Positions 1 through 64,000 of a stretch of 64,000 nt of DNA are shown one piece after another. The stretch is from Pelosinus fermentans JBW45 (GTDB lineage Bacteria > Bacillota > Negativicutes > DSM-13327), in assembly GCF_000271665.2 (NCBI RefSeq), contig NZ_CP010978.1:466501-530500 (forward strand), read 5' to 3'. The position numbers were made by a program, and so were the translations under genes. How positions within the stretch are numbered: position 1 is the stretch's first letter; every line of letters begins with the position of its first letter. Under the pieces are notes generated by a model that did no database searches, had not been told where the DNA came from, and saw only the letters and a program-made list of their open reading frames with translations.

Positions 1-7
1 ATGTGTT

Positions 8-895
8 TTGGAATTTCGGCAGCTAAAGACTTTTATGAGCATAGTGAAATTAGGGAACTTCTCACAAGCAGCTCAATACTTAGGGTATACGCAATCGAGT
101 GTAACGACTCATATCCAGCTGTTGGAAAAAGAATTAAATACGATTCTTTTTGAACGATTCGGACACCAGCTGATGCTGACAACGGATGGGGAAAGACTCT
201 ATGATTATGCAGAAAAGATTACTAAATTGGCCGAGGATGCTAAAAATGAGTTTGACCATTTCGAAATACCCAAGGGACCGATCGTGATTGGCATGCCAGA
301 GTCATTATGTGTATATTATTTAACGGATTTGCTGCAGGAATATACGCTGCTATATCCAGATGTTCAGTTAAAAGTGAATTTTGGCATAGGCAGTGACTTT
401 CGAAATCTGCTGCGAAAAAATATGATGGATCTTGCTTTTTTTCATGAGAAACATTCATCCGATATGGATTTGATCAGTACGTTTTTATGGGATGAGCCAA
501 TGGGGATGCTAGCGTCTCCAGATCATGCTCTTGCTGCTTATCCTAAAGTGCAAATCAAAGATCTAGAGGAGCAGCGACTGATTTTTATGGAGTCGGGAAC
601 CGCTTATCAAACCGCTTTGGAAGAAGGTTTGGCAAAGGCTGAAATTGTGCCTAAAACCATTTTGGAAATCTGTCATATTCAGACCATTAAGCAGATGGTA
701 ATCAATAATTTAGGCATCACGGTATTGCCTTTAGCTGCTGTAGCCCAAGAGATAAAAGCGGGTTTATTGGTCGAATTGCCGTGGCAGGGAGTAGAGCTTG
801 AGACAAATGCGTATTTGGCCTATCATAAGGATAAGTGGCTGTCTCATGGAATACGAGCTTTTATCCGGCTGGTTGAAGAACGATTATTAAAATAG
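8..895 (+). CDS. LysR-family transcriptional regulator
   Basis: A 295-residue LysR-type regulator. The N-terminal winged helix-turn-helix (about residues 1-60, MEFRQLKTF then NFSQAAQYLGYTQSSVTTHI) is complete, so the TTG start is likely correct even though the ribosome binding site would lie at or before the window edge. The rest (about 90-290) is the usual effector-binding domain. Its length is normal for the family. It is read in the same direction as the 5-oxoproline-type cluster downstream but is separated from it by a terminator-like hairpin, so any role in controlling that cluster is inference. The effector is unknown. Confidence 0.9.
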   Translation: MEFRQLKTFMSIVKLGNFSQAAQYLGYTQSSVTTHIQLLEKELNTILFERFGHQLMLTTDGERLYDYAEKITKLAEDAKNEFDHFEIPKGPIVIGMPESLCVYYLTDLLQEYTLLYPDVQLKVNFGIGSDFRNLLRKNMMDLAFFHEKHSSDMDLISTFLWDEPMGMLASPDHALAAYPKVQIKDLEEQRLIFMESGTAYQTALEEGLAKAEIVPKTILEICHIQTIKQMVINNLGITVLPLAAVAQEIKAGLLVELPWQGVELETNAYLAYHKDKWLSHGIRAFIRLVEERLLK

Positions 896-964
896 AGAGC
901 AAGTATTGTTTTTCCAATGATCCTATGGTAAAGTATTTAATAATTTAGTGAACGAATAGCGATG

Positions 965-997
965 GAGCTATAAATGCATGCATTTATGGCTCTCTTT
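965..997 (+). terminator. Terminator after LysR gene
   Basis: A near-perfect palindrome, GAGC-tATAAATGCATGCATTTATg-GCTC, is followed by TCTTTCTT. It lies 70 bases after the LysR stop and before the first pxpB. Confidence 0.6.
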
Positions 998-1063
998 CTT
1001 ATAAGTAAAGAAAGCTTTGTAGGTGAGAAAATATAATTTTCATGAAATGGAGTTGAGCCGAGA

Positions 1064-1807
1064 ATGACTGAGTACATTCATTCGATTCGGATTCTGGTTG
1101 CTGGTGAACATGGGTTGGTAATTGAATTTGGCAGTGTTATTGCGCCTGAAGTCAATCTGCGGGTTCAGCAATTGGCGAGATTGCTCCATTTCGAGCCTAT
1201 TGATGGAGTAATGGAGGTAATTCCTACCTATCGATCTGTAAGTATTTATTTTGATCCTTTAGTGATTACACGTCAGGAACTGTCCAGACAGGTAATTCAC
1301 AAGCTCGGAAGGATTGAGCATCAGGGTGTAGAGGACTTGCTGTCATCTAGAGTAGTGCATGTTCCTGTTTGTTATGGAGGCGTGTTAGGACCTGATTTGG
1401 AATATGTATCACGGTATACAGGTTTGTCGCCTCAGGAAGTGATTTGTATTCACACTTCCAAACCCTATATGATCTATATGTTGGGTTTTATTCCTGGTTT
1501 TCCTTATCTGGGGGGGATGTCCAGCAAGATTGCAGTACCTCGTCAGGAAAGGTCCCGGGAGCGAATTCCAGGAGGATCTGTGGGGATTGGCGGCAATCAA
1601 ACGGGATTTTATCCGATTGAAAGCGCAGGAGAGTGGTGGCTGATTGGACGTACTCCCATAAAAGCCTTTGATCTTACAAGTGATAACCCCTTTTTATTTT
1701 CAGTGGGAGATTATCTGCATTTTGAAGAGATTTCCACTGCTGAGTATTTTGCAATTCGCAGATCCGTAGAAAGAGGGACGTATGTACCTGAGGTTTCTTA
1801 TCTGTAA
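1064..1807 (+). CDS. pxpB: 5-oxoprolinase subunit B family (KipI/AHS1), copy 1
   Basis: A 247-residue KipI/PxpB family protein (allophanate hydrolase subunit 1 fold). Visible family features include the central VPVCYGGxLGPDLxYV stretch (about residues 100-115) and the GFIPGFPYLGGM and RxRIPGGSVGIGGNQTG stretches, which belong to the cyclophilin-like domain. Known PxpB works with PxpC and PxpA to hydrolyse 5-oxoproline to glutamate using ATP; a KipI paralogue inhibits the sporulation kinase KinA in Bacillus. The gene is followed 15 bases later by a pxpC. A second, diverged pair lies about 5 kb downstream, so which pair is the true oxoprolinase partner of PxpA cannot be told from sequence. Confidence 0.87.
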   Translation: MTEYIHSIRILVAGEHGLVIEFGSVIAPEVNLRVQQLARLLHFEPIDGVMEVIPTYRSVSIYFDPLVITRQELSRQVIHKLGRIEHQGVEDLLSSRVVHVPVCYGGVLGPDLEYVSRYTGLSPQEVICIHTSKPYMIYMLGFIPGFPYLGGMSSKIAVPRQERSRERIPGGSVGIGGNQTGFYPIESAGEWWLIGRTPIKAFDLTSDNPFLFSVGDYLHFEEISTAEYFAIRRSVERGTYVPEVSYL

Positions 1808-1822
1808 TGGGAGGTGAAGATT

Positions 1823-2767
1823 GTGATTACAACGATAGAGCCTGGTTTGTTTACTACGATTCAGGATCAGGGCCGCTGGGGATTTCAGGCGTATGGTATG
1901 CCCATTTCCGGAGCGATGGACCGATATGCCAGCCAAGTGGCTAATTTGTTGGTGGGCAATCGTCATGATGCGGCTGTGCTGGAAATGACGGGTACAGGAG
2001 GAACGTTCAAGTTTGATGAAAAGCAGATTGTGGCAGTTTGCGGTGGGGATATGCAAGGTCTCTTAAATCACATATCTATTTCGAATTGGTCAACTTTTAT
2101 CGTTCCCAGAAGAGGTATACTTCGCTTTGATACTGCTGCTAGCGGTTATCGAACGTATTTGGCTGTTCGTGGAGGTTTTGAGGTTCCTATTGTTTTAGGA
2201 AGTCGTTCAACTTGTACCCCAGTAAAGATTGGGGGCCATGAAGGACGAGTGCTGCGGCAGGGAGATGTTCTGCATGTGGGGCGGGATATGGAGTGTGAAA
2301 CACAGCTTGGAAGTCTGGCAGATGGATATATTCCGCAGTATGCCAATGAAGTGCAGCTTCGAGTGATTCTGGGGCCACAGGATACGATGTTTGGATCAGC
2401 AGCCCTGGATACTTTTTTTGGCAGTTCCTACAAGGTGACAACCCAATCGGATAGGACGGGGTATCGGCTGAAAGGTCCCAAGATCAAACATCTTGGTAAC
2501 GCTGATATTATATCCGAGGCTGTGTGGTTAGGAGCCATTCAAGTACCTGTTCATGGCATGCCTTTTATTATGACGGCCGATCATCAAACGACAAGGGGAT
2601 TTGCCAAGTTAGGATCAGTGATTCGAGGGGATTTGCCCAAGTTGGTCCAGACCAAGCCGGGTGACTGCATTCGTTTTCGATGCAGTACGGAAGAAGAGGC
2701 GATTGAAGCCTTGCAAAAAGAGCAGGAGAGTTATAGAAATATTGCACATGCATGCAAAAAGGAGTGA
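1823..2767 (+). CDS. pxpC: 5-oxoprolinase subunit C family (KipA/AHS2), copy 1
   Basis: A 314-residue KipA/PxpC family protein (biotin-dependent carboxyltransferase-like, AHS2). The start is set at a GTG because GGGAGG lies 8 bases before it; an in-frame GTG at 1814 overlaps that site and is less likely. The N-terminal PGLFTTIQDQGRWG and the later SDRTGYRLKGP and SEAVWLGAIQVP stretches are typical of the family and occur also in the second copy. It is expected to form the PxpB-PxpC complex with the preceding gene. The reading ends just before a terminator. Confidence 0.87.
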   Translation: MITTIEPGLFTTIQDQGRWGFQAYGMPISGAMDRYASQVANLLVGNRHDAAVLEMTGTGGTFKFDEKQIVAVCGGDMQGLLNHISISNWSTFIVPRRGILRFDTAASGYRTYLAVRGGFEVPIVLGSRSTCTPVKIGGHEGRVLRQGDVLHVGRDMECETQLGSLADGYIPQYANEVQLRVILGPQDTMFGSAALDTFFGSSYKVTTQSDRTGYRLKGPKIKHLGNADIISEAVWLGAIQVPVHGMPFIMTADHQTTRGFAKLGSVIRGDLPKLVQTKPGDCIRFRCSTEEEAIEALQKEQESYRNIAHACKKE

Positions 2768-2805
2768 GTATGGCTTCTCATTTCCTAGTGATAGCGTAGA
2801 GTCCA

Positions 2806-2846
2806 GGGCACTTTCGATAAAATTGAAGTGCCCTATTGTTTTTTTC
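2806..2846 (+). terminator. Terminator after first pxpBC pair
   Basis: GGGCACTT and AAGTGCCC form an 8-bp stem with a 12-base loop, followed by TATTG and a run of T. It separates the first pxpBC pair from the promoter of the pxpA operon. Confidence 0.75.
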
Positions 2847-2849
2847 AAT

Positions 2850-2878
2850 TTTACATGGAAGTTATGGAATGGTATGAT
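2850..2878 (+). promoter_or_regulatory. Sigma-A promoter of the pxpA operon
   Basis: TTTACA, a 17-base spacer, then TATGAT. It sits just after the upstream terminator and gives a leader of roughly 115 bases before pxpA. Read by eye; no mapped start site. Confidence 0.6.
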
Positions 2879-2881
2879 AAG

Positions 2882-2898
2882 TCACAAGTTAATTGTGA
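2882..2898 (+). promoter_or_regulatory. Operator-like inverted repeat at the pxpA transcription start
   Basis: TCACAA-GTTAA-TTGTGA, a perfect 6-5-6 inverted repeat that overlaps the expected transcription start. A repressor site is the simplest reading; the regulator is unknown. Confidence 0.45.
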
Positions 2899-2928
2899 GT
2901 TCACGACAAGCGATAGAACACAAGAAGC

Positions 2929-2977
2929 AAAGGCGCTTCAGACAAAGGTAACTCTTTGTTTGATGCGCCTTTTTTTG
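2929..2977 (+). terminator. Attenuator-like terminator in the pxpA leader
   Basis: AAAGGCGC-TTCA-gACAAAG, a short loop, then CTTTGT-tTGAt-GCGCCTTTTTTT. This strong intrinsic terminator lies downstream of the promoter and 25 bases before pxpA, so it would stop leader transcripts unless they read through. Confidence 0.7.
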
Positions 2978-3002
2978 TCATTTTAGTGAAGGAGGTGCTA
3001 CT

Positions 3003-3767
3003 ATGCATCGAGTGGATTTGAATTGTGATTTAGGAGAAAGTTTTGGTGTTTATACCATGGGAACCGATGAGTTGATTCTGCCCTTTCTTACATCGGCTAA
3101 TATTGCTTGTGGCTTTCATGCAGGTGATCCTCGTGTGATGTTTAGTACGGTGAGGCTTGCAATACAGAATGATGTAGCGATTGGTGCCCATCCAGGACTG
3201 CCTGATCTCATAGGCTTTGGCAGGCGGAACATGGAGATATCTCCTCAGGAAGCCTATGAGATGGTTGTGTATCAAATTGGGGCATTATATGGCTTTGTGA
3301 AAGCAGCCGGCGGGAAAATGCAGCATGTAAAACCCCATGGTGCCCTTTATAACATGGCGGCAAAACGGCAAGATCTTGCCGAGGCGATTGCGGAAGCTGT
3401 GTATAAGGTCAATCCAGAACTTATTTTATTTGGTCTATCTGGCAGCGAACTCGTTACTGCAGGGGAGAAAATCGGTCTTAGAACGGCTCATGAAGTATTT
3501 GCCGATCGCACCTATCAAGTCGATGGAACCTTAACGCCGCGAAGTCAGCCAGGAGCTTTGATTACTGACCAAGAACAAGCTGTTTCTCAAGTCGTTCGAA
3601 TGGTCAAAGAAGGCAAAGTATTGTCGCTGCAAGGAAAAGATATTCTTATTAAAGCAGACACGGTCTGCATTCATGGTGATGGTTCTCATGCATTAGCATT
3701 TGCTCGTCTGATTCGAGAAATTCTTGGAAAATCTCAAATTGACCTTCAGGCAGTCGGTTTTAAATAG
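3003..3767 (+). CDS. pxpA: 5-oxoprolinase subunit A (LamB/YcsF family)
   Basis: A 254-residue LamB/YcsF family protein. The family start [12 protein letters not shown] is present, as are [37 protein letters not shown] and the C-terminal CIHGDG. Known PxpA joins PxpB and PxpC to cleave 5-oxoproline to glutamate with ATP. The start has AAGGAGG 7 bases upstream. It is the first gene of an operon ordered as in Bacillus ycsF-ycsG-ycsI-kipI-kipA, here extended by biotin carboxylase genes. Confidence 0.93.
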
Positions 3768-3790
3768 AGGCAAAATTAGGAGGAATAGAG

Positions 3791-5026
3791 ATGGAAACAA
3801 ATAACAAGGTAACAAATTCAGAGAAACAATCACCTGTGGTGGGACAATCCAATTTGAGTTTATTATTAGGCGCCGCTTTTTTGATGGCAACTTCTGCGAT
3901 TGGTCCTGGGTTTTTAACGCAGACCACAGTATTTACTCAAAAATTAGCTGCAAGCTTTGGCTTCGTGATTATGATGTCTATTATCTTAGATATTGGGGCT
4001 CAAATGAATGTATGGCGAATCATCGCCGTTTCAGAAAAACGCGGGCAAGATATTGCAAATATGGTTTTCCCAGGCCTTGGTTATCTGGTAGCATTTCTGA
4101 TTGTATTGGGAGGTCTTGCTTTTAATATTGGTAATATTGGAGGCGCAGGTCTTGGTATGAATGTTATGTTCGGCGTCACACCCGTAACTGGTGCGATCAT
4201 TAGTGCCGCTGTTGCAATCGCTATTTTCCTGATCAAAGAAGCAGGTAGGGCAATGGATCGAGTTACTCAGATTGCTGGGTTTGTCATGATTGGTCTTACG
4301 GTATATATCGCTATTTCTTCAGCGCCACCTGTAGGGGAAGCAATCATGAAAAGTTTTGTCCCCGACCAGATCGATATGTTTGCAATTATTACACTTGTTG
4401 GCGGTACTGTTGGTGGATATATTACGTTTGCCGGCGGGCATCGGCTCTTGGATGCAGGAATTCGTGGTGTTAAAGCGTTGCCGCAAGTAACACAAAGCTC
4501 TGTTTCAGGTATTTTGATTACTTCCATTATGCGCGTTGTATTATTTTTAGCAGCTCTTGGCATTGTATCACAAGGTCTAGCGATTGATCCGGCAAATCCA
4601 CCTGCATCTGTATTTAAATTGGCAGCTGGGAATATCGGTTATAAAGTATTTGGTGTAGTTATGTGGGCGGCTGCTATTACCTCTGTAATTGGTGCTGCTT
4701 ATACCTCTGTATCCTTTATTAAAACTTTCAATACCAGTATTGCAAAACATGAAAAAAGCGTCATTATTAGTTTTATCTTAGTATCAACCTTAGTATTTTC
4801 TTTAGTTGGACAGCCTGTTAAAATCTTGGTTCTTGTTGGATCGCTCAATGGTCTTATTCTTCCTATCACATTAGCGACAATATTGGTTGCTGCCTATCGG
4901 AAAAATATTGTTGGTGATTACAAGCATCCTCTATGGATGACCATTTTTGGTGGTTTGGTAGTTGTAATGATGGCCTATATGAGTGGGTACACTCTGATCA
5001 ATACGTTGCCTAAAATGTTTCAATAA
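3791..5026 (+). CDS. NRAMP-family divalent metal transporter-like protein (YcsG type)
   Basis: A 411-residue polytopic membrane protein with about 11 predicted hydrophobic segments, beginning after a hydrophilic N-terminus of about 25 residues. ATSAIGPGFLTQTTVFTQ near residue 35 occupies the place of the NRAMP TM1 metal site (DPGN in true Mn/Fe carriers) but lacks that Asp-Pro-Gly-Asn motif, so the substrate may not be a metal ion. It lies between pxpA and the DUF1445 gene, the same order as ycsG in Bacillus. Uptake of a cluster substrate such as 5-oxoproline or a related amino acid is inferred from context only. Confidence 0.8.
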   Translation: METNNKVTNSEKQSPVVGQSNLSLLLGAAFLMATSAIGPGFLTQTTVFTQKLAASFGFVIMMSIILDIGAQMNVWRIIAVSEKRGQDIANMVFPGLGYLVAFLIVLGGLAFNIGNIGGAGLGMNVMFGVTPVTGAIISAAVAIAIFLIKEAGRAMDRVTQIAGFVMIGLTVYIAISSAPPVGEAIMKSFVPDQIDMFAIITLVGGTVGGYITFAGGHRLLDAGIRGVKALPQVTQSSVSGILITSIMRVVLFLAALGIVSQGLAIDPANPPASVFKLAAGNIGYKVFGVVMWAAAITSVIGAAYTSVSFIKTFNTSIAKHEKSVIISFILVSTLVFSLVGQPVKILVLVGSLNGLILPITLATILVAAYRKNIVGDYKHPLWMTIFGGLVVVMMAYMSGYTLINTLPKMFQ

Positions 5027-5055
5027 TCTAGAGAGTTAATGGGAGGGGCTAGAAA

Positions 5056-5847
5056 ATGAAGGATACTGCAAACATGAGTCCGGCAGAAATTCGTGCCATG
5101 ATTCGGAACAACGAGTGGATAAAACCAACATCGGGGATGGCAAAGGGGTTTACCCAGGCAAACTTAGCCATCTTAAAAAAGGATCTTGCTTTTGAGTTCC
5201 TCTTATTTTGTCAGCGCAATCCTAAACCTTGTCCGATTCTTGATGTAACAGAACCGGGCTCTCCGATCCCAAGGCTGATCGCACCTGAGGCTGATATCAG
5301 AACTGATATTCCCAAATACCGGATCTATCGGTCTGGTGAATTAACGGAAGAAGTAACGGATATCATGAAATATTGGGAAGACGATATGGTTGCTTTTCTG
5401 ATTGGGTGCAGTTTTACTTTTGAGCATCCCTTAATGAATAATGGAATTCCTGTTCGTCATATTGAAGAAAATTGTAATGTGGCAATGTATAAGACCAATA
5501 TCCCTTGCGTAAAAGCAGGTCGCTTCGAAGGACCTATGGTTGTGAGTATGCGTCCAATTCCTGAGAAGGATGTGGTTCGCGCGGTTCAGATTACATCTCG
5601 TTTTCCCGCGGTTCATGGAGCACCTATTCAGATTGGCAATCCAGCAAGGATTGGTATCAAAGATATTAATAAACCTGATTTTGGTGATCGAGTCACGATT
5701 AGGGAAGGCGAGGTACCTGTTTTCTGGGCATGTGGTGCTACTCCCCAAGCGATAGCGATGGAAGTGAAGCCGGAACTGATGATTACTCATGCTCCTGGGC
5801 ATATGTTTATTGCTGATGTATTAGATGAACAGTATAGTGTTTTTTAA
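5056..5847 (+). CDS. DUF1445 putative hydro-lyase (YcsI family)
   Basis: A 263-residue member of the DUF1445 family (YcsI in Bacillus, annotated as putative hydro-lyase). Family stretches seen include GMAKGFTQANL near the N-terminus, the AFLIGCSFTFE segment, the MRPIPEKDVVRAVQITSRFP segment and the C-terminal FWACGATPQAIAMEVKPELMITHAPGHMF stretch in part. A DUF1445 domain also forms part of mitochondrial D-glutamate cyclase, which makes 5-oxo-D-proline, so its place beside pxpA suggests a role in D-glutamate or oxoproline turnover. That role is inference. Confidence 0.88.
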   Translation: MKDTANMSPAEIRAMIRNNEWIKPTSGMAKGFTQANLAILKKDLAFEFLLFCQRNPKPCPILDVTEPGSPIPRLIAPEADIRTDIPKYRIYRSGELTEEVTDIMKYWEDDMVAFLIGCSFTFEHPLMNNGIPVRHIEENCNVAMYKTNIPCVKAGRFEGPMVVSMRPIPEKDVVRAVQITSRFPAVHGAPIQIGNPARIGIKDINKPDFGDRVTIREGEVPVFWACGATPQAIAMEVKPELMITHAPGHMFIADVLDEQYSVF

Positions 5848-5895
5848 AGATGCAGTGAAATAGAAAGGTTCTTTCAAAAGATAGAGGTGATAAAC

Positions 5896-6651
5896 TTGCA
5901 TCCAAAAACTAGTAATATGAAATGTAATGCAACGATGCTTCCACTAGGAGAATCGGCTGTTTTAGTTGAATTTGGCGGAGGAATACATCCTGATACACAC
6001 CGAAAAGTAAAAGCATTTACAGAGTACCTTGATAGCCATTGCCTGCCGGGGATGATTGAATATGTATCGGCCTTCTCCAGTGTTACGGTATTTTATGATT
6101 CTCTTATGGTGAAGCAATTACACCAGGATCATGTAGAACTAAGAAAAGAGCCTTCTTATCGGATTATTTCTGTAATCCTGCAGAAGATTGTTGCAGAGCT
6201 TAGGACTGGAGATGGTCAGGAAGCAAGAATCGTTGAAATCCCAGTCTGTTACGGTGGGGAACTTGGACCTGATTTGGCATATGTAGCAGAATATAACAAA
6301 CTTACTGTGGATGAGGTGATCGACATCCATAGTATGGGCGATTATCTGGTATACATGGTTGGTTTTGCTCCAGGATTTCCTTATCTAGGTGGCATGTCAG
6401 AAAAAATTTCTACGCCAAGGCGTCAGTCACCGCGCATGACCATTTCAGCAGGGTCTGTAGGCATTGCAGGTGTGCAAACCGGTGTTTATCCCATCCCAAC
6501 GCCAGGAGGCTGGCAATTGATTGGTCGTACCCCTTTAGCACTTTTTCGTCCGAATGAAAATCCGCCCAGTCTCCTCCAAGCAGGAGATCGGATACGCTTT
6601 TATCCTATTTCCCAGCAAGAATATGAAGAATATAAGAGGGAACCGATATGA
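5896..6651 (+). CDS. pxpB: 5-oxoprolinase subunit B family (KipI/AHS1), copy 2
   Basis: About 251 residues, the second KipI/PxpB paralogue in the window. It shares IPVCYGGELGPDLAYVAEYN, GFAPGFPYLGGM and SAGSVGIAGVQTGVYPI with copy 1 but is clearly diverged, so this is not a recent duplication. The TTG start is preferred because GAGGTGAT lies 4 bases upstream; a GTG at 5887 and an ATG at 5917 are alternatives. Its stop overlaps the start of pxpC copy 2 (ATGA), a sign of translational coupling. With the biotin genes downstream it could supply half of a carboxyltransferase, as in urea carboxylase. Confidence 0.88.
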   Translation: MHPKTSNMKCNATMLPLGESAVLVEFGGGIHPDTHRKVKAFTEYLDSHCLPGMIEYVSAFSSVTVFYDSLMVKQLHQDHVELRKEPSYRIISVILQKIVAELRTGDGQEARIVEIPVCYGGELGPDLAYVAEYNKLTVDEVIDIHSMGDYLVYMVGFAPGFPYLGGMSEKISTPRRQSPRMTISAGSVGIAGVQTGVYPIPTPGGWQLIGRTPLALFRPNENPPSLLQAGDRIRFYPISQQEYEEYKREPI

Positions 6652-7652
6652 GTATAAAAGTTCTTCAGCCGGGTCTTTTGACAAGTATGCAGGATTTAGG
6701 GAGATATGGGTATCAAAAACATGGGGTTATTGTTAGTGGGGCAATGGACACCTATTCCCTGCGCATCGCCAATATTTTAGTGGGCAATCAAGAGGGCGAA
6801 GGAGCATTAGAAATAGCTTTGCTGGGGCCATCTCTTGAAATAGAAAAAGATAGTCTGCTAGCTATTACGGGCGGAAACTTATCTCCTACTATCAATGGTA
6901 AAGTAGTTCCAATGTGGAGGCCTGTTTATGTAAAAGCAGGCAGTATCCTGCAGTTTGGCGCTTGTAAGTCAGGCTGTCGCTCCTATTTAGCCATTGCAGG
7001 GGGTTACGATCTCTTGGAAGTGATGGGCAGTAAAAGCACGTATTTACGGGCTGGGATTGGAGGCTTTCAGGGACGGGCCTTGCAGCGAGGAGATGTCCTG
7101 GCAGTAAAGTCACCCCACGGAGCTTCTCTAGACCGGACGGAATATTTCAAAAGGAAATATTCACCGGAATCCTTTGTTTCATCATCCTGGTACGCAGGCA
7201 GACCGCCAATTCCCCAGGCTTTGCGCCTTACTACGATTCGAATGACCCGAGGACTCCAGTTTGAATATTTTACTGCAGAGAGTAAAAGTCAATTGCTGAA
7301 TGCTTCTTTTCAGGTCGCTGCTCAATCTGATAGAATGGGATATCGGTTGTCAGGGGTAAATTTGCAGTTGGAATCACCTTTAGAAATGATTTCGGAGGCT
7401 GTAGCTTTAGGAACTGTTCAGGTGCCGCCAGATGGAAATCCCATTATATTATTAGCAGATCGACAAACTGTAGGGGGATATCCTAAGATTGGGCAGGTAG
7501 CGATTGTCGATGTTCCGATTCTTGCACAAGTTAGGCCAGGAGCAACAATTCAGTTTCAGGAGATTACTTTGGAAGAGGCAGAACGGCTTTATATTGCACG
7601 AGAGAATGATATACAAGAGTTAAAAACTGCAATCCAATTGAAGTTTTTATAG
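6648..7652 (+). CDS. pxpC: 5-oxoprolinase subunit C family (KipA/AHS2), copy 2
   Basis: A 334-residue KipA/PxpC paralogue, somewhat longer than copy 1. Family stretches include QPGLLTSMQDLGRYGYQ at the start, SDRMGYRLSG in the middle, and SEAVALGTVQVPPDGNPI followed by TVGGYPKIGQVA. It overlaps pxpB copy 2 by 4 bases. In urea carboxylases the same two domains form the carboxyltransferase between a biotin carboxylase and a carrier domain; here those two parts follow as separate genes. Confidence 0.88.
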   Translation: MSIKVLQPGLLTSMQDLGRYGYQKHGVIVSGAMDTYSLRIANILVGNQEGEGALEIALLGPSLEIEKDSLLAITGGNLSPTINGKVVPMWRPVYVKAGSILQFGACKSGCRSYLAIAGGYDLLEVMGSKSTYLRAGIGGFQGRALQRGDVLAVKSPHGASLDRTEYFKRKYSPESFVSSSWYAGRPPIPQALRLTTIRMTRGLQFEYFTAESKSQLLNASFQVAAQSDRMGYRLSGVNLQLESPLEMISEAVALGTVQVPPDGNPIILLADRQTVGGYPKIGQVAIVDVPILAQVRPGATIQFQEITLEEAERLYIARENDIQELKTAIQLKFL

Positions 7653-7706
7653 CCTATGTCTGAATGTAAAAGACTAGGTTACCGTATAATACGAGGGGTG
7701 AAAGTC

Positions 7707-8180
7707 ATGCTTACATTTGATGAAATAAGAGAAATTATAAAAATGATAGACCAGTCCTCTATACAGCATTTTGAATTGAATCAGGACGGGACCCAAATTG
7801 TTGTTGGGAAGTATGCTGTATCGTCACAAAAAAATACACCATTAGACTCTGAGGGGGTTAAAGAGACTGTTTCACAACGATCTACTGCAGCGATACAACA
7901 AGAATCTGCAAAAATAATGGAAGAGATTGAGGGCAGTCATTTGCACAAGATCCTGTCTACTACCGTAGGGACGTTTTATTCCGCTCCAGAACCAGGTGCA
8001 GATCCATTTGTGAAAATGGGTCAGCAAGTGGGTCCAAGCACTGTGGTGTGTGTGCTGGAAGCTATGAAGCTGTTTAATGAAGTTGAAGCGGGTATCAGTG
8101 GAGAAGTTGTGGAGATTTTATTTAAGGACGGAGAGTTTGTTGAATATGGGGCACCTCTATTTCTGGTGAAACCAGAGTAA
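7707..8180 (+). CDS. accB: Biotin carboxyl carrier protein
   Basis: A 157-residue carrier protein. The C-terminal biotinyl domain (about 85-157) has the biotinylation motif VLEAMKLFNEV with the acceptor lysine after Met. The N-terminal part (LTFDEIREIIKMIDQSSIQHFEL) matches AccB, and the linker is variable as usual. The ATG start has AGGGGTGA 6 bases upstream; an earlier in-frame start at 7656 has no ribosome binding site. No acetyl-CoA carboxyltransferase genes (accA/accD) lie nearby, so this carrier may serve the adjacent PxpB/PxpC proteins rather than fatty acid synthesis. That is inference. Confidence 0.9.
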   Translation: MLTFDEIREIIKMIDQSSIQHFELNQDGTQIVVGKYAVSSQKNTPLDSEGVKETVSQRSTAAIQQESAKIMEEIEGSHLHKILSTTVGTFYSAPEPGADPFVKMGQQVGPSTVVCVLEAMKLFNEVEAGISGEVVEILFKDGEFVEYGAPLFLVKPE

Positions 8181-8229
8181 AAGCTGGTGAAAATGAGGGA
8201 AATAGAATCATAACAAAGGGGCAGAAAAG

Positions 8230-9594
8230 ATGTTTAAAAAAGTGATGATTGCCAATCGAGGAGAAATTGCGGTGCGAATCATCAGGGCTTGCCGCGAAAT
8301 GGGTATTGCAACTGTTGCTGTATATTCAACTGCAGACCAGCAAGCATACCATGTAAAATTGGCAGATGAAGCATATTGTATTGGCCCTGCCTCTTCCAAG
8401 GACAGTTATTTAAATAGTAGCAGATTGCTGAGTATTGCTCAGTTTACCCAGGTGGATGCCATTCATCCCGGATATGGTTTTTTGGCAGAGAATCCAGAGT
8501 TTGCTCAGGTTTGCGCTAACTATCAGATTGCCTTCATTGGTCCGGAGGCGGATGCCATTCGTAAAATGGGGGCGAAAGCGATTGCCAGAGAAACGATGAA
8601 GCAGGCGGGTGTTCCCATTGTTCCAGGTACGGATGGACTTATCGAGGAAGTACAGACGGCCATTACGGTCGCTAAAGATATTGGTTATCCTGTTATTGTC
8701 AAGGCAACCGCTGGCGGTGGCGGCAAAGGTATGAGAGTGGCCCAAGATGAGGAAGCATTAATCAAAGCCATTCGCCAAGCCCAAAAGGAAGCTCAGCTTA
8801 CGTTTGGCAATGCAGGTGTATATTTGGAAAAGTATTTAGAAGAACCCAGGCATATTGAAATTCAGCTTATGGCTGACAAATATGGAAATGTGGTATATCT
8901 TGGTGAACGGGATTGTTCCATTCAGCGTCGGCATCAGAAGCTGGTGGAAGAAGCACCTTCGCCTGCTCTTGATCAAACGTTGCGGGAGCAAATGGGAAAT
9001 GCTGCCGTATTGGCAGCAAAAGCCGTGAATTATCATGGAGCAGGGACGGTAGAATTTCTGCTGGATAAGCATGGTCAGTTTTATTTTATGGAAATGAATA
9101 CTCGGATTCAAGTTGAGCACGGAGTCACAGAGGCTATTACCGGTATTGATCTCATTCGGGAACAAATTGCTGTTGCTTCAGGAGAGCCTTTATCCTTTGG
9201 TCAGGAAGAGGTGAAAATCAATGGCTGGGCCATTGAGTGTCGAATTAATGCGGAAAATCCAGCAAATCATTTTATGCCGTCACCAGGGAAGGTAGAAACG
9301 TATTTGCCTCCAGGTGGATTTGGTGTGCGAATTGACAGTGCGGTATATCCCGGATATGAGATTTCTCCTTTCTATGATTCTATGGTGGCGAAGGTCATTG
9401 TTTGGGGGAAAAATCGGCAAGATGCGATTAATCGGATGCAACGAGCATTAGGGGAATTTGCAATTGAAGGAATTCATACTACCATCCCTTTTCATCAAAA
9501 ATTGCTAAAACATGGCATGTTTATTCAGGGAGAATTTAATACTGGTTTCTTAGAAAAGTATAAAAGTGAATTTGATCCAGAATGTTATGAGTAA
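8230..9594 (+). CDS. accC: Biotin carboxylase
   Basis: A 454-residue biotin carboxylase of normal length. It shows the N-terminal [20 protein letters not shown], the ATP-grasp glycine loop [12 protein letters not shown] (about 155-166), [20 protein letters not shown] and [16 protein letters not shown], all standard for the enzyme that carboxylates biotin on the carrier protein with ATP and bicarbonate. It follows the carrier gene by 49 bases with its own AAGGGG site. Neighbouring genes point to a carboxylase whose acceptor is not acetyl-CoA. Confidence 0.95.
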
Positions 9595-9634
9595 GTACTT
9601 GCAGGGATCAAATACGATAGGTGAGGTGAAATAC

Positions 9635-10483
9635 ATGTCAAAACTTTCGGGACAGGACATCATAAGAATGTTTACAGAGCTGGCCCCATACATTAATGAA
9701 ATAGTTGTAGACGATGTAGGTGTGTCGGTTATTCAGGATGGGATGTACACAGCCTATGTGCCTGGTAAGAGTTTTGATTTAGGAGTTAGACCCGGTGAAC
9801 CGATGAAAGGGCAAGTGTGTGAACAATGTATTGAGACGGGGACGCGCATTGTCCGCATGATATCCAGGGAACAGTCCGCTTTTGATATTCCCTATATTGC
9901 CTGCGCACTTCCCATCAAAGAGGGCAATAAGGCAATTGGCTGCCTAATCACAACTCAGGCGGTTGCTAACCAGGAAAAAGTGCATATGATAGCGGGAACA
10001 TTGGCGGATTCTTCTGATGAATTTACGGCAAGTATGGATGCCTTAGCAACAGGCTCAAACGAGCTATCGACTATTTGCAACGATCTGGGCATTTTGAGTA
10101 AGGAATTGGCTGCTACGATAAAGCAGACGGATGAGATTGTAGATTTTATAAAAAATATATCGAACCAGACAAATCTGCTGGGCCTTAATGCGGCGATTGA
10201 AGCAGCACGAGTAGGAGAAGCTGGCAGAGGATTTAGTGTAGTAGCAGAAGAAATTCGCAAGTTAGCTACGGTAAGTGCTGATTCGGTAAAAGATATTAAT
10301 GCTTCCTTAAAGAAAACCCAGGATTCTATTGCCATTATGAACCAAAAGGTTGTTACTATTGACAATACGGTTCAGAATCAAGCAAGTTCCATTCAAGAAA
10401 TGGCTAAAGCCAGTCAAGGATTGGCATCTATGGCCGGAGAATTATCCAGTGTTTCTGAGAATATGATACAAGGTATGAAATAA
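9635..10483 (+). CDS. Soluble methyl-accepting chemotaxis-type protein
   Basis: A 282-residue protein without membrane segments. Residues 1-110 form a small sensory domain of unknown ligand (contains CEQC and [20 protein letters not shown]), and residues about 150-282 hold a short chemoreceptor signalling domain with the conserved tip [35 protein letters not shown] in pieces. The start has GGTGAGGTG just upstream; an earlier start would lie inside accC. It follows accC by 40 bases with no terminator between, so it is probably co-transcribed and may sense a metabolite of the cluster. Tips of this short type are common in Negativicutes and may signal to CheW-type partners. Confidence 0.85.
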
Positions 10484-10485
10484 AA

Positions 10486-10538
10486 GAAGCCCAAAAGATC
10501 GTTGTCAGCCAGATGCTGTCAGGATCTTTTGGGCTTTT
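10486..10538 (+). terminator. Terminator of the pxpA-accC-receptor operon
   Basis: AAGCCCAAAAGATC pairs with GATCTTTTGGGCTT, followed by TT. A long and strong stem directly after the receptor stop. Confidence 0.85.
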
Positions 10539-10563
10539 GTGTCCTTTGCGCCTTTGTGGTTCA
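10538..10563. repeat. Copy of the dispersed AACCGCAGAGG-type repeat (half)
   Basis: On the minus strand this reads AACCACAAAGGCGCAAAGG, a variant of the repeat seen in full at 20782-20865 and 24491-24580. Confidence 0.55.
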
Positions 10564-10642
10564 ATTCGTTCAGCCTTTCAAAGGTTTAATTTTTACAGTG
10601 CTTTAACTTTTAACAGGTAAATCACTTTCTGTTTCTTCCTTT

Positions 10643-10735
10643 TTAAAGTCCATTTAATGACATGGTAAGTCCCATACCCAGCATAATCAGTCCCAGTAAG
10701 TCGGGGATATAGGTTCCAAGAGGTTTGAAGGGGGC
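10643..10735 (-). pseudogene. Remnant of a BASS-type (bile acid:sodium symporter family) transporter
   Basis: On the minus strand, right after the ilvD stop, an AAGGAGG ribosome binding site is followed by an open frame of about 30 codons without a start codon: APFKPLGTYIPDLLGL, then IMLGMGLTMSLNGL and a stop. This resembles the first transmembrane segment of BASS family transporters. The rest of the gene is absent. The remnant suggests that a transporter gene once followed ilvD in the same operon. The family call is from pattern memory and should be tested by a protein search. Confidence 0.5.
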
Positions 10736-10743
10736 TGGCCTCC

Positions 10744-12396
10744 TTATTCTAATACGGCACCCTTATTTGCTGATGTGACAAGACGGGCGTAGCGAGAGAG
10801 GTAACCTGTTTTGATTTTGGGCTCAGGTTGTACCCAATTTTGACGACGCTTTGCCATTTCTTCATCGCTAATGTTTACGATGAGGGAGCGCTGAGGAATA
10901 TTGATGGAAATCACATCACCATTTTCTACTAGAGCGATGGGGCCTCCCTCCATGGCTTCTGGCGATACATGACCAATGCAGGCTCCTTGCGTAGCACCGC
11001 TGAAACGTCCATCAGTAAGCAGAGCAACCTTTAATCCCATGCCAGTAATAATAGCAGTTGGATTTAGCATTTCTTTCATACCGGGACCGCCTTTGGGACC
11101 TTCATAACGGATAATCACCACTTCGCCATCTTTTACTTGTTTCGCTAATAGTGCTTCAATGACTTCTTCTTCTGAATTAAAAACATGAGCAGGACCTTCA
11201 AAGACCAGCATGTCTTCCTTTACAGCACTTTCTTTTACAATGGCATTGTCGGGAGCCAGATTGCCGGCAAGAACAGCGATACCGCCAGTTTTCCGATAGG
11301 GATTATCAATGGTGTGGATGACATCTGCGCGTGTAATTTCAGCTTGTTCTAGACGTTCCGATAATATTCCCGTTACTGTCAGCGCATCTGTATGCATGAC
11401 ACCAGCTTTAGCAAGTTCTTTCATAACAGCATTGATACCGCCTGCTTCGTTTAAGTCCTGCATGTGGTGGGTGCCGCTAGGACTTAACTTGGTAATGTAA
11501 GGAGTTTTGGCACTGATTTCTTCAAAGAGGGAAAGGGGCAAAGCAATTTGGGCTTCATGAGCAATGGCTGTTAGGTGCAAAACCGTGTTAGAAGAACCAC
11601 CGATTCCCATATCTACGGCAATGGCGTTTTCAAAGGCTTTACTTGTCATGATATCCCGAGGGCGAATGTTATTCTTGATTAAGTTCATAATGACAGCGCC
11701 AGCTCTCTTGGCAAGGGTTTTCCGTGCTCCTGTATAAGCGGCAGGAATGGTGCCGTTGCCGGGAAGACCCATGCCCAGAACTTCTGTCAAACAGTTCATG
11801 GTATTGGCAGTAAAGAGACCAGCACAGGAGCCGCAGCCTGGGCAAGCGGATTGTTCCATGGTGTCAAGTTCTTCAGCACTGATTTTCCCTGCTTCAAATT
11901 TTCCCGCTGCTTCAAACATCGTACTCACACTAATATCTTTTCCTTGGTAGCGTCCTGCGAGCATTGGACCACCGCTTACCACGACACAGGGAATATTGAT
12001 TCTCGCAGCTGCCATGAGCATAGCGGGCACGATTTTATCACAGTTGGGGATTAGGATTAAACCGTCAAAGGCATGACCTCCAGCCACGGCTTCAATGGAA
12101 TCGGCAATGAGTTCACGGCTAGGTAGGGGATACTTCATGCCTTTATGTCCCATAGCAATCCCGTCGCAGATACCAATCGCCGGGAATTCCATAGGTGTCC
12201 CGCCAGCAGCAGCAACGCCAAGTTTAGCCGCCTGTACAATGTCTTTTAAGTGTCCATGACCGGGAATAATCTCGTTGAAGGAATTGACAATACCAATGAG
12301 GGGTTTATTCAAGTCGTCCTTGTCATACCCCATGGCATAAAATAAGGAACGGTGGGCTGCTCTGGTTGAACCTTTTTTTACAATGTTACTATGCAT
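10744..12396 (-). CDS. ilvD: Dihydroxy-acid dehydratase
   Basis: A 550-residue IlvD, the Fe-S enzyme that dehydrates 2,3-dihydroxy-3-methyl acids to 2-keto acids in valine, leucine and isoleucine synthesis. It shows the [17 protein letters not shown] start, PGHGHL, the cluster cysteines in [11 protein letters not shown] and [21 protein letters not shown], and the C-terminal [21 protein letters not shown]. Length is normal. The ATG has AAGGAGG 7 bases upstream. It lies alone behind a T-box leader, so its expression should follow the charging of one tRNA. A broken transporter gene follows it. Confidence 0.96.
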
Positions 12397-12439
12397 AATA
12401 ATAGCCTCCTTTTAAGTATAGATAAAAAAAATAAACCCA

Positions 12440-12733
12440 CGCCTCCTAAAAAAAGGGGCAAGAGGTTTCTCTCGCGGTACCACCCTTGTTGTATTCAAAA
12501 AATGAATACATCTCTCATCAGGTCTATTACTAAACCCTAGCAAGTTAACGGCTGCGTTCCATTACGAACTGATTCCGGCGCGGCCTACTCAATGTTTTCA
12601 GCCTTGCAGTTCAGGAGTGACTCAAGAATATACATATGTTACCGGCTCCCACCTTACCCGGCTCTCTTAAACATAGGGGTATTTCTCTTTCTCCATCATC
12701 ACTTTTAAAGTGTAAAGTTGTAAACTTATTGTT
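12440..12733 (-). promoter_or_regulatory. T-box riboswitch leader of ilvD
   Basis: On the minus strand the leader has the T-box signature GGGTGGTACCGCG (12473-12485), followed by CCTCTTGCCCC and a run of seven T (the terminator), and upstream a stem I with AGAGAG, GGTGGGAGCCGG and CTTGAGT. Uncharged tRNA is expected to pair and open the terminator. The specifier codon just before the TTCTTGAGT stretch could not be assigned: GTA (Val) and ATA (Ile) would suit ilvD, but strict alignment places TAT there. Confidence 0.9.
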
Positions 12734-12739
12734 AGATTT

Positions 12740-12767
12740 ATTATAATAGAATTTTCGAATATGTCAA
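12740..12767 (-). promoter_or_regulatory. Sigma-A promoter of the ilvD T-box transcript
   Basis: On the minus strand TTGACA, a 16-base spacer, then TATAAT. It sits right before the T-box leader. Confidence 0.75.
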
Positions 12768-13007
12768 CAGTAAAAATACAAAATTACATATTGAGAATAC
12801 TTCCCATAACAATCGATGAAAAAAAGATAGAAAAAAGGCGCATTGTGTTACTTGTAGTTTGTTGTTGTTTATTATATAGATTTTGTCATTCTTGACTTAT
12901 TTCGACAAAAAAAGCACGAAAAGGTGTATATAATTAAGTGAATAATGAAATAATTCACGCAGTATTCTAATAGTTGTACTGCGATAACGGAAGAGGGAGT
13001 GAAAAAA

Positions 13008-14294
13008 GTGGATAGGCGAGGTTTTTGGGGAATGAGAAATCGGTTAATTGCAGCTTTTATAGGGGTTATACTAGTTCCTTTAGTACTGATTAGTTTTTTT
13101 CTTGGAATGACGATACGATCGCAGAATCAAGAAGACGCTAGCAGCGTAATCATAGCAGTAGCATTGCTATCCATACTGTTGGCACTTGTTATGGCGTTTT
13201 TTGTATCAAGACATTTCTTACGGCCTCTTATTGCCGTCATTAATCATATTGGTCAATTTGGAGCTGGTAACTTTAAGACAAACTTGGTACAGCAGTTTTG
13301 CACTCGTACTGATGAGCTAGGGGAATTGTCTAATGCAATCGTGAAGATGCAAAAGGATATGATTATCTTACTGAGCCAAGTACAGCAGATAAGTCAAGGT
13401 GTTGAAATCAATTCGGATAAAATGAAAGCCGTTGCAGAAAAAAACAGTCATTCCATCAAAGAGGTGGGTCTGTCCGTCGGGCAGATTGCGAGTGTATCAG
13501 TGAATCAATCTCAGGAGATGGAGTCTGGTGTGGGGCGTATGCACGAGCTTGTAGATCATGTTAAGGCTGTGCAGGTTTATACTGATGAGATGGGGCAAAG
13601 CTATGGGGAGATGTGCAGCTTAAATGACAAAGTAGCAGGGATTATATGTTCTTTAACGGAAAAGATGACAGAAGGCAAGCAGGCTTCTCAGGATGTGGAC
13701 AGTGTAGTACGAAAAGTAAATGAAATGATTGGACAAATTGGTTCGATCACTACGGTGATCGAGCAAATTGCTGCACAAACTAATTTGCTGGCTTTAAATG
13801 CTTCTATTGAAGCCGCGCGAGCAGGAGAACAGGGACGAGGATTTGCTGTAGTGGCGGAAGAGGTTAGGAAGCTGGCGGAGCAATCCGGCAGTGCAGTTAA
13901 CGATATTAAGGGATTGATTCAGGATGTTCAGCAGCAGTCTAAGGTGGCTGTGTCTTCTATCGAAAAGTCCCAGCAGGTTGTGAGCGATCAGGAGGAAACC
14001 GTGAATGCGACATGGACCATTTTCGAGGAAATTGCCGTAGCCGTTGAGGCTCTTACGGATAAAATGTCTGAAATGCAGAACCGATTTACGGTTATGAGTG
14101 GTAAAAGTGAAGAGATTGTGAATGTATTTAGCAATATATCAGCAGGATCAGAGGAAACTTCTGCTATTACCCAGGAGGTTCACACGGTCACAGAAAAGCA
14201 GGTACTTGATATGGATGAGACCATCGCTTGTGTCACTGAGCTGCGTAACATGGTAGGACAATTGCAGGAGAAAATATCTAAATTTTCCATATAG
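13008..14294 (+). CDS. Methyl-accepting chemotaxis protein with almost no extracellular domain
   Basis: About 428 residues. Two hydrophobic segments (about 10-32 and 45-65) are joined by a loop of only about ten residues, so there is no periplasmic ligand domain. A HAMP-like region follows, then a full signalling domain with the tip [19 protein letters not shown] and [20 protein letters not shown]. The GTG at 13008 is preferred because AGAGGGAG lies 8 bases upstream; a GTG at 12999 overlaps that site. It is a single-gene unit ended by a clear terminator. It may sense membrane state, an internal signal or a partner protein. Confidence 0.9.
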
Positions 14295-14295
14295 T

Positions 14296-14344
14296 GAAAA
14301 AGAGAATGCTTTTATGGATAAAACCAGAGAGCATTCTCTTTTTC
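14296..14344 (+). terminator. Terminator after chemoreceptor gene
   Basis: GAAAAAGAGAATGCT pairs perfectly with AGCATTCTCTTTTTC, with T residues inside the right arm. Confidence 0.85.
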
Positions 14345-14462
14345 ATTATATATGGAAGAATAGATTATTTAAGGCTGCAACTTGTCTTAACAAAAGTTTT
14401 TTGATGGATTAGAATTTTATGCTATAATTGCTGTGAATAAGCTGGTAGGTAAGGTGAAAATA

Positions 14463-15797
14463 GTGAAAAAAATTAATCTTGCAATCGTGGGGCCATCTGA
14501 TTCTGTTGCATTGATCAGCGAGACTGTTTCTGAACGCAGTGATGTTGTGGATATTTTGCCTGTGGTGTATCAAGATGCTTCTGAAGTGCCTGATATTATT
14601 ACTAAAGTGGATAATCGTATTGATGCATGGTTGTTTTCAGGAAAAGTTCCTTACATGTATGCCAAGAATGCTCAGAGAACGATAAAACCGTTGTATTATC
14701 TTCCCCATACTGGCTCTAGTTTATATCGTGCTTTGTTGCAAATATTACATATTGAAAACTTGAAAATTAATAGAATTAGTTTTGATACTTTTTATAGAAA
14801 AGAAATTGAGGAATCTTTTGGAGATATACCTATCCCTGTTCCTCCTTTTTATGTAAAAGACTATGATAACATTATTTCTGCTAATGAAATTACCCAATAT
14901 CACTATCATTTATGGCAAAAAGGTGAAACAAACATTGCCGTAACATGTTTCCTCTCTAGTTATCAAGAATTAAAGAAACTTGGTGTTCCTACCTTTCGTA
15001 TATGGCCGACCCGGGATAGTATTCGCACTACGTTGGCAATCGCAATTAGTAAAGTTGAAGCAATCCGATCCAAGGGGAGCCAAATAGCAATTCATCACAT
15101 CGCGATCGATAATTATGAAACCTTTATTTCAGAATCTACTTCCAGTTATGGAGTAAAACGCATTGAATTACAACTTTATGAGATATTAATACATTATACG
15201 GAAATGTTAAGAGGTTCTATTTTGATGCAGGGAGATGGACATTATATTATCTACTCTACTCGCGGTATCATAGAGAGTCTGACTAAGGAATTTACCATCA
15301 TGCCTTTATTAGAGGAAATTACCTATAAAATGAACATCAATGTAAGTGGTGGAATAGGCTTTGGTCCTACTGCCTATGCAGCAGATGAAAATGCTCATAT
15401 TGCATTAGGATTAGCAAGGCAAGCTGGTTCTTCGAAATGGATGGTTGTTCTGGATGATAAATCAGCAATTGGACCACTTAGTTCGAACACTCATTTGCAA
15501 TATGCTATAAGATCAGATGATTTAGCAATGCAGAACTTGGCTGACAAGTTAAATATAAGAATGACAACTGTATTTAAAATGCTTGCTGCTTTTAAACAAT
15601 TTGACAATGCAATCGTTAATGCCGATAATCTTGCACTTTACCTTTCGATTACACCTCGCAGTGCTAGACGATTGCTTAGTAATTTATTAAACAACGGTTT
15701 AGCCGTTAATTCGGGAGAAGAAGGCGCGGGCAAAGGTCGGCCCCGAAAATTATATCGTATCCTGCTGGATAAAATGGTGGCTCCACCCAAAGAATAA
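14463..15797 (+). CDS. Transcriptional regulator with degenerate GGDEF-like and winged-helix domains
   Basis: About 444 residues. The N-terminus (INLAIVGPSDSV) and the first 180 residues resemble a Rossmann-type sensor domain. Residues about 205-350 resemble a degenerate nucleotide-cyclase or GGDEF fold (YGVKRIELQLYE, then GGIGFGPTAYAADENAHIALGLARQAG) without a GGDEF motif. The C-terminal 90 residues form a likely winged helix (YLSITPRSARRLLSNLLNNGLAV) and a basic GKGRPRKLYRI tail. The GTG start has AAGGTG 7 bases upstream; a GTG 30 bases earlier is an alternative. It precedes the amidohydrolase/AbgT genes and probably controls them. I do not recognise a named family. Confidence 0.65.
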   Translation: MKKINLAIVGPSDSVALISETVSERSDVVDILPVVYQDASEVPDIITKVDNRIDAWLFSGKVPYMYAKNAQRTIKPLYYLPHTGSSLYRALLQILHIENLKINRISFDTFYRKEIEESFGDIPIPVPPFYVKDYDNIISANEITQYHYHLWQKGETNIAVTCFLSSYQELKKLGVPTFRIWPTRDSIRTTLAIAISKVEAIRSKGSQIAIHHIAIDNYETFISESTSSYGVKRIELQLYEILIHYTEMLRGSILMQGDGHYIIYSTRGIIESLTKEFTIMPLLEEITYKMNINVSGGIGFGPTAYAADENAHIALGLARQAGSSKWMVVLDDKSAIGPLSSNTHLQYAIRSDDLAMQNLADKLNIRMTTVFKMLAAFKQFDNAIVNADNLALYLSITPRSARRLLSNLLNNGLAVNSGEEGAGKGRPRKLYRILLDKMVAPPKE

Positions 15798-15915
15798 TTA
15801 CGAATGTATTGAAAAGGTCTTAAAAAAAGACTTTTCAAATCTGCAATAGTAAGATATACTTATAACAAGATATGATGATATGGTTTCTAAAAATGATAAT
15901 ATGATTGAATAAAGC

Positions 15916-15957
15916 AATGAGGCTTTGTGCATAGGGCGCAAAGTCTCATTTTATTTT
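15916..15957 (+). terminator. Terminator between regulator and M20 amidohydrolase
   Basis: AATGAGgCTTTGTGC pairs with GCGCAAAGtCTCATT, followed by TTATTTTT. Confidence 0.75.
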
Positions 15958-16051
15958 TAACTATTAAAGGAAATTTCCATAAATAGACCGAATTGCAGAA
16001 TGAAAAAGAATTCTGTATCAATGATACAGATGAAATGAGGGTGATAAATAT

Positions 16052-17251
16052 ATGTGGGATCATAGACAAGAGATCGAATTACAGCAAATAGTTACTAGGT
16101 TGCGGCAAGACTTCCATCGCCATCCTGAACTAAGCGGTAAAGAAAAACGTACACGAGAAACCATTGAGACATTTTTAAGAAATATTGGAGTAACAGTTCA
16201 GACCTTTGTTAGTCAATATGGTCTGTGTGGTGTTATTGAAGGTGATCAACCTGGGCCGATTATTGCTTTACGGGCAGATATGGACGCATTGCCCATAATT
16301 GAAGAAAACAACGTTCCTTATCAATCTCTCTATAAAGGAAGCATGCATGCTTGTGGTCATGATGGACATATGGCTATTTTAATGGGAACCGCCGTTATGC
16401 TGATGAAGCATCGCCACCAATTAAAAGGTACTGTGAAACTTATCTTTCAGCCAGCAGAGGAAGCTGCTCCATTAGGTGGAGCAACAGCGATGATGCAGGA
16501 GGGCGTTTTAGAAAAGGTTGACGCCATATTTGGATTACACCTATGGCCTGACATCCCTTACGGCACCATTGGTATTAAATCAGGTGCTTTTATGGCGGCT
16601 TCCGATCGCTTTACCATCAATATTCTGGGGCGTGGTGCCCACGCGGCGCAACCTCATAAAGGTATTGATTCCATTACCATGAGTGCTGATATCATCCAAG
16701 GCTTTAATCATATTATTAGCCGGCAAATAGACCCACTGGAAGTAGCAACGATATCCATTGGTGCAATTCATGGCGGTGAGCGTTATAACGTAATAGCCAA
16801 AGAGGTGATGGTGGAAGGTACTATACGTACGTTGAATGAAACTACCAGACAAGAAATCCCAAGACGAATGGCTGCGGTTTTGGAAGGAATTACAAAGTCT
16901 CAAGGAGGCGATTATGTATTTGACTATCAGCAAGGCTATCCGGCTTTAAGAAATTGGAAGCAACCTACGGAAATTGTGGTTCAAGCGGCCATAAAAGTGA
17001 TTGGAAAAAACAATATATGTACTGACATAAAACCTGTTCTGGGTGCTGAGGACTTTGCCAATTATCTTACTAAAATCCCAGGAGCCTTCTTTTTCCTTGG
17101 TTGTGCTAAGGCTGGAGAAGATACTCCGATTTTACATAATTCACGATTTGACATTGACGAAAACGCTTTGTTAATAGGGTCTAAGCTTCTATATCAAATT
17201 GTATTAGAGGCAATGAAGTCTTACAAAGCGATAGGAGGTGAAATTTACTAA
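16052..17251 (+). CDS. M20-family amidohydrolase
   Basis: A 399-residue M20D peptidase/amidohydrolase. The dinuclear metal motifs are visible: RADMDALPI, HACGHDGHMAILMG and FQPAEEAAPLGGA, with a further HLWP and the late His in PILHNSRFDIDE. The central dimerisation domain (RFTINILGRGAHAAQPHKGID) is also present. Such enzymes hydrolyse N-acyl amino acids or aminobenzoyl-glutamate. The AbgT-type transporter 42 bases downstream suggests a substrate such as p-aminobenzoyl-glutamate or another amidated dipeptide. The exact substrate is unknown. Confidence 0.92.
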   Translation: MWDHRQEIELQQIVTRLRQDFHRHPELSGKEKRTRETIETFLRNIGVTVQTFVSQYGLCGVIEGDQPGPIIALRADMDALPIIEENNVPYQSLYKGSMHACGHDGHMAILMGTAVMLMKHRHQLKGTVKLIFQPAEEAAPLGGATAMMQEGVLEKVDAIFGLHLWPDIPYGTIGIKSGAFMAASDRFTINILGRGAHAAQPHKGIDSITMSADIIQGFNHIISRQIDPLEVATISIGAIHGGERYNVIAKEVMVEGTIRTLNETTRQEIPRRMAAVLEGITKSQGGDYVFDYQQGYPALRNWKQPTEIVVQAAIKVIGKNNICTDIKPVLGAEDFANYLTKIPGAFFFLGCAKAGEDTPILHNSRFDIDENALLIGSKLLYQIVLEAMKSYKAIGGEIY

Positions 17252-17293
17252 ACTACACGATGGCACTTATTACTAAAATATAGGAGGTACATT

Positions 17294-18871
17294 ATGAGTC
17301 AATTAGGATATGCCCCGCAAAAAAATAATTTTTCTGGTACGAGTACTTTTCAAAAAATCTTAGATGTAATTGAGTATGTTGGCAATAAGTTCCCTTCTCC
17401 CTTTATTTTATTTTCGATGCTAGCCTTGGTGGTACTCGTAATTTCAGCCATTTTTGAAGGAACAGCTGTTTCTTATATTGGTAAAGGCGGAAAAGCAGTT
17501 GATGTTAAAGTTCTTAGTTTGCTAAATGCAGATGGTTTTCGTTATATTATGACCGATATGGTTAAAAATTTTATTAATTTTCCACCATTAGGACTTGTTG
17601 TCGTCATGATGCTGGCTATGGGTTTAGCGGAGGCTACTGGATTTATTGGAACTTTAGTTCGTAAAATCATGCTTGGAGTGCCCTCCTGGGCTATCACAGC
17701 AACAATCTTTCTAATTGGTATTAATGGAAACTTAGCATCTGATGCAGCTATGGTTTTTGTACCTGCTGCTGCGGCGGCTGTCTATGCCAGTATGGGAAAA
17801 AATCCAATACTAGGTATGTCTATTGCCTTTGCGGCAACGGCGGCAGGATTTAGTGCAAATTTTATACCTGCAGGAACAGATGCCTTAATCGCTGGTATTA
17901 CGCAGTCGGCCATTGGAAATGTTGCCGCTACTGCTAATTCGCCAGCTCATCCTCTTATTAATTATTATTTTATGAGTTCCTCAGTTGTTCTTTTAACCAT
18001 TGTAGGTACCCTCGTTGCTGAGAAAGTAGTCTCGCCTCGTTTAGATAAGTTAGAAATGAAAGAACTACAAAATGGAATTAATGAACACCTAGTCACCCCA
18101 GAAGAAAAGAAAGGGTTAGCGTATGCTGGTTGGACTGCTTTAGCCTATATCCTATTATTATTAATACTACTTGTTCCAGAATACGGAATACTTCGTGATC
18201 CTAAGACCCATCTGTTGATTCCTAAATCGCCATTTTTAGATGGTATTATCCCCATCTTGTTTTTCTTCTTTTTCTTTATTGGCATCGCATTTGGTATTGG
18301 AAAAGGAGTCATAAAAAAAGAAAGTGATATACCTAAGTTCTTATCTCAAGGTCTTTCAGGATCTCTTAGCTTCATAGTTACTGCTTTTTCAGCAGCACAA
18401 TTCATTGCATGGTTTAATAAAACGAATATTGCAACTGTTATTGCAGTTAAAGGGGCACACTTATTACAGAGCTTAGATTTTACAGGTGCCGCTCTGGTCA
18501 TTGCGTTGATTTTACTTTCCGGCTTTGTCGACTTATTCGTAATCAGCGGTTCAGCAAAGTGGTTGGTTTTGGCTCCTATTTTTGTTCCTATGTTTGGTTT
18601 GTTAGGATATGAACCAGCTTTAACACAAGCTGCTTATCGAATTGGTGAGAGTGCAATAAACTCAGTTACACCATTAAACTACTATGTACCAGTCATGCTT
18701 GGAATTATGGCTCATTATATGAAATCAGAAGAAAAGGTAGGTATGGGGACCCTCATGGCAACACAGATTCCCTATGCTCTTGCCTTCTTAGTAACATGGA
18801 CATTGTGGCTGTTGTTATTTATGGCTCTTAACCTTCCCCTTGGACCAGGCGCAAATATTTTTCTTAAATGA
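17294..18871 (+). CDS. AbgT-family transporter
   Basis: A 525-residue polytopic membrane protein of the AbgT family (p-aminobenzoyl-glutamate uptake or sulfonamide-type export). It has a hydrophilic start, about 11 membrane segments, and family stretches such as FPSPFILFSMLALVV, NGNLASDAAMVFVP, AAGFSANFIPAGTDALIAGIT and the C-terminal INSVTPLNYYVPVMLGI. An AGGAGGT site lies upstream. It forms a two-gene operon with the M20 amidohydrolase and ends before a strong terminator. Confidence 0.93.
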   Translation: MSQLGYAPQKNNFSGTSTFQKILDVIEYVGNKFPSPFILFSMLALVVLVISAIFEGTAVSYIGKGGKAVDVKVLSLLNADGFRYIMTDMVKNFINFPPLGLVVVMMLAMGLAEATGFIGTLVRKIMLGVPSWAITATIFLIGINGNLASDAAMVFVPAAAAAVYASMGKNPILGMSIAFAATAAGFSANFIPAGTDALIAGITQSAIGNVAATANSPAHPLINYYFMSSSVVLLTIVGTLVAEKVVSPRLDKLEMKELQNGINEHLVTPEEKKGLAYAGWTALAYILLLLILLVPEYGILRDPKTHLLIPKSPFLDGIIPILFFFFFFIGIAFGIGKGVIKKESDIPKFLSQGLSGSLSFIVTAFSAAQFIAWFNKTNIATVIAVKGAHLLQSLDFTGAALVIALILLSGFVDLFVISGSAKWLVLAPIFVPMFGLLGYEPALTQAAYRIGESAINSVTPLNYYVPVMLGIMAHYMKSEEKVGMGTLMATQIPYALAFLVTWTLWLLLFMALNLPLGPGANIFLK

Positions 18872-18923
18872 GAATGGTATTAAAGTTAGATCGCTCCTTT
18901 CTTTATCAAATGAGTTACTGTAA

Positions 18924-18972
18924 ATAGTGAAGAATCCTGTTATGCAACAATAGCAGGATTCTTCACTATTTT
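18924..18972 (+). terminator. Terminator after AbgT transporter
   Basis: AATAGTGAAGAATCCTG pairs with CAGGATTCTTCACTATT, followed by TTATTTAT. Confidence 0.85.
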
Positions 18973-19006
18973 ATTTATAATAAACTTTCAAATATTTTTT
19001 ATAAAC

Positions 19007-19020
19007 TTGATATAGATCAC
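19007..19020 (+). promoter_or_regulatory. FNR/CRP-like binding site
   Basis: TTGAT-ATAG-ATCAC, close to the FNR/CRP-family palindrome TTGAT-N4-ATCAA, lies 56 bases upstream of the siroheme-type reductase gene. A redox- or oxygen-responsive regulator of that family is plausible. Confidence 0.45.
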
Positions 19021-19075
19021 AGTTAAGATGCAAATAATGGGGTATGATAAAGATAATATTTGAGGAGGTGGCACA

Positions 19076-20032
19076 ATGTTACCTAAAGGTGCTAATTTAC
19101 AAAAGATTCATAATGGCAATCGTACGTATGCAATCACACCCCATTTGCCGGGAGGATTTATCAAACCTGATTTAATGAGAAAATATGCGGATATAGCCGA
19201 GAAATACCATGGTGTTATGAAGTTAACTTCTGCTCAACGGATTATGATTACAGGTCTTAAAGCGGACGATATTGAAAACATTTGGGAAGAGCTTGATATG
19301 CAGCCGGCTATGGGTTTTGCCAATTGTGTACGTAGTATAAAAATATGTCCTGGTAATGTTTTTTGCAAAAGAGGTAAGCAGGATAGTATTAAACTGGGTA
19401 TGGAACTTGACAAGCTGTACCATAAAAAAGAAATGCCGTCTCGTATGAAATTTGGTGTAGCCGGCTGTGCCAATTCTTGTTCAGAGGTGCATGTAAAAGA
19501 TATTGGCGTCATGGGAAGCGATATTGGCTGGGATATTTATGTGGGCGGTACGGCTGGTGCCCATCCTCGTTTGGCAGATCTCTTAATTGAAGGTTTGGAA
19601 TATGATGAAGTTATACGTATCGTACATGTTATCGTTGAATATTATCAAAAGAATGCTGATATTGAACGTGTGGGACAGTTTATTGATCGAATTGGTATGA
19701 AAAAATTTAGAGCGGATGTATTGGCTGCTTTCTATCAAGGCGTGAGCCAAACGACAGAACCTTTGGTCCCTCAATCCCAAGAGGGACGAGAAATCGCTCC
19801 TGTAGCAGGCGGGCTTACAGAAGGAACATTGGTATTCGGTGATAAAATTACAGAAGAGAGCGTAATTAGTGATATTATCAGGGTTTATCCTCAAACGGTT
19901 CCTGTATTCCGGTCCTTTGGGATGGGATGCCTAGGATGCCCATCGGCAACAGGAGAAGCTTTAGAAAAGGCAGCCGGAATCCACGGGCTTGATGTAAAGG
20001 AAATTTTAGCAGGATTAAATAAAGTAATTTAG
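19076..20032 (+). CDS. Nitrite/sulfite reductase-like protein fused to a DUF1858 domain
   Basis: A 318-residue protein. Residues 1-60 resemble the ferredoxin-like half domain of nitrite/sulfite reductases. Residues about 85-165 hold the siroheme/4Fe-4S pattern C-x5-C (CPGNVFC) and C-x3-C (CANSC), with a GGTAGAHPRLA stretch after it. The last 60 residues form a DUF1858 domain (VISDIIRVYPQTVPVF, GMGCLGC). It is about half the length of assimilatory reductases, so it is a small single-subunit type such as those of anaerobes. Substrate (sulfite, nitrite or other) is not clear. AGGAGGT precedes the start. The next gene follows after 10 bases. Confidence 0.85.
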   Translation: MLPKGANLQKIHNGNRTYAITPHLPGGFIKPDLMRKYADIAEKYHGVMKLTSAQRIMITGLKADDIENIWEELDMQPAMGFANCVRSIKICPGNVFCKRGKQDSIKLGMELDKLYHKKEMPSRMKFGVAGCANSCSEVHVKDIGVMGSDIGWDIYVGGTAGAHPRLADLLIEGLEYDEVIRIVHVIVEYYQKNADIERVGQFIDRIGMKKFRADVLAAFYQGVSQTTEPLVPQSQEGREIAPVAGGLTEGTLVFGDKITEESVISDIIRVYPQTVPVFRSFGMGCLGCPSATGEALEKAAGIHGLDVKEILAGLNKVI

Positions 20033-20042
20033 GAGGCTTATC

Positions 20043-20714
20043 ATGAGTGCATTTTTAGGTCATATTCATTACTGGTTATATCATAAAATCGGGCGGGTAG
20101 TAGAACGTGAGCAGCTGATCTTTCAGAAGGCTGAAGAAATGTGTGGAGCTACGGCAGAGGAACTGCAGTCTCAGGTTTGGCAGATTTATGGTCAGCCTTT
20201 ACCGGATACGGAGCTTGGTGAGTTAATTGATCATACGAATATTCATGGCTGGCTGCAGCGCCAGATTACGATAGCAGAGACGCGGGAAGCTGCTTTCATT
20301 AAAGAATTGGTGGATACTTGTGGCGGTGCTGCACAAGATATTGTATTATCCGCTTATGCTGAACATGGCAAGCTGTGTGGTGAACATGCCAAAGCTCAGA
20401 GAAAATATGATGGACAAAGAGCAGCCGGGATTTATCAGGCAGTGAATGACTATGTACTAAATGGCATGCCTTGTGATCAGGGCGATGTAGTAACGGTAAA
20501 TGAAGATGATAGAGTGATCTGGGAGGGTGAAATCTGCCTGCAGGAACGAAATTGGACGAAAGCTGGCGTGGATAAAGCCTTTATGAAAGAATGCTATCAG
20601 AAATGGTTTGCTGGTTTTGTGAAAGCTCTAAATCCTGCATTTGTTTATAGCCAAGCAGCTGATACCTTAAAGGGGAGTCCGGTAAATCGACACCAAATTG
20701 TGAAAGAAGCATAG
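20043..20714 (+). CDS. Conserved-looking protein of unknown function
   Basis: A 223-residue soluble protein without a family I can name. It is rich in charged residues and helix-prone, with His and Cys residues spread through it (GHIHYWLYHKI near the start, CGGAA, CGEHAK, and NGMPCDQGDVV). No signal peptide or membrane segment. It begins 10 bases after the reductase gene with AGGAGG upstream, so the two are almost surely co-transcribed and it may be a partner or maturation factor of the reductase. Confidence 0.75.
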   Translation: MSAFLGHIHYWLYHKIGRVVEREQLIFQKAEEMCGATAEELQSQVWQIYGQPLPDTELGELIDHTNIHGWLQRQITIAETREAAFIKELVDTCGGAAQDIVLSAYAEHGKLCGEHAKAQRKYDGQRAAGIYQAVNDYVLNGMPCDQGDVVTVNEDDRVIWEGEICLQERNWTKAGVDKAFMKECYQKWFAGFVKALNPAFVYSQAADTLKGSPVNRHQIVKEA

Positions 20715-20781
20715 TACAACAAAAAAGAACGCTGAATCGCGAAGAACGCAAAGATGTGCGAAGAACACGAAGGGATTTTTA

Positions 20782-20865
20782 ACCGCAGAGGGCACAGAGG
20801 GCACTGAGGGGGAGATAACGCTAGCTTAAAACCCCTCTCTGTGTTCTCTGTGCCTCTGCGGTTCG
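20782..20865. repeat. Dispersed intergenic repeat, full inverted pair
   Basis: The left arm AACCGCAGAGGGCACAGAG and the right arm CTCTGTGCCTCTGCGGTT are inverted copies around a short spacer. The 320-base gap between 20714 and 21035 holds this repeat, preceded by a related CGCGAAGAACGCAAAG stretch, and little else. Confidence 0.75.
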
Positions 20866-21034
20866 GTCTTTAATATGTTTTTTTCGCGTCTTCGGTGGAA
20901 TTTTTTAAAAAAGCATGAGAAATAGGAGTATAGGGTAGGATAATATTTGACATTTTAGATAGGTAAACATATAGTAATAGAAGAGTAATTTTGCATAGTG
21001 CAGGTATGAGTGTAGGGGGTTTTTTACGATACAT

Positions 21035-22639
21035 ATGGAAGAGTTAGAATTGACGATTAATAAACGACGAACATTTGCGATTATTTCCCATCCGGATGCT
21101 GGGAAAACGACATTAACGGAGAAATTATTATTGTACGGCGGTGCCATCCGTTTGGCAGGATCAGTAAAATCTCGTAAGGCAGCAAAACATGCTGTGTCTG
21201 ACTGGATGGAAATTGAAAAGCAAAGAGGTATTTCTGTAACTTCTAGTGTGCTGCAGTTTGATTATGATGGATATCGGGTGAACATCTTGGATACACCTGG
21301 TCACCAAGATTTTAGTGAAGATACATATCGTACTCTTATGGCCGCAGATAGTGCTGTGATGCTAATTGACGTGGCAAAAGGGGTAGAGGATCAGACGAAG
21401 AAACTGTTTCATGTATGCCGCCAGCGGGGGATCCCTGTATTTACCTTTGTCAATAAGCTGGATCGCTATGGCAAGAATCCTTTTGAGCTAATGGAGGAAA
21501 TTGAACAGGTATTAGGGATAAGGGCATATCCTATGAATTGGCCTGTAGGTATAGACGGCAGTTATGTTGGTGTTTATAATCGGCAGCAGGCGCAAGTGGA
21601 ATTGTTCGCCAAAGATGGCGCCCATGGGCAGTCTGTTTTGCCTTCCACGATGGGGAGTGTTAGTGACCCTGCTTTTCGTGAATTGTTAGGTGAGAGTGTT
21701 CATGGTGCGTTGTGTGAAGATATTGAACTTTTGGATATGGCTGGCGATGCTTTTGATTATGATCTCGTAGCTGCTGGCGAACTTACACCTATGTTTTTCG
21801 GTAGTGCCATGACCAATTTTGGTGTACGACCTTTTCTGGAAGAATTTTTGAAACTGGCGCCTGCGCCTGTAGCACGTATTTCCAGTGAAGGGGAAATTAA
21901 TCCTGCAAGTGAGGAGTTTTCTGCCTTTGTCTTCAAGATTCAGGCAAATATGAATCCTGCTCATCGTGATCGTCTTGCATTTATTCGCATCTGTTCCGGT
22001 AAGTTTACCAGAGGGATGTCTGTGTATCATGCTCAGTCAGGTAAAGCCATTAAGCTGGCTCAGCCTCAGCAGTTCCTAGCTCAGGAGCGTACCATTATTG
22101 ATGAAGCGTATCCTGGTGATATTATTGGTTTATTTGATCCTGGAATTTTTGGAATTGGAGATACGTTGTGCCAGGAAGGGGCTAAATTTACGTTTCAGGA
22201 TTTCCCGGTATTTCCACCGGAGCAGTTTGCCAAGGTCCAGCCCAAAGATACAATGAAGCGGAAACAATTCGTTAAAGGGATGACCCAATTGACCCAAGAG
22301 GGGGCTGTTCAGGTCTTCCGCCAGAGCGAGTTTGCATCTGAGGCCTTTATTATTGGTGTAGTTGGCTCACTGCAATTTGAAGTGCTGGAGTATCGATTGA
22401 AAAATGAATATGGTGTAGAGCTGCTTATGGATCGTTTATCCTTTAGTGTTGCTCGCTGGTTAACCGGCGATGAACAGGTTATTAAATCGATGAAGAGCAT
22501 TGACAGCGGTATGATGATTCGTGATATCAAAGATCGCCCAGTGCTTCTACTCAGCAATGAATGGGCAATTCGCTGGGTTAGTGAACGAAATCCCGGTGTG
22601 GAATTCCTGGAGATTCCACCAGATTCGGCAACCTTTTAA
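21035..22639 (+). CDS. prfC: Peptide chain release factor 3
   Basis: A 534-residue class II release factor, a GTPase that recycles RF1/RF2 from the ribosome. The P-loop SHPDAGKTTLTEKLL, the switch II region DTPGHQDFSEDTYRTL and NKLDRYGKNPFELMEEIE are present, and the C-terminal domain III (RQSEFASEAFIIGVVGSLQFEVLEYRLKNEYGVE in pieces) matches RF3. Length is normal. The ribosome binding site is weak (a GTAGGGGG stretch lies about 18 bases upstream). Confidence 0.95.
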   Translation: MEELELTINKRRTFAIISHPDAGKTTLTEKLLLYGGAIRLAGSVKSRKAAKHAVSDWMEIEKQRGISVTSSVLQFDYDGYRVNILDTPGHQDFSEDTYRTLMAADSAVMLIDVAKGVEDQTKKLFHVCRQRGIPVFTFVNKLDRYGKNPFELMEEIEQVLGIRAYPMNWPVGIDGSYVGVYNRQQAQVELFAKDGAHGQSVLPSTMGSVSDPAFRELLGESVHGALCEDIELLDMAGDAFDYDLVAAGELTPMFFGSAMTNFGVRPFLEEFLKLAPAPVARISSEGEINPASEEFSAFVFKIQANMNPAHRDRLAFIRICSGKFTRGMSVYHAQSGKAIKLAQPQQFLAQERTIIDEAYPGDIIGLFDPGIFGIGDTLCQEGAKFTFQDFPVFPPEQFAKVQPKDTMKRKQFVKGMTQLTQEGAVQVFRQSEFASEAFIIGVVGSLQFEVLEYRLKNEYGVELLMDRLSFSVARWLTGDEQVIKSMKSIDSGMMIRDIKDRPVLLLSNEWAIRWVSERNPGVEFLEIPPDSATF

Positions 22640-22640
22640 C

Positions 22641-22685
22641 AAAACGTCTCAAAGTCAGCAAAGTGCTGGCCTTGAGGCGTTTTCT
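22641..22685 (+). terminator. Terminator after prfC
   Basis: AAAACGtCTCAAaGtCAGC pairs with GCTGgCcTTGAGgCGTTTT, directly after the stop. Confidence 0.8.
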
Positions 22686-22721
22686 ATAATCGCCTAGAAA
22701 GTATAAGTTCCTTAAAATCCC

Positions 22722-22749
22722 TTTGTGTCCTTCGCGTCTTAGCGGTTCA
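22722..22749. repeat. Copy of the dispersed repeat (half)
   Basis: The minus strand reads GAACCGCTAAGACGCGAAGG, a diverged half copy of the AACCGCAGAGG family. Confidence 0.5.
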
Positions 22750-22867
22750 AAGATTTTTTAAGAACTCTGGGTGTTTTTCTTAAAGTAAGAATCTTTTATG
22801 GAGGACATTGACAAGCTATGGGGCATGCTATACTCTGGGATAAAGAGAATATGACGATTTTGGTAGG

Positions 22868-24409
22868 ATGGTGATCGAATTGCCTAATCAGATGGAAACG
22901 GAATTGAAGCTGGGTTGTGCCGATGAGAGTGTATGGGACAAAATCATGACAGCAGAGGCGTTGGCAGCAGTGATTGTTTCTGGATCAGAGATTACCCAGC
23001 AGTTAGAAGCTCGTTACTTTGATACACCTAGTCATGCATTGCAAAAAGCACAGTTGGCTTATCGTCTGCGCCGTGAAGGCGAAAATTGGATTGCTACTGT
23101 CAAAGGTGGTGGTTCTTCTAAGGGAGGGCTGCATGCCAGGTTAGAATGGAATGTAGTTGTTTCCGATAATGAACCCGATGTACGAGCCTTTGCTCATACT
23201 GAAATTGGTGAACGATTGCAGGAAGTAGTGGGTGATGAAATATTAGAGCCTATTTTAATTACTTTCTTTGAGCGGCGAATAGTAGAGGTTGTTATGCCTG
23301 ATAGCAGTACGATTGAAGTAGCTGCTGATAAAGGTGCTATTATTGCAGGAGAGAAGACATCGCCTATTTTAGAAATCGAATTAGAATTAAAAACAGGGGA
23401 GCCTAAAGCATTATTTATGCTGGGCGCTGCTTTATCCAGGGAGTTTCCTTTGCTGCCAGAACCGGATAGTAAGTTTTATCGAGGGCTCTTACTGGCAGGT
23501 CTAGCGACTGTACAGCAAAAGAAAAATTCTGTACCTCAGGTGGATACAGCCAAGCCTGTTAGTGAGGCTGTAGCCGTATTGCTGGTAGACCTAATTCATC
23601 ATGTTCTAACAGCACAGCGGGCTTTTCTTGAAAATCCCCAGTTGCCGGAATTAGTCCATGAACTGCGTATTTGCTTGCGGCGTTTGCGATCGGTATTGGA
23701 GTTTGCCGAACCCTTGAACGTAATCAAACAGAACACTTGGTATCAGGATGAATTAAAAAAGTTTGGTCAAAGGCTGGCTAAAGTGCGAGAATTAGATGTA
23801 GCCTATGTCAGCTGGCGTCAATTACAGGACTATCAGTCTGAGGAAAGAGGCGCCAAAGTCTGGTTAGGAGATGTTCTAGCTGAGAGTCGCAATCAGGAAA
23901 TGGAGAAGATTGTAAGTGAATGCAGCTCCGGTTTGGCAACGCCCTTATTATTAGGTTTGTGGGGCGAACTTTTAGATAATGACTGGCAGCAATCTATCGT
24001 TTCTGATCATACAACGGAAAAGTTTGTTAGCAATGGTTTAGTCAGTTGGATCAAGAGGGTGAGAAAAGAAGCCGAATCTGTGGTTTGGGCGGATGTCAAC
24101 GATGTTCATAATTTACGATTGGGAATCAAGAAACTTAAGTATGTAGTAGAAGTAATGCAGCCGCTGCTAGGTGATAGAGCCTCTATTGCAGAACAACTGG
24201 AAAAACTGCAGGATACCCTGGGGATTATAACAGATGCTCGTAGTACGGAGATTTTGCTAAAGGCATTATTACGGAGCAAATCCAGCAGGGCAGTACATTT
24301 AGAGGCAGGCATGCTGATCGGCTGGCAAATGCGCGAACAGATGCAGCTGCAAAAGAAAGCAAATAAAATTTGGAAGAAATTCAATCGTGCAGCTAAAAAG
24401 TGGAAATAG
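22868..24409 (+). CDS. CYTH and CHAD domain protein
   Basis: A 513-residue protein. Residues about 5-205 form a CYTH domain with the hallmark ExExK (METELKL) and later charged strands (YFDTPSHAL, YRLRREGENWIATVKGGG) that bind triphosphate. Residues about 225-505 form a CHAD domain rich in His, Arg and Lys (VHELRICLRRLRSVLEF, VHNLRLGIKKLKYVVEVM), known in other proteins to bind polyphosphate. A role in polyphosphate or triphosphate handling is likely. The first ATG lies directly on GGTAGG; a TTG at 22880 with a better-spaced GGTGAT is an alternative start. Confidence 0.9.
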   Translation: MVIELPNQMETELKLGCADESVWDKIMTAEALAAVIVSGSEITQQLEARYFDTPSHALQKAQLAYRLRREGENWIATVKGGGSSKGGLHARLEWNVVVSDNEPDVRAFAHTEIGERLQEVVGDEILEPILITFFERRIVEVVMPDSSTIEVAADKGAIIAGEKTSPILEIELELKTGEPKALFMLGAALSREFPLLPEPDSKFYRGLLLAGLATVQQKKNSVPQVDTAKPVSEAVAVLLVDLIHHVLTAQRAFLENPQLPELVHELRICLRRLRSVLEFAEPLNVIKQNTWYQDELKKFGQRLAKVRELDVAYVSWRQLQDYQSEERGAKVWLGDVLAESRNQEMEKIVSECSSGLATPLLLGLWGELLDNDWQQSIVSDHTTEKFVSNGLVSWIKRVRKEAESVVWADVNDVHNLRLGIKKLKYVVEVMQPLLGDRASIAEQLEKLQDTLGIITDARSTEILLKALLRSKSSRAVHLEAGMLIGWQMREQMQLQKKANKIWKKFNRAAKKWK

Positions 24410-24453
24410 GAAAAGAACCCCCGGCGCATTTTAATTTGCACTGGGGGTTCTTT
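24410..24453. terminator. Terminator after CYTH-CHAD gene
   Basis: AAAAGAACCCCC pairs with GGGGGTTCTTTT around a loop that has a further GCA/TGC pairing. The symmetric A and T tracts suggest it could work in both directions. Confidence 0.8.
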
Positions 24454-24490
24454 TGATGGTCTAGAATTATAAGTTTTGGGGGGAACGTTG

Positions 24491-24580
24491 AACCGCAGAG
24501 AACACAGAGTACGCAGAGAACAGTGAGAGAGCATTTTTATCTTCTCCATCTTTCTCTGTGTTCTCTGCGCCTCTGTGGTT
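24491..24580. repeat. Dispersed intergenic repeat, full inverted pair
   Basis: The left arm AACCGCAGAGAACACAGAG and the right arm CTCTGTGTTCTCTGCGCCTC then TGTGGTT are inverted copies, as at 20782-20865. Confidence 0.75.
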
Positions 24581-24627
24581 CGTTCTGTTTTATATGGTTT
24601 AAAGAGCGCGTAGCATTTTGTTATTTC

Positions 24628-27285
24628 TTATTTTGTTCCGTAATTTTCGCCTTTGCTGATGGCAGCTTGTGCTGCGGCTAAGCGGGCGATGGGGACTCTA
24701 TAGGGAGAGCAGCTGACAAAATCAAGACCAATTTGGTGGCAGAATTCGATGGAGCGAGCCTCGCCGCCATGTTCGCCACAAATACCAATTAGAATATCCG
24801 GTCTGGTTTTGCGCCCGCTTTCTACAGCAATTTCCATCAATTTTCCTACGCCTTTGCGATCGATGGTGATAAAGGGGTTATCGGGTAAGAGTTTCATATC
24901 TAAATAATCATTTAGGAATTTACCTTCCGCATCATCACGGCTAAATCCTAGGCAGGTTTGTGTTAAATCATTGGTACCAAAGCTAAAGAACTCTGCTGCT
25001 TCTGCTAATTCGCCAGCTAAGAGGGCTGCCCGCGGCAGTTCAATCATAGTACCGGATGTATAATGGAAGTTTACTTTATATTTTTCCATAGTATCTTTAG
25101 CAATTTTATCAATTTTCTCTTTGAAGAAATTCATTTCTGCGCTGCCGATGGTTAATGGAATTTCAATTTCAGGTAAGACTTTGTAACCTTCGGTGGTGAG
25201 TCGGGCAGCTGCATTGCAGATGGCTTGTATTTGCATTTCGTATATCTCTGGGAATGTAATGCCAAGGCGGCAGCCCCGATGCCCTAACATTGGATTGGAT
25301 TCATGGAGAGCGCGAACTTTTCTAAGTAGGGCTTCTTTTTGTGCTAGCAGTGTCATATTTTCCTGGGTAATTTGGAGGGTAGTCGTTTCAATCAGCAGTT
25401 CGTTCATACTTGGAAGGAACTCATGAAGTGGTGGGTCTAAGAGACGAATGCAGACGGGATAGCCTGTCATGACTTTTAAGATACCATAAAAGTCTTCTTC
25501 CTGCATTGGCAGTAAATGAGTTAAGGCGGTTTGGCGTTCTTCAAAGTTCTCTGCCAAAATCATTTGCTGTACATGTGGCAGCCGATCCTGACCCATAAAC
25601 ATGTGTTCAGTACGAGTTAATCCAATGCCCTTGGCACCGAACTCTAAGGCTTTTTGTGCATCTGTAGGATTGTCGGCATTGGCTCTAACTTCTAGTTTCT
25701 TATATTCATCGGCCCAATGTAATAGGGTTAGGTATTCCGTAGATAGTTCAGGATCTTTCATGGGGACAACGCCTGCGATGACCCGCCCTGTTGCGCCGTC
25801 AATGGAGATTAGATCTCCTTCTTTTATGATCGTTTCTCCAATTGTGAAGGTCTTAGTATGATAGTTGATTTTTACTGCTTCACAGCCGCATACGCAAGGT
25901 TTCCCCATACCGCGAGCTACTACTGCTGCATGGCTGGTCATGCCTCCCCGGCTGGTTAAGATACCTTGTGCGGCAATAATGCCATGAATATCGTCAGGAG
26001 TGGTTTCCGTTCGCACCAGCATCACTTTTTGTCCTTTTTTGCCCAGTTCTTCTGCATGATTGGCATCAAAGACGACGGCACCAGAAGCGGCACCGGGCGA
26101 GGCTGGTAAACCCGTAGCCATAATATCCAGTTTGGCGTTAGGGTCAATCTGGCGGTGAAGCAGCTGATCAAGCTGGCCCGGTTCGATCAATAACAGGGCT
26201 TCTTGTTTGCTGATCAAGCCTTCTGCCGCTAGATCATGAGCGATTTTAATACTTGCTTGGGCAGTACGTTTGCCATTTCTAGTTTGCAGTATATATAAAG
26301 TGCCCTTTTCAATGGTAAATTCAATATCTTGCACATTTTTATAATGTTTTTCTAAGATTTTAGCCGTCTTAGCAAACTGAGCATAGACTTGAGGCATTTC
26401 TGCCTCTAATTTTGCAATTGGCTGGGGAGTGCGAATGCCCGCTACGACGTCTTCCCCTTGGGCATTTGTTAAGTATTCTCCATATAACAGATTTTCACCA
26501 TTGGAAGGATTTCTGGTAAAAGCCACACCAGTACCGCAGTCATTGCCCATATTTCCAAATACCATAGACTGAATATTAACAGCAGTACCCAGGTCATGAT
26601 CAATCTTATTCAGATTGCGATAGATAAAGGCTCGTTCATTATTCCAAGAGCGAAACACCGCTTCAATGGATAAGAATAATTGTTCCATTGGATCTTCAGG
26701 GAATGCTGTGCCTGTTTTTTCTAATACGAGTTCTTTATAACTGTCGATTACTGCCCGCAAGGTATCTGCAGACATTTCTTGATCGAAGGTAACACCTTGC
26801 TTCTTTTTGTGCTGCGTCAAAAGCTGTTCAAATTCATATTTGTGAATTTCCAATACAACATCACCAAACATTTGGATAAAGCGGCGATAGGAATCATAAG
26901 CAAACACCAAATTGTTCGTACTTTTTGCTACCACTTGTACCGTTTTTTCGTTTAAGCCAAGGTTTAAGATGGTATCCATCATACCTGGCATTGAAAATAC
27001 AGCTCCAGAGCGAACGGAAACTAACAGGGGATTTGTTACATCCCCTAGCTTTTTACCAATGGTTTTTTCCAGATGAGCCAAATTCTCGCGCACCTCTTCT
27101 ATGATCTGACTTGGAAGCTTTTTGCCATTTTCATAGTATTCTTTGCAGGCGGCTGTGGTGATGGTCATACCTGGTGGTACTGGCAGACCAATATTGGTCA
27201 TTTCTGCCAGATTCGCTCCTTTTCCTCCTAAGAGTGAACGCATATCGGCGTTGCCTTGATCAAATAAATATACGAATTTTTTCAT
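24628..27285 (-). CDS. ppdK: Pyruvate, phosphate dikinase
   Basis: An 885-residue PpdK, which interconverts pyruvate, ATP and phosphate with PEP, AMP and pyrophosphate. The N-terminal LLGGKGANLAEMTNIGLPVPPG, the swivelling domain TSRGGMTSHAAVVARGMGKPCVCGC with its catalytic His and preceding regulatory Thr, and the C-terminal EIEIPLTIGSAEMNF and GTNDLTQTCLGFSRDDA stretches (in pieces) are present. It overlaps the stop of the regulatory protein gene by 4 bases (ATGA), so the two are translationally coupled. Transcribed with ccpN and PDRP. Confidence 0.97.
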   Translation of the reverse strand: MKKFVYLFDQGNADMRSLLGGKGANLAEMTNIGLPVPPGMTITTAACKEYYENGKKLPSQIIEEVRENLAHLEKTIGKKLGDVTNPLLVSVRSGAVFSMPGMMDTILNLGLNEKTVQVVAKSTNNLVFAYDSYRRFIQMFGDVVLEIHKYEFEQLLTQHKKKQGVTFDQEMSADTLRAVIDSYKELVLEKTGTAFPEDPMEQLFLSIEAVFRSWNNERAFIYRNLNKIDHDLGTAVNIQSMVFGNMGNDCGTGVAFTRNPSNGENLLYGEYLTNAQGEDVVAGIRTPQPIAKLEAEMPQVYAQFAKTAKILEKHYKNVQDIEFTIEKGTLYILQTRNGKRTAQASIKIAHDLAAEGLISKQEALLLIEPGQLDQLLHRQIDPNAKLDIMATGLPASPGAASGAVVFDANHAEELGKKGQKVMLVRTETTPDDIHGIIAAQGILTSRGGMTSHAAVVARGMGKPCVCGCEAVKINYHTKTFTIGETIIKEGDLISIDGATGRVIAGVVPMKDPELSTEYLTLLHWADEYKKLEVRANADNPTDAQKALEFGAKGIGLTRTEHMFMGQDRLPHVQQMILAENFEERQTALTHLLPMQEEDFYGILKVMTGYPVCIRLLDPPLHEFLPSMNELLIETTTLQITQENMTLLAQKEALLRKVRALHESNPMLGHRGCRLGITFPEIYEMQIQAICNAAARLTTEGYKVLPEIEIPLTIGSAEMNFFKEKIDKIAKDTMEKYKVNFHYTSGTMIELPRAALLAGELAEAAEFFSFGTNDLTQTCLGFSRDDAEGKFLNDYLDMKLLPDNPFITIDRKGVGKLMEIAVESGRKTRPDILIGICGEHGGEARSIEFCHQIGLDFVSCSPYRVPIARLAAAQAAISKGENYGTK

Positions 27286-28115
27286 TGTTCAACGACTCCT
27301 TTACGGTAAAAATCTAGAACTCTCTCAGCAGTTTCTTCTGTTGCTTTATTTGTAATGTCAATGACAGGGCAACCGACTTTGCGCATAATATCCTGGGCAT
27401 AATCGAGTTCTTCAATAATACGTTCTAAATTGGCATAGTTGCTGGAAGGCTGTAGTCCCATTGCTTTTAGCCGTTCTCTACGTATTTCAAATAATAAAGA
27501 CGGTTTGATGGTAAGTCCGACAATTTTATGAGCAGCCACCTGAAACAGTTCAGACGGCGGCGGAATTTCTTTTACTAAAGGTACATTAGCAGCTTTAATG
27601 CCTTTATGTGCCAGGTACATGCATAAAGGTGTCTTCGAGGCCCTTGATACACCTGTAATGACAATATCTGCTTGTAAGAGACCGCGGGGATCTTTTCCAT
27701 CATCAAATTTTACGGCAAATTCAATGGCTTCAATTTTCGTGTAGTAAGCTTGATCTATTTTGCGAATGAGGCCCGGTTCGTTGCGAGGGGACAAGCGAGT
27801 AACTGCTTGCAGACCATCGATGACAGGTCCCATAATATCGACATGTGTTATTCCTAAGGCGTGAGCTTTGGTTTCTAAAACCTCTTTTAAATCCGGACGA
27901 ACTATGGTATAGAAGATCGCTCCGTTTCTTTGGGCTGCTTTTTCTAATATGGCATCAATTTGTGCAGCGGATTTTAAATAAGGCTTGCGTTCAAGCTCAA
28001 TGTTCCCACCATTAAATTGACTAATCGCCGCTTTTACAACCAATTCTCCTGTTTCACCAATGGAGTCAGAAAGTATATATACAACGGGAACTTGGCTGTT
28101 ATGTAGAGTATTCAA
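27282..28115 (-). CDS. Pyruvate, phosphate dikinase regulatory protein (PDRP)
   Basis: About 277 residues. This bifunctional kinase/phosphorylase family switches PpdK off and on by ADP-dependent phosphorylation of the Thr next to the catalytic His. VVYILSDSIGETGELVVKAA at the start and the P-loop GVSRASKTPLCMYLAHKG are typical, as is the late VIDITNKATEETAERVL. The TTG start is chosen because AAGGAGG lies 6 bases upstream; longer in-frame starts run into the end of ccpN and lack family similarity. The direct link to ppdK supports the PpdK-type over the PEP synthase-type target. Confidence 0.93.
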   Translation of the reverse strand: MNTLHNSQVPVVYILSDSIGETGELVVKAAISQFNGGNIELERKPYLKSAAQIDAILEKAAQRNGAIFYTIVRPDLKEVLETKAHALGITHVDIMGPVIDGLQAVTRLSPRNEPGLIRKIDQAYYTKIEAIEFAVKFDDGKDPRGLLQADIVITGVSRASKTPLCMYLAHKGIKAANVPLVKEIPPPSELFQVAAHKIVGLTIKPSLLFEIRRERLKAMGLQPSSNYANLERIIEELDYAQDIMRKVGCPVIDITNKATEETAERVLDFYRKGVVEQ

Positions 28116-28152
28116 AGAGGGCCTCCTTCGTTTTGGGATTTTGAATAAACGA

Positions 28153-28788
28153 TTATTTTTCTGCCAATTGAACAAAAAGTCGTGTGATGTTGGTTTTGGT
28201 AAAACGACCAACTACCTGATATTTTGTGGTTTCACCTTCTTTTATGATTTTTACTACCGGCAGGGCGTCTACTTGGTGATATAAAAGCTTCTGAGCGGCT
28301 GACAACACCGATTCCTCTGGCGTTGTTAAGATGATTTTTGGCATTCGTGTCATGATAATATTGACGGGAAGATCGTTGTTATTTTTGCCTCCCATCGCTG
28401 CCTTTAACAGATCTTTTCGTGAAAGGGCTCCTTCTAAGAAATTGTCTTCGGATACTACGAAAATCGTTCCCACGTCTTCTGTAAATAAGGTAACGATAGC
28501 GTCATAGACGGTGCTGTTTTCTCTTACCACAATGGGCGAAGAAAGAGTATCGGCAATGAGAATGGCATCAAAAGACATGGTATTTAGCTGCTGCAGGTCG
28601 CGGCCTGTAAAATAATAGCCAACTTTCGGTTTCGCGCTGACAAGCTTGGACATCGTCAAAATAGCTAAATCAGAACGAAGAGCAGCCCGGCTGAGGTTTA
28701 GTTTTTCTGCAATTTGATTGCCGGTAATTGGACCGAGGGTTTGTATTATTTCTAGAATATTAGTCTGTCGTATGGTAAGTTGTATAAT
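28153..28788 (-). CDS. ccpN: CcpN-type repressor (helix-turn-helix plus two CBS domains), apparent ATT start
   Basis: About 211 residues when read from an ATT codon; Bacillus CcpN has nearly the same length. The winged helix is QTNILEIIQTLGPITGNQIAEKLNLSRAALRSDLAILTM in pieces, followed by GYYFTG and two CBS domains (about 75-200). No ATG, GTG or TTG exists in frame before the helix-turn-helix: the first is a TTG at 28659, which would remove the DNA-binding domain. GAAGGTGAT lies 3-4 bases before ATT. CcpN represses gluconeogenic genes; here it heads ccpN-PDRP-ppdK. A sequencing error is an alternative explanation. Confidence 0.85.
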   Translation of the reverse strand: MIQLTIRQTNILEIIQTLGPITGNQIAEKLNLSRAALRSDLAILTMSKLVSAKPKVGYYFTGRDLQQLNTMSFDAILIADTLSSPIVVRENSTVYDAIVTLFTEDVGTIFVVSEDNFLEGALSRKDLLKAAMGGKNNNDLPVNIIMTRMPKIILTTPEESVLSAAQKLLYHQVDALPVVKIIKEGETTKYQVVGRFTKTNITRLFVQLAEK

Positions 28789-28806
28789 AAAATCACCTTC
28801 TACATT

Positions 28807-28851
28807 ATATAGTGCGCACTATATGTGGAATTTATATTATATAGTATACTA
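28807..28851 (-). promoter_or_regulatory. Two palindromes in the ccpN promoter region
   Basis: ATATAGTGCGCACTATAT (28807-28824) and TAGTATACTA (28842-28851) are both perfect palindromes, lying on either side of a TATAAT-like -10 on the minus strand. They are likely operators, perhaps for CcpN itself, but the regulator is not proven. Confidence 0.5.
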
Positions 28852-29153
28852 CATTGATCCAATAATACCTGCTTATATATGCATAAAGTAAAATTTTTTT
28901 ATTAGGTGTTAGAAAGTTTACGTTTTATAGGTAAAAAAATATAGATATTACGAACCGCAGAGGCGCAGAGTGCGCTGAGGGGTGACCGGGAGTACTGGAG
29001 GCTAAGTCGATTTCTCTTTTATACAGGGGGAATATGCTTGGTCTTTTTATTTTTTATTTTAATGGGAGGAAAATAAACGGTCTATAAAATAGTCTTGCTC
29101 CATAAAGAATGATAAATGCAAGAAATTCATACTGTATGAGAAAGGGAAATAGA
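28852..29153. other. Intergenic stretch between ccpN and the ABC transporter
   Basis: This 302-base gap holds one half copy of the dispersed repeat (28951-28980, AACCGCAGAGGCGCAGAG) and AT-rich sequence. No gene, clear terminator or strong promoter was seen. Confidence 0.5.
28951..28980. repeat. Copy of the dispersed repeat (half)
   Basis: AACCGCAGAGGCGCAGAG followed by TGCGCTGAGG. It matches the left arm of the full copies and has no matching right arm nearby. Confidence 0.65.
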
Positions 29154-29792
29154 ATGATAAATGAGAGTATTGCATATCTATTACTCAATATTGATAAATA
29201 TTATGAAGCTGTCATTGTACACGTTGAGATTAGTCTGGCTGCGATTGCTGTCAGTTTCATGGTCGCCGTACCTTTAGGAATCTGGTGTTCAAAAAATGGC
29301 AGTGTATCCTATTCTGTGATTAACGCTTTTACCATTCTGCGCATTATACCCAGTTTGGCGGTACTTGTCATCGCCATGCCCATATTAGGTACGGGTTTTG
29401 TACCTGCTCTGTTCGCACTTACGTTACTGGCAATTCCGCCAATATTGATTAATACGTATTCGGGTTTTAGAAACATTGACCCCTCTGTGCTGGAATGTGC
29501 AGCAGGTATGGGGATGAATACTGAAAAGATTCTTTTTGGTATCGAAATTCCTTTAGCAATGCCTCTCATACTCACAGGATTGCGGACCTCTGCTACGGAG
29601 GTTATCGCTAGTGCCACATTAGCATCCTACATCGGTGCCGGCGGACTAGGCGATTTTATCTTTACTGGTATTGGAATGAATGATGCAAGGATATTATTGA
29701 TTGGAGGGATGTCAGTAGCATTGTTATCCGCTTTGACAGAGGTATCCTTAACAGCTGTGCAGCATATGGTTACGAAGTATCAACGGGATTAA
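29154..29792 (+). CDS. Osmoprotectant-type ABC transporter permease
   Basis: A 212-residue inner-membrane permease of the glycine betaine/choline/OpuC-type group, with five to six membrane segments and the EAA-like loop ECAAGMGMNTEKILFGIEIPLAMP. The ATG at 29154 is preferred because AAAGGGAAA lies just upstream; an ATG-less extension to 29109 lacks a site. It starts a four-gene operon ordered permease, binding protein, ATPase, permease, as in OpuC/OsmF systems. The substrate could be a betaine-like compound or a thiol such as ergothioneine; sequence alone does not decide. Confidence 0.9.
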   Translation: MINESIAYLLLNIDKYYEAVIVHVEISLAAIAVSFMVAVPLGIWCSKNGSVSYSVINAFTILRIIPSLAVLVIAMPILGTGFVPALFALTLLAIPPILINTYSGFRNIDPSVLECAAGMGMNTEKILFGIEIPLAMPLILTGLRTSATEVIASATLASYIGAGGLGDFIFTGIGMNDARILLIGGMSVALLSALTEVSLTAVQHMVTKYQRD

Positions 29793-29811
29793 AGCAATAG
29801 GAGAGTGGAAA

Positions 29812-30732
29812 ATGATTAAAAAGATATCGAGATTCGGAATGCTTTTGTTGTTATCCATGGCAGCCGTACTACTGGCTGTAGCTGGATGCAGCAGCAACTC
29901 CGCCAGTTTAGATCAAGCAAAAGAGAATAAGGTGACGATAAAAGTAGGCTCAAAGGATTTTACAGAATCCCTAATTTTAGGTGAGTTATATAGCTTGGCC
30001 TTGGAACATGCGGGCTATAAAGTTGAGCGCAAGTTAAACCTAGGCAGCGCGATTGTTCATAACTCGCTAATCAATGGTGATATTGATTTTTATCCTGAGT
30101 ACACGGGCACAGGTTTATTAACGGTATTAAAAGAAGCTCCTAAATTTGATTCGAAAGAAGTTTATCAGGAAGTTTCTGCTAAATATAAAGAGAAATTCAA
30201 ATTGATTTGGCTGGACCCTTCTGCCGCCAATGATTCCCAAGGTCTGGTGATGAGTAAAAGAGCAGCGGAGCAATATCAGATCCGTACGATTTCTGATTTG
30301 CAGAAACATGCAAGTCAAATCCGGTTTGCTTCCCAAGGTCAATTTGATGAGAGAGCAGATGGACTGCCAGCATTGGTCAAGGTATATGGTTCTTTTGATT
30401 TTAAAGATCGCAGGCTGTATGACAACGGTATTAAATATGATGTACTTCACAATGATAAGGCAGATCTGGCGGTAGCGTATACCACAGAAGGAGAGCTGAG
30501 CAAGGATGAATTTGTTGTATTGGAAGATGACAAGCATGTATGGCCGCCTTATAACGTTGCTCCTGTTATCAGGCAGGATGTGGTGGCGAAACACCCTGAG
30601 ATAAAGGATATCTTGAATAAAGTTACGGCAAAGTTGGATAACAAAGCGGTGATTACTCTAAATGCTGAGGTAGATATTAAGAAACGGGAATACAATGAGG
30701 TAGCAAAGGAGTTTTTTAATACAATCAAATAG
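29812..30732 (+). CDS. Osmoprotectant-type ABC transporter substrate-binding lipoprotein
   Basis: A 306-residue lipoprotein. A signal peptide of about 25 residues ends in the lipobox LAVAGC. The mature part begins with a Ser/Asn-rich linker, then VTIKVGSKDFTESLILGELYSLALE, and includes NSLINGDIDFYPEYTGTGLL, both typical of the OpuCC/OsmF/ProX-like family. It binds the substrate outside the membrane and delivers it to the two permeases. Confidence 0.92.
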   Translation: MIKKISRFGMLLLLSMAAVLLAVAGCSSNSASLDQAKENKVTIKVGSKDFTESLILGELYSLALEHAGYKVERKLNLGSAIVHNSLINGDIDFYPEYTGTGLLTVLKEAPKFDSKEVYQEVSAKYKEKFKLIWLDPSAANDSQGLVMSKRAAEQYQIRTISDLQKHASQIRFASQGQFDERADGLPALVKVYGSFDFKDRRLYDNGIKYDVLHNDKADLAVAYTTEGELSKDEFVVLEDDKHVWPPYNVAPVIRQDVVAKHPEIKDILNKVTAKLDNKAVITLNAEVDIKKREYNEVAKEFFNTIK

Positions 30733-30781
30733 ATTGGACTGCGGTGCCGAGACTTGGGAAACGAGAAAAGGAGGTAATAAA

Positions 30782-31759
30782 GTGGCTAGAACTGCAATTG
30801 AGTTTCGTAATGTAAGTAAGCAGTATGCCAATACGTCTCAATACGCTGTAGCAGGGGTCAATATGCGTATTAGCGAAGGAAGCTTTATTACTATTTTAGG
30901 AACTTCGGGATCTGGAAAGACGACTCTTCTAAAAATGGTGAACCGAATTTATGAGGCAACATCCGGGGAAATTTTGTATTTCGGAGAGCACATTAAAAAC
31001 TTAAAATTAGAAGAGTATCGACGTAAAATTGGGTATGTCATTCAGCAGGTTGGTTTATTTCCTCATATGACAGTTGAAGAAAATATTGGAGCCATCCCGC
31101 AAATTTTAAGATGGGATACAGATACAATTGCCAATCGGGTGAATGCGCTCTTAGAGCTGGTATGCCTTTCGCCCCGGGATTTTAAAAAGCGGTATCCAAG
31201 ACAATTATCGGGAGGGCAGCAGCAGCGAGTCGGTTTGGCCAGAGCGATGGCAGCTGATCCGGACATTATGTTAATGGATGAACCTTTTGGTGCGATTGAT
31301 GCCATCACGCGGCAGAATTTACAGGAGGAGTTAATTCGCATTCAAAGGAAGTTGAACAAAACCATATTATTTGTGACTCATGATGTTAGCGAAGCATTTA
31401 AGCTAGGGGATAAAGTGGTGATCATGCATGAGGGGACAATTCAGCAATTTGATACACCGTATGGGATTATTTCAAAACCGGCTAATGAATATGTTGCTCG
31501 CTTGATTGCAACGCAGGATATTGTGCAGCGATTAAAAGTACTAAAGGCACAATCGGTAATGCTGCCTGTTGATGCCCAGGTCAGTGATCGTGCTTTTCGT
31601 GTGGGTACAGAAGAATCCTTGCACAACATATTGACGTATTTTTTAGAACATGACCAAAATCATGTACTGGTAGAGGATGGTGGAAGAGGCGTGGTAGGAA
31701 AAATCACATGGGAGCAGCTTAAAGTTAGTACTAGGCAGGGTAAAATTTTATCTGCTTAA
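30782..31759 (+). CDS. Osmoprotectant-type ABC transporter ATPase
   Basis: A 325-residue ATPase. Walker A GTSGSGKTT (about residue 40), the signature LSGGQQQRVGLARA and Walker B IMLMDEPFGAID are intact; two degenerate CBS-like repeats follow in the last 80 residues (VMLPVDAQVSDRAF), as in OpuCA-type ATPases that sense ionic strength. The GTG start has AAAGGAGGT 7 bases upstream. Confidence 0.93.
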   Translation: MARTAIEFRNVSKQYANTSQYAVAGVNMRISEGSFITILGTSGSGKTTLLKMVNRIYEATSGEILYFGEHIKNLKLEEYRRKIGYVIQQVGLFPHMTVEENIGAIPQILRWDTDTIANRVNALLELVCLSPRDFKKRYPRQLSGGQQQRVGLARAMAADPDIMLMDEPFGAIDAITRQNLQEELIRIQRKLNKTILFVTHDVSEAFKLGDKVVIMHEGTIQQFDTPYGIISKPANEYVARLIATQDIVQRLKVLKAQSVMLPVDAQVSDRAFRVGTEESLHNILTYFLEHDQNHVLVEDGGRGVVGKITWEQLKVSTRQGKILSA

Positions 31760-31777
31760 TGAACAAGGTGGCTGAAT

Positions 31778-32425
31778 ATGATTACGTACCTAGTAAAATA
31801 TTATGATCAAATGTTGATACTGCTATTGGAGCATTTGTATTTGGTTTGTTTGAGTATGCTGATTTCTCTCTTATTGGCAGTACCAGTAGGATTGTTAATT
31901 GCAAGGTCAAAATGGCTGTCCACGGCTATATTATCTTTCTTTGGCGTTGTTTATTCCATACCCAGCTTAGCCTTGTTTTCTTTTTTGCTTCCGGCATTCG
32001 GATTGGGAAAGATGACTGCTATTGCCGTGTTAGTCATCTACAATCAATACATTTTGGTCAGGAATACAGTAACGGGCTTTCAGTCGATTGATGCTTCTAT
32101 TATTGAGGCCGGATATGGTATGGGACTTAGTGCCAGGTATATGTTTTTAAAAATACAGCTGCCTCTGGCCTTGCCGATTATTTTAGGCGGTATTCGTATT
32201 GCAACCGTTTCTACCATTGGTATTGCAACTATTGCAGCCGTGATTCATGCAGGGGGATTAGGCGTCCTGCTGTTTGATGGGTTACGGATGAATTATTTGC
32301 CGAAGATTCTCTGGGGGACGATTTTATCCTCTCTTTTGGCATACCTGGCCAATCATATTTTATTGTCATTTGAGACAAAAGCCATAGAAAGGGCCAGGGG
32401 CGAGTGCAGGGGAGATACGGCATAG
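31778..32425 (+). CDS. Osmoprotectant-type ABC transporter permease (second)
   Basis: A 215-residue permease, paralogue of the first gene of the operon. It shows five to six membrane segments and the coupling loop EAGYGMGLSARYMFLKIQLPLALP. It follows the ATPase by 18 bases and completes a heterodimeric permease. Confidence 0.9.
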   Translation: MITYLVKYYDQMLILLLEHLYLVCLSMLISLLLAVPVGLLIARSKWLSTAILSFFGVVYSIPSLALFSFLLPAFGLGKMTAIAVLVIYNQYILVRNTVTGFQSIDASIIEAGYGMGLSARYMFLKIQLPLALPIILGGIRIATVSTIGIATIAAVIHAGGLGVLLFDGLRMNYLPKILWGTILSSLLAYLANHILLSFETKAIERARGECRGDTA

Positions 32426-32521
32426 AAGGCTAGGAAATTATTTCTGTGAGTTATTTTGTGCCAGATATGATAGAATATTCATGAGATGCTACATCATGAT
32501 GTATTCGATTGGAGGGCTCAA

Positions 32522-33574
32522 ATGGTACATAGAATTATACTTCGCGTAGGAGTGGTTCTTGCTGCAATTGTTTGCATTGTTACTCTTTATGGGGTACCGT
32601 GTGCTCAGGCCGCTATGATTAGCACGAAGAGTGAAATCAGTATTGGCCGTGATGTGGGCAAGCAGCTTGAGAAAAAATATGGCGTGGTGGATGATCCGGC
32701 ACTGCAAGAACGGGTAACTAAAATAGGTATGAACATGGTAGCTGTTAGTGACCGAAAAGATTTACCCTATTCATTTAAAGTTTTAAACTCCAAAGATGTC
32801 AATGCTATGGCAGCACCTGGCGGGTTTATTTACATATTTAAGGGTTTAGTGGATCTGATGCCATCTGATGATGAATTAGCTGGTGTTATCGGACATGAAA
32901 TAGGACATGTGGTCAAACGGCATTCGGTAAAACAAATTGAAAAAAATCTACTGCTCAATATTGGTTTCATTGCAGTATTTGGCGATAAGGCTGCGATACT
33001 TCAGAATTTAGCCATGAATGCGATTATGGCCGGCTATAGCCGATCTGATGAGAGAGAAGCCGATTATCTGGGATATGTTCATTCTTCTAAGGCGGGCTAT
33101 AATCCCTATAGTATGAAAATGGGTTTGATGAAACTTTCCAGTTTAGAAAAAGGCTCGCAGAGTGATCTGTTTTCCGATCATCCTGAGAGTAAAGAGCGAA
33201 TTGCTCTGGTGCAAAACTTCCTGGATAAGGACAAAATCCATCCAAAGGCTCAATTAGCACCTGATGGCACATCGGGGCTGGTTGTAGATGGTGCTTGGCA
33301 GTTGCCGATGATCAGTGCGGAGTATGGCGGCTATAAGCCATTGTATCGAGCTTATTTTGTGGCTGGTTCCTTATATCGTATCAGCCAGTTAACAAACTAT
33401 AATCCGGATAAATATATTTTGGATTATGACGGGGAAAATGTCATTTTATTTTATGATGACATTCAGATTCTCACCATTACTCCTGAGGACGCTATGTTCC
33501 ATGGTATGAGTGTCATGGATCTGGCTGGTTCCCATGTTGACAAGTTAAAGGAATGGAATCCTAAAGCATTATAA
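32522..33574 (+). CDS. Secreted M48-family metalloprotease
   Basis: About 350 residues with an N-terminal signal peptide or anchor (about 1-28, ending near CAQAA). The zinc motif HEIGHVVKRH and the later DEREADYLG with the third ligand are present, as is DHPESKERI, all typical of M48B (BepA/LoiP-like) proteases. The C-terminal 90 residues are an extra domain of unknown role. The ATG has GGAGGG 5 bases upstream; an ATG 36 bases earlier is less likely. Likely acts on envelope proteins. Confidence 0.9.
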   Translation: MVHRIILRVGVVLAAIVCIVTLYGVPCAQAAMISTKSEISIGRDVGKQLEKKYGVVDDPALQERVTKIGMNMVAVSDRKDLPYSFKVLNSKDVNAMAAPGGFIYIFKGLVDLMPSDDELAGVIGHEIGHVVKRHSVKQIEKNLLLNIGFIAVFGDKAAILQNLAMNAIMAGYSRSDEREADYLGYVHSSKAGYNPYSMKMGLMKLSSLEKGSQSDLFSDHPESKERIALVQNFLDKDKIHPKAQLAPDGTSGLVVDGAWQLPMISAEYGGYKPLYRAYFVAGSLYRISQLTNYNPDKYILDYDGENVILFYDDIQILTITPEDAMFHGMSVMDLAGSHVDKLKEWNPKAL

Positions 33575-33621
33575 TTGTGAGTTACATTAAAGGGGCTGTC
33601 GCGCTAAGACAACCCTAAAAA

Positions 33622-33663
33622 ACAAAAGACGGCAACCAGCAGTAGCTGGAAGCCGTCTTTTGT
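33622..33663. terminator. Hairpin at the left end of the IS element
   Basis: ACAAAAGACGGC and GCCGTCTTTTGT form a long stem around a second CCAGC-AGTA-GCTGG stem. It can end transcription from the protease gene and shield the transposase from read-through. Confidence 0.75.
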
Positions 33664-33678
33664 TGTAAAATCAAGTTT

Positions 33679-35289
33679 GTGAAATCTAAGAAATTACAAC
33701 TAGATTATACAGTAGACTCAAATGTATATCAACTAGTAATACCGATGGACATTGGCGAAATGATTCCGGCAGATGATTCGGTGCGGTTGCTCAACGCGGT
33801 GCTAGAAAGGATGAATTACAGCAAATTGTACGCTGCGTACTCCCGAATGGGGAGAATCGAGATGTCACCGAAATGTCTGTTCAAGATACTTGTATATGGA
33901 TACATGAACGGCATCTATTCGAGCCGCAAGCTCGAGCAGGCATGCCGGCGGGACGTCAACTTCATGTATCTGCTAGGCCGGAGAAAAGCACCAGATCACG
34001 CGACGATCGCACGGTTTCGCAGCGAACGGCTGGCAGAGGTCGTGGACGATCTGTTTGCCCAGCTTGTGCAACTGTTGACCGATGCGGGAGAACTGTCGCT
34101 GTCAAGCGTTTTCATAGACGGAACCAAATTGGAGGCCAATGCGAACCGATACAGCTTTGTCTGGAAGAAATCGACGCAAAAAAATGAAGAGAAGATGCAG
34201 AAGAAGATGAAAGAAGAGTTGCCGGCGCTAGCAGCGGAGTTTGGGATTCGCTTTTATGTCGGCCAGGTGATAAAGCCCAAAGACCTAAAAAAGCTGCGCA
34301 AACGGCTAAAAGCACTGCAAGCTGAACGCCGTATTGTTTTTGTTCACGGCAAAGGACAGCGTAAGACTTCGCTGCAGCGGGCGCTTCAAACGGTAGACCA
34401 ATACCTTGCTCGGCAGAAAAAGTATAATGACTATAATCATAGCTTTGGAGAACGCAACAGCTTTTCCAAGACGGACAGAGACGCCACCTTCATGCGGATG
34501 AAAGAAGATCATATGAAAAATGGTCAGCTTAAACCGGGCTACAACGCGATACTGGCGGTGGACGCGGAATATATAGTATCCACAATGATCGGTCAGGACC
34601 GAAGCGACAGCCAAATGTTGATCCCGATGTTGGAGACGCTCAAGGGACTGGGGTATACAAAACCCGTAGCGGATGCGGGCTTTGAGAGTGAGGAAAATTA
34701 CACATGGTGCGAGCAAAACAACCAAATCGCATTTATAAAGCCCGCGAATTATGAGAAGGCCAAGACGAAGAAATATAGGGCAGACATCGGCAAGCGAGAG
34801 AACATGCACTACAATGCAAAGACCGATAGCTACCTATGTCACATGGGGCGCCCGATCCAGGCAGCTTATGAAAAAAAGACCCGATCTAAGGCCGGATATC
34901 CCATCGTGACAACCGTATACACCTGTCCAGATTGTGCCGGCTGTCCGCATAAGGCCCAATGCATCAAGGGAGCGAGCAAGACTCCCCTCGAAGAACGAAG
35001 CAAGAACCTGTATGTATCCAAAACCTTTTTGCGTCAACGTGAAGAAATGCAGGCACGTATCAAGGGTGAGGAGGGTGTTATGCTTCGGATGAACCGCTCC
35101 ATTCAGGTGGAGGGAGCTTTCGGGGTGCTCAAACAGGACATGGGATTTCGGCGATTTCTGATGAGGGGCCGCGTAAAGGTGCAAACCGAGTTTCTATTAC
35201 TATGCATGGGGTATAACGTAAACAAGCTCCATAACAAAATCCAAAGCGACCGGTGTGGGACCTACTTGCATATTCCAAAAGCATCCTGA
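33679..35289 (+). CDS. IS1182-family transposase
   Basis: A 536-residue DDE transposase, full length. The N-terminal DUF772-type region (GRIEMSPKCLFKILVYGYMNG, ARRDVNFMYLLGR-like) is followed by the catalytic core with FIDGTKLEANAN, VDAEYIVSTMIGQDRSD and VADAGFESEENY, a zinc-finger-like YTCPDCAGCPHKAQC, and the last catalytic Glu in EGAFGVLKQDMGFRRFLMRG (in pieces). The GTG start has only a weak ribosome binding site, as is common for transposases. No frameshift was seen, so it may be active. Confidence 0.93.
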   Translation: MKSKKLQLDYTVDSNVYQLVIPMDIGEMIPADDSVRLLNAVLERMNYSKLYAAYSRMGRIEMSPKCLFKILVYGYMNGIYSSRKLEQACRRDVNFMYLLGRRKAPDHATIARFRSERLAEVVDDLFAQLVQLLTDAGELSLSSVFIDGTKLEANANRYSFVWKKSTQKNEEKMQKKMKEELPALAAEFGIRFYVGQVIKPKDLKKLRKRLKALQAERRIVFVHGKGQRKTSLQRALQTVDQYLARQKKYNDYNHSFGERNSFSKTDRDATFMRMKEDHMKNGQLKPGYNAILAVDAEYIVSTMIGQDRSDSQMLIPMLETLKGLGYTKPVADAGFESEENYTWCEQNNQIAFIKPANYEKAKTKKYRADIGKRENMHYNAKTDSYLCHMGRPIQAAYEKKTRSKAGYPIVTTVYTCPDCAGCPHKAQCIKGASKTPLEERSKNLYVSKTFLRQREEMQARIKGEEGVMLRMNRSIQVEGAFGVLKQDMGFRRFLMRGRVKVQTEFLLLCMGYNVNKLHNKIQSDRCGTYLHIPKAS

Positions 35290-35410
35290 CCAATTCATAT
35301 CGAGTTTTTCTTAGGGGAAGAGGCTTCCTCTATTTTGTTGTGTCCATAAACTGGCTCTTGTCTCCTTTTTTTCATTCTTCCTACTGTTTTTCCTTCCTTT
35401 TTGCTCAAAA

Positions 35411-35463
35411 AAGGCGTGTCGCATTGCGTTTTTTCAAAAAACGTTTTGCGACACGCCCTTTTA
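35411..35463. terminator. Hairpin at the right end of the IS element
   Basis: GGCGTGTCGCA and TGCGACACGCC form the outer stem, with GCGTTTTTT and AAAAAACG inside, followed by CTTTTATT. It contains the right inverted end of the element. Confidence 0.75.
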
Positions 35464-35520
35464 TTATAAGTATAGAGCGATAAATTCTTAGTTGCGAAAA
35501 AAAAATATGAACTACCCGTT

Positions 35521-35547
35521 GTGTACTTAGCGCCTTTGTGGTTCAAA
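35521..35547. repeat. Copy of the dispersed repeat (half)
   Basis: The minus strand reads GAACCACAAAGGCGCTAAG, close to the copy at 10538-10563. It lies just outside the IS element. Confidence 0.5.
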
Positions 35548-35619
35548 TGTTTTATTTTTCTAAGATGCTAAGTGCTTTTCTTATCGGATGTAGAGATCTT
35601 TGAATGAATTATCTACAAA

Positions 35620-35664
35620 TTGTTATACAGTTGTTACAAAGTTGTCACATTGGAAGTTTATAAT
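35620..35664 (+). promoter_or_regulatory. Pho-box-like triple direct repeat with -10 box
   Basis: TTGTTA (35620), TTGTTA (35631) and TTGTCA (35642) are repeated at exactly 11-base steps, followed 11 bases later by TATAAT (35659-35664). The layout matches boxes bound by PhoB/PhoP-type response regulators, where the repeats replace the -35. It lies upstream of the small secreted protein gene. Confidence 0.5.
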
Positions 35665-35782
35665 TAAGATACGTATAAAGAAGAGGGGGCGGTAAAGGCT
35701 AACGAAATTCAAAGGCTTACTAAAAAAGTGCATAGAGACGACACATTTTTAAGATTTAAGATAGATAAAGGTGGAATGGTTT

Positions 35783-36118
35783 ATGAGAAGCATAACAAAG
35801 AAAATGATGATATATTCCCTTGCAGGCATGCTGCAGCTTGGTTTTGGTGCATCCATAATCGAGGCGTCGCCGCTACATAATGATAATCTGCCTCCTGTAG
35901 GGCAGCAATATGATCAACGTGGTCCGGGACCGAATCCCCATGAACGTATGGAACGTGAAAGATATGAGCGAGAACGGGCTGAAAATGAACGACATGAACA
36001 CGAGATGAAACGACGTCCTCATGAGAGCCGAAAAGCATGGCATAAAAGGCAGCAAAAAGAAATCGAACGCCATGAAAGAGCCTTGCGGGAAATACGTGAA
36101 CATCGCGAACATCGGTAA
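35783..36118 (+). CDS. Small secreted His/Arg/Glu-rich protein
   Basis: A 111-residue protein with a signal peptide of about 25 residues (KKMMIYSLAGMLQLGFGASIIEAS). The mature part has a short PPVGQQYDQRGPGPNPHE linker, then a highly charged, helix-prone region made of Glu, Arg, His and Lys, ending in EIREHREHR. No known family. The repeated His could bind metal, and the charge could bind polyanions. The ATG is preferred over a GTG at 35771 because AAAGGTGG lies 8 bases upstream. A Pho-box-like promoter precedes it. Confidence 0.75.
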   Translation: MRSITKKMMIYSLAGMLQLGFGASIIEASPLHNDNLPPVGQQYDQRGPGPNPHERMERERYERERAENERHEHEMKRRPHESRKAWHKRQQKEIERHERALREIREHREHR

Positions 36119-36130
36119 GAAATGCAATAG

Positions 36131-36168
36131 AATAAAGAGTCGCCCAATTGGGGGACTCTTTATTTGTT
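36131..36168 (+). terminator. Terminator after small secreted protein gene
   Basis: AATAAAGAGTC pairs with GACTCTTTATT, followed by TGTTTT. Confidence 0.8.
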
Positions 36169-36311
36169 TTATCTTGTAAACTTGTTATTCTGCAGGAAAT
36201 ATACTTGCACATAGTGGTTCTAGAAGGTTACAATTTATAGGGTCGGCAAATTAATACGTTGATCTTACCTGTAGCTACCGGTAAGAGTAAAGGATAAAAG
36301 CAGCATTGAAC

Positions 36312-36339
36312 TGTCATTGTGAGCAGCGCGAAGCAATCC
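36312..36339. repeat. REP-like fragment
   Basis: TGTCATTGTGAGCAG then CGCGAAGCAATCC. This resembles the widespread TCATTGCGAGCGAAGCGAAGC type of bacterial intergenic repeat. Only one copy is seen in the window. Confidence 0.4.
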
Positions 36340-36409
36340 AAGGAATCTCTTGCAAACGATGTTTGATGGCACAGTACCATTTCATATTTTACTTGAGAGG
36401 AGATTCATA

Positions 36410-37132
36410 ATGCCTATTGGTGTAATTGTTAATAGCTTATCTGTACTACTTGGAGGAATTATTGGCGCATTTTTAGGGGATAAGGTTCCAGAGAGAATTA
36501 GAACCAGTTTACCTTTGATTTTGGGTATAGCTTCTATGTCCATGGGGATCACCAGCATCGTGCAAATGAATACCCTGCCGGCTGTCATTTTAGCAGTCAT
36601 TGTTGGAACAGCCATTGGGGAACTGATACAATTTGAAAGAGGGATTGAAGTTTGGGCCAATAAAGCTAGAGGACCTGTAGAAAAACTGTTTTCCAGTAAA
36701 GCAGGAGTAGAGAATCAAAAAGAATTTTTGGATCAGTTTGTTGGTATTGTAATTCTGTTTTGTGCAAGTGGTACAGGGGTATTTGGTGCTTTGCAATCGG
36801 GAATGACGGGTGATCATACGATTTTATTAGCGAAGTCGATTCTTGATTTCTTTACAGCAGGAATTTTTGCTGCAGCCTTAGGTTATATGGTTGCTGCAAT
36901 CTTTATCCCACAATTTATCGTACTTCTGATTTTGTTTTTGGCTGCATCCTTCATCATGTCATTAACAACACCAGTGATGCTTGCTGATTTTACTGCATGT
37001 GGCGGTATTCTTATGCTGGCTACCGGGTTTCGCATTTGTGGAATCAAATCCTTCCCCATTGCGAATATGCTGCCTGCCATGGTGATTGTTATGCCATTGT
37101 CTTGGATTTGGATCACGTATTGCAAATTTTAA
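36410..37132 (+). CDS. DUF554 family membrane protein
   Basis: A 240-residue membrane protein of the DUF554 family, with about seven hydrophobic segments. It begins MPIGVIVNSLSVLLGGIIGAFLG, and shows the family stretches LPLILGIASMSMGI, ILFCASGTGVFGALQSGMTGDHTILLAKSILDFFTAGIFA in pieces, and GIKSFPIANMLPAMVIVMP near the end. The ATG has GAGAGGAGA 7 bases upstream; an earlier in-frame start at 36350 would add a hydrophilic stretch without a site. Function unknown; transport has been suggested for the family. Confidence 0.88.
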   Translation: MPIGVIVNSLSVLLGGIIGAFLGDKVPERIRTSLPLILGIASMSMGITSIVQMNTLPAVILAVIVGTAIGELIQFERGIEVWANKARGPVEKLFSSKAGVENQKEFLDQFVGIVILFCASGTGVFGALQSGMTGDHTILLAKSILDFFTAGIFAAALGYMVAAIFIPQFIVLLILFLAASFIMSLTTPVMLADFTACGGILMLATGFRICGIKSFPIANMLPAMVIVMPLSWIWITYCKF

Positions 37133-37290
37133 CGCATTGAGTACTGGGCTCAGCAAGGCATTCGCTGACATAACATTGAAGAAATATCTTATGTAATTGA
37201 TAATTTTTTCGAAACGTTATATACTTCAATAATGTGTTAGCCTAAGACGCGGCAGGATAAAGATATAATTTAGAAAATAGGAGTGAGTGT

Positions 37291-38652
37291 ATGGATAAAC
37301 GTTTGACGTTATCATCCTATATATTGATTGGTTCCATGTTGTTTGGGTTATTTTTTGGTGCCGGTAATTTGATTTTCCCTGTACATATGGGACAAGAAGC
37401 TGGTAGTAATGTTGTGAGTGCAACCATCGGGTTTCTCGTGACAGGGATAGGGTTGCCTTTCTTAGGGGTTGTAGCCATTGGCGTCTCAAAAAGCAGTGGA
37501 CTATTTGATTTAGCCAGTCGTGTCCATCCTATTTATGGATACATTATGACGGTCTTATTATATTTAACCATCGGTCCTTTTTTTGCACTTCCCAGAACCG
37601 GGACCGTTTCATATGAAATTGGGCTGGCACCCTATATTGCAAATGAATATCATGCAGTAGGGTTAGCTATTTTTACCATCCTATTCTTCTTCGTTGCTTT
37701 GCTTTTTTCGTTGAAGCCGAGTAAAATTTTAACTTGGGTAGGGAAGATTTTAAATCCTTTGTTCTTGGTTTTTTTGGCTTTTTTAGTAATCGTGAGTTTT
37801 TTAAAGCCAATGGGTAGTATCTCTGATGCTGCAATCCATGGAATCTATGCTGTAGATCCTTTTTTCAAAGGATTCACCGAAGGGTATAATACTATGGACG
37901 CATTGGCCTCCCTGGCTTTTGGCATTATTGTTGTTCAAACAATTAAAGGGCTTGGGGTTCAAAGCCCCCGTAATATTGCGATTGGTACGATTAAAGCAGG
38001 AAGTGTAAGCGTTCTTTTGATGGGATTAATCTATGGCTGTCTGGCTTATATCGGAGCAACAAGTATTGGTCAATATAATCTGTCAGAAAATGGCGGGATT
38101 GCATTAGCGCAAATTGCCAATTATTATTTTGGATCCTTGGGAAGCATTCTGTTAGCAATTATTGTAACCCTTGCTTGCTTAAAAACGGCTATCGGGTTAA
38201 TCACTGCCTGCTCGGAAACCTTTCAGGAACTATTTCCTGCTTCTCTTAGTTATAAATCCTATGTAGTGTTATTTACCATTTTTTCTTGTCTGATTGCAAA
38301 CATTGGATTGACACAAATTATTTCTTTATCCATTCCGGTATTAATGTTTTTATACCCATTAGCCATCACACTAATACTCTTGGCGTTATTATCGCCACTT
38401 TTTAAAGACCGGCAGATTGTATATATGATGACAACTCTATGTACCTTGTTGGTCAGTATTGCCGATGGGATCAATGCAATGCCGGAAAGTGTTAAGAATC
38501 AAGAGAGTGTTCAGGGGTTTCTTATCATCTATCGAAATTTTCTGCCATTCTTTGATATTGGAATGGGGTGGATTATACCGCTGGTGGTTGGCTTAGGGGT
38601 GGGAGGGATTATTAGCTGTTTTTATGGCCCGGTAAATACAAGGAAGGTATAA
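37291..38652 (+). CDS. brnQ: Branched-chain amino acid transporter (LIVCS family)
   Basis: A 453-residue membrane carrier with about 12 segments, of normal length. The family start GSMLFGLFFGAGNLIFPVHMGQEAG is seen in pieces, with GPFFALPRTGTVSYEIG and DALASLAFGIIVVQTIKGLG further on. It carries leucine, isoleucine and valine with sodium or protons. It is followed 8 bases later by an MBL-fold hydrolase gene. Confidence 0.93.
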   Translation: MDKRLTLSSYILIGSMLFGLFFGAGNLIFPVHMGQEAGSNVVSATIGFLVTGIGLPFLGVVAIGVSKSSGLFDLASRVHPIYGYIMTVLLYLTIGPFFALPRTGTVSYEIGLAPYIANEYHAVGLAIFTILFFFVALLFSLKPSKILTWVGKILNPLFLVFLAFLVIVSFLKPMGSISDAAIHGIYAVDPFFKGFTEGYNTMDALASLAFGIIVVQTIKGLGVQSPRNIAIGTIKAGSVSVLLMGLIYGCLAYIGATSIGQYNLSENGGIALAQIANYYFGSLGSILLAIIVTLACLKTAIGLITACSETFQELFPASLSYKSYVVLFTIFSCLIANIGLTQIISLSIPVLMFLYPLAITLILLALLSPLFKDRQIVYMMTTLCTLLVSIADGINAMPESVKNQESVQGFLIIYRNFLPFFDIGMGWIIPLVVGLGVGGIISCFYGPVNTRKV

Positions 38653-38660
38653 AAAGAGTA

Positions 38661-39524
38661 ATGGATAGAATTATAGATGTTACAGGCGGAAAAGGTGGTA
38701 ATGCTTTTTTACTATTGGGAGCGGAAAAAACGGCATTAATTGATTGTGGCATGGCCTATTGTGCGTCAAATCTCATTAAGAATATTAAGCACGTACTATG
38801 TAAAAGAACGTTAGATTATATTTGTATCAGTCATTCTCATTATGACCATATCGGTGCCATTCCGTATTTAAAAGCACAATGGTCTAATAGTAAGGTATTA
38901 GGGGCAGAATATGCAAAACAGATTTTAAATAAGCCAAACGCTTTAAAGCTAATTCGAAGTCTTAGCATGCAAGCGGCTCAAATTTATGGTGCAGATTCGA
39001 TAGTGGACTATGATGATGCAATGATGAAAGTAGATCGGATCATTTGTGACGGAGATGTGCTGAATCTAGGAAGTCTGAGCATTAAGGTAATTGAGACACG
39101 AGGTCATACAAAATGTTCATTATCATTTTTAATTGATAATGACACCCTATTTCCTAGTGAATCAACAGGTTATATGAGCAAATCGGGAAAATTTTATCCT
39201 GCTTTTTTAACCAGCTGTTCTGAAGCAGTCGATTCAATCCATAGATGCCAAAAACTAAATCCTCAATTCATCATTTCACCTCATTTCGGCCTGGTGAATG
39301 AAAGCGACAAGCTAAGCTACTGGGAAAATTGTCTCTTGGCTGTGAAGGAAACCAAGGAGTTTATACTTCGTCTCGCCAGCCAGGGATATGATGAAGAGCA
39401 GATTTTAACTGAATATGAAAAAGTGTTTCGAGATGAGCAGAGCAGGTTAGAGCAGCCAGCTCAGGCGTTTCTGTTAAATGCAAGGAGCATGATAAAAACG
39501 GTGCTGCGAGAAGAAGTTCTTTGA
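38661..39524 (+). CDS. MBL-fold metallo-hydrolase
   Basis: A 287-residue metallo-beta-lactamase-fold protein. The metal motif SHSHYDHIGAIPYLK (HxHxDH) and later ligands in ETRGHTKCSLSF and SPHFG are present. The C-terminal 70 residues are helical. The substrate is not known. It is read with brnQ (gap 8 bases). Confidence 0.85.
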   Translation: MDRIIDVTGGKGGNAFLLLGAEKTALIDCGMAYCASNLIKNIKHVLCKRTLDYICISHSHYDHIGAIPYLKAQWSNSKVLGAEYAKQILNKPNALKLIRSLSMQAAQIYGADSIVDYDDAMMKVDRIICDGDVLNLGSLSIKVIETRGHTKCSLSFLIDNDTLFPSESTGYMSKSGKFYPAFLTSCSEAVDSIHRCQKLNPQFIISPHFGLVNESDKLSYWENCLLAVKETKEFILRLASQGYDEEQILTEYEKVFRDEQSRLEQPAQAFLLNARSMIKTVLREEVL

Positions 39525-39541
39525 GCTGGGTGCATAAATAA

Positions 39542-40525
39542 TTGGGGAAAGAAAGTGATTCATTGGCAACTATATTTGATATAGCAAAGTTAGCAAAGAC
39601 CTCTAAATCTACTGTTTCTAGAGTTATTAGTGACCATGGTTATGTCAGTGCAGAAACTCGTTCTCGTATTTTAGATGCAATAAACGAATTGAACTATATC
39701 CCGAACCAAATTGCTCGCCAGATGAAGTATCAACGCACTAATACCATAGGATTTTTAGTAAATGATTATTATCCTACAGTCGGAGATTTTATAAATTATT
39801 TTGTCAATACCGCCAAGTCATATAACTATCGTGTAAACATATATTTCACAGGAAATCCCCAAGATGAATTGGCGGCTCTTAATCTATTAATGACACGTTC
39901 TCTAGATGGATTATTTTTGTTAGCAAAAATAAATGATTGGGATAAAATCATTCCATATACAAAGTTTGGTCCCATTGCAACTTGGCGCCGAATCGAATCT
40001 GATAAGATATATTCATCATATATTGATCATTTCCCCATATACATGCAAATCTTAGAATATATCTATGCCAAAGGAGCACGCTTTGTCGGTCACATTTTAA
40101 ATTGTGAAAAAAACTCTAATACCCAAGCTCGTTTAGAAGCAATACAAACCTTTGAAAAAACTCATTCCATGAATAATGAATGGAGATTATTTTATAATGA
40201 GCAAAAAGATGCTGGCATTGATGCCGCCCATAAATGGATTGCCGCCGGAAAAGCAGCCCCCAAAATAGTTGTAGTATATTCTGATTATGTCGCTACTGAA
40301 TTCATTTCTATACTTAAAGAAAACGGCTATCAACTACCTAAAGATTGTGCTATCTTTGGTTTTGATAATAGCAATTTCGGACGTTTAATGAATATATCCA
40401 CAGTAGATACATTTCTTGAAAAACAAGCAATCAATTCATTTTACTATATCTATAATAAATTAAATAATACAAACCTTCAATACAAGAAAATCAATCCCAA
40501 ATTGGTATTTAGAGAAACTTGCTAA
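39542..40525 (+). CDS. LacI-family transcriptional regulator
   Basis: A 327-residue LacI-type repressor. The N-terminal helix-turn-helix is TIFDIAKLAKTSKSTVSRVISDHGYVSAETR in pieces, followed by the hinge NYIPNQIARQMKYQRTNTIGFL and a periplasmic-binding-protein-like effector domain. Start is TTG at 39542 or TTG at 39563, just before the first helix; neither has a strong site. It faces the beta-glucoside operon across a shared terminator, and the operon promoter holds a LacI-type operator, so it is the likely regulator. Confidence 0.9.
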   Translation: MGKESDSLATIFDIAKLAKTSKSTVSRVISDHGYVSAETRSRILDAINELNYIPNQIARQMKYQRTNTIGFLVNDYYPTVGDFINYFVNTAKSYNYRVNIYFTGNPQDELAALNLLMTRSLDGLFLLAKINDWDKIIPYTKFGPIATWRRIESDKIYSSYIDHFPIYMQILEYIYAKGARFVGHILNCEKNSNTQARLEAIQTFEKTHSMNNEWRLFYNEQKDAGIDAAHKWIAAGKAAPKIVVVYSDYVATEFISILKENGYQLPKDCAIFGFDNSNFGRLMNISTVDTFLEKQAINSFYYIYNKLNNTNLQYKKINPKLVFRETC

Positions 40526-40578
40526 CAAAAAATATCAGTTCCCGTTGTCTTTACTATAAAATATTTATAAACGCGCAT

Positions 40579-40628
40579 AAAAGGCAGTTCTCTCTGTATC
40601 TTATATACAAGGAAAACTGCCTTTTTTA
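40579..40628. terminator. Bidirectional terminator between LacI gene and beta-glucoside operon
   Basis: AAAAGGCAGTT and AACTGCCTTTTTT form the stem; A and T tracts flank both sides of it, so it can serve both converging units. Confidence 0.8.
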
Positions 40629-40641
40629 TCATAATTATATA

Positions 40642-41814
40642 TTAGACTATCTTTATTTTGCTACATTTCGCCAAAATATCAGCAGGAATTTCCTGACCTA
40701 GCCCCGGTCGATCCGACACTATAATATAGCCATTAACAGGCTGATCATCATAAACACCCAAACTTCTTGTAAAATCACTTAAATTACCTATATGGTGTTC
40801 ATGGATGCAAAAATTAGGAATTACTGCTTCTATTTGTATTGCCGCTGCACAGGAAATAGGTCCGCCACATACATGCGGTTGCACTAAAACATCATATATT
40901 CTAGCCATATCACATATTTTTTTACACTCAGATATTCCGCCGCAAGTAGCAAGATCTGGTTGAATTACATCCAAAGAACGACTTTCTAAAAAAGGCTTAA
41001 ATCCATAACGCGAATAAATCCTCTCACCAGCAGCTAAGGGAACATTTACTTTGTTTTTCAATTCTTTAGTTAATTGTGGATTCAAAGAACCGCAGGCTTC
41101 TTCCATATAATAGATATTTAAGTCTTCGATCATCTTGCTAATCTGAAATGCTGAATTAATATCTGTCTTGGCATGCAATTCCAAAATGATATCTACTTTA
41201 TCTCCAACAGCTTTTCTTATTGCTACTAATCTATCACGACACAGTTTTAACCTATCAAACGTTAAAAGCCCATCATTTCTATGATTTTTATTGCCATTTT
41301 TGTCACGCTGCAATGGATCGACTTTAATTGCTGTATAACCGTCCGCAACAGCTTTCTGAGCAGCTAAGCCATATTCTTCTATACCACCGAGAGGAATAGC
41401 ATTCTTCCCCCAATCAAACTGAATCTGACTGGCATATGCTCTTATTTTATCACGCGTTTTTCCACCTAACAGTTCATAAACAGGAACGCCTAATGCCTTA
41501 CCCTTGATATCCCAAAGAGCGATATCAATTGCACTTATAGCCGCAAAAGTTACTGTACCACCGCCTTGTCCCCAGAAAGTATCTCTGTATAAACGATCCC
41601 AAATTTTTTCTATACAGAAGGGATTTTCACCTATAATCAATTTAGCAAAATCTTGGACTTGCCCGATAGCTCCCAGTTTGGCATTACCATAGGCTACACC
41701 AGCTTCACCAAAACCACTTATCCCTTCATCAGTATTTATTTTTATAAAAATCGGTTCATTTGGTGCTGTTTTATCAAAATCAGCACAGAATATTTCTACA
41801 TCAGTAATCTTCAT
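40642..41814 (-). CDS. Enolase-superfamily enzyme (mandelate racemase/muconate-type)
   Basis: A 390-residue member of the mandelate racemase/dehydratase branch. It begins MKITDVEIFCADF and has the family capping domain, a barrel with metal ligands in IILELHAKTD, YYMEEACG and LAAGERIYS (Asp/Glu, Glu, Glu) and a late His in QPHVCGGP. Sugar-acid dehydratases such as galactonate dehydratase have this layout; the exact substrate is not clear. As the last gene of a beta-glucoside operon it may act on a sugar acid released with the glucoside. AGGAGG lies upstream. Confidence 0.85.
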   Translation of the reverse strand: MKITDVEIFCADFDKTAPNEPIFIKINTDEGISGFGEAGVAYGNAKLGAIGQVQDFAKLIIGENPFCIEKIWDRLYRDTFWGQGGGTVTFAAISAIDIALWDIKGKALGVPVYELLGGKTRDKIRAYASQIQFDWGKNAIPLGGIEEYGLAAQKAVADGYTAIKVDPLQRDKNGNKNHRNDGLLTFDRLKLCRDRLVAIRKAVGDKVDIILELHAKTDINSAFQISKMIEDLNIYYMEEACGSLNPQLTKELKNKVNVPLAAGERIYSRYGFKPFLESRSLDVIQPDLATCGGISECKKICDMARIYDVLVQPHVCGGPISCAAAIQIEAVIPNFCIHEHHIGNLSDFTRSLGVYDDQPVNGYIIVSDRPGLGQEIPADILAKCSKIKIV

Positions 41815-41913
41815 AAATAATCCTCCTTAACATAATAGTTGTACTAAAACTATGGTTATATAATTTGTAATAACAAAATATAATACTAATCTACAATTGG
41901 GACTACTTTCGCT

Positions 41914-43755
41914 TTAATCAATAATTTCTAGCAATGTATCACTGATCGTCAACCTCTCTTTTTTTGTGATTATCATATTATCCATTACACGATTCAATAT
42001 GACAATGATTACAGTCGTATCATAGCCTTTTTCTTTAAGTAGATCTAAATCAACATTAATCAACAAATCACCTTTTTTGACTTCCATTCCATTTTTTATA
42101 TGTGACTTAAATCCTTCTCCTTCCAGCTTTACAGTATCTATACCAATATGAATCAATATTTCTTTTCCACTTTTAGTAGTTATCCCAATCGCATGACCAG
42201 TAGGATATACCATTGATACTACACCATCAACAGGAGAATGTATTGCCCCTTCCTGTGGTATTATCGCTGCCCCGCCCCCCAGAGCACCTGATGAAAAGGC
42301 TTCATCATTAACATCTTGCAATGCAAGCAATGTACCTGCTACTACATTTTTAATTTCTTCTTTACCGTTTTCTACTTCTTTTTTTGTTTCTGCTGCAGCA
42401 CTTTCTACTGGAACAAACGCATAAGTCAATACAAAAGAAAGTACTAATGCTATCATGGCTGTAATAACTGCATTGATTATATTATTAGGATTGTCACCAA
42501 TAAAAACTGGTAAAGACAAAAAGCTTGCTGAAGCAATGGCATATCTTACTACACCTGTTATACCGGCATAAAGGCCAGCGATAGCCCCTGAAACCATAAC
42601 ACAGAGCAACGCTCTTTTATATTTTACCGTTACACCATAAAGTGCCGGTTCCGTTATTCCTGATAAAGCTGTAATCCCTGATGAAATGGCCACTTCACGT
42701 TTTTCTATTCGCTTTTCTTTAAATGCTATTGCTAGTGAAGCACCGCCTTGTGCAATATTGCTACCAAGCATTCCCGGGCCCATGAGTGTTTCATAGCCAA
42801 ATTTAGATACTGACAAGATGGCAAACGGTGTTATCGATAAATGCATACCAGCCATTACCAGTAACGGTGAAAAGGCTCCCATCAACGTCGGTACAGCCCA
42901 AGGAACATTTTCATTGAGTATTTGTATAACATAGTAAAGACCTTCACCTAAATATCCACCTAAAGGCCCAATTACAATCAAAACTACTGGTGCTGTTATC
43001 AAAAGGGTTAATAATGGTCTAAACATCGTCTTGATTAATTTAGGCGTGTATTTTTCCACAACCTTTTCCACATAACTCATAAACCAAACGGCAAAAATAA
43101 TAGGAATAACGGTTGCACTATATGATACTAAGCGCACAGGCAAATCAAAGAAAGAAACTGCTTTACCAGCACTGACCATGCTCATAAAATTAGGATGAAG
43201 CATTATCCCTGCTATAACCATTGCCATATAATTATTGGACTTAATCTTTGTTGCAAAACTATTGGCTATGAAAAATGGTAAAAAATAAAAAGTAGCATCC
43301 GAAATAAAATAAAGTATTTTATAATTTTGCGAATCACGACTCATTCCCGAGAGCACCAGCAATGCAAGCACAACTTTTACCATACCACCGGCAATCAAAA
43401 TAGGTAAAATAGGCGCCATAATTCCAGCCAGTGTGTTCAAGCCTTTTTGAAATAAATCTCTAATATTGAATTTTTGTTTTTCTTGGTCACTTGACAAATC
43501 ACTAAAATTTTCCAATCCATGTTTTAATAAATCATTATAATATTTATCAACTTCTGCACCAATAATAATTTGTGACTCTGCTCCAGATTGTACTGTATTT
43601 ATAACACCAGGTATATCCTTTAATGCTTCCGTATTAAATTTTTTTTTATCTTTTAAAATAAATCTCAATCTAGTCATACAATGATATAGGTTTACAACAT
43701 TTTCAGTACCGCCAACATTTTCTATGATTAGATTAGAGATATTTTCTTGTTTCAA
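41914..43755 (-). CDS. PTS beta-glucoside-type transporter subunit IIBCA
   Basis: A 613-residue PTS permease with domain order IIB-IIC-IIA. The IIB phospho-Cys lies in YHCMTRLRF (about residue 26). IIC spans about 100-460 with the expected ten or so segments and GMHLSITPFAILSVSKFG. IIA (about 490-613) has the phospho-His region ILIHIGIDTVKLEGEGF and PVDGVVSMVY. It imports and phosphorylates a beta-glucoside, which the GH4 enzyme then splits. It lies 73 bases after the GH4 gene. Confidence 0.94.
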   Translation of the reverse strand: MKQENISNLIIENVGGTENVVNLYHCMTRLRFILKDKKKFNTEALKDIPGVINTVQSGAESQIIIGAEVDKYYNDLLKHGLENFSDLSSDQEKQKFNIRDLFQKGLNTLAGIMAPILPILIAGGMVKVVLALLVLSGMSRDSQNYKILYFISDATFYFLPFFIANSFATKIKSNNYMAMVIAGIMLHPNFMSMVSAGKAVSFFDLPVRLVSYSATVIPIIFAVWFMSYVEKVVEKYTPKLIKTMFRPLLTLLITAPVVLIVIGPLGGYLGEGLYYVIQILNENVPWAVPTLMGAFSPLLVMAGMHLSITPFAILSVSKFGYETLMGPGMLGSNIAQGGASLAIAFKEKRIEKREVAISSGITALSGITEPALYGVTVKYKRALLCVMVSGAIAGLYAGITGVVRYAIASASFLSLPVFIGDNPNNIINAVITAMIALVLSFVLTYAFVPVESAAAETKKEVENGKEEIKNVVAGTLLALQDVNDEAFSSGALGGGAAIIPQEGAIHSPVDGVVSMVYPTGHAIGITTKSGKEILIHIGIDTVKLEGEGFKSHIKNGMEVKKGDLLINVDLDLLKEKGYDTTVIIVILNRVMDNMIITKKERLTISDTLLEIID

Positions 43756-43828
43756 AATAACCCCTTCTTCCTGTTTTTTAGATTGTCGCTCTCAGTTGTC
43801 ATAAATACACTAATGATTTAATTACAAA

Positions 43829-45223
43829 TTAAATCGTATCATCGATATTTGCAGCTATCTTATCATGTACCTTTACACCAGTAGCTTCCAATTCCTTGAT
43901 TTTTTCAGCAAACTGTGGTAAATGTTTTTTATTTGCTACTAACATTTCATCTAGTAAATCCTTAGCTTTTTGCCCACTCGGAATAAGGGGATTTAATATA
44001 AATGCTTGTAAAGCTAAACCATAATCACCAGTTACCGCCGCTTGAACTGTTACCAATTCCATATTCTTCATCACTTGCAACCAGCCTCGTTCTGCCGGTG
44101 CAAAAGGACCAAAGACCATTGGAACAGCACCAGATGCACCAATTTGTGAAGAAACTTCCACTACCTGCTCGCTAGGCAAATCCGGAACAGCACCATTATT
44201 TACGGTAGATACAACCATTTGTGTTTTCTTGTTACCATAAACAGACGCAATAGCTTCACAAGCTGCATCAGAATAATGTGCGCCGCCTCGTTCTGCCAAC
44301 TGCTTAGGCTTATAATCCAGTTTAGAATCTTTATACAATTCAAACAGCTCTTTTTCAATCTTCATAACCTGCTGCCCGCGTGTACCTTTTTCACTTTCAT
44401 ACTCTTCTAAGCCATGTTTCAGCATTTCTTCCTGACGATAATAGTATCTATGGTAACCGCATGGAATCATTTTCATTTGACTTAATTGGTCTTTAAAGAA
44501 TGGAACATTAAAAATATTTTTGGGTAATCCGGCATCTTCACCTTCATACATTTTGTTGATGATTTCCATTGTCATTTCTTTACCGGTATTATCCCAAACA
44601 CGATGCCAATGGAAATGATCGAGCCCTGCAAATTTATACGTAAGTTCATCTAAAGTTTTATCAATCAATTTTGGCTCACTAATCATTGCCATAACTGGTA
44701 CATTACATAAACCGATGACTTTATTCCAATGTCCATATGAAACAATTGCTTCTGTAAGCATCCCACTTGGGTTAGTAAAGTTAACCAACCAAGCATCTGG
44801 ACATAATTCCTTCATATCTTTAACTATATCAAGAATTACTGGAATCGATCTAAAAGCCTTAAATATACCACCAGCACCATTAGTCTCTTGTCCAATTATT
44901 CCATAATAATTAGGTATTCTTTCATCTTTTATACGTGATTGTAAAAACCCCACTCTAAACTGCGTAGATACAAAATCAGCATCTTTCAGCGCTTCACGTC
45001 TATCTATTGTCAAATGGATATCCCAATCCAAGTTAGCAGCTTTCACCATTCTCCTAGCCAATTCTCCAACTATTTCCAGTTTTTCTTTTCCTTCTAAAAT
45101 ATCAACCAGCCAGATTTCTTTGATGGGCAATTGGTCACTACGTTTAATATAGCCTTCTATTAATTCCGGAGTATAACTAGAGCCTCCACCGATAGTAACT
45201 ACTTTTAATGCATTTCTTGACAT
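43829..45223 (-). CDS. 6-phospho-beta-glucosidase, GH4 family
   Basis: A 464-residue glycoside hydrolase family 4 enzyme, which uses NAD and a divalent metal. The N-terminal Rossmann motif VVTIGGGSSYTPELIEGYI, NFTNPSGMLTEA, the metal Cys in IGLCNVPVMA and HFHWH are as expected for 6-phospho-beta-glucosidases. It heads the operon GH4-PTS-enolase family. AGGAGG lies 8 bases before the ATG. Confidence 0.95.
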   Translation of the reverse strand: MSRNALKVVTIGGGSSYTPELIEGYIKRSDQLPIKEIWLVDILEGKEKLEIVGELARRMVKAANLDWDIHLTIDRREALKDADFVSTQFRVGFLQSRIKDERIPNYYGIIGQETNGAGGIFKAFRSIPVILDIVKDMKELCPDAWLVNFTNPSGMLTEAIVSYGHWNKVIGLCNVPVMAMISEPKLIDKTLDELTYKFAGLDHFHWHRVWDNTGKEMTMEIINKMYEGEDAGLPKNIFNVPFFKDQLSQMKMIPCGYHRYYYRQEEMLKHGLEEYESEKGTRGQQVMKIEKELFELYKDSKLDYKPKQLAERGGAHYSDAACEAIASVYGNKKTQMVVSTVNNGAVPDLPSEQVVEVSSQIGASGAVPMVFGPFAPAERGWLQVMKNMELVTVQAAVTGDYGLALQAFILNPLIPSGQKAKDLLDEMLVANKKHLPQFAEKIKELEATGVKVHDKIAANIDDTI

Positions 45224-45252
45224 ACATTTCTACCTCCTAATTTATGTTTTTT

Positions 45253-45294
45253 AAGATAACATTATCTTATTTTATGGGAACATTCCCATGTCAA
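45253..45294 (-). promoter_or_regulatory. Promoter and LacI-type operator of the beta-glucoside operon
   Basis: On the minus strand TTGACA (45289-45294) is followed directly by the palindrome ATGGGAA-TG-TTCCCAT (45274-45289), which fills the spacer region. A second perfect palindrome, AAGATAA-TG-TTATCTT (45253-45268), lies at the -10 and start region. The first matches LacI-family operators of the TGGGAACGTTCCCA type, so the repressor would block the promoter directly. Confidence 0.7.
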
Positions 45295-45323
45295 GGAGAA
45301 CTTTAAAATGACTTTTGAATTTC

Positions 45324-45352
45324 TTGACTATGAGGTTGTATTGAGATAAAAT
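45324..45352 (+). promoter_or_regulatory. Promoter of tRNA-Thr
   Basis: TTGACT, a 17-base spacer, then TAAAAT, ending 14 bases before the tRNA. Confidence 0.65.
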
Positions 45353-45366
45353 AATAGAGGTAGATT

Positions 45367-45442
45367 GCCGGTATAGCTCAGTTGGTAGAGCAACTCATTC
45401 GTAATGAGTAGGTCTGCAGTTCGAATCTGCATATCGGCTCCA
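45367..45442 (+). tRNA. tRNA-Thr (anticodon CGT)
   Basis: A complete 76-base cloverleaf with encoded CCA. The acceptor arm GCCGGTA pairs with TATCGGC (one G-T), the D arm is AGCTC-AGTTGGTA-GAGC, the anticodon arm is ACTCA-TTCGTAA-TGAGT, and the T arm has GTTCGAATC. CGT reads ACG threonine codons. Confidence 0.96.
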
Positions 45443-45513
45443 GTGAAATCAGTGGTTGCACAGCGTGGAGTTAAAAATGAGCGGGTTCTAGTGGTGCAAT
45501 TGGTTATAAAATG

Positions 45514-45545
45514 AAAGCAGACAAGATTACTTGTCTGCTTTTTTG
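45514..45545 (+). terminator. Terminator after tRNA-Thr
   Basis: AAAGCAGACAAG pairs with CTTGTCTGCTTT, followed by TTT. A similar left arm is repeated at 47461-47476 without a matching right arm. Confidence 0.8.
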
Positions 45546-45719
45546 TTATTTGGTTGGGTTCTTCAAGGTGCTATTTTTTTAGCTTAAGGTTTTTGGGGAC
45601 GCTATAGAATATTTCCAAGGCGAAATATTTATATATATTATCAGCGTCTTTATAAATATGTACTATCTTATGTCTGACGATTGATGTAGCCGACATGGTT
45701 ACGGCTAAGATTAACAGAA

Positions 45720-46163
45720 TTATTCGATCAGATTAATTTCTTTAGCAAATATTTTTTGAGGATCCAAAATTATAATCATTCGATCCTCAAGCTTACCAAT
45801 ACCTGTAATGTAACTAGAGCTACAGGTGTTGATAAACTCAGGTGCCAACTGGATGTCCTGATCATCTAATTTAACAATATCTGTTACTTCATCCACTATA
45901 CAGCCAGTTGTAGATCCATTAACATTTAACATAATAAATTTACTTTCTTCTAGAAATTCTTTTTTTACCAAATTAAACTTTGTTCTTAAATTGAATATAT
46001 AATTTATTTGTCCTCGTAAGTTTATAATACCTTCTATTGACTTATCCGTATCAGGCAATGATTGTATTTTAAATTTCTTCGCTCGTAAAATGCCATTTAT
46101 AGTTGAGATATCAATACCATATTCATCTGTGCCTAACGCAAAAACAACTAATTGGACGCTCAC
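45720..46163 (-). CDS. CheW-type coupling protein
   Basis: A 147-residue single-domain CheW. VQLVVFALGTDEYGIDISTINGIL and IEGIINLRGQINYIFNLRTKF are the typical stretches. The GTG start has AGGAGG 8 bases upstream. It follows the PocR-type receptor gene by 24 bases, so it probably couples that receptor to CheA. Sequence is clearly different from the CheW of the main operon. Confidence 0.9.
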   Translation of the reverse strand: MSVQLVVFALGTDEYGIDISTINGILRAKKFKIQSLPDTDKSIEGIINLRGQINYIFNLRTKFNLVKKEFLEESKFIMLNVNGSTTGCIVDEVTDIVKLDDQDIQLAPEFINTCSSSYITGIGKLEDRMIIILDPQKIFAKEINLIE

Positions 46164-46187
46164 ATATATTGCCTCCTTTTGTGAATT

Positions 46188-47246
46188 TTACTTACTATTT
46201 GCAAGATCGTTTAATTCTGCTGTAAGACTTGTAATTTCTTGTACACTTGCGGTCACTTCTTCGATGGCAGCAGCCTGCTGTTCAATTGTAGAAGTCGTTT
46301 CATTTCCCATACGTACGGTTTTATCTACGGATTCTTTTATAATGGATGTTAAATCTCTTATTTTACCTACTGTTTCTTTTGAGTCAGCGGAAAGTTTTCT
46401 AATCTCCTGGGCTACGACACCAAATCCTAGTCCGGCTTCTCCAGCTCTTGCTGCCTCGATTGCAGCATTTAAACCCAATAATCGAGTTTCATCAGCAATA
46501 TCTTTAATGAAATCCATTACCTCATCAATTTTTCCAGTTACCGTATTTACATTTGTTATCTCAGCATTTAGACGCGCCTGATTAGCACTAATATCTGTTG
46601 CGGAAGCTGCTAATTCTTCCATAGTTGCAGATACCTGATTTAATCCATCATTAAGTGTATCGGAGGCTGTTCTTAACTTTCGTTGTTGATAGGCAGTTTT
46701 CGACATACTATTAGCCACAGTAAACAATACGTTCGCCGCTGATTCTATGCTTTCTCTCGATAATTTTCGAATTTCTTGTACCGCATTTACATAGGCTTCT
46801 TCATCCACACCAATTTCTTTGGCAATTTTACGATATTTCGCATCAACTGCAACATCCGTTAAGACTTGTCCGCCTAAAATAGTACCAATCTGTCGTCCTT
46901 CTAACATAATCGGAGCTGCAAAATCTATCAGGCCAGCATGACATTCATAAATAACAGGCTTCCCTGTCCTGGATGCCTCTTCGCCGCCTTTTCTATGTGA
47001 CTCTGCACAACGATTGTCACCGGATTCTGTTGAATGCGTACAGTTACAAAAGCGAGTATAACTACTAGGTTTTGTAATAGGATTTCCATCGGGATCAACG
47101 GTGACACTTGCCAAACCAACACTTTTGGCAAAGTCATCTTGAAAAGATTGTAAGAACTCAAGATCAATAACATCTGCTAACTTAATTGCACTCAAATCTA
47201 CGTGATTGCCTGTACTTTTTACGTCACTTTTTTGATATTGAGACAT
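46188..47246 (-). CDS. Soluble chemoreceptor with N-terminal PocR sensory domain
   Basis: A 352-residue protein without membrane segments. Residues about 25-165 are a PocR domain ([26 protein letters not shown], then Cys residues in [13 protein letters not shown] and YECHAGL), a family that binds small hydrocarbon-type ligands or metals. Residues about 200-352 form a short chemoreceptor signalling domain with [35 protein letters not shown] in pieces. It lies in an operon with a CheW gene. Confidence 0.9.
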
Positions 47247-47567
47247 AATAGAACCCTCCTAAGTATAATTTAACAATAGTTTAAAATATTCTAACTATTT
47301 CATAATCCGTTCTACATAAAAAGACAAAATACCTTTAAAAAGTAGAAAAAATTACAAAAAACGACATGCGATTTAGAGCATAAATGCTAGTGGCATGGGG
47401 TATACGTGGAATGTAAACAAGAGTCGTCTACCTAATAAGTTGACGACTTTTTTCTAAAATGAAAGCAGACAAGATGTAGGCGGTTTTTCGATATAAGTAG
47501 GAATCATTTTTAAATTATAAAAATAGGGACATAATAAAGTAAGGCTAACATTCGAAGGAGGTACAAT
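47247..47567. other. Intergenic stretch between PocR receptor and small protein
   Basis: A 321-base AT-rich gap between divergent genes. It holds one terminator-like hairpin (47422-47453) that does not belong to an obvious upstream gene, and a copy of AAAATGAAAGCAGACAAGAT that also occurs at 45508. No gene was recognised. Confidence 0.45.
47422..47453 (+). terminator. Terminator-like hairpin without an upstream gene
   Basis: AGTCGTC and GACGACT form a 7-bp stem with a 13-base loop, followed by six T. It may end a short leader or be part of a lost gene. Confidence 0.55.
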
Positions 47568-47786
47568 ATGGCTGAAAATCACATAGATAAATGGGCAGAG
47601 ATCAATAAATTTGTTCAAAAACTATCTGACGAGGATCGATTAAAATTATTCCAAGAACTGAAACGTTCCGGATTAGTTGAAAATCCCATCCAGTATACCG
47701 AAACACACCTAGAAGGCGGAATAGAGGAATATCGTGATAAAGGAGAGAATTTGCTCTCAAAGAACCTGAATGGCCGTTGGACATAA
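47568..47786 (+). CDS. Small protein of unknown function
   Basis: A 72-residue soluble protein. It is helix-prone (HIDKWAEINKFVQKLSDED, then RLKLFQELKRSGLVE) and ends in a Gly-Asn-rich tail. AAGGAGG lies 6 bases before the ATG, and a strong terminator follows, so it is a likely real single-gene unit. No family recognised. Confidence 0.7.
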   Translation: MAENHIDKWAEINKFVQKLSDEDRLKLFQELKRSGLVENPIQYTETHLEGGIEEYRDKGENLLSKNLNGRWT

Positions 47787-47793
47787 TTTAAAC

Positions 47794-47880
47794 CGTCCGA
47801 ATGATATGCCCCCTTTATAGAAACAGTATTATTGTTTCAACTGTCTACTATAAAGGAAGCATCATTCGGACGTTTTTCTT
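47794..47880 (+). terminator. Long terminator after small protein gene
   Basis: CGTCCGAATGAT pairs with ATCATTCGGACG, with a second pairing CCTTTATAG and CTATAAAGG inside and AAACA and TTGTTT at the tip, then TTTTTC. The length of about 80 bases is unusual for a simple terminator. Confidence 0.8.
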
Positions 47881-47977
47881 TTATACAAAAAATAACAAAG
47901 CCTTAATCAAATCTTAGTTAAAAAATAATGTGATGACGTAAGTCCCTGATAGTTCCGACTATGGTCCTAAAAAGACA

Positions 47978-48006
47978 TTGACGAAGTGCTGGAAGAAGCA
48001 TATAAT
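47978..48006 (+). promoter_or_regulatory. Promoter of the chemotaxis operon
   Basis: TTGACG, an exact 17-base spacer, then a perfect TATAAT. It lies about 35 bases before the c-di-GMP riboswitch. Confidence 0.75.
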
Positions 48007-48043
48007 ATGATTTAATATTACAAATACAGACAAAATATAACAA

Positions 48044-48122
48044 TGTTGGCAAACCTATCGAAAGTTAGGGACGCAAAGCTATGGGTCTACAGTCGAATAA
48101 CGACCAAGATCGCCAGGCCGCC
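48044..48122 (+). promoter_or_regulatory. c-di-GMP-I (GEMM) riboswitch
   Basis: The aptamer core is seen: GGCAAACC, the tetraloop CGAAAG, GGGACGCAAAGC, GGGTCTA, and the closing GATCGCCAGG with GCC. This is the class I c-di-GMP aptamer layout. A terminator follows at 48147-48175. It sits in the leader of the chemotaxis operon. Whether it prefers c-di-GMP or cGAMP cannot be told with certainty. Confidence 0.92.
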
Positions 48123-48146
48123 ATGCTAGTGTATACTGGCATGTCC

Positions 48147-48175
48147 AAGGTCAGGCTACCCCTGGCCTTTTTTTT
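48147..48175 (+). terminator. Riboswitch-linked terminator
   Basis: AAGGTCAGG and CCTGGCCTT form a 9-bp stem with a 5-base loop, then a run of T to 48175. It is the likely expression platform of the riboswitch; a CATGC-tAGT-GTAT-ACT-gGCATG hairpin lies between them. Confidence 0.85.
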
Positions 48176-48275
48176 GTGTTTTGATGGGTAATATGATGCA
48201 CTTTAAAATGATAGTCATTAGGGTCAGATCAAAACGGGATTGCAAGTAAATACTTAGGGATGAAAGGATGAGAAG

Positions 48276-48629
48276 ATGAGAGTACTTATTGTTGATGATG
48301 CCCTTTTTATTCGGAGAACACTTAAAATGATTTTGGAACAAAATGGTTATGAGGTAGTAGGCGAAGCCGAAAACGGTCTAGAAGGAATCCTAAAATATAA
48401 ATTGCTTCAACCTGACTTGATTACAATGGATATAACAATGCCGCAAATGGATGGTTTAACGGCATTGAAGGCAATAAAAAAAATTGATCCCAGTGCAAAA
48501 GTCGTTATGATAACAGCGTTAGGTAATGAATCTACAGTAAAAGAAACAATATTATCTGGTGCTAACGGATTTATCGTAAAGCCATTTGTTCAAGAACAAG
48601 TCCTTCGAGGGCTGAGTGCCTTCAAATAG
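48276..48629 (+). CDS. cheY: CheY response regulator
   Basis: A 117-residue single receiver domain with VDDA, the phospho-acceptor Asp52 in ITMDITMPQMDG, a Thr-like switch in MITALGN, and the conserved Lys in FIVKPF. It has no output domain. It is the first gene after the riboswitch and is probably the switch protein for the flagellar motor. Confidence 0.93.
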   Translation: MRVLIVDDALFIRRTLKMILEQNGYEVVGEAENGLEGILKYKLLQPDLITMDITMPQMDGLTALKAIKKIDPSAKVVMITALGNESTVKETILSGANGFIVKPFVQEQVLRGLSAFK

Positions 48630-48691
48630 CAGAAATATGTGTAGAAACGATGCATTGCCGCAGATGGTAGTACTTATGTGAGGGTGATTTA

Positions 48692-50695
48692 ATGGACAAT
48701 GATGATAGCAGAGTCCCGATGAGCGATCTTTTTGTTTTCGAAACCAATCAGATGCTTGAGCAACTTGAGAGACTTATTTTAGATGGAGAAAAATCTGGCG
48801 GTTTAAAAGCATCCATCAATGAAGTGTTTAGAATTATGCATACCATTAAGGGGTCTGCAGCGATGATGTTGTTTAACGATATTTCATGTTTGGCCCACTC
48901 CATAGAAGATGTGTTTTATTATCTTCGGGAAAACAAGCCTTTACTGGTGGATTATTCGGAACTAACTGATTTGGTTTTGCAGGCTGTCGATTTTATCAAG
49001 GATGAAGTTAGAAAGGTGGAGAATAGAGAAAGTCCTACAGGTGATTGCTCGGAGATTAGAAAAAAAAGTGGAGCTTTTTTATTGACTCTACAAGTAATTG
49101 ATCCAGCTTCGAAGGATATTTCCTTAAAGTCGCTAGATCATGAAGAACTCCAGCATGATATAGACGAAAAACCTGTGAGGGAAGGGCAAACGAAATGGGA
49201 AGCTGTCATCTTTTTTGATGAGGATTGTGGGATGGAAAATATAAGGGCTTTTACGCTGGTTCACGAACTAGAGGAGCTTGCTGAAGACATTGCGTTTTTT
49301 CCCAAAGATATCTTAGAAAATGACAGCACAGCGGAGATGATTAGAGAAGCTGGTTTCAAGGTGGTGTTCGCTACCGTAAATTCGTCAGCAAGGCTGGAAG
49401 AATTTTTTGCCAAAACAATGTTCTTGAAAAACTTTCAGCTAAAGAAAACCATCAATTTGGAGGAGTCGATTGCCAATTCTGTTGTTTCAGATAATTCTAA
49501 GCCGTCAAGTTTACAGGAAATATCCCAACGAGGAGAAAGCAAGCATAGTTTTATTAGTGTAAATGTAGCGAAAATGGATATGCTCATGGATCTAGTTGGG
49601 GAACTTGTTATTGCTGAGGCTATGGTAACTCAAAATCCAGAACTACAAGGCGTGACTTTAGATAAGTTCTATAAGTCGGTCCGACAATTAAGGAAAATTA
49701 CAGGTGAACTTCAAGATACAGTTATGTCAATTCGTATGGTTCCCTTATCAGCAACTTTTCATAAGATGAATCGCATTGTAAGAGATATGGTGCGACAGCT
49801 TGATAAGCAGGCGGAGCTCCAAATCGTAGGAGAACACACGGAAGTAGACAAAAATATCATTGAACATATTTCTGATCCTTTGATGCACTTAATTCGCAAC
49901 GCTGTGGATCATGGAATTGAGCCTGCTGAAGAGCGAATCGCTCAAGGAAAAGCAGCAGTAGGCAAGATTCGCCTGGAGGCTAAAAGTGCTGGCGGCGATG
50001 TTTGGATTGTTATAAAAGATGACGGCGGGGGCTTACATAGAGAAAAAATTCTGAAAAAAGCATTGGAGAGGGGGCTTATTCATCAGGCAGACAGCTTGTT
50101 AACCGACAAACAGGTCTATTCTTTTATTCTCCAACCTGGATTTTCCACTAAGGACGAAGTGACAGAGTTTTCCGGTAGGGGCGTTGGTATGGATGTGGTG
50201 TCTCAGAATATCGAAAAGGTTGGCGGAACTATTAGTGTGGATAGTGTACAGGGCGAAGGGACAACAATGTCAATCCGCATCCCGTTAACTTTAGCTATCA
50301 TTGACGGCATGAAAGTTAAAGTTGGAAATTCAATCTATACAATACCTATTATAGCGATTAAAGAGTCTTTTCGGCTGCAAGACCAAAATTTGATTACAGA
50401 TGCTGAAAAAAATGAAATGGTTATGATCCGGGGGCAGTGTTACCCTGTTCTGCGTCTGCACGAACGGTTCAATGTACAACAGACCACGACGGATTTGCGG
50501 GAAGGAATCATGGTTATGGTTGAGGTGGATGGCAGAAGTCTCTGCTTATTTGCTGATTCCTTGCTAGGCCAGCAGCAGGTTGTAGTGAAGGCTTTACCTA
50601 GTTATATCAAAAAGATAAGAGGGATAGCCGGTTGTACGATGCTGGGGGATGGCAGTGTTAGCTTAATATTAGATGTGGCTGGGCTAGCTTACTGA
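48692..50695 (+). CDS. cheA: Chemotaxis histidine kinase CheA
   Basis: A 667-residue CheA. P1 (about 1-110) holds the phospho-His50 in MHTIKGSAAM; a P2-like region follows (about 165-260); P3 dimerisation (about 290-355); P4 ATPase with HLIRNAVDHGIE, DDGGGL and GRGVGMDVV; and P5, the CheW-like end (LGDGSVSLILDVAGLAY). The stop is TGA, but the same frame stays open for 34 more codons to 50800 and ends in LDDSEFGKY. See findings. Confidence 0.96.
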   Translation: MDNDDSRVPMSDLFVFETNQMLEQLERLILDGEKSGGLKASINEVFRIMHTIKGSAAMMLFNDISCLAHSIEDVFYYLRENKPLLVDYSELTDLVLQAVDFIKDEVRKVENRESPTGDCSEIRKKSGAFLLTLQVIDPASKDISLKSLDHEELQHDIDEKPVREGQTKWEAVIFFDEDCGMENIRAFTLVHELEELAEDIAFFPKDILENDSTAEMIREAGFKVVFATVNSSARLEEFFAKTMFLKNFQLKKTINLEESIANSVVSDNSKPSSLQEISQRGESKHSFISVNVAKMDMLMDLVGELVIAEAMVTQNPELQGVTLDKFYKSVRQLRKITGELQDTVMSIRMVPLSATFHKMNRIVRDMVRQLDKQAELQIVGEHTEVDKNIIEHISDPLMHLIRNAVDHGIEPAEERIAQGKAAVGKIRLEAKSAGGDVWIVIKDDGGGLHREKILKKALERGLIHQADSLLTDKQVYSFILQPGFSTKDEVTEFSGRGVGMDVVSQNIEKVGGTISVDSVQGEGTTMSIRIPLTLAIIDGMKVKVGNSIYTIPIIAIKESFRLQDQNLITDAEKNEMVMIRGQCYPVLRLHERFNVQQTTTDLREGIMVMVEVDGRSLCLFADSLLGQQQVVVKALPSYIKKIRGIAGCTMLGDGSVSLILDVAGLAY

Positions 50696-50800
50696 GGAAA
50701 GATAAAGAACTATCAGCAATATAGCAGTGACGAGAAAAAACCGGACATTGGTCTCAAAAGGGAAAATACTCTTGATGACAGTGAATTTGGTAAGTATTAG
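50696..50800 (+). other. In-frame extension after the cheA stop ending in LDDSEFGKY
   Basis: After the cheA TGA the same frame is open for 34 codons: a charged, unstructured stretch (GKIKNYQQYSSDEKKPDIG), then [15 protein letters not shown] and TAG. The end is nearly identical to the end of the receptor encoded at 51374-53095. It is either a readthrough tail of CheA or the remnant of a lost receptor gene. Confidence 0.55.
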
Positions 50801-50839
50801 ATGAATTTTGATGTATACAAGAAAGGAGATCTATCTATC

Positions 50840-51352
50840 ATGTCTGAAGTTATTGAAAATGAGGTAGAACTTGAAGAAGATACCCAGAAAGATAAGTTTC
50901 TAACATTTTTTTTGGGGGATGAAGTCTATGGCATCGAAATTAAGTTTGTTACCGAGATTATTGGCCTGCAGTCGATAACTCAAATACCTGACCTCCCTGA
51001 TTATGTAAAAGGCATTATCAATCTTCGGGGCAAAATCATTCCTGTGATCGATGTTAGATTACGGTTTAAGAAATCGTCTCAAGAGTACAATGATCGAACC
51101 TGCATTGTTGTAGTTGAGATAAAGGAAGTTGCTGTAGGATTCATTGTGGATACTGTGGCAGAAGTGCTGACAATCCAAAGTCAGGACATCGTTTTACCGC
51201 CTCAGTTCAAGAATGGCAGTCATTATCAAAGGTTCATTAAAGGGATCGGTAAAGTAGACAATGTTGTAAAGTTAATCCTTGATTGTGATAGGCTGTTAAA
51301 TGATGAGGAAATGAATAGTTTAGAGGAACTTAGTTCTGGACAATCTAAATAG
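50840..51352 (+). CDS. cheW: CheW coupling protein
   Basis: A 170-residue CheW with the CheW fold (KFLTFFLGDEVYGIEIKFVTEIIG, YVKGIINLRGKIIPVIDVRLRF, AVGFIVDTVAEVL). The ATG at 50840 is preferred because GAAAGGAGAT lies 8 bases upstream; an ATG at 50801 directly follows the LDDSEFGKY stop. It links CheA to the receptors. Confidence 0.95.
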   Translation: MSEVIENEVELEEDTQKDKFLTFFLGDEVYGIEIKFVTEIIGLQSITQIPDLPDYVKGIINLRGKIIPVIDVRLRFKKSSQEYNDRTCIVVVEIKEVAVGFIVDTVAEVLTIQSQDIVLPPQFKNGSHYQRFIKGIGKVDNVVKLILDCDRLLNDEEMNSLEELSSGQSK

Positions 51353-51373
51353 CTGTAAAAAGGTGGAGATGAT

Positions 51374-53095
51374 ATGAATTGGTTTCAAAGTTTAAAAATT
51401 GCTAACAAGCTTATTATTGCGTTTCTGGGTGTGGCGGTGATCGCAGGTTTGGTGGGTATGGTGGCTATATTCAATCTGTCTAACTTAGCTCAGGAAGATA
51501 CGGAGTTGTACGAAAATTATACTGTGCCTATGGGACAACTGGGAGATCTTAGTGAAATCTACCAAAAAGGACGGGTAAATTTTAGAGATGCGCTTGTCAG
51601 TAAAGATCCAAGAGTCCAAAATGATAAGATGAAACAGTTTAACGACTCCATAACCCAAATGAAGGCAGTAAGCGGCGAGATTGCAAAAACAATAGGAACC
51701 GAGGAAGGCCGTAAGTTACTTAAGAACCTTGACGATGCTCTTGGGCAATATGAGTCCTATTCTAGAAATTTGTTTCCCATGTTCCAAGCAGGTCAGGTGG
51801 AGCAGGTCAATCAATTAATGCAAACAGAGGGCATTCAGTTAGCAAATACCATTGGCGGTACTCTTGATCAGTTAAGTGCACTAAAAATAGAGTTAGCTAA
51901 ACAGAAAGCGGCAAATAACAAGGCTGACGCAAGTAAAGCCATTGTTATTATGATAACAATTGTTATCGCGGGTGTAGGGCTATCGATAGTACTCGGTGTT
52001 TATATAGCACGGCTGATTTCCCGGCCGATTAAAGAAATGGTTACTGTTGCAGGCCGAATTGCTGGTGGTGATTTGAACGTTGCGGTTACTGTTAAAACTG
52101 GGGATGAAACAGGGGAGCTGGCTCAGGCATTTAATAAAATGGCCGATAATATCAATCGAACCATGAGCAGCATTAATCAAGCAGCAGAGCAGGTGGCTTC
52201 AGGTGCTCAGCAAATTGCTGCGTCTGGAGAGATTTTATCTCAGGGTTCTACTGAGCAGGCTAGTTCCATTGAGGAGATTACGGCCTCAATGACGCAAGTA
52301 GCCGTTCAGACCAAGCAGAATGCAGTGAATGCCAATCACGCTAACGAACTGGCTTTGTCTTCTCAACAACAAGCTGCGGAAGGCAATACGCAAATGCAGG
52401 CGATGGTTACAGCCATGACTGAGATTAACGAGTCATCAACTAACATATCTAAGATCATCAAAGTTATTGATGAAATCGCTTTCCAAACAAATATTCTGGC
52501 TCTTAATGCCGCGGTGGAAGCAGCGAGGGCGGGGCAGCATGGCAAAGGGTTTGCTGTGGTAGCGGAAGAAGTCCGAAATTTGGCCGCTAGAAGTGCCAAT
52601 GCCGCCAAGGAAACAACGGCAATGATTGAGGGAGCCATCAAAAAAGTAGATGTTGGCACGCAAATCGCCACCGATACTTCTAAAGCGTTAAATAGTATAG
52701 TAGACGGTGTAGCTCAAGCGGCAGCGCTGGTTGGTGATATTGCTGCGGCTTGCAACGAGCAGGCTACAGCTATTTCGCAAATTAACCAGGCGATTACTCA
52801 GGTGTCACAGGTTGTGCAAACCAATTCGGCAACGGCGGAGGAAAGTGCTGCTGCCAGCGAGGAATTGTCCGGACAGTCCGAAGTAATGAAAGAAAATGTT
52901 GCCAAATTTAAGCTTAAGCAAAGTACTAGTAGCTTTCAAAAGGGAGAAGTATTAAGCCCTGAAATGATGGGGGCCATTGAAATGATGATGGAGAAAAAGC
53001 AGCAGAAACAAATAGGTGCAGAGGAGAATCGTCAACGGGTATCGACGCCAAAGGGAAAAATCGTTCTTGATGATAGCGAGTTTGGTAAATATTAG
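51374..53095 (+). CDS. Methyl-accepting chemotaxis protein with four-helix sensor and LDDSEFGKY tail
   Basis: A 573-residue transmembrane receptor. TM1 is about 12-32, a four-helix-bundle ligand domain about 35-190, TM2 about 193-213, HAMP about 215-267, and the signalling domain about 280-520 with the tip [39 protein letters not shown] in pieces. After the signalling helix comes a flexible charged linker of about 45 residues and the C-terminal [11 protein letters not shown]. Such C-terminal peptides in other species bind CheR or CheB (for example NWETF in E. coli); cheR and cheB follow directly here. Confidence 0.95.
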
Positions 53096-53122
53096 TGCTA
53101 TTATAGCTATTCGAGGACATGA

Positions 53123-53203
53123 TCTACAAAAAACAAAGCAGAAGCCCTCTCAAATACAAAAACAAAAATCCTTCTTGACGACAAAGAATTCGGCAAGTAT
53201 TAA
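53123..53203 (+). other. Orphan third copy of the LDDxEFGKY tail
   Basis: In the frame of the preceding receptor, after its TAG and a second stop (TGA at 53120), a start-less stretch of 26 codons reads STKNKAEALSNTKTK, then ILLDDKEFGKY and TAA. Codons differ from the other two copies at most positions while the residues are kept. It looks like the 3' end of a deleted receptor gene. Confidence 0.5.
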
Positions 53204-53234
53204 TTACAGGGTATACTAGAAAGGGCAGGAGACC

Positions 53235-54050
53235 ATGAAAGAGATAACGGAACGGGAGTTTACTGAGCTTGTGGGGTTCGTCAAGCAAACCTATGGAATC
53301 AACTTATTGCATAAGAAAACTCTGGTGTGTGGGCGCTTGAATAATTATATCGTGCAAAGTGGCTTTCAGAGTTTCTCGGAGTATTTTTCTCATGTAAAAA
53401 GTGACCATACGGGTAAATCTGGAGTCATTCTAGTCAATAAACTTACGACCAATCACACGTATTTTTTGCGGGAACCCCAGCATTTTGAATTCTTGGAGCG
53501 AGTGATCCTGCCCTATTACGCCGCAAATGAAGCCAGGAAAAAAGATTTGCGGGTATGGAGTGCGGGTTGCTCTACAGGGGAAGAACCTTATACTTTGGCA
53601 ATACTGATCAACTCTTATTTTGGCGTTAAAAAGTATGGGTGGGATACCAAAATTTTAGCTACAGATATTTCTACAGCCGTGCTGGAACAAGCACAAAAAG
53701 CAGTATATGCTAGTACGCAGTTAGAAAAGCTGCCTGAACGCTGGCGAGAGCAATACTTTACTAAGATAGATGCTGAGTCTAGCATAGTAAAAGATTCAAT
53801 TCGGCAGGAAGTTATATTTCGGCGATTTAATCTTATGAACGAAATGTTTCCTTTCAAAAAAAAGTTTCATCTTATTTTCTGCCGAAATGTAATGATCTAC
53901 TTTGATGCCGAGACCAAGATAAAGTTGATTAATCGATTTTATGATCACATGGAGCCAGGTGGTTATTTGTTCATTGGGCATTCTGAATCGATTAACCGCC
54001 ACGAAAGTAACTATCAGTTTGTGGCGCCCGCTATTTACAGAAAGGTATAG
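53235..54050 (+). CDS. cheR: Chemotaxis protein methyltransferase CheR
   Basis: A 271-residue CheR. The N-terminal helical domain (about 1-75) is followed by a SAM-dependent methyltransferase domain with LRVWSAGCSTGEEPYTLAIL, ATDIS, FRRFNLMNEMFPF and DLIFCRNVMIYFD-like residues (HLIFCRNVMIYFDAET). It methylates receptor glutamates. Its beta-subdomain could bind the LDDxEFGKY tails; this is inference. Confidence 0.96.
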   Translation: MKEITEREFTELVGFVKQTYGINLLHKKTLVCGRLNNYIVQSGFQSFSEYFSHVKSDHTGKSGVILVNKLTTNHTYFLREPQHFEFLERVILPYYAANEARKKDLRVWSAGCSTGEEPYTLAILINSYFGVKKYGWDTKILATDISTAVLEQAQKAVYASTQLEKLPERWREQYFTKIDAESSIVKDSIRQEVIFRRFNLMNEMFPFKKKFHLIFCRNVMIYFDAETKIKLINRFYDHMEPGGYLFIGHSESINRHESNYQFVAPAIYRKV

Positions 54051-54055
54051 GGATT

Positions 54056-55096
54056 ATGAATAGTAATAAACGGAAGATTAGGGTATTAGTAGTTGATGAT
54101 TCTATTGTTTTTCGCGAAACTTTGGTAAGGCAAATTGCACGGGATTCTATTATTGAGGTGGTGGCAACGGCATCCGACCCTTATATGGCCAGGGACAAAA
54201 TTTTAGAGTTGGAACCGGATGTCATGACTCTCGATGTGGAGATGCCGCGGATGAGCGGGATAGAGTTTCTAAAAAAACTTATTCCTCAATATCCCATACC
54301 CGTTGTGGTGGTAAGTGCTGTCAGTGGAAGCGTCTTCGACGCTTTGAATGCTGGGGCTGTTGATTTTGTTACCAAACCAGATAGCCTAGGTGCTCGGGGC
54401 GTAGAGGCCTTTATCAGTGAACTAATTGTTAAAATAAAGATTGCATCCACAGCTAAGGTCGCAGTTTCGAAAAAAAATGTTAGTAGGGTATCCGTCAATT
54501 CAAGGATTGGATTAGTGAAACAAAACGGTATGATTGCTATTGGTGCCTCAACAGGTGGGACTGAGGCAATCGCAACCGTAATCAAGGATTTTCCTGCCAA
54601 TATGCCGGGTACAGTTATCGTTCAGCATATGCCTCCTATCTTTACTGCTATGTATGCTGCACGGCTTAATAGCTTATGTGCTGTTGAAGTGAGAGAAGCC
54701 AAGAACGGAGACATGATTTTGCCGGGCCTGGTTTTAATTGCCCCTGGTGATTATCATATGAGGATTAAACCCATCCATAATAACTATATGGTAGAATGTG
54801 TTAAGGGTGAGAAGGTTAATGGTCATTGTCCCGCGGTAGATGTTCTTTTCCATTCTGTAGCTGAGCATGCTGGCAGCAAGGCTATCGGTGTGGTTTTAAC
54901 TGGAATGGGCAATGATGGTGCTAGCGGTTTACTGGCCATTCGTAAAGCCCAAGGAAGAACCTTGGGGCAGGATGAAGGATCTTCAGTTGTTTATGGTATG
55001 CCAAAGGCTGCTTTTACTATTGGAGCTGTTCAAACACAAGTTCCTCTTAACCTTATGTCACGCAAAATATATGCATTAGTGGACAGTCGGCAGTAA
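54056..55096 (+). CDS. cheB: Chemotaxis protein-glutamate methylesterase CheB
   Basis: A 346-residue CheB. The receiver domain (about 8-125) has VDDS and the phospho-Asp in MTLDVEMPRMSG. The esterase domain (about 155-346) has the catalytic triad in IGASTGGTEAI (Ser), VQHMPP (His) and MGNDGASG (Asp). It removes methyl groups and deamidates receptor glutamines. It overlaps no gene and ends the operon. Confidence 0.96.
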   Translation: MNSNKRKIRVLVVDDSIVFRETLVRQIARDSIIEVVATASDPYMARDKILELEPDVMTLDVEMPRMSGIEFLKKLIPQYPIPVVVVSAVSGSVFDALNAGAVDFVTKPDSLGARGVEAFISELIVKIKIASTAKVAVSKKNVSRVSVNSRIGLVKQNGMIAIGASTGGTEAIATVIKDFPANMPGTVIVQHMPPIFTAMYAARLNSLCAVEVREAKNGDMILPGLVLIAPGDYHMRIKPIHNNYMVECVKGEKVNGHCPAVDVLFHSVAEHAGSKAIGVVLTGMGNDGASGLLAIRKAQGRTLGQDEGSSVVYGMPKAAFTIGAVQTQVPLNLMSRKIYALVDSRQ

Positions 55097-55242
55097 TTGT
55101 TTTTAAAAGTATTTTCTTGATCGAAAAAATAAAAGTTCTAAACTAAGCCTAATAAGCGTAAAATAAAGCATTGAGCGTCCTCGTTGAAGCAAGGGCGCTC
55201 AGTTTGGAATGTTAGGGGGGTTAGTGGAGAAACTCAACAATA

Positions 55243-55360
55243 ATGCGTAATAATACTAGGAGAACCCAGTCTGAGACGGTTAATCTAAGATGTTTCGTCT
55301 CAAAACGCATAATAGTCGCCTCCTATATTCTGTTTGGGGTAGAGGTGATCACTCTACCCC
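55243..55360. other. Possible structured RNA or complex inverted repeats
   Basis: The 440-base gap 55097-55536 has several pairings: TGAGACG with CGTCTCA (55272-55278 with 55296-55302); ATGCGT (55243) with ACGCAT (55305); AATAcTAGGAG (55252) with CTCCTATATT (55320); and GGGGTAGAG with CTCTACCCC (55336-55360). The second and third pairings cross, as in a pseudoknot or a switch. An upstream hairpin, GAGCGTCC with GGGCGCTC, lies near 55173. No promoter was found. Confidence 0.4.
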
Positions 55361-55402
55361 CTATAAATATATGCATGTTTATGGAAATTTAGAAGAATAA
55401 AT

Positions 55403-55430
55403 AAAAAAGAGCTCTCCCAAAGGAGAGCTT
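55403..55430 (-). terminator. Terminator of the small Gly/Phe-rich protein gene
   Basis: On the minus strand AAGCTCTCC pairs with GGAGAGCTC, followed by TTTTTTAT. Confidence 0.7.
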
Positions 55431-55536
55431 AGATGGGAGAGAAGTTGTTGAACGACATGAGAGGTCGTCATAAAGTAGTATGTCCGATTCAGAAGGATTA
55501 TATACAGTTAAGGGAAAGAGTAAGATTGACAGGGGA

Positions 55537-55731
55537 TTAGCGTGGCCAGCAGCCTTGCCAGGGCCAGCAAAACTGTCTGGGAAAACAAGAACGGCGAGGA
55601 AAACAGGCAAAGCCAAAACCAAAGCCTAAGCCGAAACCTAATCCCAGTCCTAAAAGTATACGTCGTTCTTCTTCTGACCTTGCGTCCCAATCTTCAATTT
55701 GTGGTTCTTCTTGGTTGCGATAATAATCCAT
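55537..55731 (-). CDS. Small Gly/Phe-rich and Cys/Trp-rich protein
   Basis: A 64-residue protein. The first 30 residues are polar and acidic (MDYYRNQEEPQIEDWDARSE), then a hydrophobic repeat LGLGFGLGFGFGF, then a Cys/Trp/Arg-rich end (FPRRSCFPRQFCWPWQGCWPR, in pieces). AGGAGGT lies 9 bases before the ATG. No family recognised; the pattern recalls small spore or envelope proteins. The start at 55731 is preferred over a longer frame from 55761. Confidence 0.65.
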   Translation of the reverse strand: MDYYRNQEEPQIEDWDARSEEERRILLGLGLGFGLGFGFGFACFPRRSCFPRQFCWPWQGCWPR

Positions 55732-55969
55732 TATAATAACACCTCCTAAACCTATAAACACTCTTTCTATACATAATATGTTCTAGGATAAATAAGGGTG
55801 AATTGGTCAGTTATCAATTGCCTCGTCATATTTTTGTCACATCTTTTTTCTATAATAGAAACAACAGATCAGCATAGTCGTGATTAAGGCACCTCTTATA
55901 AAAAAATCCATGACTATACTCATCGTTTATATAGATCTCCGCAAATTTTTTTATTAAGGAGATGGTATT

Positions 55970-56071
55970 ATGGTGATGTTTGGGCATTGGGTAATGAATC
56001 TATTTCAGTTTATTGTGATTGTAGGGTTTTTGTTATATTTGTATCGAGTGAATAAATTATTAAGTGAATGA
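55970..56071 (+). CDS. Very small membrane protein, 33 residues
   Basis: ATG to TGA encodes 33 residues: MVMFGHWVMNLFQF, then a hydrophobic stretch IVIVGFLLYLYRV and the tail NKLLSE. It is one predicted membrane helix. AAGGAGAT lies 7 bases upstream and a strong terminator follows at 56127, so it looks like a real single-gene unit. It is too short for usual gene callers. Confidence 0.6.
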   Translation: MVMFGHWVMNLFQFIVIVGFLLYLYRVNKLLSE

Positions 56072-56126
56072 TTGCGGGCGTTGACAAAAATGCTTTTTAC
56101 GCCGCTAGAGATAAATAAAAAATCAT

Positions 56127-56165
56127 AATTCCGTCTTGCCGTATTTGGGTGAGACGGAATTTTTT
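56127..56165 (+). terminator. Terminator after 33-residue protein
   Basis: AATTCCGTCT pairs with AGACGGAATT, followed by TTTTA. Confidence 0.85.
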
Positions 56166-56272
56166 ACCTATTTTCTATGCTAGTTTGATAATAATAGGAA
56201 TTTTTCCATAAGATCATTGATAAAATGTTTTGAGGAAGGTATAGAGTGTCATCATCCCATTGGTAAAGGGGT

Positions 56273-56731
56273 TTAGTACTTCTTAGCGTAATCCTTATAA
56301 AACCACTTATGAAATTGATACCAAATAAACCAGCTGATAAGCCATAATAGATAAGAATGATACCATTTATAGCCGCTGTGATATTCGATTGTATCTGTAT
56401 AGTGCTCTAAAAAATATTCAGGAATTACCAAGAGTGTTGTCCATAAGAATGCCCATTTAATTCTAGACATGGGAGAAAATCTAACCCAGAACATGGCTGC
56501 AATCGGTACTGTTATCATATTAGCAGTAAATGAAATGTCTTCAACGGAAGGTATAATCCGTACAGGAAATTTCCACCAATTAAAATAGGTTGCGACATAG
56601 CACCAAAGGTTAGCATAGAGCATGGCAAACATAGCGACAGGTATATAGGGCTTCATTCCTTTATATTTTAGAGCTAAGGCAAATAAAGCGATAGCAATCG
56701 CTGCATATTGAACTGACAGTTCAATTGACAA
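56273..56731 (-). CDS. Integral membrane protein, CBO0543-like family
   Basis: A 152-residue protein with about five hydrophobic segments and many Trp and Tyr residues (NLWCYVATYFNWWKFPVRIIPSVEDISF in pieces, YHSGYKWYHSYLLWLISW). This resembles the CBO0543 family of clostridial and bacillus membrane proteins of unknown function. AGGAGGG lies upstream. It is alone between convergent or divergent genes. Confidence 0.7.
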   Translation of the reverse strand: MSIELSVQYAAIAIALFALALKYKGMKPYIPVAMFAMLYANLWCYVATYFNWWKFPVRIIPSVEDISFTANMITVPIAAMFWVRFSPMSRIKWAFLWTTLLVIPEYFLEHYTDTIEYHSGYKWYHSYLLWLISWFIWYQFHKWFYKDYAKKY

Positions 56732-56922
56732 ATGAAAATCCCTCCTAGTGGTTTTCGACTTTAGTACTAATATACCCGTCTAACCATGTTACATACGATA
56801 GGAACTTATACTTAAGTGTAAAGGTTCTTAGGGTAGTATATAGAGCAAACGGTATTTTGCTGTACAAGATAATATATGGAGTGTTAAAAGAAGAGGAAAA
56901 ATGATGAAGGGGTGTCTTTTAA

Positions 56923-57447
56923 ATGAAAATAACCATTAATGGTGGGCACTATCCAGGTCATGATAGTGGTGCAGTCGGTCGTAGAGGATTGCAAGAAGCA
57001 GATATCAATCTTGATATTATGGCAAAGGTCGCGAATTTTCTTCGTGCGGTATCCTATGATGTGCTGGAAGTACAAGTAAATGCATTACGTCACATTGTTG
57101 ATGCATCAAAAGAATTTGAATCGGATTTGTTTATATCCATACATTGTAATGGATCCTATGATGCAGAGGCACAGGGTACAGAAACCTTTTGCTATACATT
57201 GGGGGGAGAGAGTGAAAAATTAGCCGTTTGCATTCAAAATCAAATCATTGATCATTTGGGGACTGTGGATCGTGGTGTGAAAACCGGGAATTTCTATGTT
57301 CTACGCATGTCAGAATGTCCGGCAGTTCTTGTAGAAACAGCCTTTATTACAAACGAAAGCGATGAAGCTCTGCTTGCTGACGAAGTGAAACGCGATGAAT
57401 TTGCTGCAGCAATTGCGCGAGGGGTTACTGATTATCTCAGTGCATAA
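56923..57447 (+). CDS. N-acetylmuramoyl-L-alanine amidase (Amidase_3)
   Basis: A 174-residue single-domain zinc amidase. The ligands are in INGGHYPGHDSGAVG (His), LQEADINLDI (Glu) and LFISIHCNGS (His), and the catalytic Glu is in AVLVETAFITNESDE. No signal peptide or cell wall binding domain, so it may act inside the mother cell, with a phage-type or spore-type export, or need another route. It cleaves the amide bond between muramic acid and the stem peptide. Confidence 0.9.
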   Translation: MKITINGGHYPGHDSGAVGRRGLQEADINLDIMAKVANFLRAVSYDVLEVQVNALRHIVDASKEFESDLFISIHCNGSYDAEAQGTETFCYTLGGESEKLAVCIQNQIIDHLGTVDRGVKTGNFYVLRMSECPAVLVETAFITNESDEALLADEVKRDEFAAAIARGVTDYLSA

Positions 57448-57486
57448 GAAACTAGCGTTTCAGTGACGTTCCATTTATCTAAATCG

Positions 57487-57518
57487 TTGCTTACCATAGG
57501 ATTGTAAGCAATAATTTT
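57487..57518 (+). terminator. Terminator after amidase gene
   Basis: TTGCTTAC pairs with GTAAGCAA, followed by TAATTTT. Weaker than the others. Confidence 0.5.
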
Positions 57519-57593
57519 GATCGTGTTTGAAACTTCTATTCTGACTTTTTCTACATATAGTAGAAAGGTAAAGGTGGATAGGGGGAACATCGT

Positions 57594-58310
57594 GTGGTTA
57601 GACTGCATTCTATAATCATAAACTGGCGAAAGACCTATTTCGCAATTGCGTCTGTGATGATATTTGGCCTGTTGATTGGCGTGCTGGGATTTGAGTATTT
57701 AGATGAGCTGGAATTGGCTGCTATTCCAGGACAGACAGAGAAAGCACCTACAGGGAAAGTAACCATTGTTGTAAAAATATCCGATCGCATTTTAGAATTG
57801 CATAATGATGGGAAATTATATAAAACGTATCGCATTGCTGTTGGTAAAAGGGATACGCCGACACCTATTGGCGAATGGATAGTGATTTGGAAGTCTTTTC
57901 GATCAGGCGATATTTTCGGGACACGTTTCTTAGGTTTAGATGTTCCTTGGGGGGGTTACGGTATTCATGGTACTAATCGGCCCTGGAGCATTGGTCATTT
58001 TATCAGCCATGGCTGTATTCGTTTGCGTAATAACGACATTGAAGAGCTTTTTGAATGGGTGCCAGTAGGTACACCCGTGCGGATTGAAGGGAAGATCATC
58101 CCCATGCAGCGTACTCTGAAATATGAAGCCACTGGTACGGATGTCGTTCAATTGCAAGTAAAGCTGAAAAAGCTAGGTTATTTGGAAGGAAGAGCCGATG
58201 GATTTTTTAATAGGGATACAGAAGAGGCTGTCAAACGATATCAGCATGATCAAGGGTTGAAAGCAAACGGTATTGTTGATAGAAAAATACTAGAACTACT
58301 AGGACTTTGA
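57594..58310 (+). CDS. L,D-transpeptidase with C-terminal peptidoglycan-binding domain
   Basis: A 238-residue membrane-anchored protein. A signal anchor (about 12-32) is followed by a YkuD domain (about 55-170) with the catalytic motif [22 protein letters not shown] (in pieces; His and Cys present). The last 60 residues are a peptidoglycan-binding domain ([34 protein letters not shown] in pieces). It crosslinks or modifies peptidoglycan. The start is GTG; the adjacent GTG at 57592 is out of frame. Confidence 0.93.
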
Positions 58311-58378
58311 GTCATTAAAACATTGGATAGTGACGCAATGTACTGAACTTTAGGTTATAATAAAATGCGGATAAAAAT

Positions 58379-58417
58379 AATAGGAGCGTCCTGCGGGATG
58401 CTCCTATTACTTTTTTA
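58379..58417 (+). terminator. Terminator after L,D-transpeptidase gene
   Basis: AATAGGAGC pairs with GCTCCTATT, followed by ACTTTTTT. Confidence 0.85.
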
Positions 58418-58443
58418 TCCAAAGATGTAAGTCATGGGAAAAT

Positions 58444-58546
58444 TTCTAAAATTTTAGTGGAAATTCTAAAAAAATAGAAATACTACTAACCTAGGCGTGA
58501 TATAGAATGGAATGGTATGGGAATGGATTATTCTAAAAACCTAGAA
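58444..58546 (+). promoter_or_regulatory. Enhancer sites for a sigma-54 activator
   Basis: TTCTA-N6-TAGAA occurs perfectly at 58464-58479 and 58531-58546, with a partial copy TTCTA-N6-TAGtg at 58444-58459. They lie about 65-165 bases upstream of the sigma-54 promoter, the usual distance for enhancer-binding proteins. Centres of the two perfect sites are 67 bases apart. Confidence 0.7.
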
Positions 58547-58609
58547 AGCAGCGAGGCGAGATGTTGGGCAATATCCTTTGAGAGACTCATTTCTCAGGGG
58601 TTTATGATT

Positions 58610-58625
58610 TGGCATGCTTCTTGCA
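58610..58625 (+). promoter_or_regulatory. Sigma-54 (-24/-12) promoter
   Basis: TGGCATGCTTCTTGCA. The GG and GC pairs are exactly 12 bases apart, matching TGGCAC-N5-TTGCA closely. It drives the CitMHS-AtuA operon. Confidence 0.85.
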
Positions 58626-58703
58626 ATTGTAATTATTATCATTTGAATAAAGAGAAAATAATACATTTTATTCATTTATTCTAAAAAACAAGGAGGAAAG
58701 TAG

Positions 58704-60002
58704 ATGTTAGCACTTTTAGGTTTATTAACAATCGTAATATTACTGGCAGTAATTATTACAAAACGTATGTCGCCTTTAGTTGCCTTAATTGTAATTCCCA
58801 TTATAGCCGCATTACTTGGCGGTTTTGGCTTAGGTACTAGTAAGTTTATCATCAGCGGCATTCAGAATATTGCACCAGTAGCTACTATGTTTGTTTTTGC
58901 AATTTTGTTCTTTGGTGTAATGGGTGATGCAGGATTATTTGATCCGATTATCAACAGGGTTTTAAAAGCCGTAGGTGCAAGCCCGCCTAGGATTTTAATG
59001 GGTACTGCTCTTTTGGCTTTACTCATTCATCTTGATGGTTCAGGGGCAGTGTGTTTTTTGATTACGATTCCAGCTATGCTCCCTATCTATGAGAGACTTA
59101 AAATGGATAAGAGACTGTTGTGTTTAATGGTATCTATGGCGGCGGGGATTAATTATCTGCCTTGGACAGGACCAACTCTGCGAGCTGCTGCTGCCTTTAA
59201 GGTGCCAGTTACTGAGGTATTTACACCCTTAGTTATTCCTCAAATCGTAGGTCTAGTCTACATGTTTACAGTGGCATATTTATTAGGGAAAAGAGAAGCT
59301 CGCCGTCTAGGTATTAAAGATGGTGAAGTAACGGATATCGTTTTAACAAGAGAATTAAAGGATGAAGAAAAAGTCCTTAGACGTCCGAAAGTGTTTTGGA
59401 TCAATGCTGTTCTTGCTCTTGTGGTTATGGGGGTAATGATTGTAGGCATCGTTGATCCGGCACCAATGTTTATGATTGGTACTGTATTGGCATTGATGAT
59501 TAATTATCCAAAAGTCACAGAGCAAAAGGCTCGTGTAGATGCTCATGCCAAAGCAGCCTTAATGATGGCAAGTATTTTGTTAGCTGCAGGGTCCTTTGTG
59601 GGAATTATGAGTGGTACAAAAATGATCACTGCTATGGCTCAGGTGGCTGTTTCCTTCGTTCCTCCTGCCCTAGCTCAACATATTCCTTTTGCCATGGGGA
59701 TTATATCCATGCCCCTTAGTTTAATTTTTGACCCAGACTCCTTTTATTTTGGTGTTTTGCCAGTAGTAGCTGAAGTAGGACAGATGCTAGGTGTTCAGCC
59801 TCTTGCTGTAGCGCAGGCAGCTCTTATGGGACAGATGACGGTAGGTTTTCCGGTGAGTCCGTTGACTCCTGCAACCTTCTTAATTATCGGTCTTACGGGA
59901 ATTGAATTAGGAGAACACCAAAAGTTTTCGATTCCGTATCTTTGGCTGGCTTCTATCATTATGACGATTACTTGCGCAATTGTTGGGGTTTTCCCATTTT
60001 AG
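58704..60002 (+). CDS. CitMHS-family transporter
   Basis: A 432-residue carrier with about 11-12 membrane segments, of the citrate-Mg/H symporter group. Visible family stretches include [59 protein letters not shown], and [19 protein letters not shown] (in pieces). It imports a di- or tricarboxylate-type acid. AAGGAGG lies 7 bases before the ATG. It heads a sigma-54 operon with two AtuA-related genes. Confidence 0.9.
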
Positions 60003-60035
60003 GAATTTTACGAAAAAATAGAGAGGTGTGATCTT

Positions 60036-61376
60036 ATGAGAACAATTAGAATCGGCTCAGGTGCTGGTTATTCAGGTGATCGAATCGAACCGGCAGTTGA
60101 GTTAGTAGAAAAGGGAGATATTCAATATTTAATATTTGAGTGTTTAGCAGAAAGAACCATTGCAATCGCTCAACAAGCTAAAATGAAAGATCCTAATGCA
60201 GGGTATGATGGACTGTTAACGCAGCGTATGGAGGCTGTATTGCTCCGCTGTAAGGAAAAAGGCATCAAAATTATAACGAATATGGGCGCTGCAAATCCCA
60301 TTGCAGGGGCGCAAAAGATCAAAGAGATTGCTCAGCAATTAGGTATTAGCGGGCTGAAAATTGCAGCAGTGACGGGTGATGATGTTGTAGATGTTGTACG
60401 GGATGGAGATTACACGATTTTAGAAACAGGTGAAAAATTGTCAACTATAAAAGACAATATTGTTTCTGCGAATGCGTATCTTGGTACAAGACCAATTGTG
60501 GAAGCACTTCGTGGTGGTGCGGATGTCATTATTACTGGGCGGGTTGCTGACCCGGCGCTGTTCATGGCACCTTTGCTATATGAATTTAATTGGTCCGAGG
60601 AAAACTGGGATATCATGGGGCAAGGTACTGTGATTGGTCATCTGCTAGAGTGTGCCGGGCAAATTACAGGCGGATATTTTGCAGATCCAGGTTATAAAGA
60701 TGTACAAGGATTGGCTCGTTTAGGTTTCCCTATTGCTCAGGTGCAGGAAGATGGAACCTTTGTGATTACAAAGGTTCCAGGATCAGGCGGTAAAGTGACT
60801 TTGGCGACTTGCAAAGAGCAGTTGCTCTATGAAATACACAATCCAGCAGCCTATATCACACCGGATGTAGTGGCTGATTTTACAGGCGTTCATTTTACCG
60901 AGGTTGGGGAAAATGAAATTAAAGTTACAGGTGGAAAAGGACAGCCTAAAACCGAATTCCTGAAAGCTTCCATTGGCTATGTTGACAGCTATATGGGCGA
61001 AGGACAAATCAGCTATGCTGGGCCGGGAGCCGTAAATCGTGGAAAACTGGCTTTAGAAATTGTTGAGGAAAGACTTAAGCTTATAGGCGTTCAGTATCAA
61101 GAACTTAAATTGGATCTCATTGGTATTGATTCTCTTCATGGCTCTAACCTATCTAAATCGGAACATGAACCTTATGAAGTTCGTGCCAGGGTGACTGGTC
61201 GTACGCAAAACATGAAGGAAGCCATTCGCATTGGTAATGAAGTAGAGACTCTGTATACAAATGGTCCGGCAGGAGGCGGTGGTGCTACCAAATCTGCTAA
61301 GCAGGTGGTAGCCATGGTATCTGCCTTGGTTCCTCGTTCATTAATAAATTATAAACTGCATTATGAGGTGATCTAA
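60036..61376 (+). CDS. AtuA family protein (DUF1446)
   Basis: A 446-residue protein of the AtuA/DUF1446 family, first linked to acyclic terpene use. Its start RIGSGAGYSGDRIEPAVELVEKGDIQYLIFECLAERT (in pieces), IITNMGAANPIAGA, GADVIITGRVADPALFMAPL, and CAGQITGGYFADPGY are typical. The biochemical function is not known in general; here transport by CitMHS suggests a carboxylic acid pathway. The next gene follows after 1 base. Confidence 0.92.
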   Translation: MRTIRIGSGAGYSGDRIEPAVELVEKGDIQYLIFECLAERTIAIAQQAKMKDPNAGYDGLLTQRMEAVLLRCKEKGIKIITNMGAANPIAGAQKIKEIAQQLGISGLKIAAVTGDDVVDVVRDGDYTILETGEKLSTIKDNIVSANAYLGTRPIVEALRGGADVIITGRVADPALFMAPLLYEFNWSEENWDIMGQGTVIGHLLECAGQITGGYFADPGYKDVQGLARLGFPIAQVQEDGTFVITKVPGSGGKVTLATCKEQLLYEIHNPAAYITPDVVADFTGVHFTEVGENEIKVTGGKGQPKTEFLKASIGYVDSYMGEGQISYAGPGAVNRGKLALEIVEERLKLIGVQYQELKLDLIGIDSLHGSNLSKSEHEPYEVRARVTGRTQNMKEAIRIGNEVETLYTNGPAGGGGATKSAKQVVAMVSALVPRSLINYKLHYEVI

Positions 61377-61377
61377 G

Positions 61378-61689
61378 ATGAAATTAAGAGAACTTGCTCA
61401 CTCACGAACTGGAGACAAAGGTAATATCTCCAATATTTCGGTAATTGCTCATGATCCAGCACAATATCCCATTCTTGAAAAGTATGTTACTGCAGAAATT
61501 GTTAAAGAATTCTTTGCAGAAATTGTAAAGGGGGATGTGATTCGCTATACACTTCCTAGCATTGGTGCCCTTAATTTTGTACTTTACAGTGCACTGGGCG
61601 GCGGAGTAACTCGCACTTTATCTCTAGATGCTCATGGAAAAGGTCTTAGTTCTGCTTTAATGAATTTAGAAATCCCTCTGGAAGAATAG
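61378..61689 (+). CDS. AtuA-associated small protein (AtuA-like ferredoxin-fold)
   Basis: A 103-residue protein that matches the C-terminal domain found fused to AtuA in other genomes: MKLRELAHSRTGDKGNISNISVIAHD and GDVIRYTLPSIGALNFVLYSALGGGVTRTLSLDAHGK (in pieces). It is encoded separately here, 1 base after the AtuA gene, so it is very likely the second part of a two-subunit enzyme. Confidence 0.85.
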   Translation: MKLRELAHSRTGDKGNISNISVIAHDPAQYPILEKYVTAEIVKEFFAEIVKGDVIRYTLPSIGALNFVLYSALGGGVTRTLSLDAHGKGLSSALMNLEIPLEE

Positions 61690-61730
61690 CGACAATGAAA
61701 ATAATAACTGTTGTGATGTAGATGACAACA

Positions 61731-61770
61731 GACAAAAGACATTTATTGTAAAATAAATGTCTTTTGTCGT
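61731..61770 (+). terminator. Terminator of the CitMHS-AtuA operon
   Basis: GACAAAAGACATTTATT pairs perfectly with AATAAATGTCTTTTGTC around a 4-base loop. Confidence 0.85.
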
Positions 61771-61851
61771 ACAATAAACAGGATATCAGCGACTAGCTTG
61801 TGTAGAATATTGTTGAAAAATGTAATAAAATATCTTTTTAAGGAGTGTAAA

Positions 61852-63831
61852 ATGAATTCAATTAGAACAAAATTGCTTGTGGGTGTTGGTTTACTGATTT
61901 CAATATCATTAGGTATATTATGGACTTTTAATTACTGGAACACAAAACAACTGCTAATAAAAGACACTGAGGAGTATATCACCTTGCAGGCTGTAACTAC
62001 AGGAAACCAAGTTGGTGAATTTTTTGGTTCCCGTATTGCAGAGATTTCCTTAATGGCTAATTCTCCTACGATGGTGGAGGGAGATCGCCAAGCTATCATT
62101 AGTTATTTAAAAACGGAAGAACAGCGTGAACAAAAGAAATATATTCGATTCTTTTTCACAGATCAAACAGGGAATGTATTTTATACAGACGGATCAAGTG
62201 CGAATATTGCTCAACGGGATTATTTTAAAAAGGTTATGGCAACGGGACAAGCGTTTGCCCCTGATCCTGTAATATCGAGGGTAGACGGAAAGCCGATTAT
62301 AACAGTGGTTGCCCCTATTAAAAAAGGCAGTGCAGTAGTGGGGATTCTAGGCGGATCGGTCCCATTAGAGAATGCAGCCAGTGATGTGGTAAAGATTAAG
62401 ATAGGAGAGACAGGGCGCGCTTTCATTATAAAAAATGATGGTGTGGTGATTGTCCATCCTGAGGCGGAAAAAATAATGAAAGCAAATTTACTGACAGATG
62501 AAGAGAGTGATGTCAGTTTGAAAAATGCTGCTGGCAAGATGGTGAAAGGAGAAAGCGGCATTACCCACTATAGCGATAAAAAGATTGATAATTACATTGC
62601 TTACGCCCCGGTTAGCGGAACGGATTGGAGTATTGGTGTAAGTGTTCCTGTTGCGGAGGTGATGGGGAAGCTGCAAAAATTTATGTTTTCTGCAGGGATT
62701 AGTTTTGTTATTATATTGTTGATATCCATCAGTATTGTTTTCTTTTTCGCTGGGTATTTGGCCAAGCCGATTCAAACATTAAGTGCTTTGGCTAATCGTA
62801 TTGCCAAAGGTGATTTAACAATGGAAGGATTAGAGATTCATTCGAAAGATGAAATTGGGACCTTGGCAAAGGCTTTTGAGCTAATGGTTAAAAATCTGCG
62901 TGATCTCTTAAGAAAAATTGCGCAGACGGCAGAACAGTTGGCGGCATCTTCCCAGGAGTTGACGGCTAATTCGGAACAATCCGCTCAGTCTTCAGGCCAG
63001 GTAGCATCATTGATTGTTGAAGTGGCAGCGGCAGCAGAAGGGCAAAAGTCATCTACCAGTGAAATGTTAAAAACAATGGAATTTATGGATGGTGGAATAC
63101 AAAAGGTGGTTGAGAAAAATAGCTTTATGACAGGTGTTACCGAAAAAACTGCAAGCTCTGCCTCGGAGGGCGATAAGGTTGTAAAAGAGGCCATCCAGCA
63201 AATGCAGAGCATTGAAGATACAGTAGCAGATTCGGCCCTTGTTGTAGAAGTGCTAGGAGAGCGCTCAAAGGAAATCGGCAATATTGTTGGTGTAATTTCA
63301 ACGCTTGCGGGACAAACTAATCTTTTAGCTCTAAATGCTGCGATTGAGGCTGCCAGAGCTGGTGAACAAGGTCGAGGTTTCGCGGTAGTAGCTGATGAAG
63401 TACGAAAATTAGCTGAGCAATCTCATCATGCTGCAGAGCAAATCGCTGAATTAATTAAGGAAATTCAAGTAGAAATTGATAAAGCAGTCGCAGCAATGAA
63501 GAAAGGGACAGAAGAGGCTGCATTGGGTACAACTGTAATTCATCATGCCAAAGAAAGATTTGGGGAAATTACCCATTTGGTAAATGAAGTAGCAACGCAA
63601 GTAAGAGATATTGAAAGTGAAATCCAAGGTATGGCCAAGAGCAGTGAAAAAATTGTGTATGCAGTGCGTGATGTGGATACGGACAGTAGGCGTACAGCTG
63701 TACAAACACAGGAAATTTCTGCGAGTATAGAGGAGCAGTCAGCTGCATCAGAAGAACTGGCTGCTTCCAGCAAGAGCTTAGCAATCATGGCAGAAGAATT
63801 GCAAGAGGCTGTACATAAATTTACATTCTGA
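61852..63831 (+). CDS. Methyl-accepting chemotaxis protein with double Cache sensor
   Basis: A 659-residue transmembrane receptor. TM1 is about 7-27, a dCache_1 ligand domain about 30-275 ([32 protein letters not shown] in pieces, DWSIGVSVP), TM2 about 285-310, HAMP about 310-360, and the signalling domain about 380-659 with [17 protein letters not shown] and [20 protein letters not shown]. The ATG has AAGGAG 6 bases upstream; a frame 54 bases earlier has no site. Double Cache domains often bind amino acids or carboxylates; the neighbouring CitMHS/AtuA operon hints at a carboxylate ligand. Confidence 0.94.
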
Positions 63832-63904
63832 TGGTTGTTATAGGTAATTAGTATTTTTGCAAGATAGATGGTTAGAAATAGATTAGGGTTACTAGGAGGA
63901 TAGT

Positions 63905-64000
63905 ATGGTTCATGAAGGCCACGATGACTTAAATGATCTTAAACATGTGTTTGCGTCTTCCGAATATGCTGAAAAATGGTATATTCAAATCTTAAATTCT
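63905..64000 (+). CDS. Start of a possible PAS-type regulator (cut by window end)
   Basis: The first 32 codons run off the window: MVHEGHDDLNDLKHVF, then SSEYAEKWYIQILNS. GGAGGA lies just upstream. WYIQILNS is the usual lead-in to a PAS domain in sigma-54 activators and related regulators, and a sigma-54 operon with enhancer sites lies 3 kb upstream, so an enhancer-binding protein is plausible. That identity is a guess from 32 residues. Confidence 0.5.
   Translation, partial: MVHEGHDDLNDLKHVFASSEYAEKWYIQILNS

Follow-up and report, generated by a model that had tools for sequence, protein, structure and literature searches.

The NWETF-type pentapeptide at the C-terminus of the Escherichia coli chemoreceptors Tar and Tsr binds the β-subdomain of CheR and also activated CheB. 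Such tethering of the two adaptation enzymes has been seen as mainly proteobacterial and is linked to a long β-loop in CheR. The published rule for CheR/CheB-binding pentapeptides is a C-terminal xZxxZ in which Z is F, W, or Y (PMC7390727); pentapeptide-dependent CheRs are characterized by the long β-loop together with the contact residues Q182, R187, G188, G190, G194, and R197, and a short β-loop is the mark of pentapeptide-independent CheRs (PMC2577667, PMC3062574, PMC5907407). Further described tails include the Geobacter EFEKF, a pentapeptide of the xF/YxxF/Y type on class 34H receptors (PMC2577667), and the GWEEF of Pseudomonas aeruginosa McpB/Aer2, which works with CheR2 and CheB2 (PMC7698151).

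We analyzed a chemotaxis operon of Pelosinus fermentans JBW45 (NZ_CP010978.1) whose receptor ends in a tail of this general kind; all coordinates are positions in the window, the 64,000-nt stretch of DNA under study, and features lie on its forward strand unless stated otherwise. The operon (48276-55096) has the gene order cheY-cheA-cheW-mcp-cheR-cheB. A cheY-like response regulator (48276-48629) is the first gene, followed by cheA (48692-50695; 667 residues with Hpt, P2, dimerisation, ATPase, and CheW domains), cheW (50840-51352, with the start taken from comparison with relatives, the ORF list giving 50801), a receptor gene encoding 573 amino acids (mcp, 51374-53095), cheR (53235-54050), and cheB (54056-55096). 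A c-di-GMP-I riboswitch aptamer lies upstream (48038-48125; RF01051, 71.5 bits, E 5.6e-13), with a terminator-like sequence at ~48147-48176 between it and cheY; no terminator-like site was found in 50600-53300. The same riboswitch precedes cheY in six of the ten relatives tested (G005, G006, G009, G020, G039, and G130), and expression of this pathway is thus probably tied to c-di-GMP. A receptor-like protein with PocR sensory and MCP-signal domains (46188-47246) and an adjoining stand-alone cheW (45720-46163) are encoded on the reverse strand. Elsewhere, in the S. ovata assembly (G126, L067 926-3039), cheA is apparently split into two overlapping frames, either by a frameshift or through an error in sequencing.

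The receptor comprises a 4HB sensor, a HAMP domain, a signalling domain, a linker of ~60 residues, and the tail (53060-53095). Its signalling domain aligned to that of E. coli Tar without a gap and is thus of the 36H type, so that two hallmarks of pentapeptide-bearing receptors, a linker-separated tail and a 34H/36H signalling domain, are present. The resemblance to the Tar/Tsr system extends to the flexibility of the linker, the operon with cheR and cheB, and the aromatic residues at the second and fifth of the last five positions; the tail differs from NWETF in that F and Y replace W and F and that the motif spans 11 residues. The Geobacter tail shares the E-F-x-K-aromatic end, and its receptors are likewise grouped with their own cheR, although they belong to class 34H (PMC2577667) whereas the receptor here aligns as 36H. 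The other receptors inspected in the genome carry 14-residue inserts and end directly after the signalling domain, and the CheR of this operon, one of three in the genome, shares only 31-35% identity with the others. Judged from these alignments, the operon encodes a second, dedicated pathway, which has a Tar-like receptor with linker and tail and a CheR and CheB of its own. P. aeruginosa McpB/Aer2 offers a parallel, as it too is a tailed receptor dedicated to a single pathway in a multi-pathway genome; unlike the enzyme here, however, its CheR2 is a long-loop CheR (PMC3062574).

The tail is strongly conserved among relatives. In 24 receptors of this operon type, which were found through their CheA and not through the tag, the tail was present in every case, and five of its residues were invariant: I at -11, L at -9, F at -4, K at -2, and Y at -1. 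A pattern scan of GTDB genomes recovered the tail on at least 120 contigs; the matches listed came from Clostridia, Negativicutes, Bacilli, Desulfuromonadales and other deltaproteobacterial lineages, Kiritimatiellae, and one planctomycete, and a receptor signature was found in 75 of the 79 complete tagged ORFs among them. Two positions that the search pattern did not impose were conserved among the 117 distinct tails listed: isoleucine at -11 occurred in 113, and serine or aspartate prevailed at -8. On the strength of this conservation we define the motif as IxL[DS]DxEFGKY, 11 residues and therefore longer than a pentapeptide. A cheR start lay within 330 nt downstream of the tag at 49 of 114 places among the matches listed; the gene following the tailed receptor is usually cheR and not cheB, with cheB mostly coming after cheR. 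The relatives thus bear out the proposal in the initial annotation of a conserved C-terminal receptor tail adjoining cheR and cheB. Its view that the tail is of an unrecognized type is not supported, as EFGKY fits the published xZxxZ rule for chemoreceptors of the Tar/Tsr type and resembles the xF/YxxF/Y tails, including Geobacter EFEKF. In the literature searched, neither EFGKY nor FGKY in connection with chemoreceptors was mentioned. Many of the tailed deltaproteobacterial and Kiritimatiellae receptors (L082, L084, L097, and others) also carry a WG pair ~15-25 residues N-terminal to the tail, which may be a second docking element.

The best reading of this pattern, resting on comparative analysis, is that the tail tethers adaptation enzymes, with the operon's CheR as the likely partner and its CheB as a likely second one. 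The CheR evidence does not fit the described mode of tethering, however. In alignment, the window CheR has a β-loop three residues shorter and lacks the residues corresponding to Salmonella R187, G188, G190, G194, and R197, and the CheRs adjoining tailed receptors in the other aligned genomes likewise have a short β-loop and lack these contacts, unlike the Geobacter group B CheRs, which are reported to share the pocket residues (PMC2577667). We therefore do not assign these enzymes to the pentapeptide-dependent group; since the cognate CheR is always of the short-loop type, the putative docking site of the tail may differ from the known CheR pocket. A CheR model from S. ovata matched 1BC5 overall (TM 0.88 by target length), and the CheR positions specific to this group are spread uninformatively over the protein, with 5 of 39 in the β-subdomain and no concentration there. 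When the S. ovata tail, linker, and CheR were modelled with AlphaFold2 as one in-frame read-through, the CheR part was modelled well and the tail was disordered (pLDDT ~30), in a construct that blocks the C-terminus and has no positive control, so that this outcome carries little weight.

One may postulate, then, that the tail docks on CheB or another array protein, or on CheR outside the β-subdomain pocket, a reading to which we give a substantial minority of the probability. The missing loop and pocket residues of the cognate CheR and the length of the motif, 11 residues rather than 5, both point in this direction. E. coli CheB binds the pentapeptide at a segment near the end of its receiver domain (PMC8609364), and at that same segment the CheBs of these operons share a conserved ELIxKIKIA; the R134/H138 pocket of pentapeptide-dependent CheBs, located in the receiver-linker helix, was not evident, a comparison complicated by the fact that the E. 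coli CheB sequence used has Ser at 134, so its numbering differs from that of the published model. Against CheB as the principal partner stands the gene order, as it is cheR that usually follows the tailed receptor directly even though cheB mostly comes after it. Tentatively, and with somewhat less than even confidence, we suggest that IxL[DS]DxEFGKY is a tether in its own right, widespread and 11 residues long, for short-β-loop CheR, or for CheB, acting through a site not yet described.

The same peptide occurs twice more in the operon outside any intact gene. The first copy (50768-50800) lies between cheA and cheW and the third, ILLDDKEFGKY-TAA (53168-53203), between mcp and cheR; the second is the tail of the receptor itself. 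All three were confirmed where the initial annotation had placed them, and the codon differences between them are mostly synonymous, as it had claimed. A scan of the 5.38-Mb genome returned exactly three matches to DDxEFGKY followed by a stop codon, all in this operon, and no tagged receptor was found outside it among the 39 MCP-signal matches in the genome. In the window, EFGKY-stop matched three times, compared with none in each of 100 shuffles of the window; together with the restriction to three sites in the genome, this excludes a chance origin of the three tags.

Neither orphan copy has an in-frame ATG, GTG, or TTG, and both show the marks of pseudogene remnants, including frame damage. 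Copy 1 occupies the end of 34 open codons in the cheA/cheW gap (50696-50800; relic score reached in 0 of 1000 shuffles), and against living tails it shows gaps of 5 and 1 nt, a net change of -6 nt that keeps the frame. Copy 3 sits in the mcp/cheR gap (53096-53203) as KNKAEALSNTKTKILLDDKEFGKY-TAA, in the receptor frame past its TAG, with a further TGA (53120-53122) intervening; it is open for ~24 codons, which resemble living linkers (KNKAEALSNTKTKILLDD vs KNEAVLTAREKIVLDD). Full homologous genes stand at both places in relatives. In four of them (G130, G146, G122, and G020) the order is cheA-mcp-cheW-mcp-cheR, with a complete tailed receptor between cheA and cheW, and in another (G110) it is cheA-cheW-mcp-mcp-cheR, with a complete tailed receptor between mcp and cheR; all receptors of these five operons end in IxLDDxEF(G/D)KY. 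Decayed tails occupy the same gaps in other relatives: RIVL[GS]DKDSYKS-stop between mcp and cheR in G005 and G006 (1 of 1000 shuffles each) and KFALDDQDFRKI between cheA and cheW in G039 (0 of 1000 shuffles). No tail relic was found in the gaps of the remaining relatives scored. The G039 gap (L026 7013-7146) reads KFALDDQDFRKIARD in a frame other than that of cheA, a copy-1-like relic in another family. Two more tags without an upstream receptor ORF, in L085 near 6955-6984 and on the minus strand of L148, may be further orphan tails or may match by chance.

From these sequence comparisons, the best explanation of copies 1 and 3 is that they are 3′ remnants of receptors since lost. An origin from lost receptors was one of two options that the initial annotation had offered and is the better supported; for the other, unusual expression, we found no support. 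The G005 and G006 mcp/cheR gaps are identical at 119 of 124 positions compared with 0.89 at fourfold sites, a neutral-rate comparison that is suggestive though not decisive, and the gap of the present genome is 62% identical to that of G006 where aligned, compared with 40% at fourfold sites. Reading the intact orphan tags as dead sequence requires that the loss was recent; as both tags are intact in P. fermentans JBW45, its receptor losses were probably later than, and separate from, those in G005 and G006, unless the orphans are under selection.

Alternatives to receptor loss fare poorly. Duplication of just the 3′ part of the receptor gene, with no whole receptor ever lost, would account for the presence of the gene end alone at both orphan places. 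It is nonetheless improbable, as relatives hold whole receptors at both places; moreover, at most of their synonymous sites the three tails differ in DNA sequence, which excludes a recent duplication. We give a still smaller probability to a scenario in which ribosomes sometimes read through the cheA TGA (50693-50695) and so produce a CheA form with a 34-residue tailed extension that also recruits CheR and CheB. Copy 1 is indeed in frame with cheA, open for 34 codons past the TGA, and its gaps against living tails preserve that frame, yet an in-frame position arises by chance one time in three, the RNA fold over the gaps is not unusual (z -0.33), and a comparison with Rfam showed no recoding element there. 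The relatives have whole receptors at the position of copy 1, and in none of them does a tail-encoding extension follow cheA in frame, which makes recoding of cheA unlikely. Expression of the orphan tails as short peptides that compete for CheR and CheB would agree with the intactness of both tags at the protein level, but is the least credible alternative given the lack of start codons, the homology of both positions to full receptors, and the decayed versions in relatives. We also considered a recombination switch between the three tails and rejected it, as DNA identity, judged by eye, is too low and exact matches are short.

A single explanation, to which we assign a probability of about 0.72, joins both parts: the receptor tail would be a tether for adaptation enzymes, and the orphans the 3′ ends of deleted receptors. 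Under this explanation, the C-terminal IxL[DS]DxEFGKY would do what NWETF does in E. coli Tar and Tsr, holding the pathway's own CheR, and probably its CheB, near the methylation sites on the ~60-residue flexible linker. It would thereby keep the 36H-type pathway apart from the other, longer receptors of the genome. Two more receptors would once have stood in the operon, one between cheA and cheW and one between mcp and cheR, and the orphan copies would be what survived when their bodies were deleted; having no start codon, these copies are most likely untranslated.

These results bear on how widely tethering is distributed and on how it works. A longer tail with the aromatic pattern of the pentapeptide is widespread in Firmicutes and deltaproteobacterial lineages, where it is closely linked to short-loop CheRs. 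The pairing of such a tail with a short-loop CheR may point either to a second mode of docking or to an error in the loop rule; if a separate tether for short-loop CheRs does exist, it would overturn the rule that these enzymes are tether-independent. The orphan copies, for their part, illustrate how receptor genes are lost from che operons while their ends remain recognizable.
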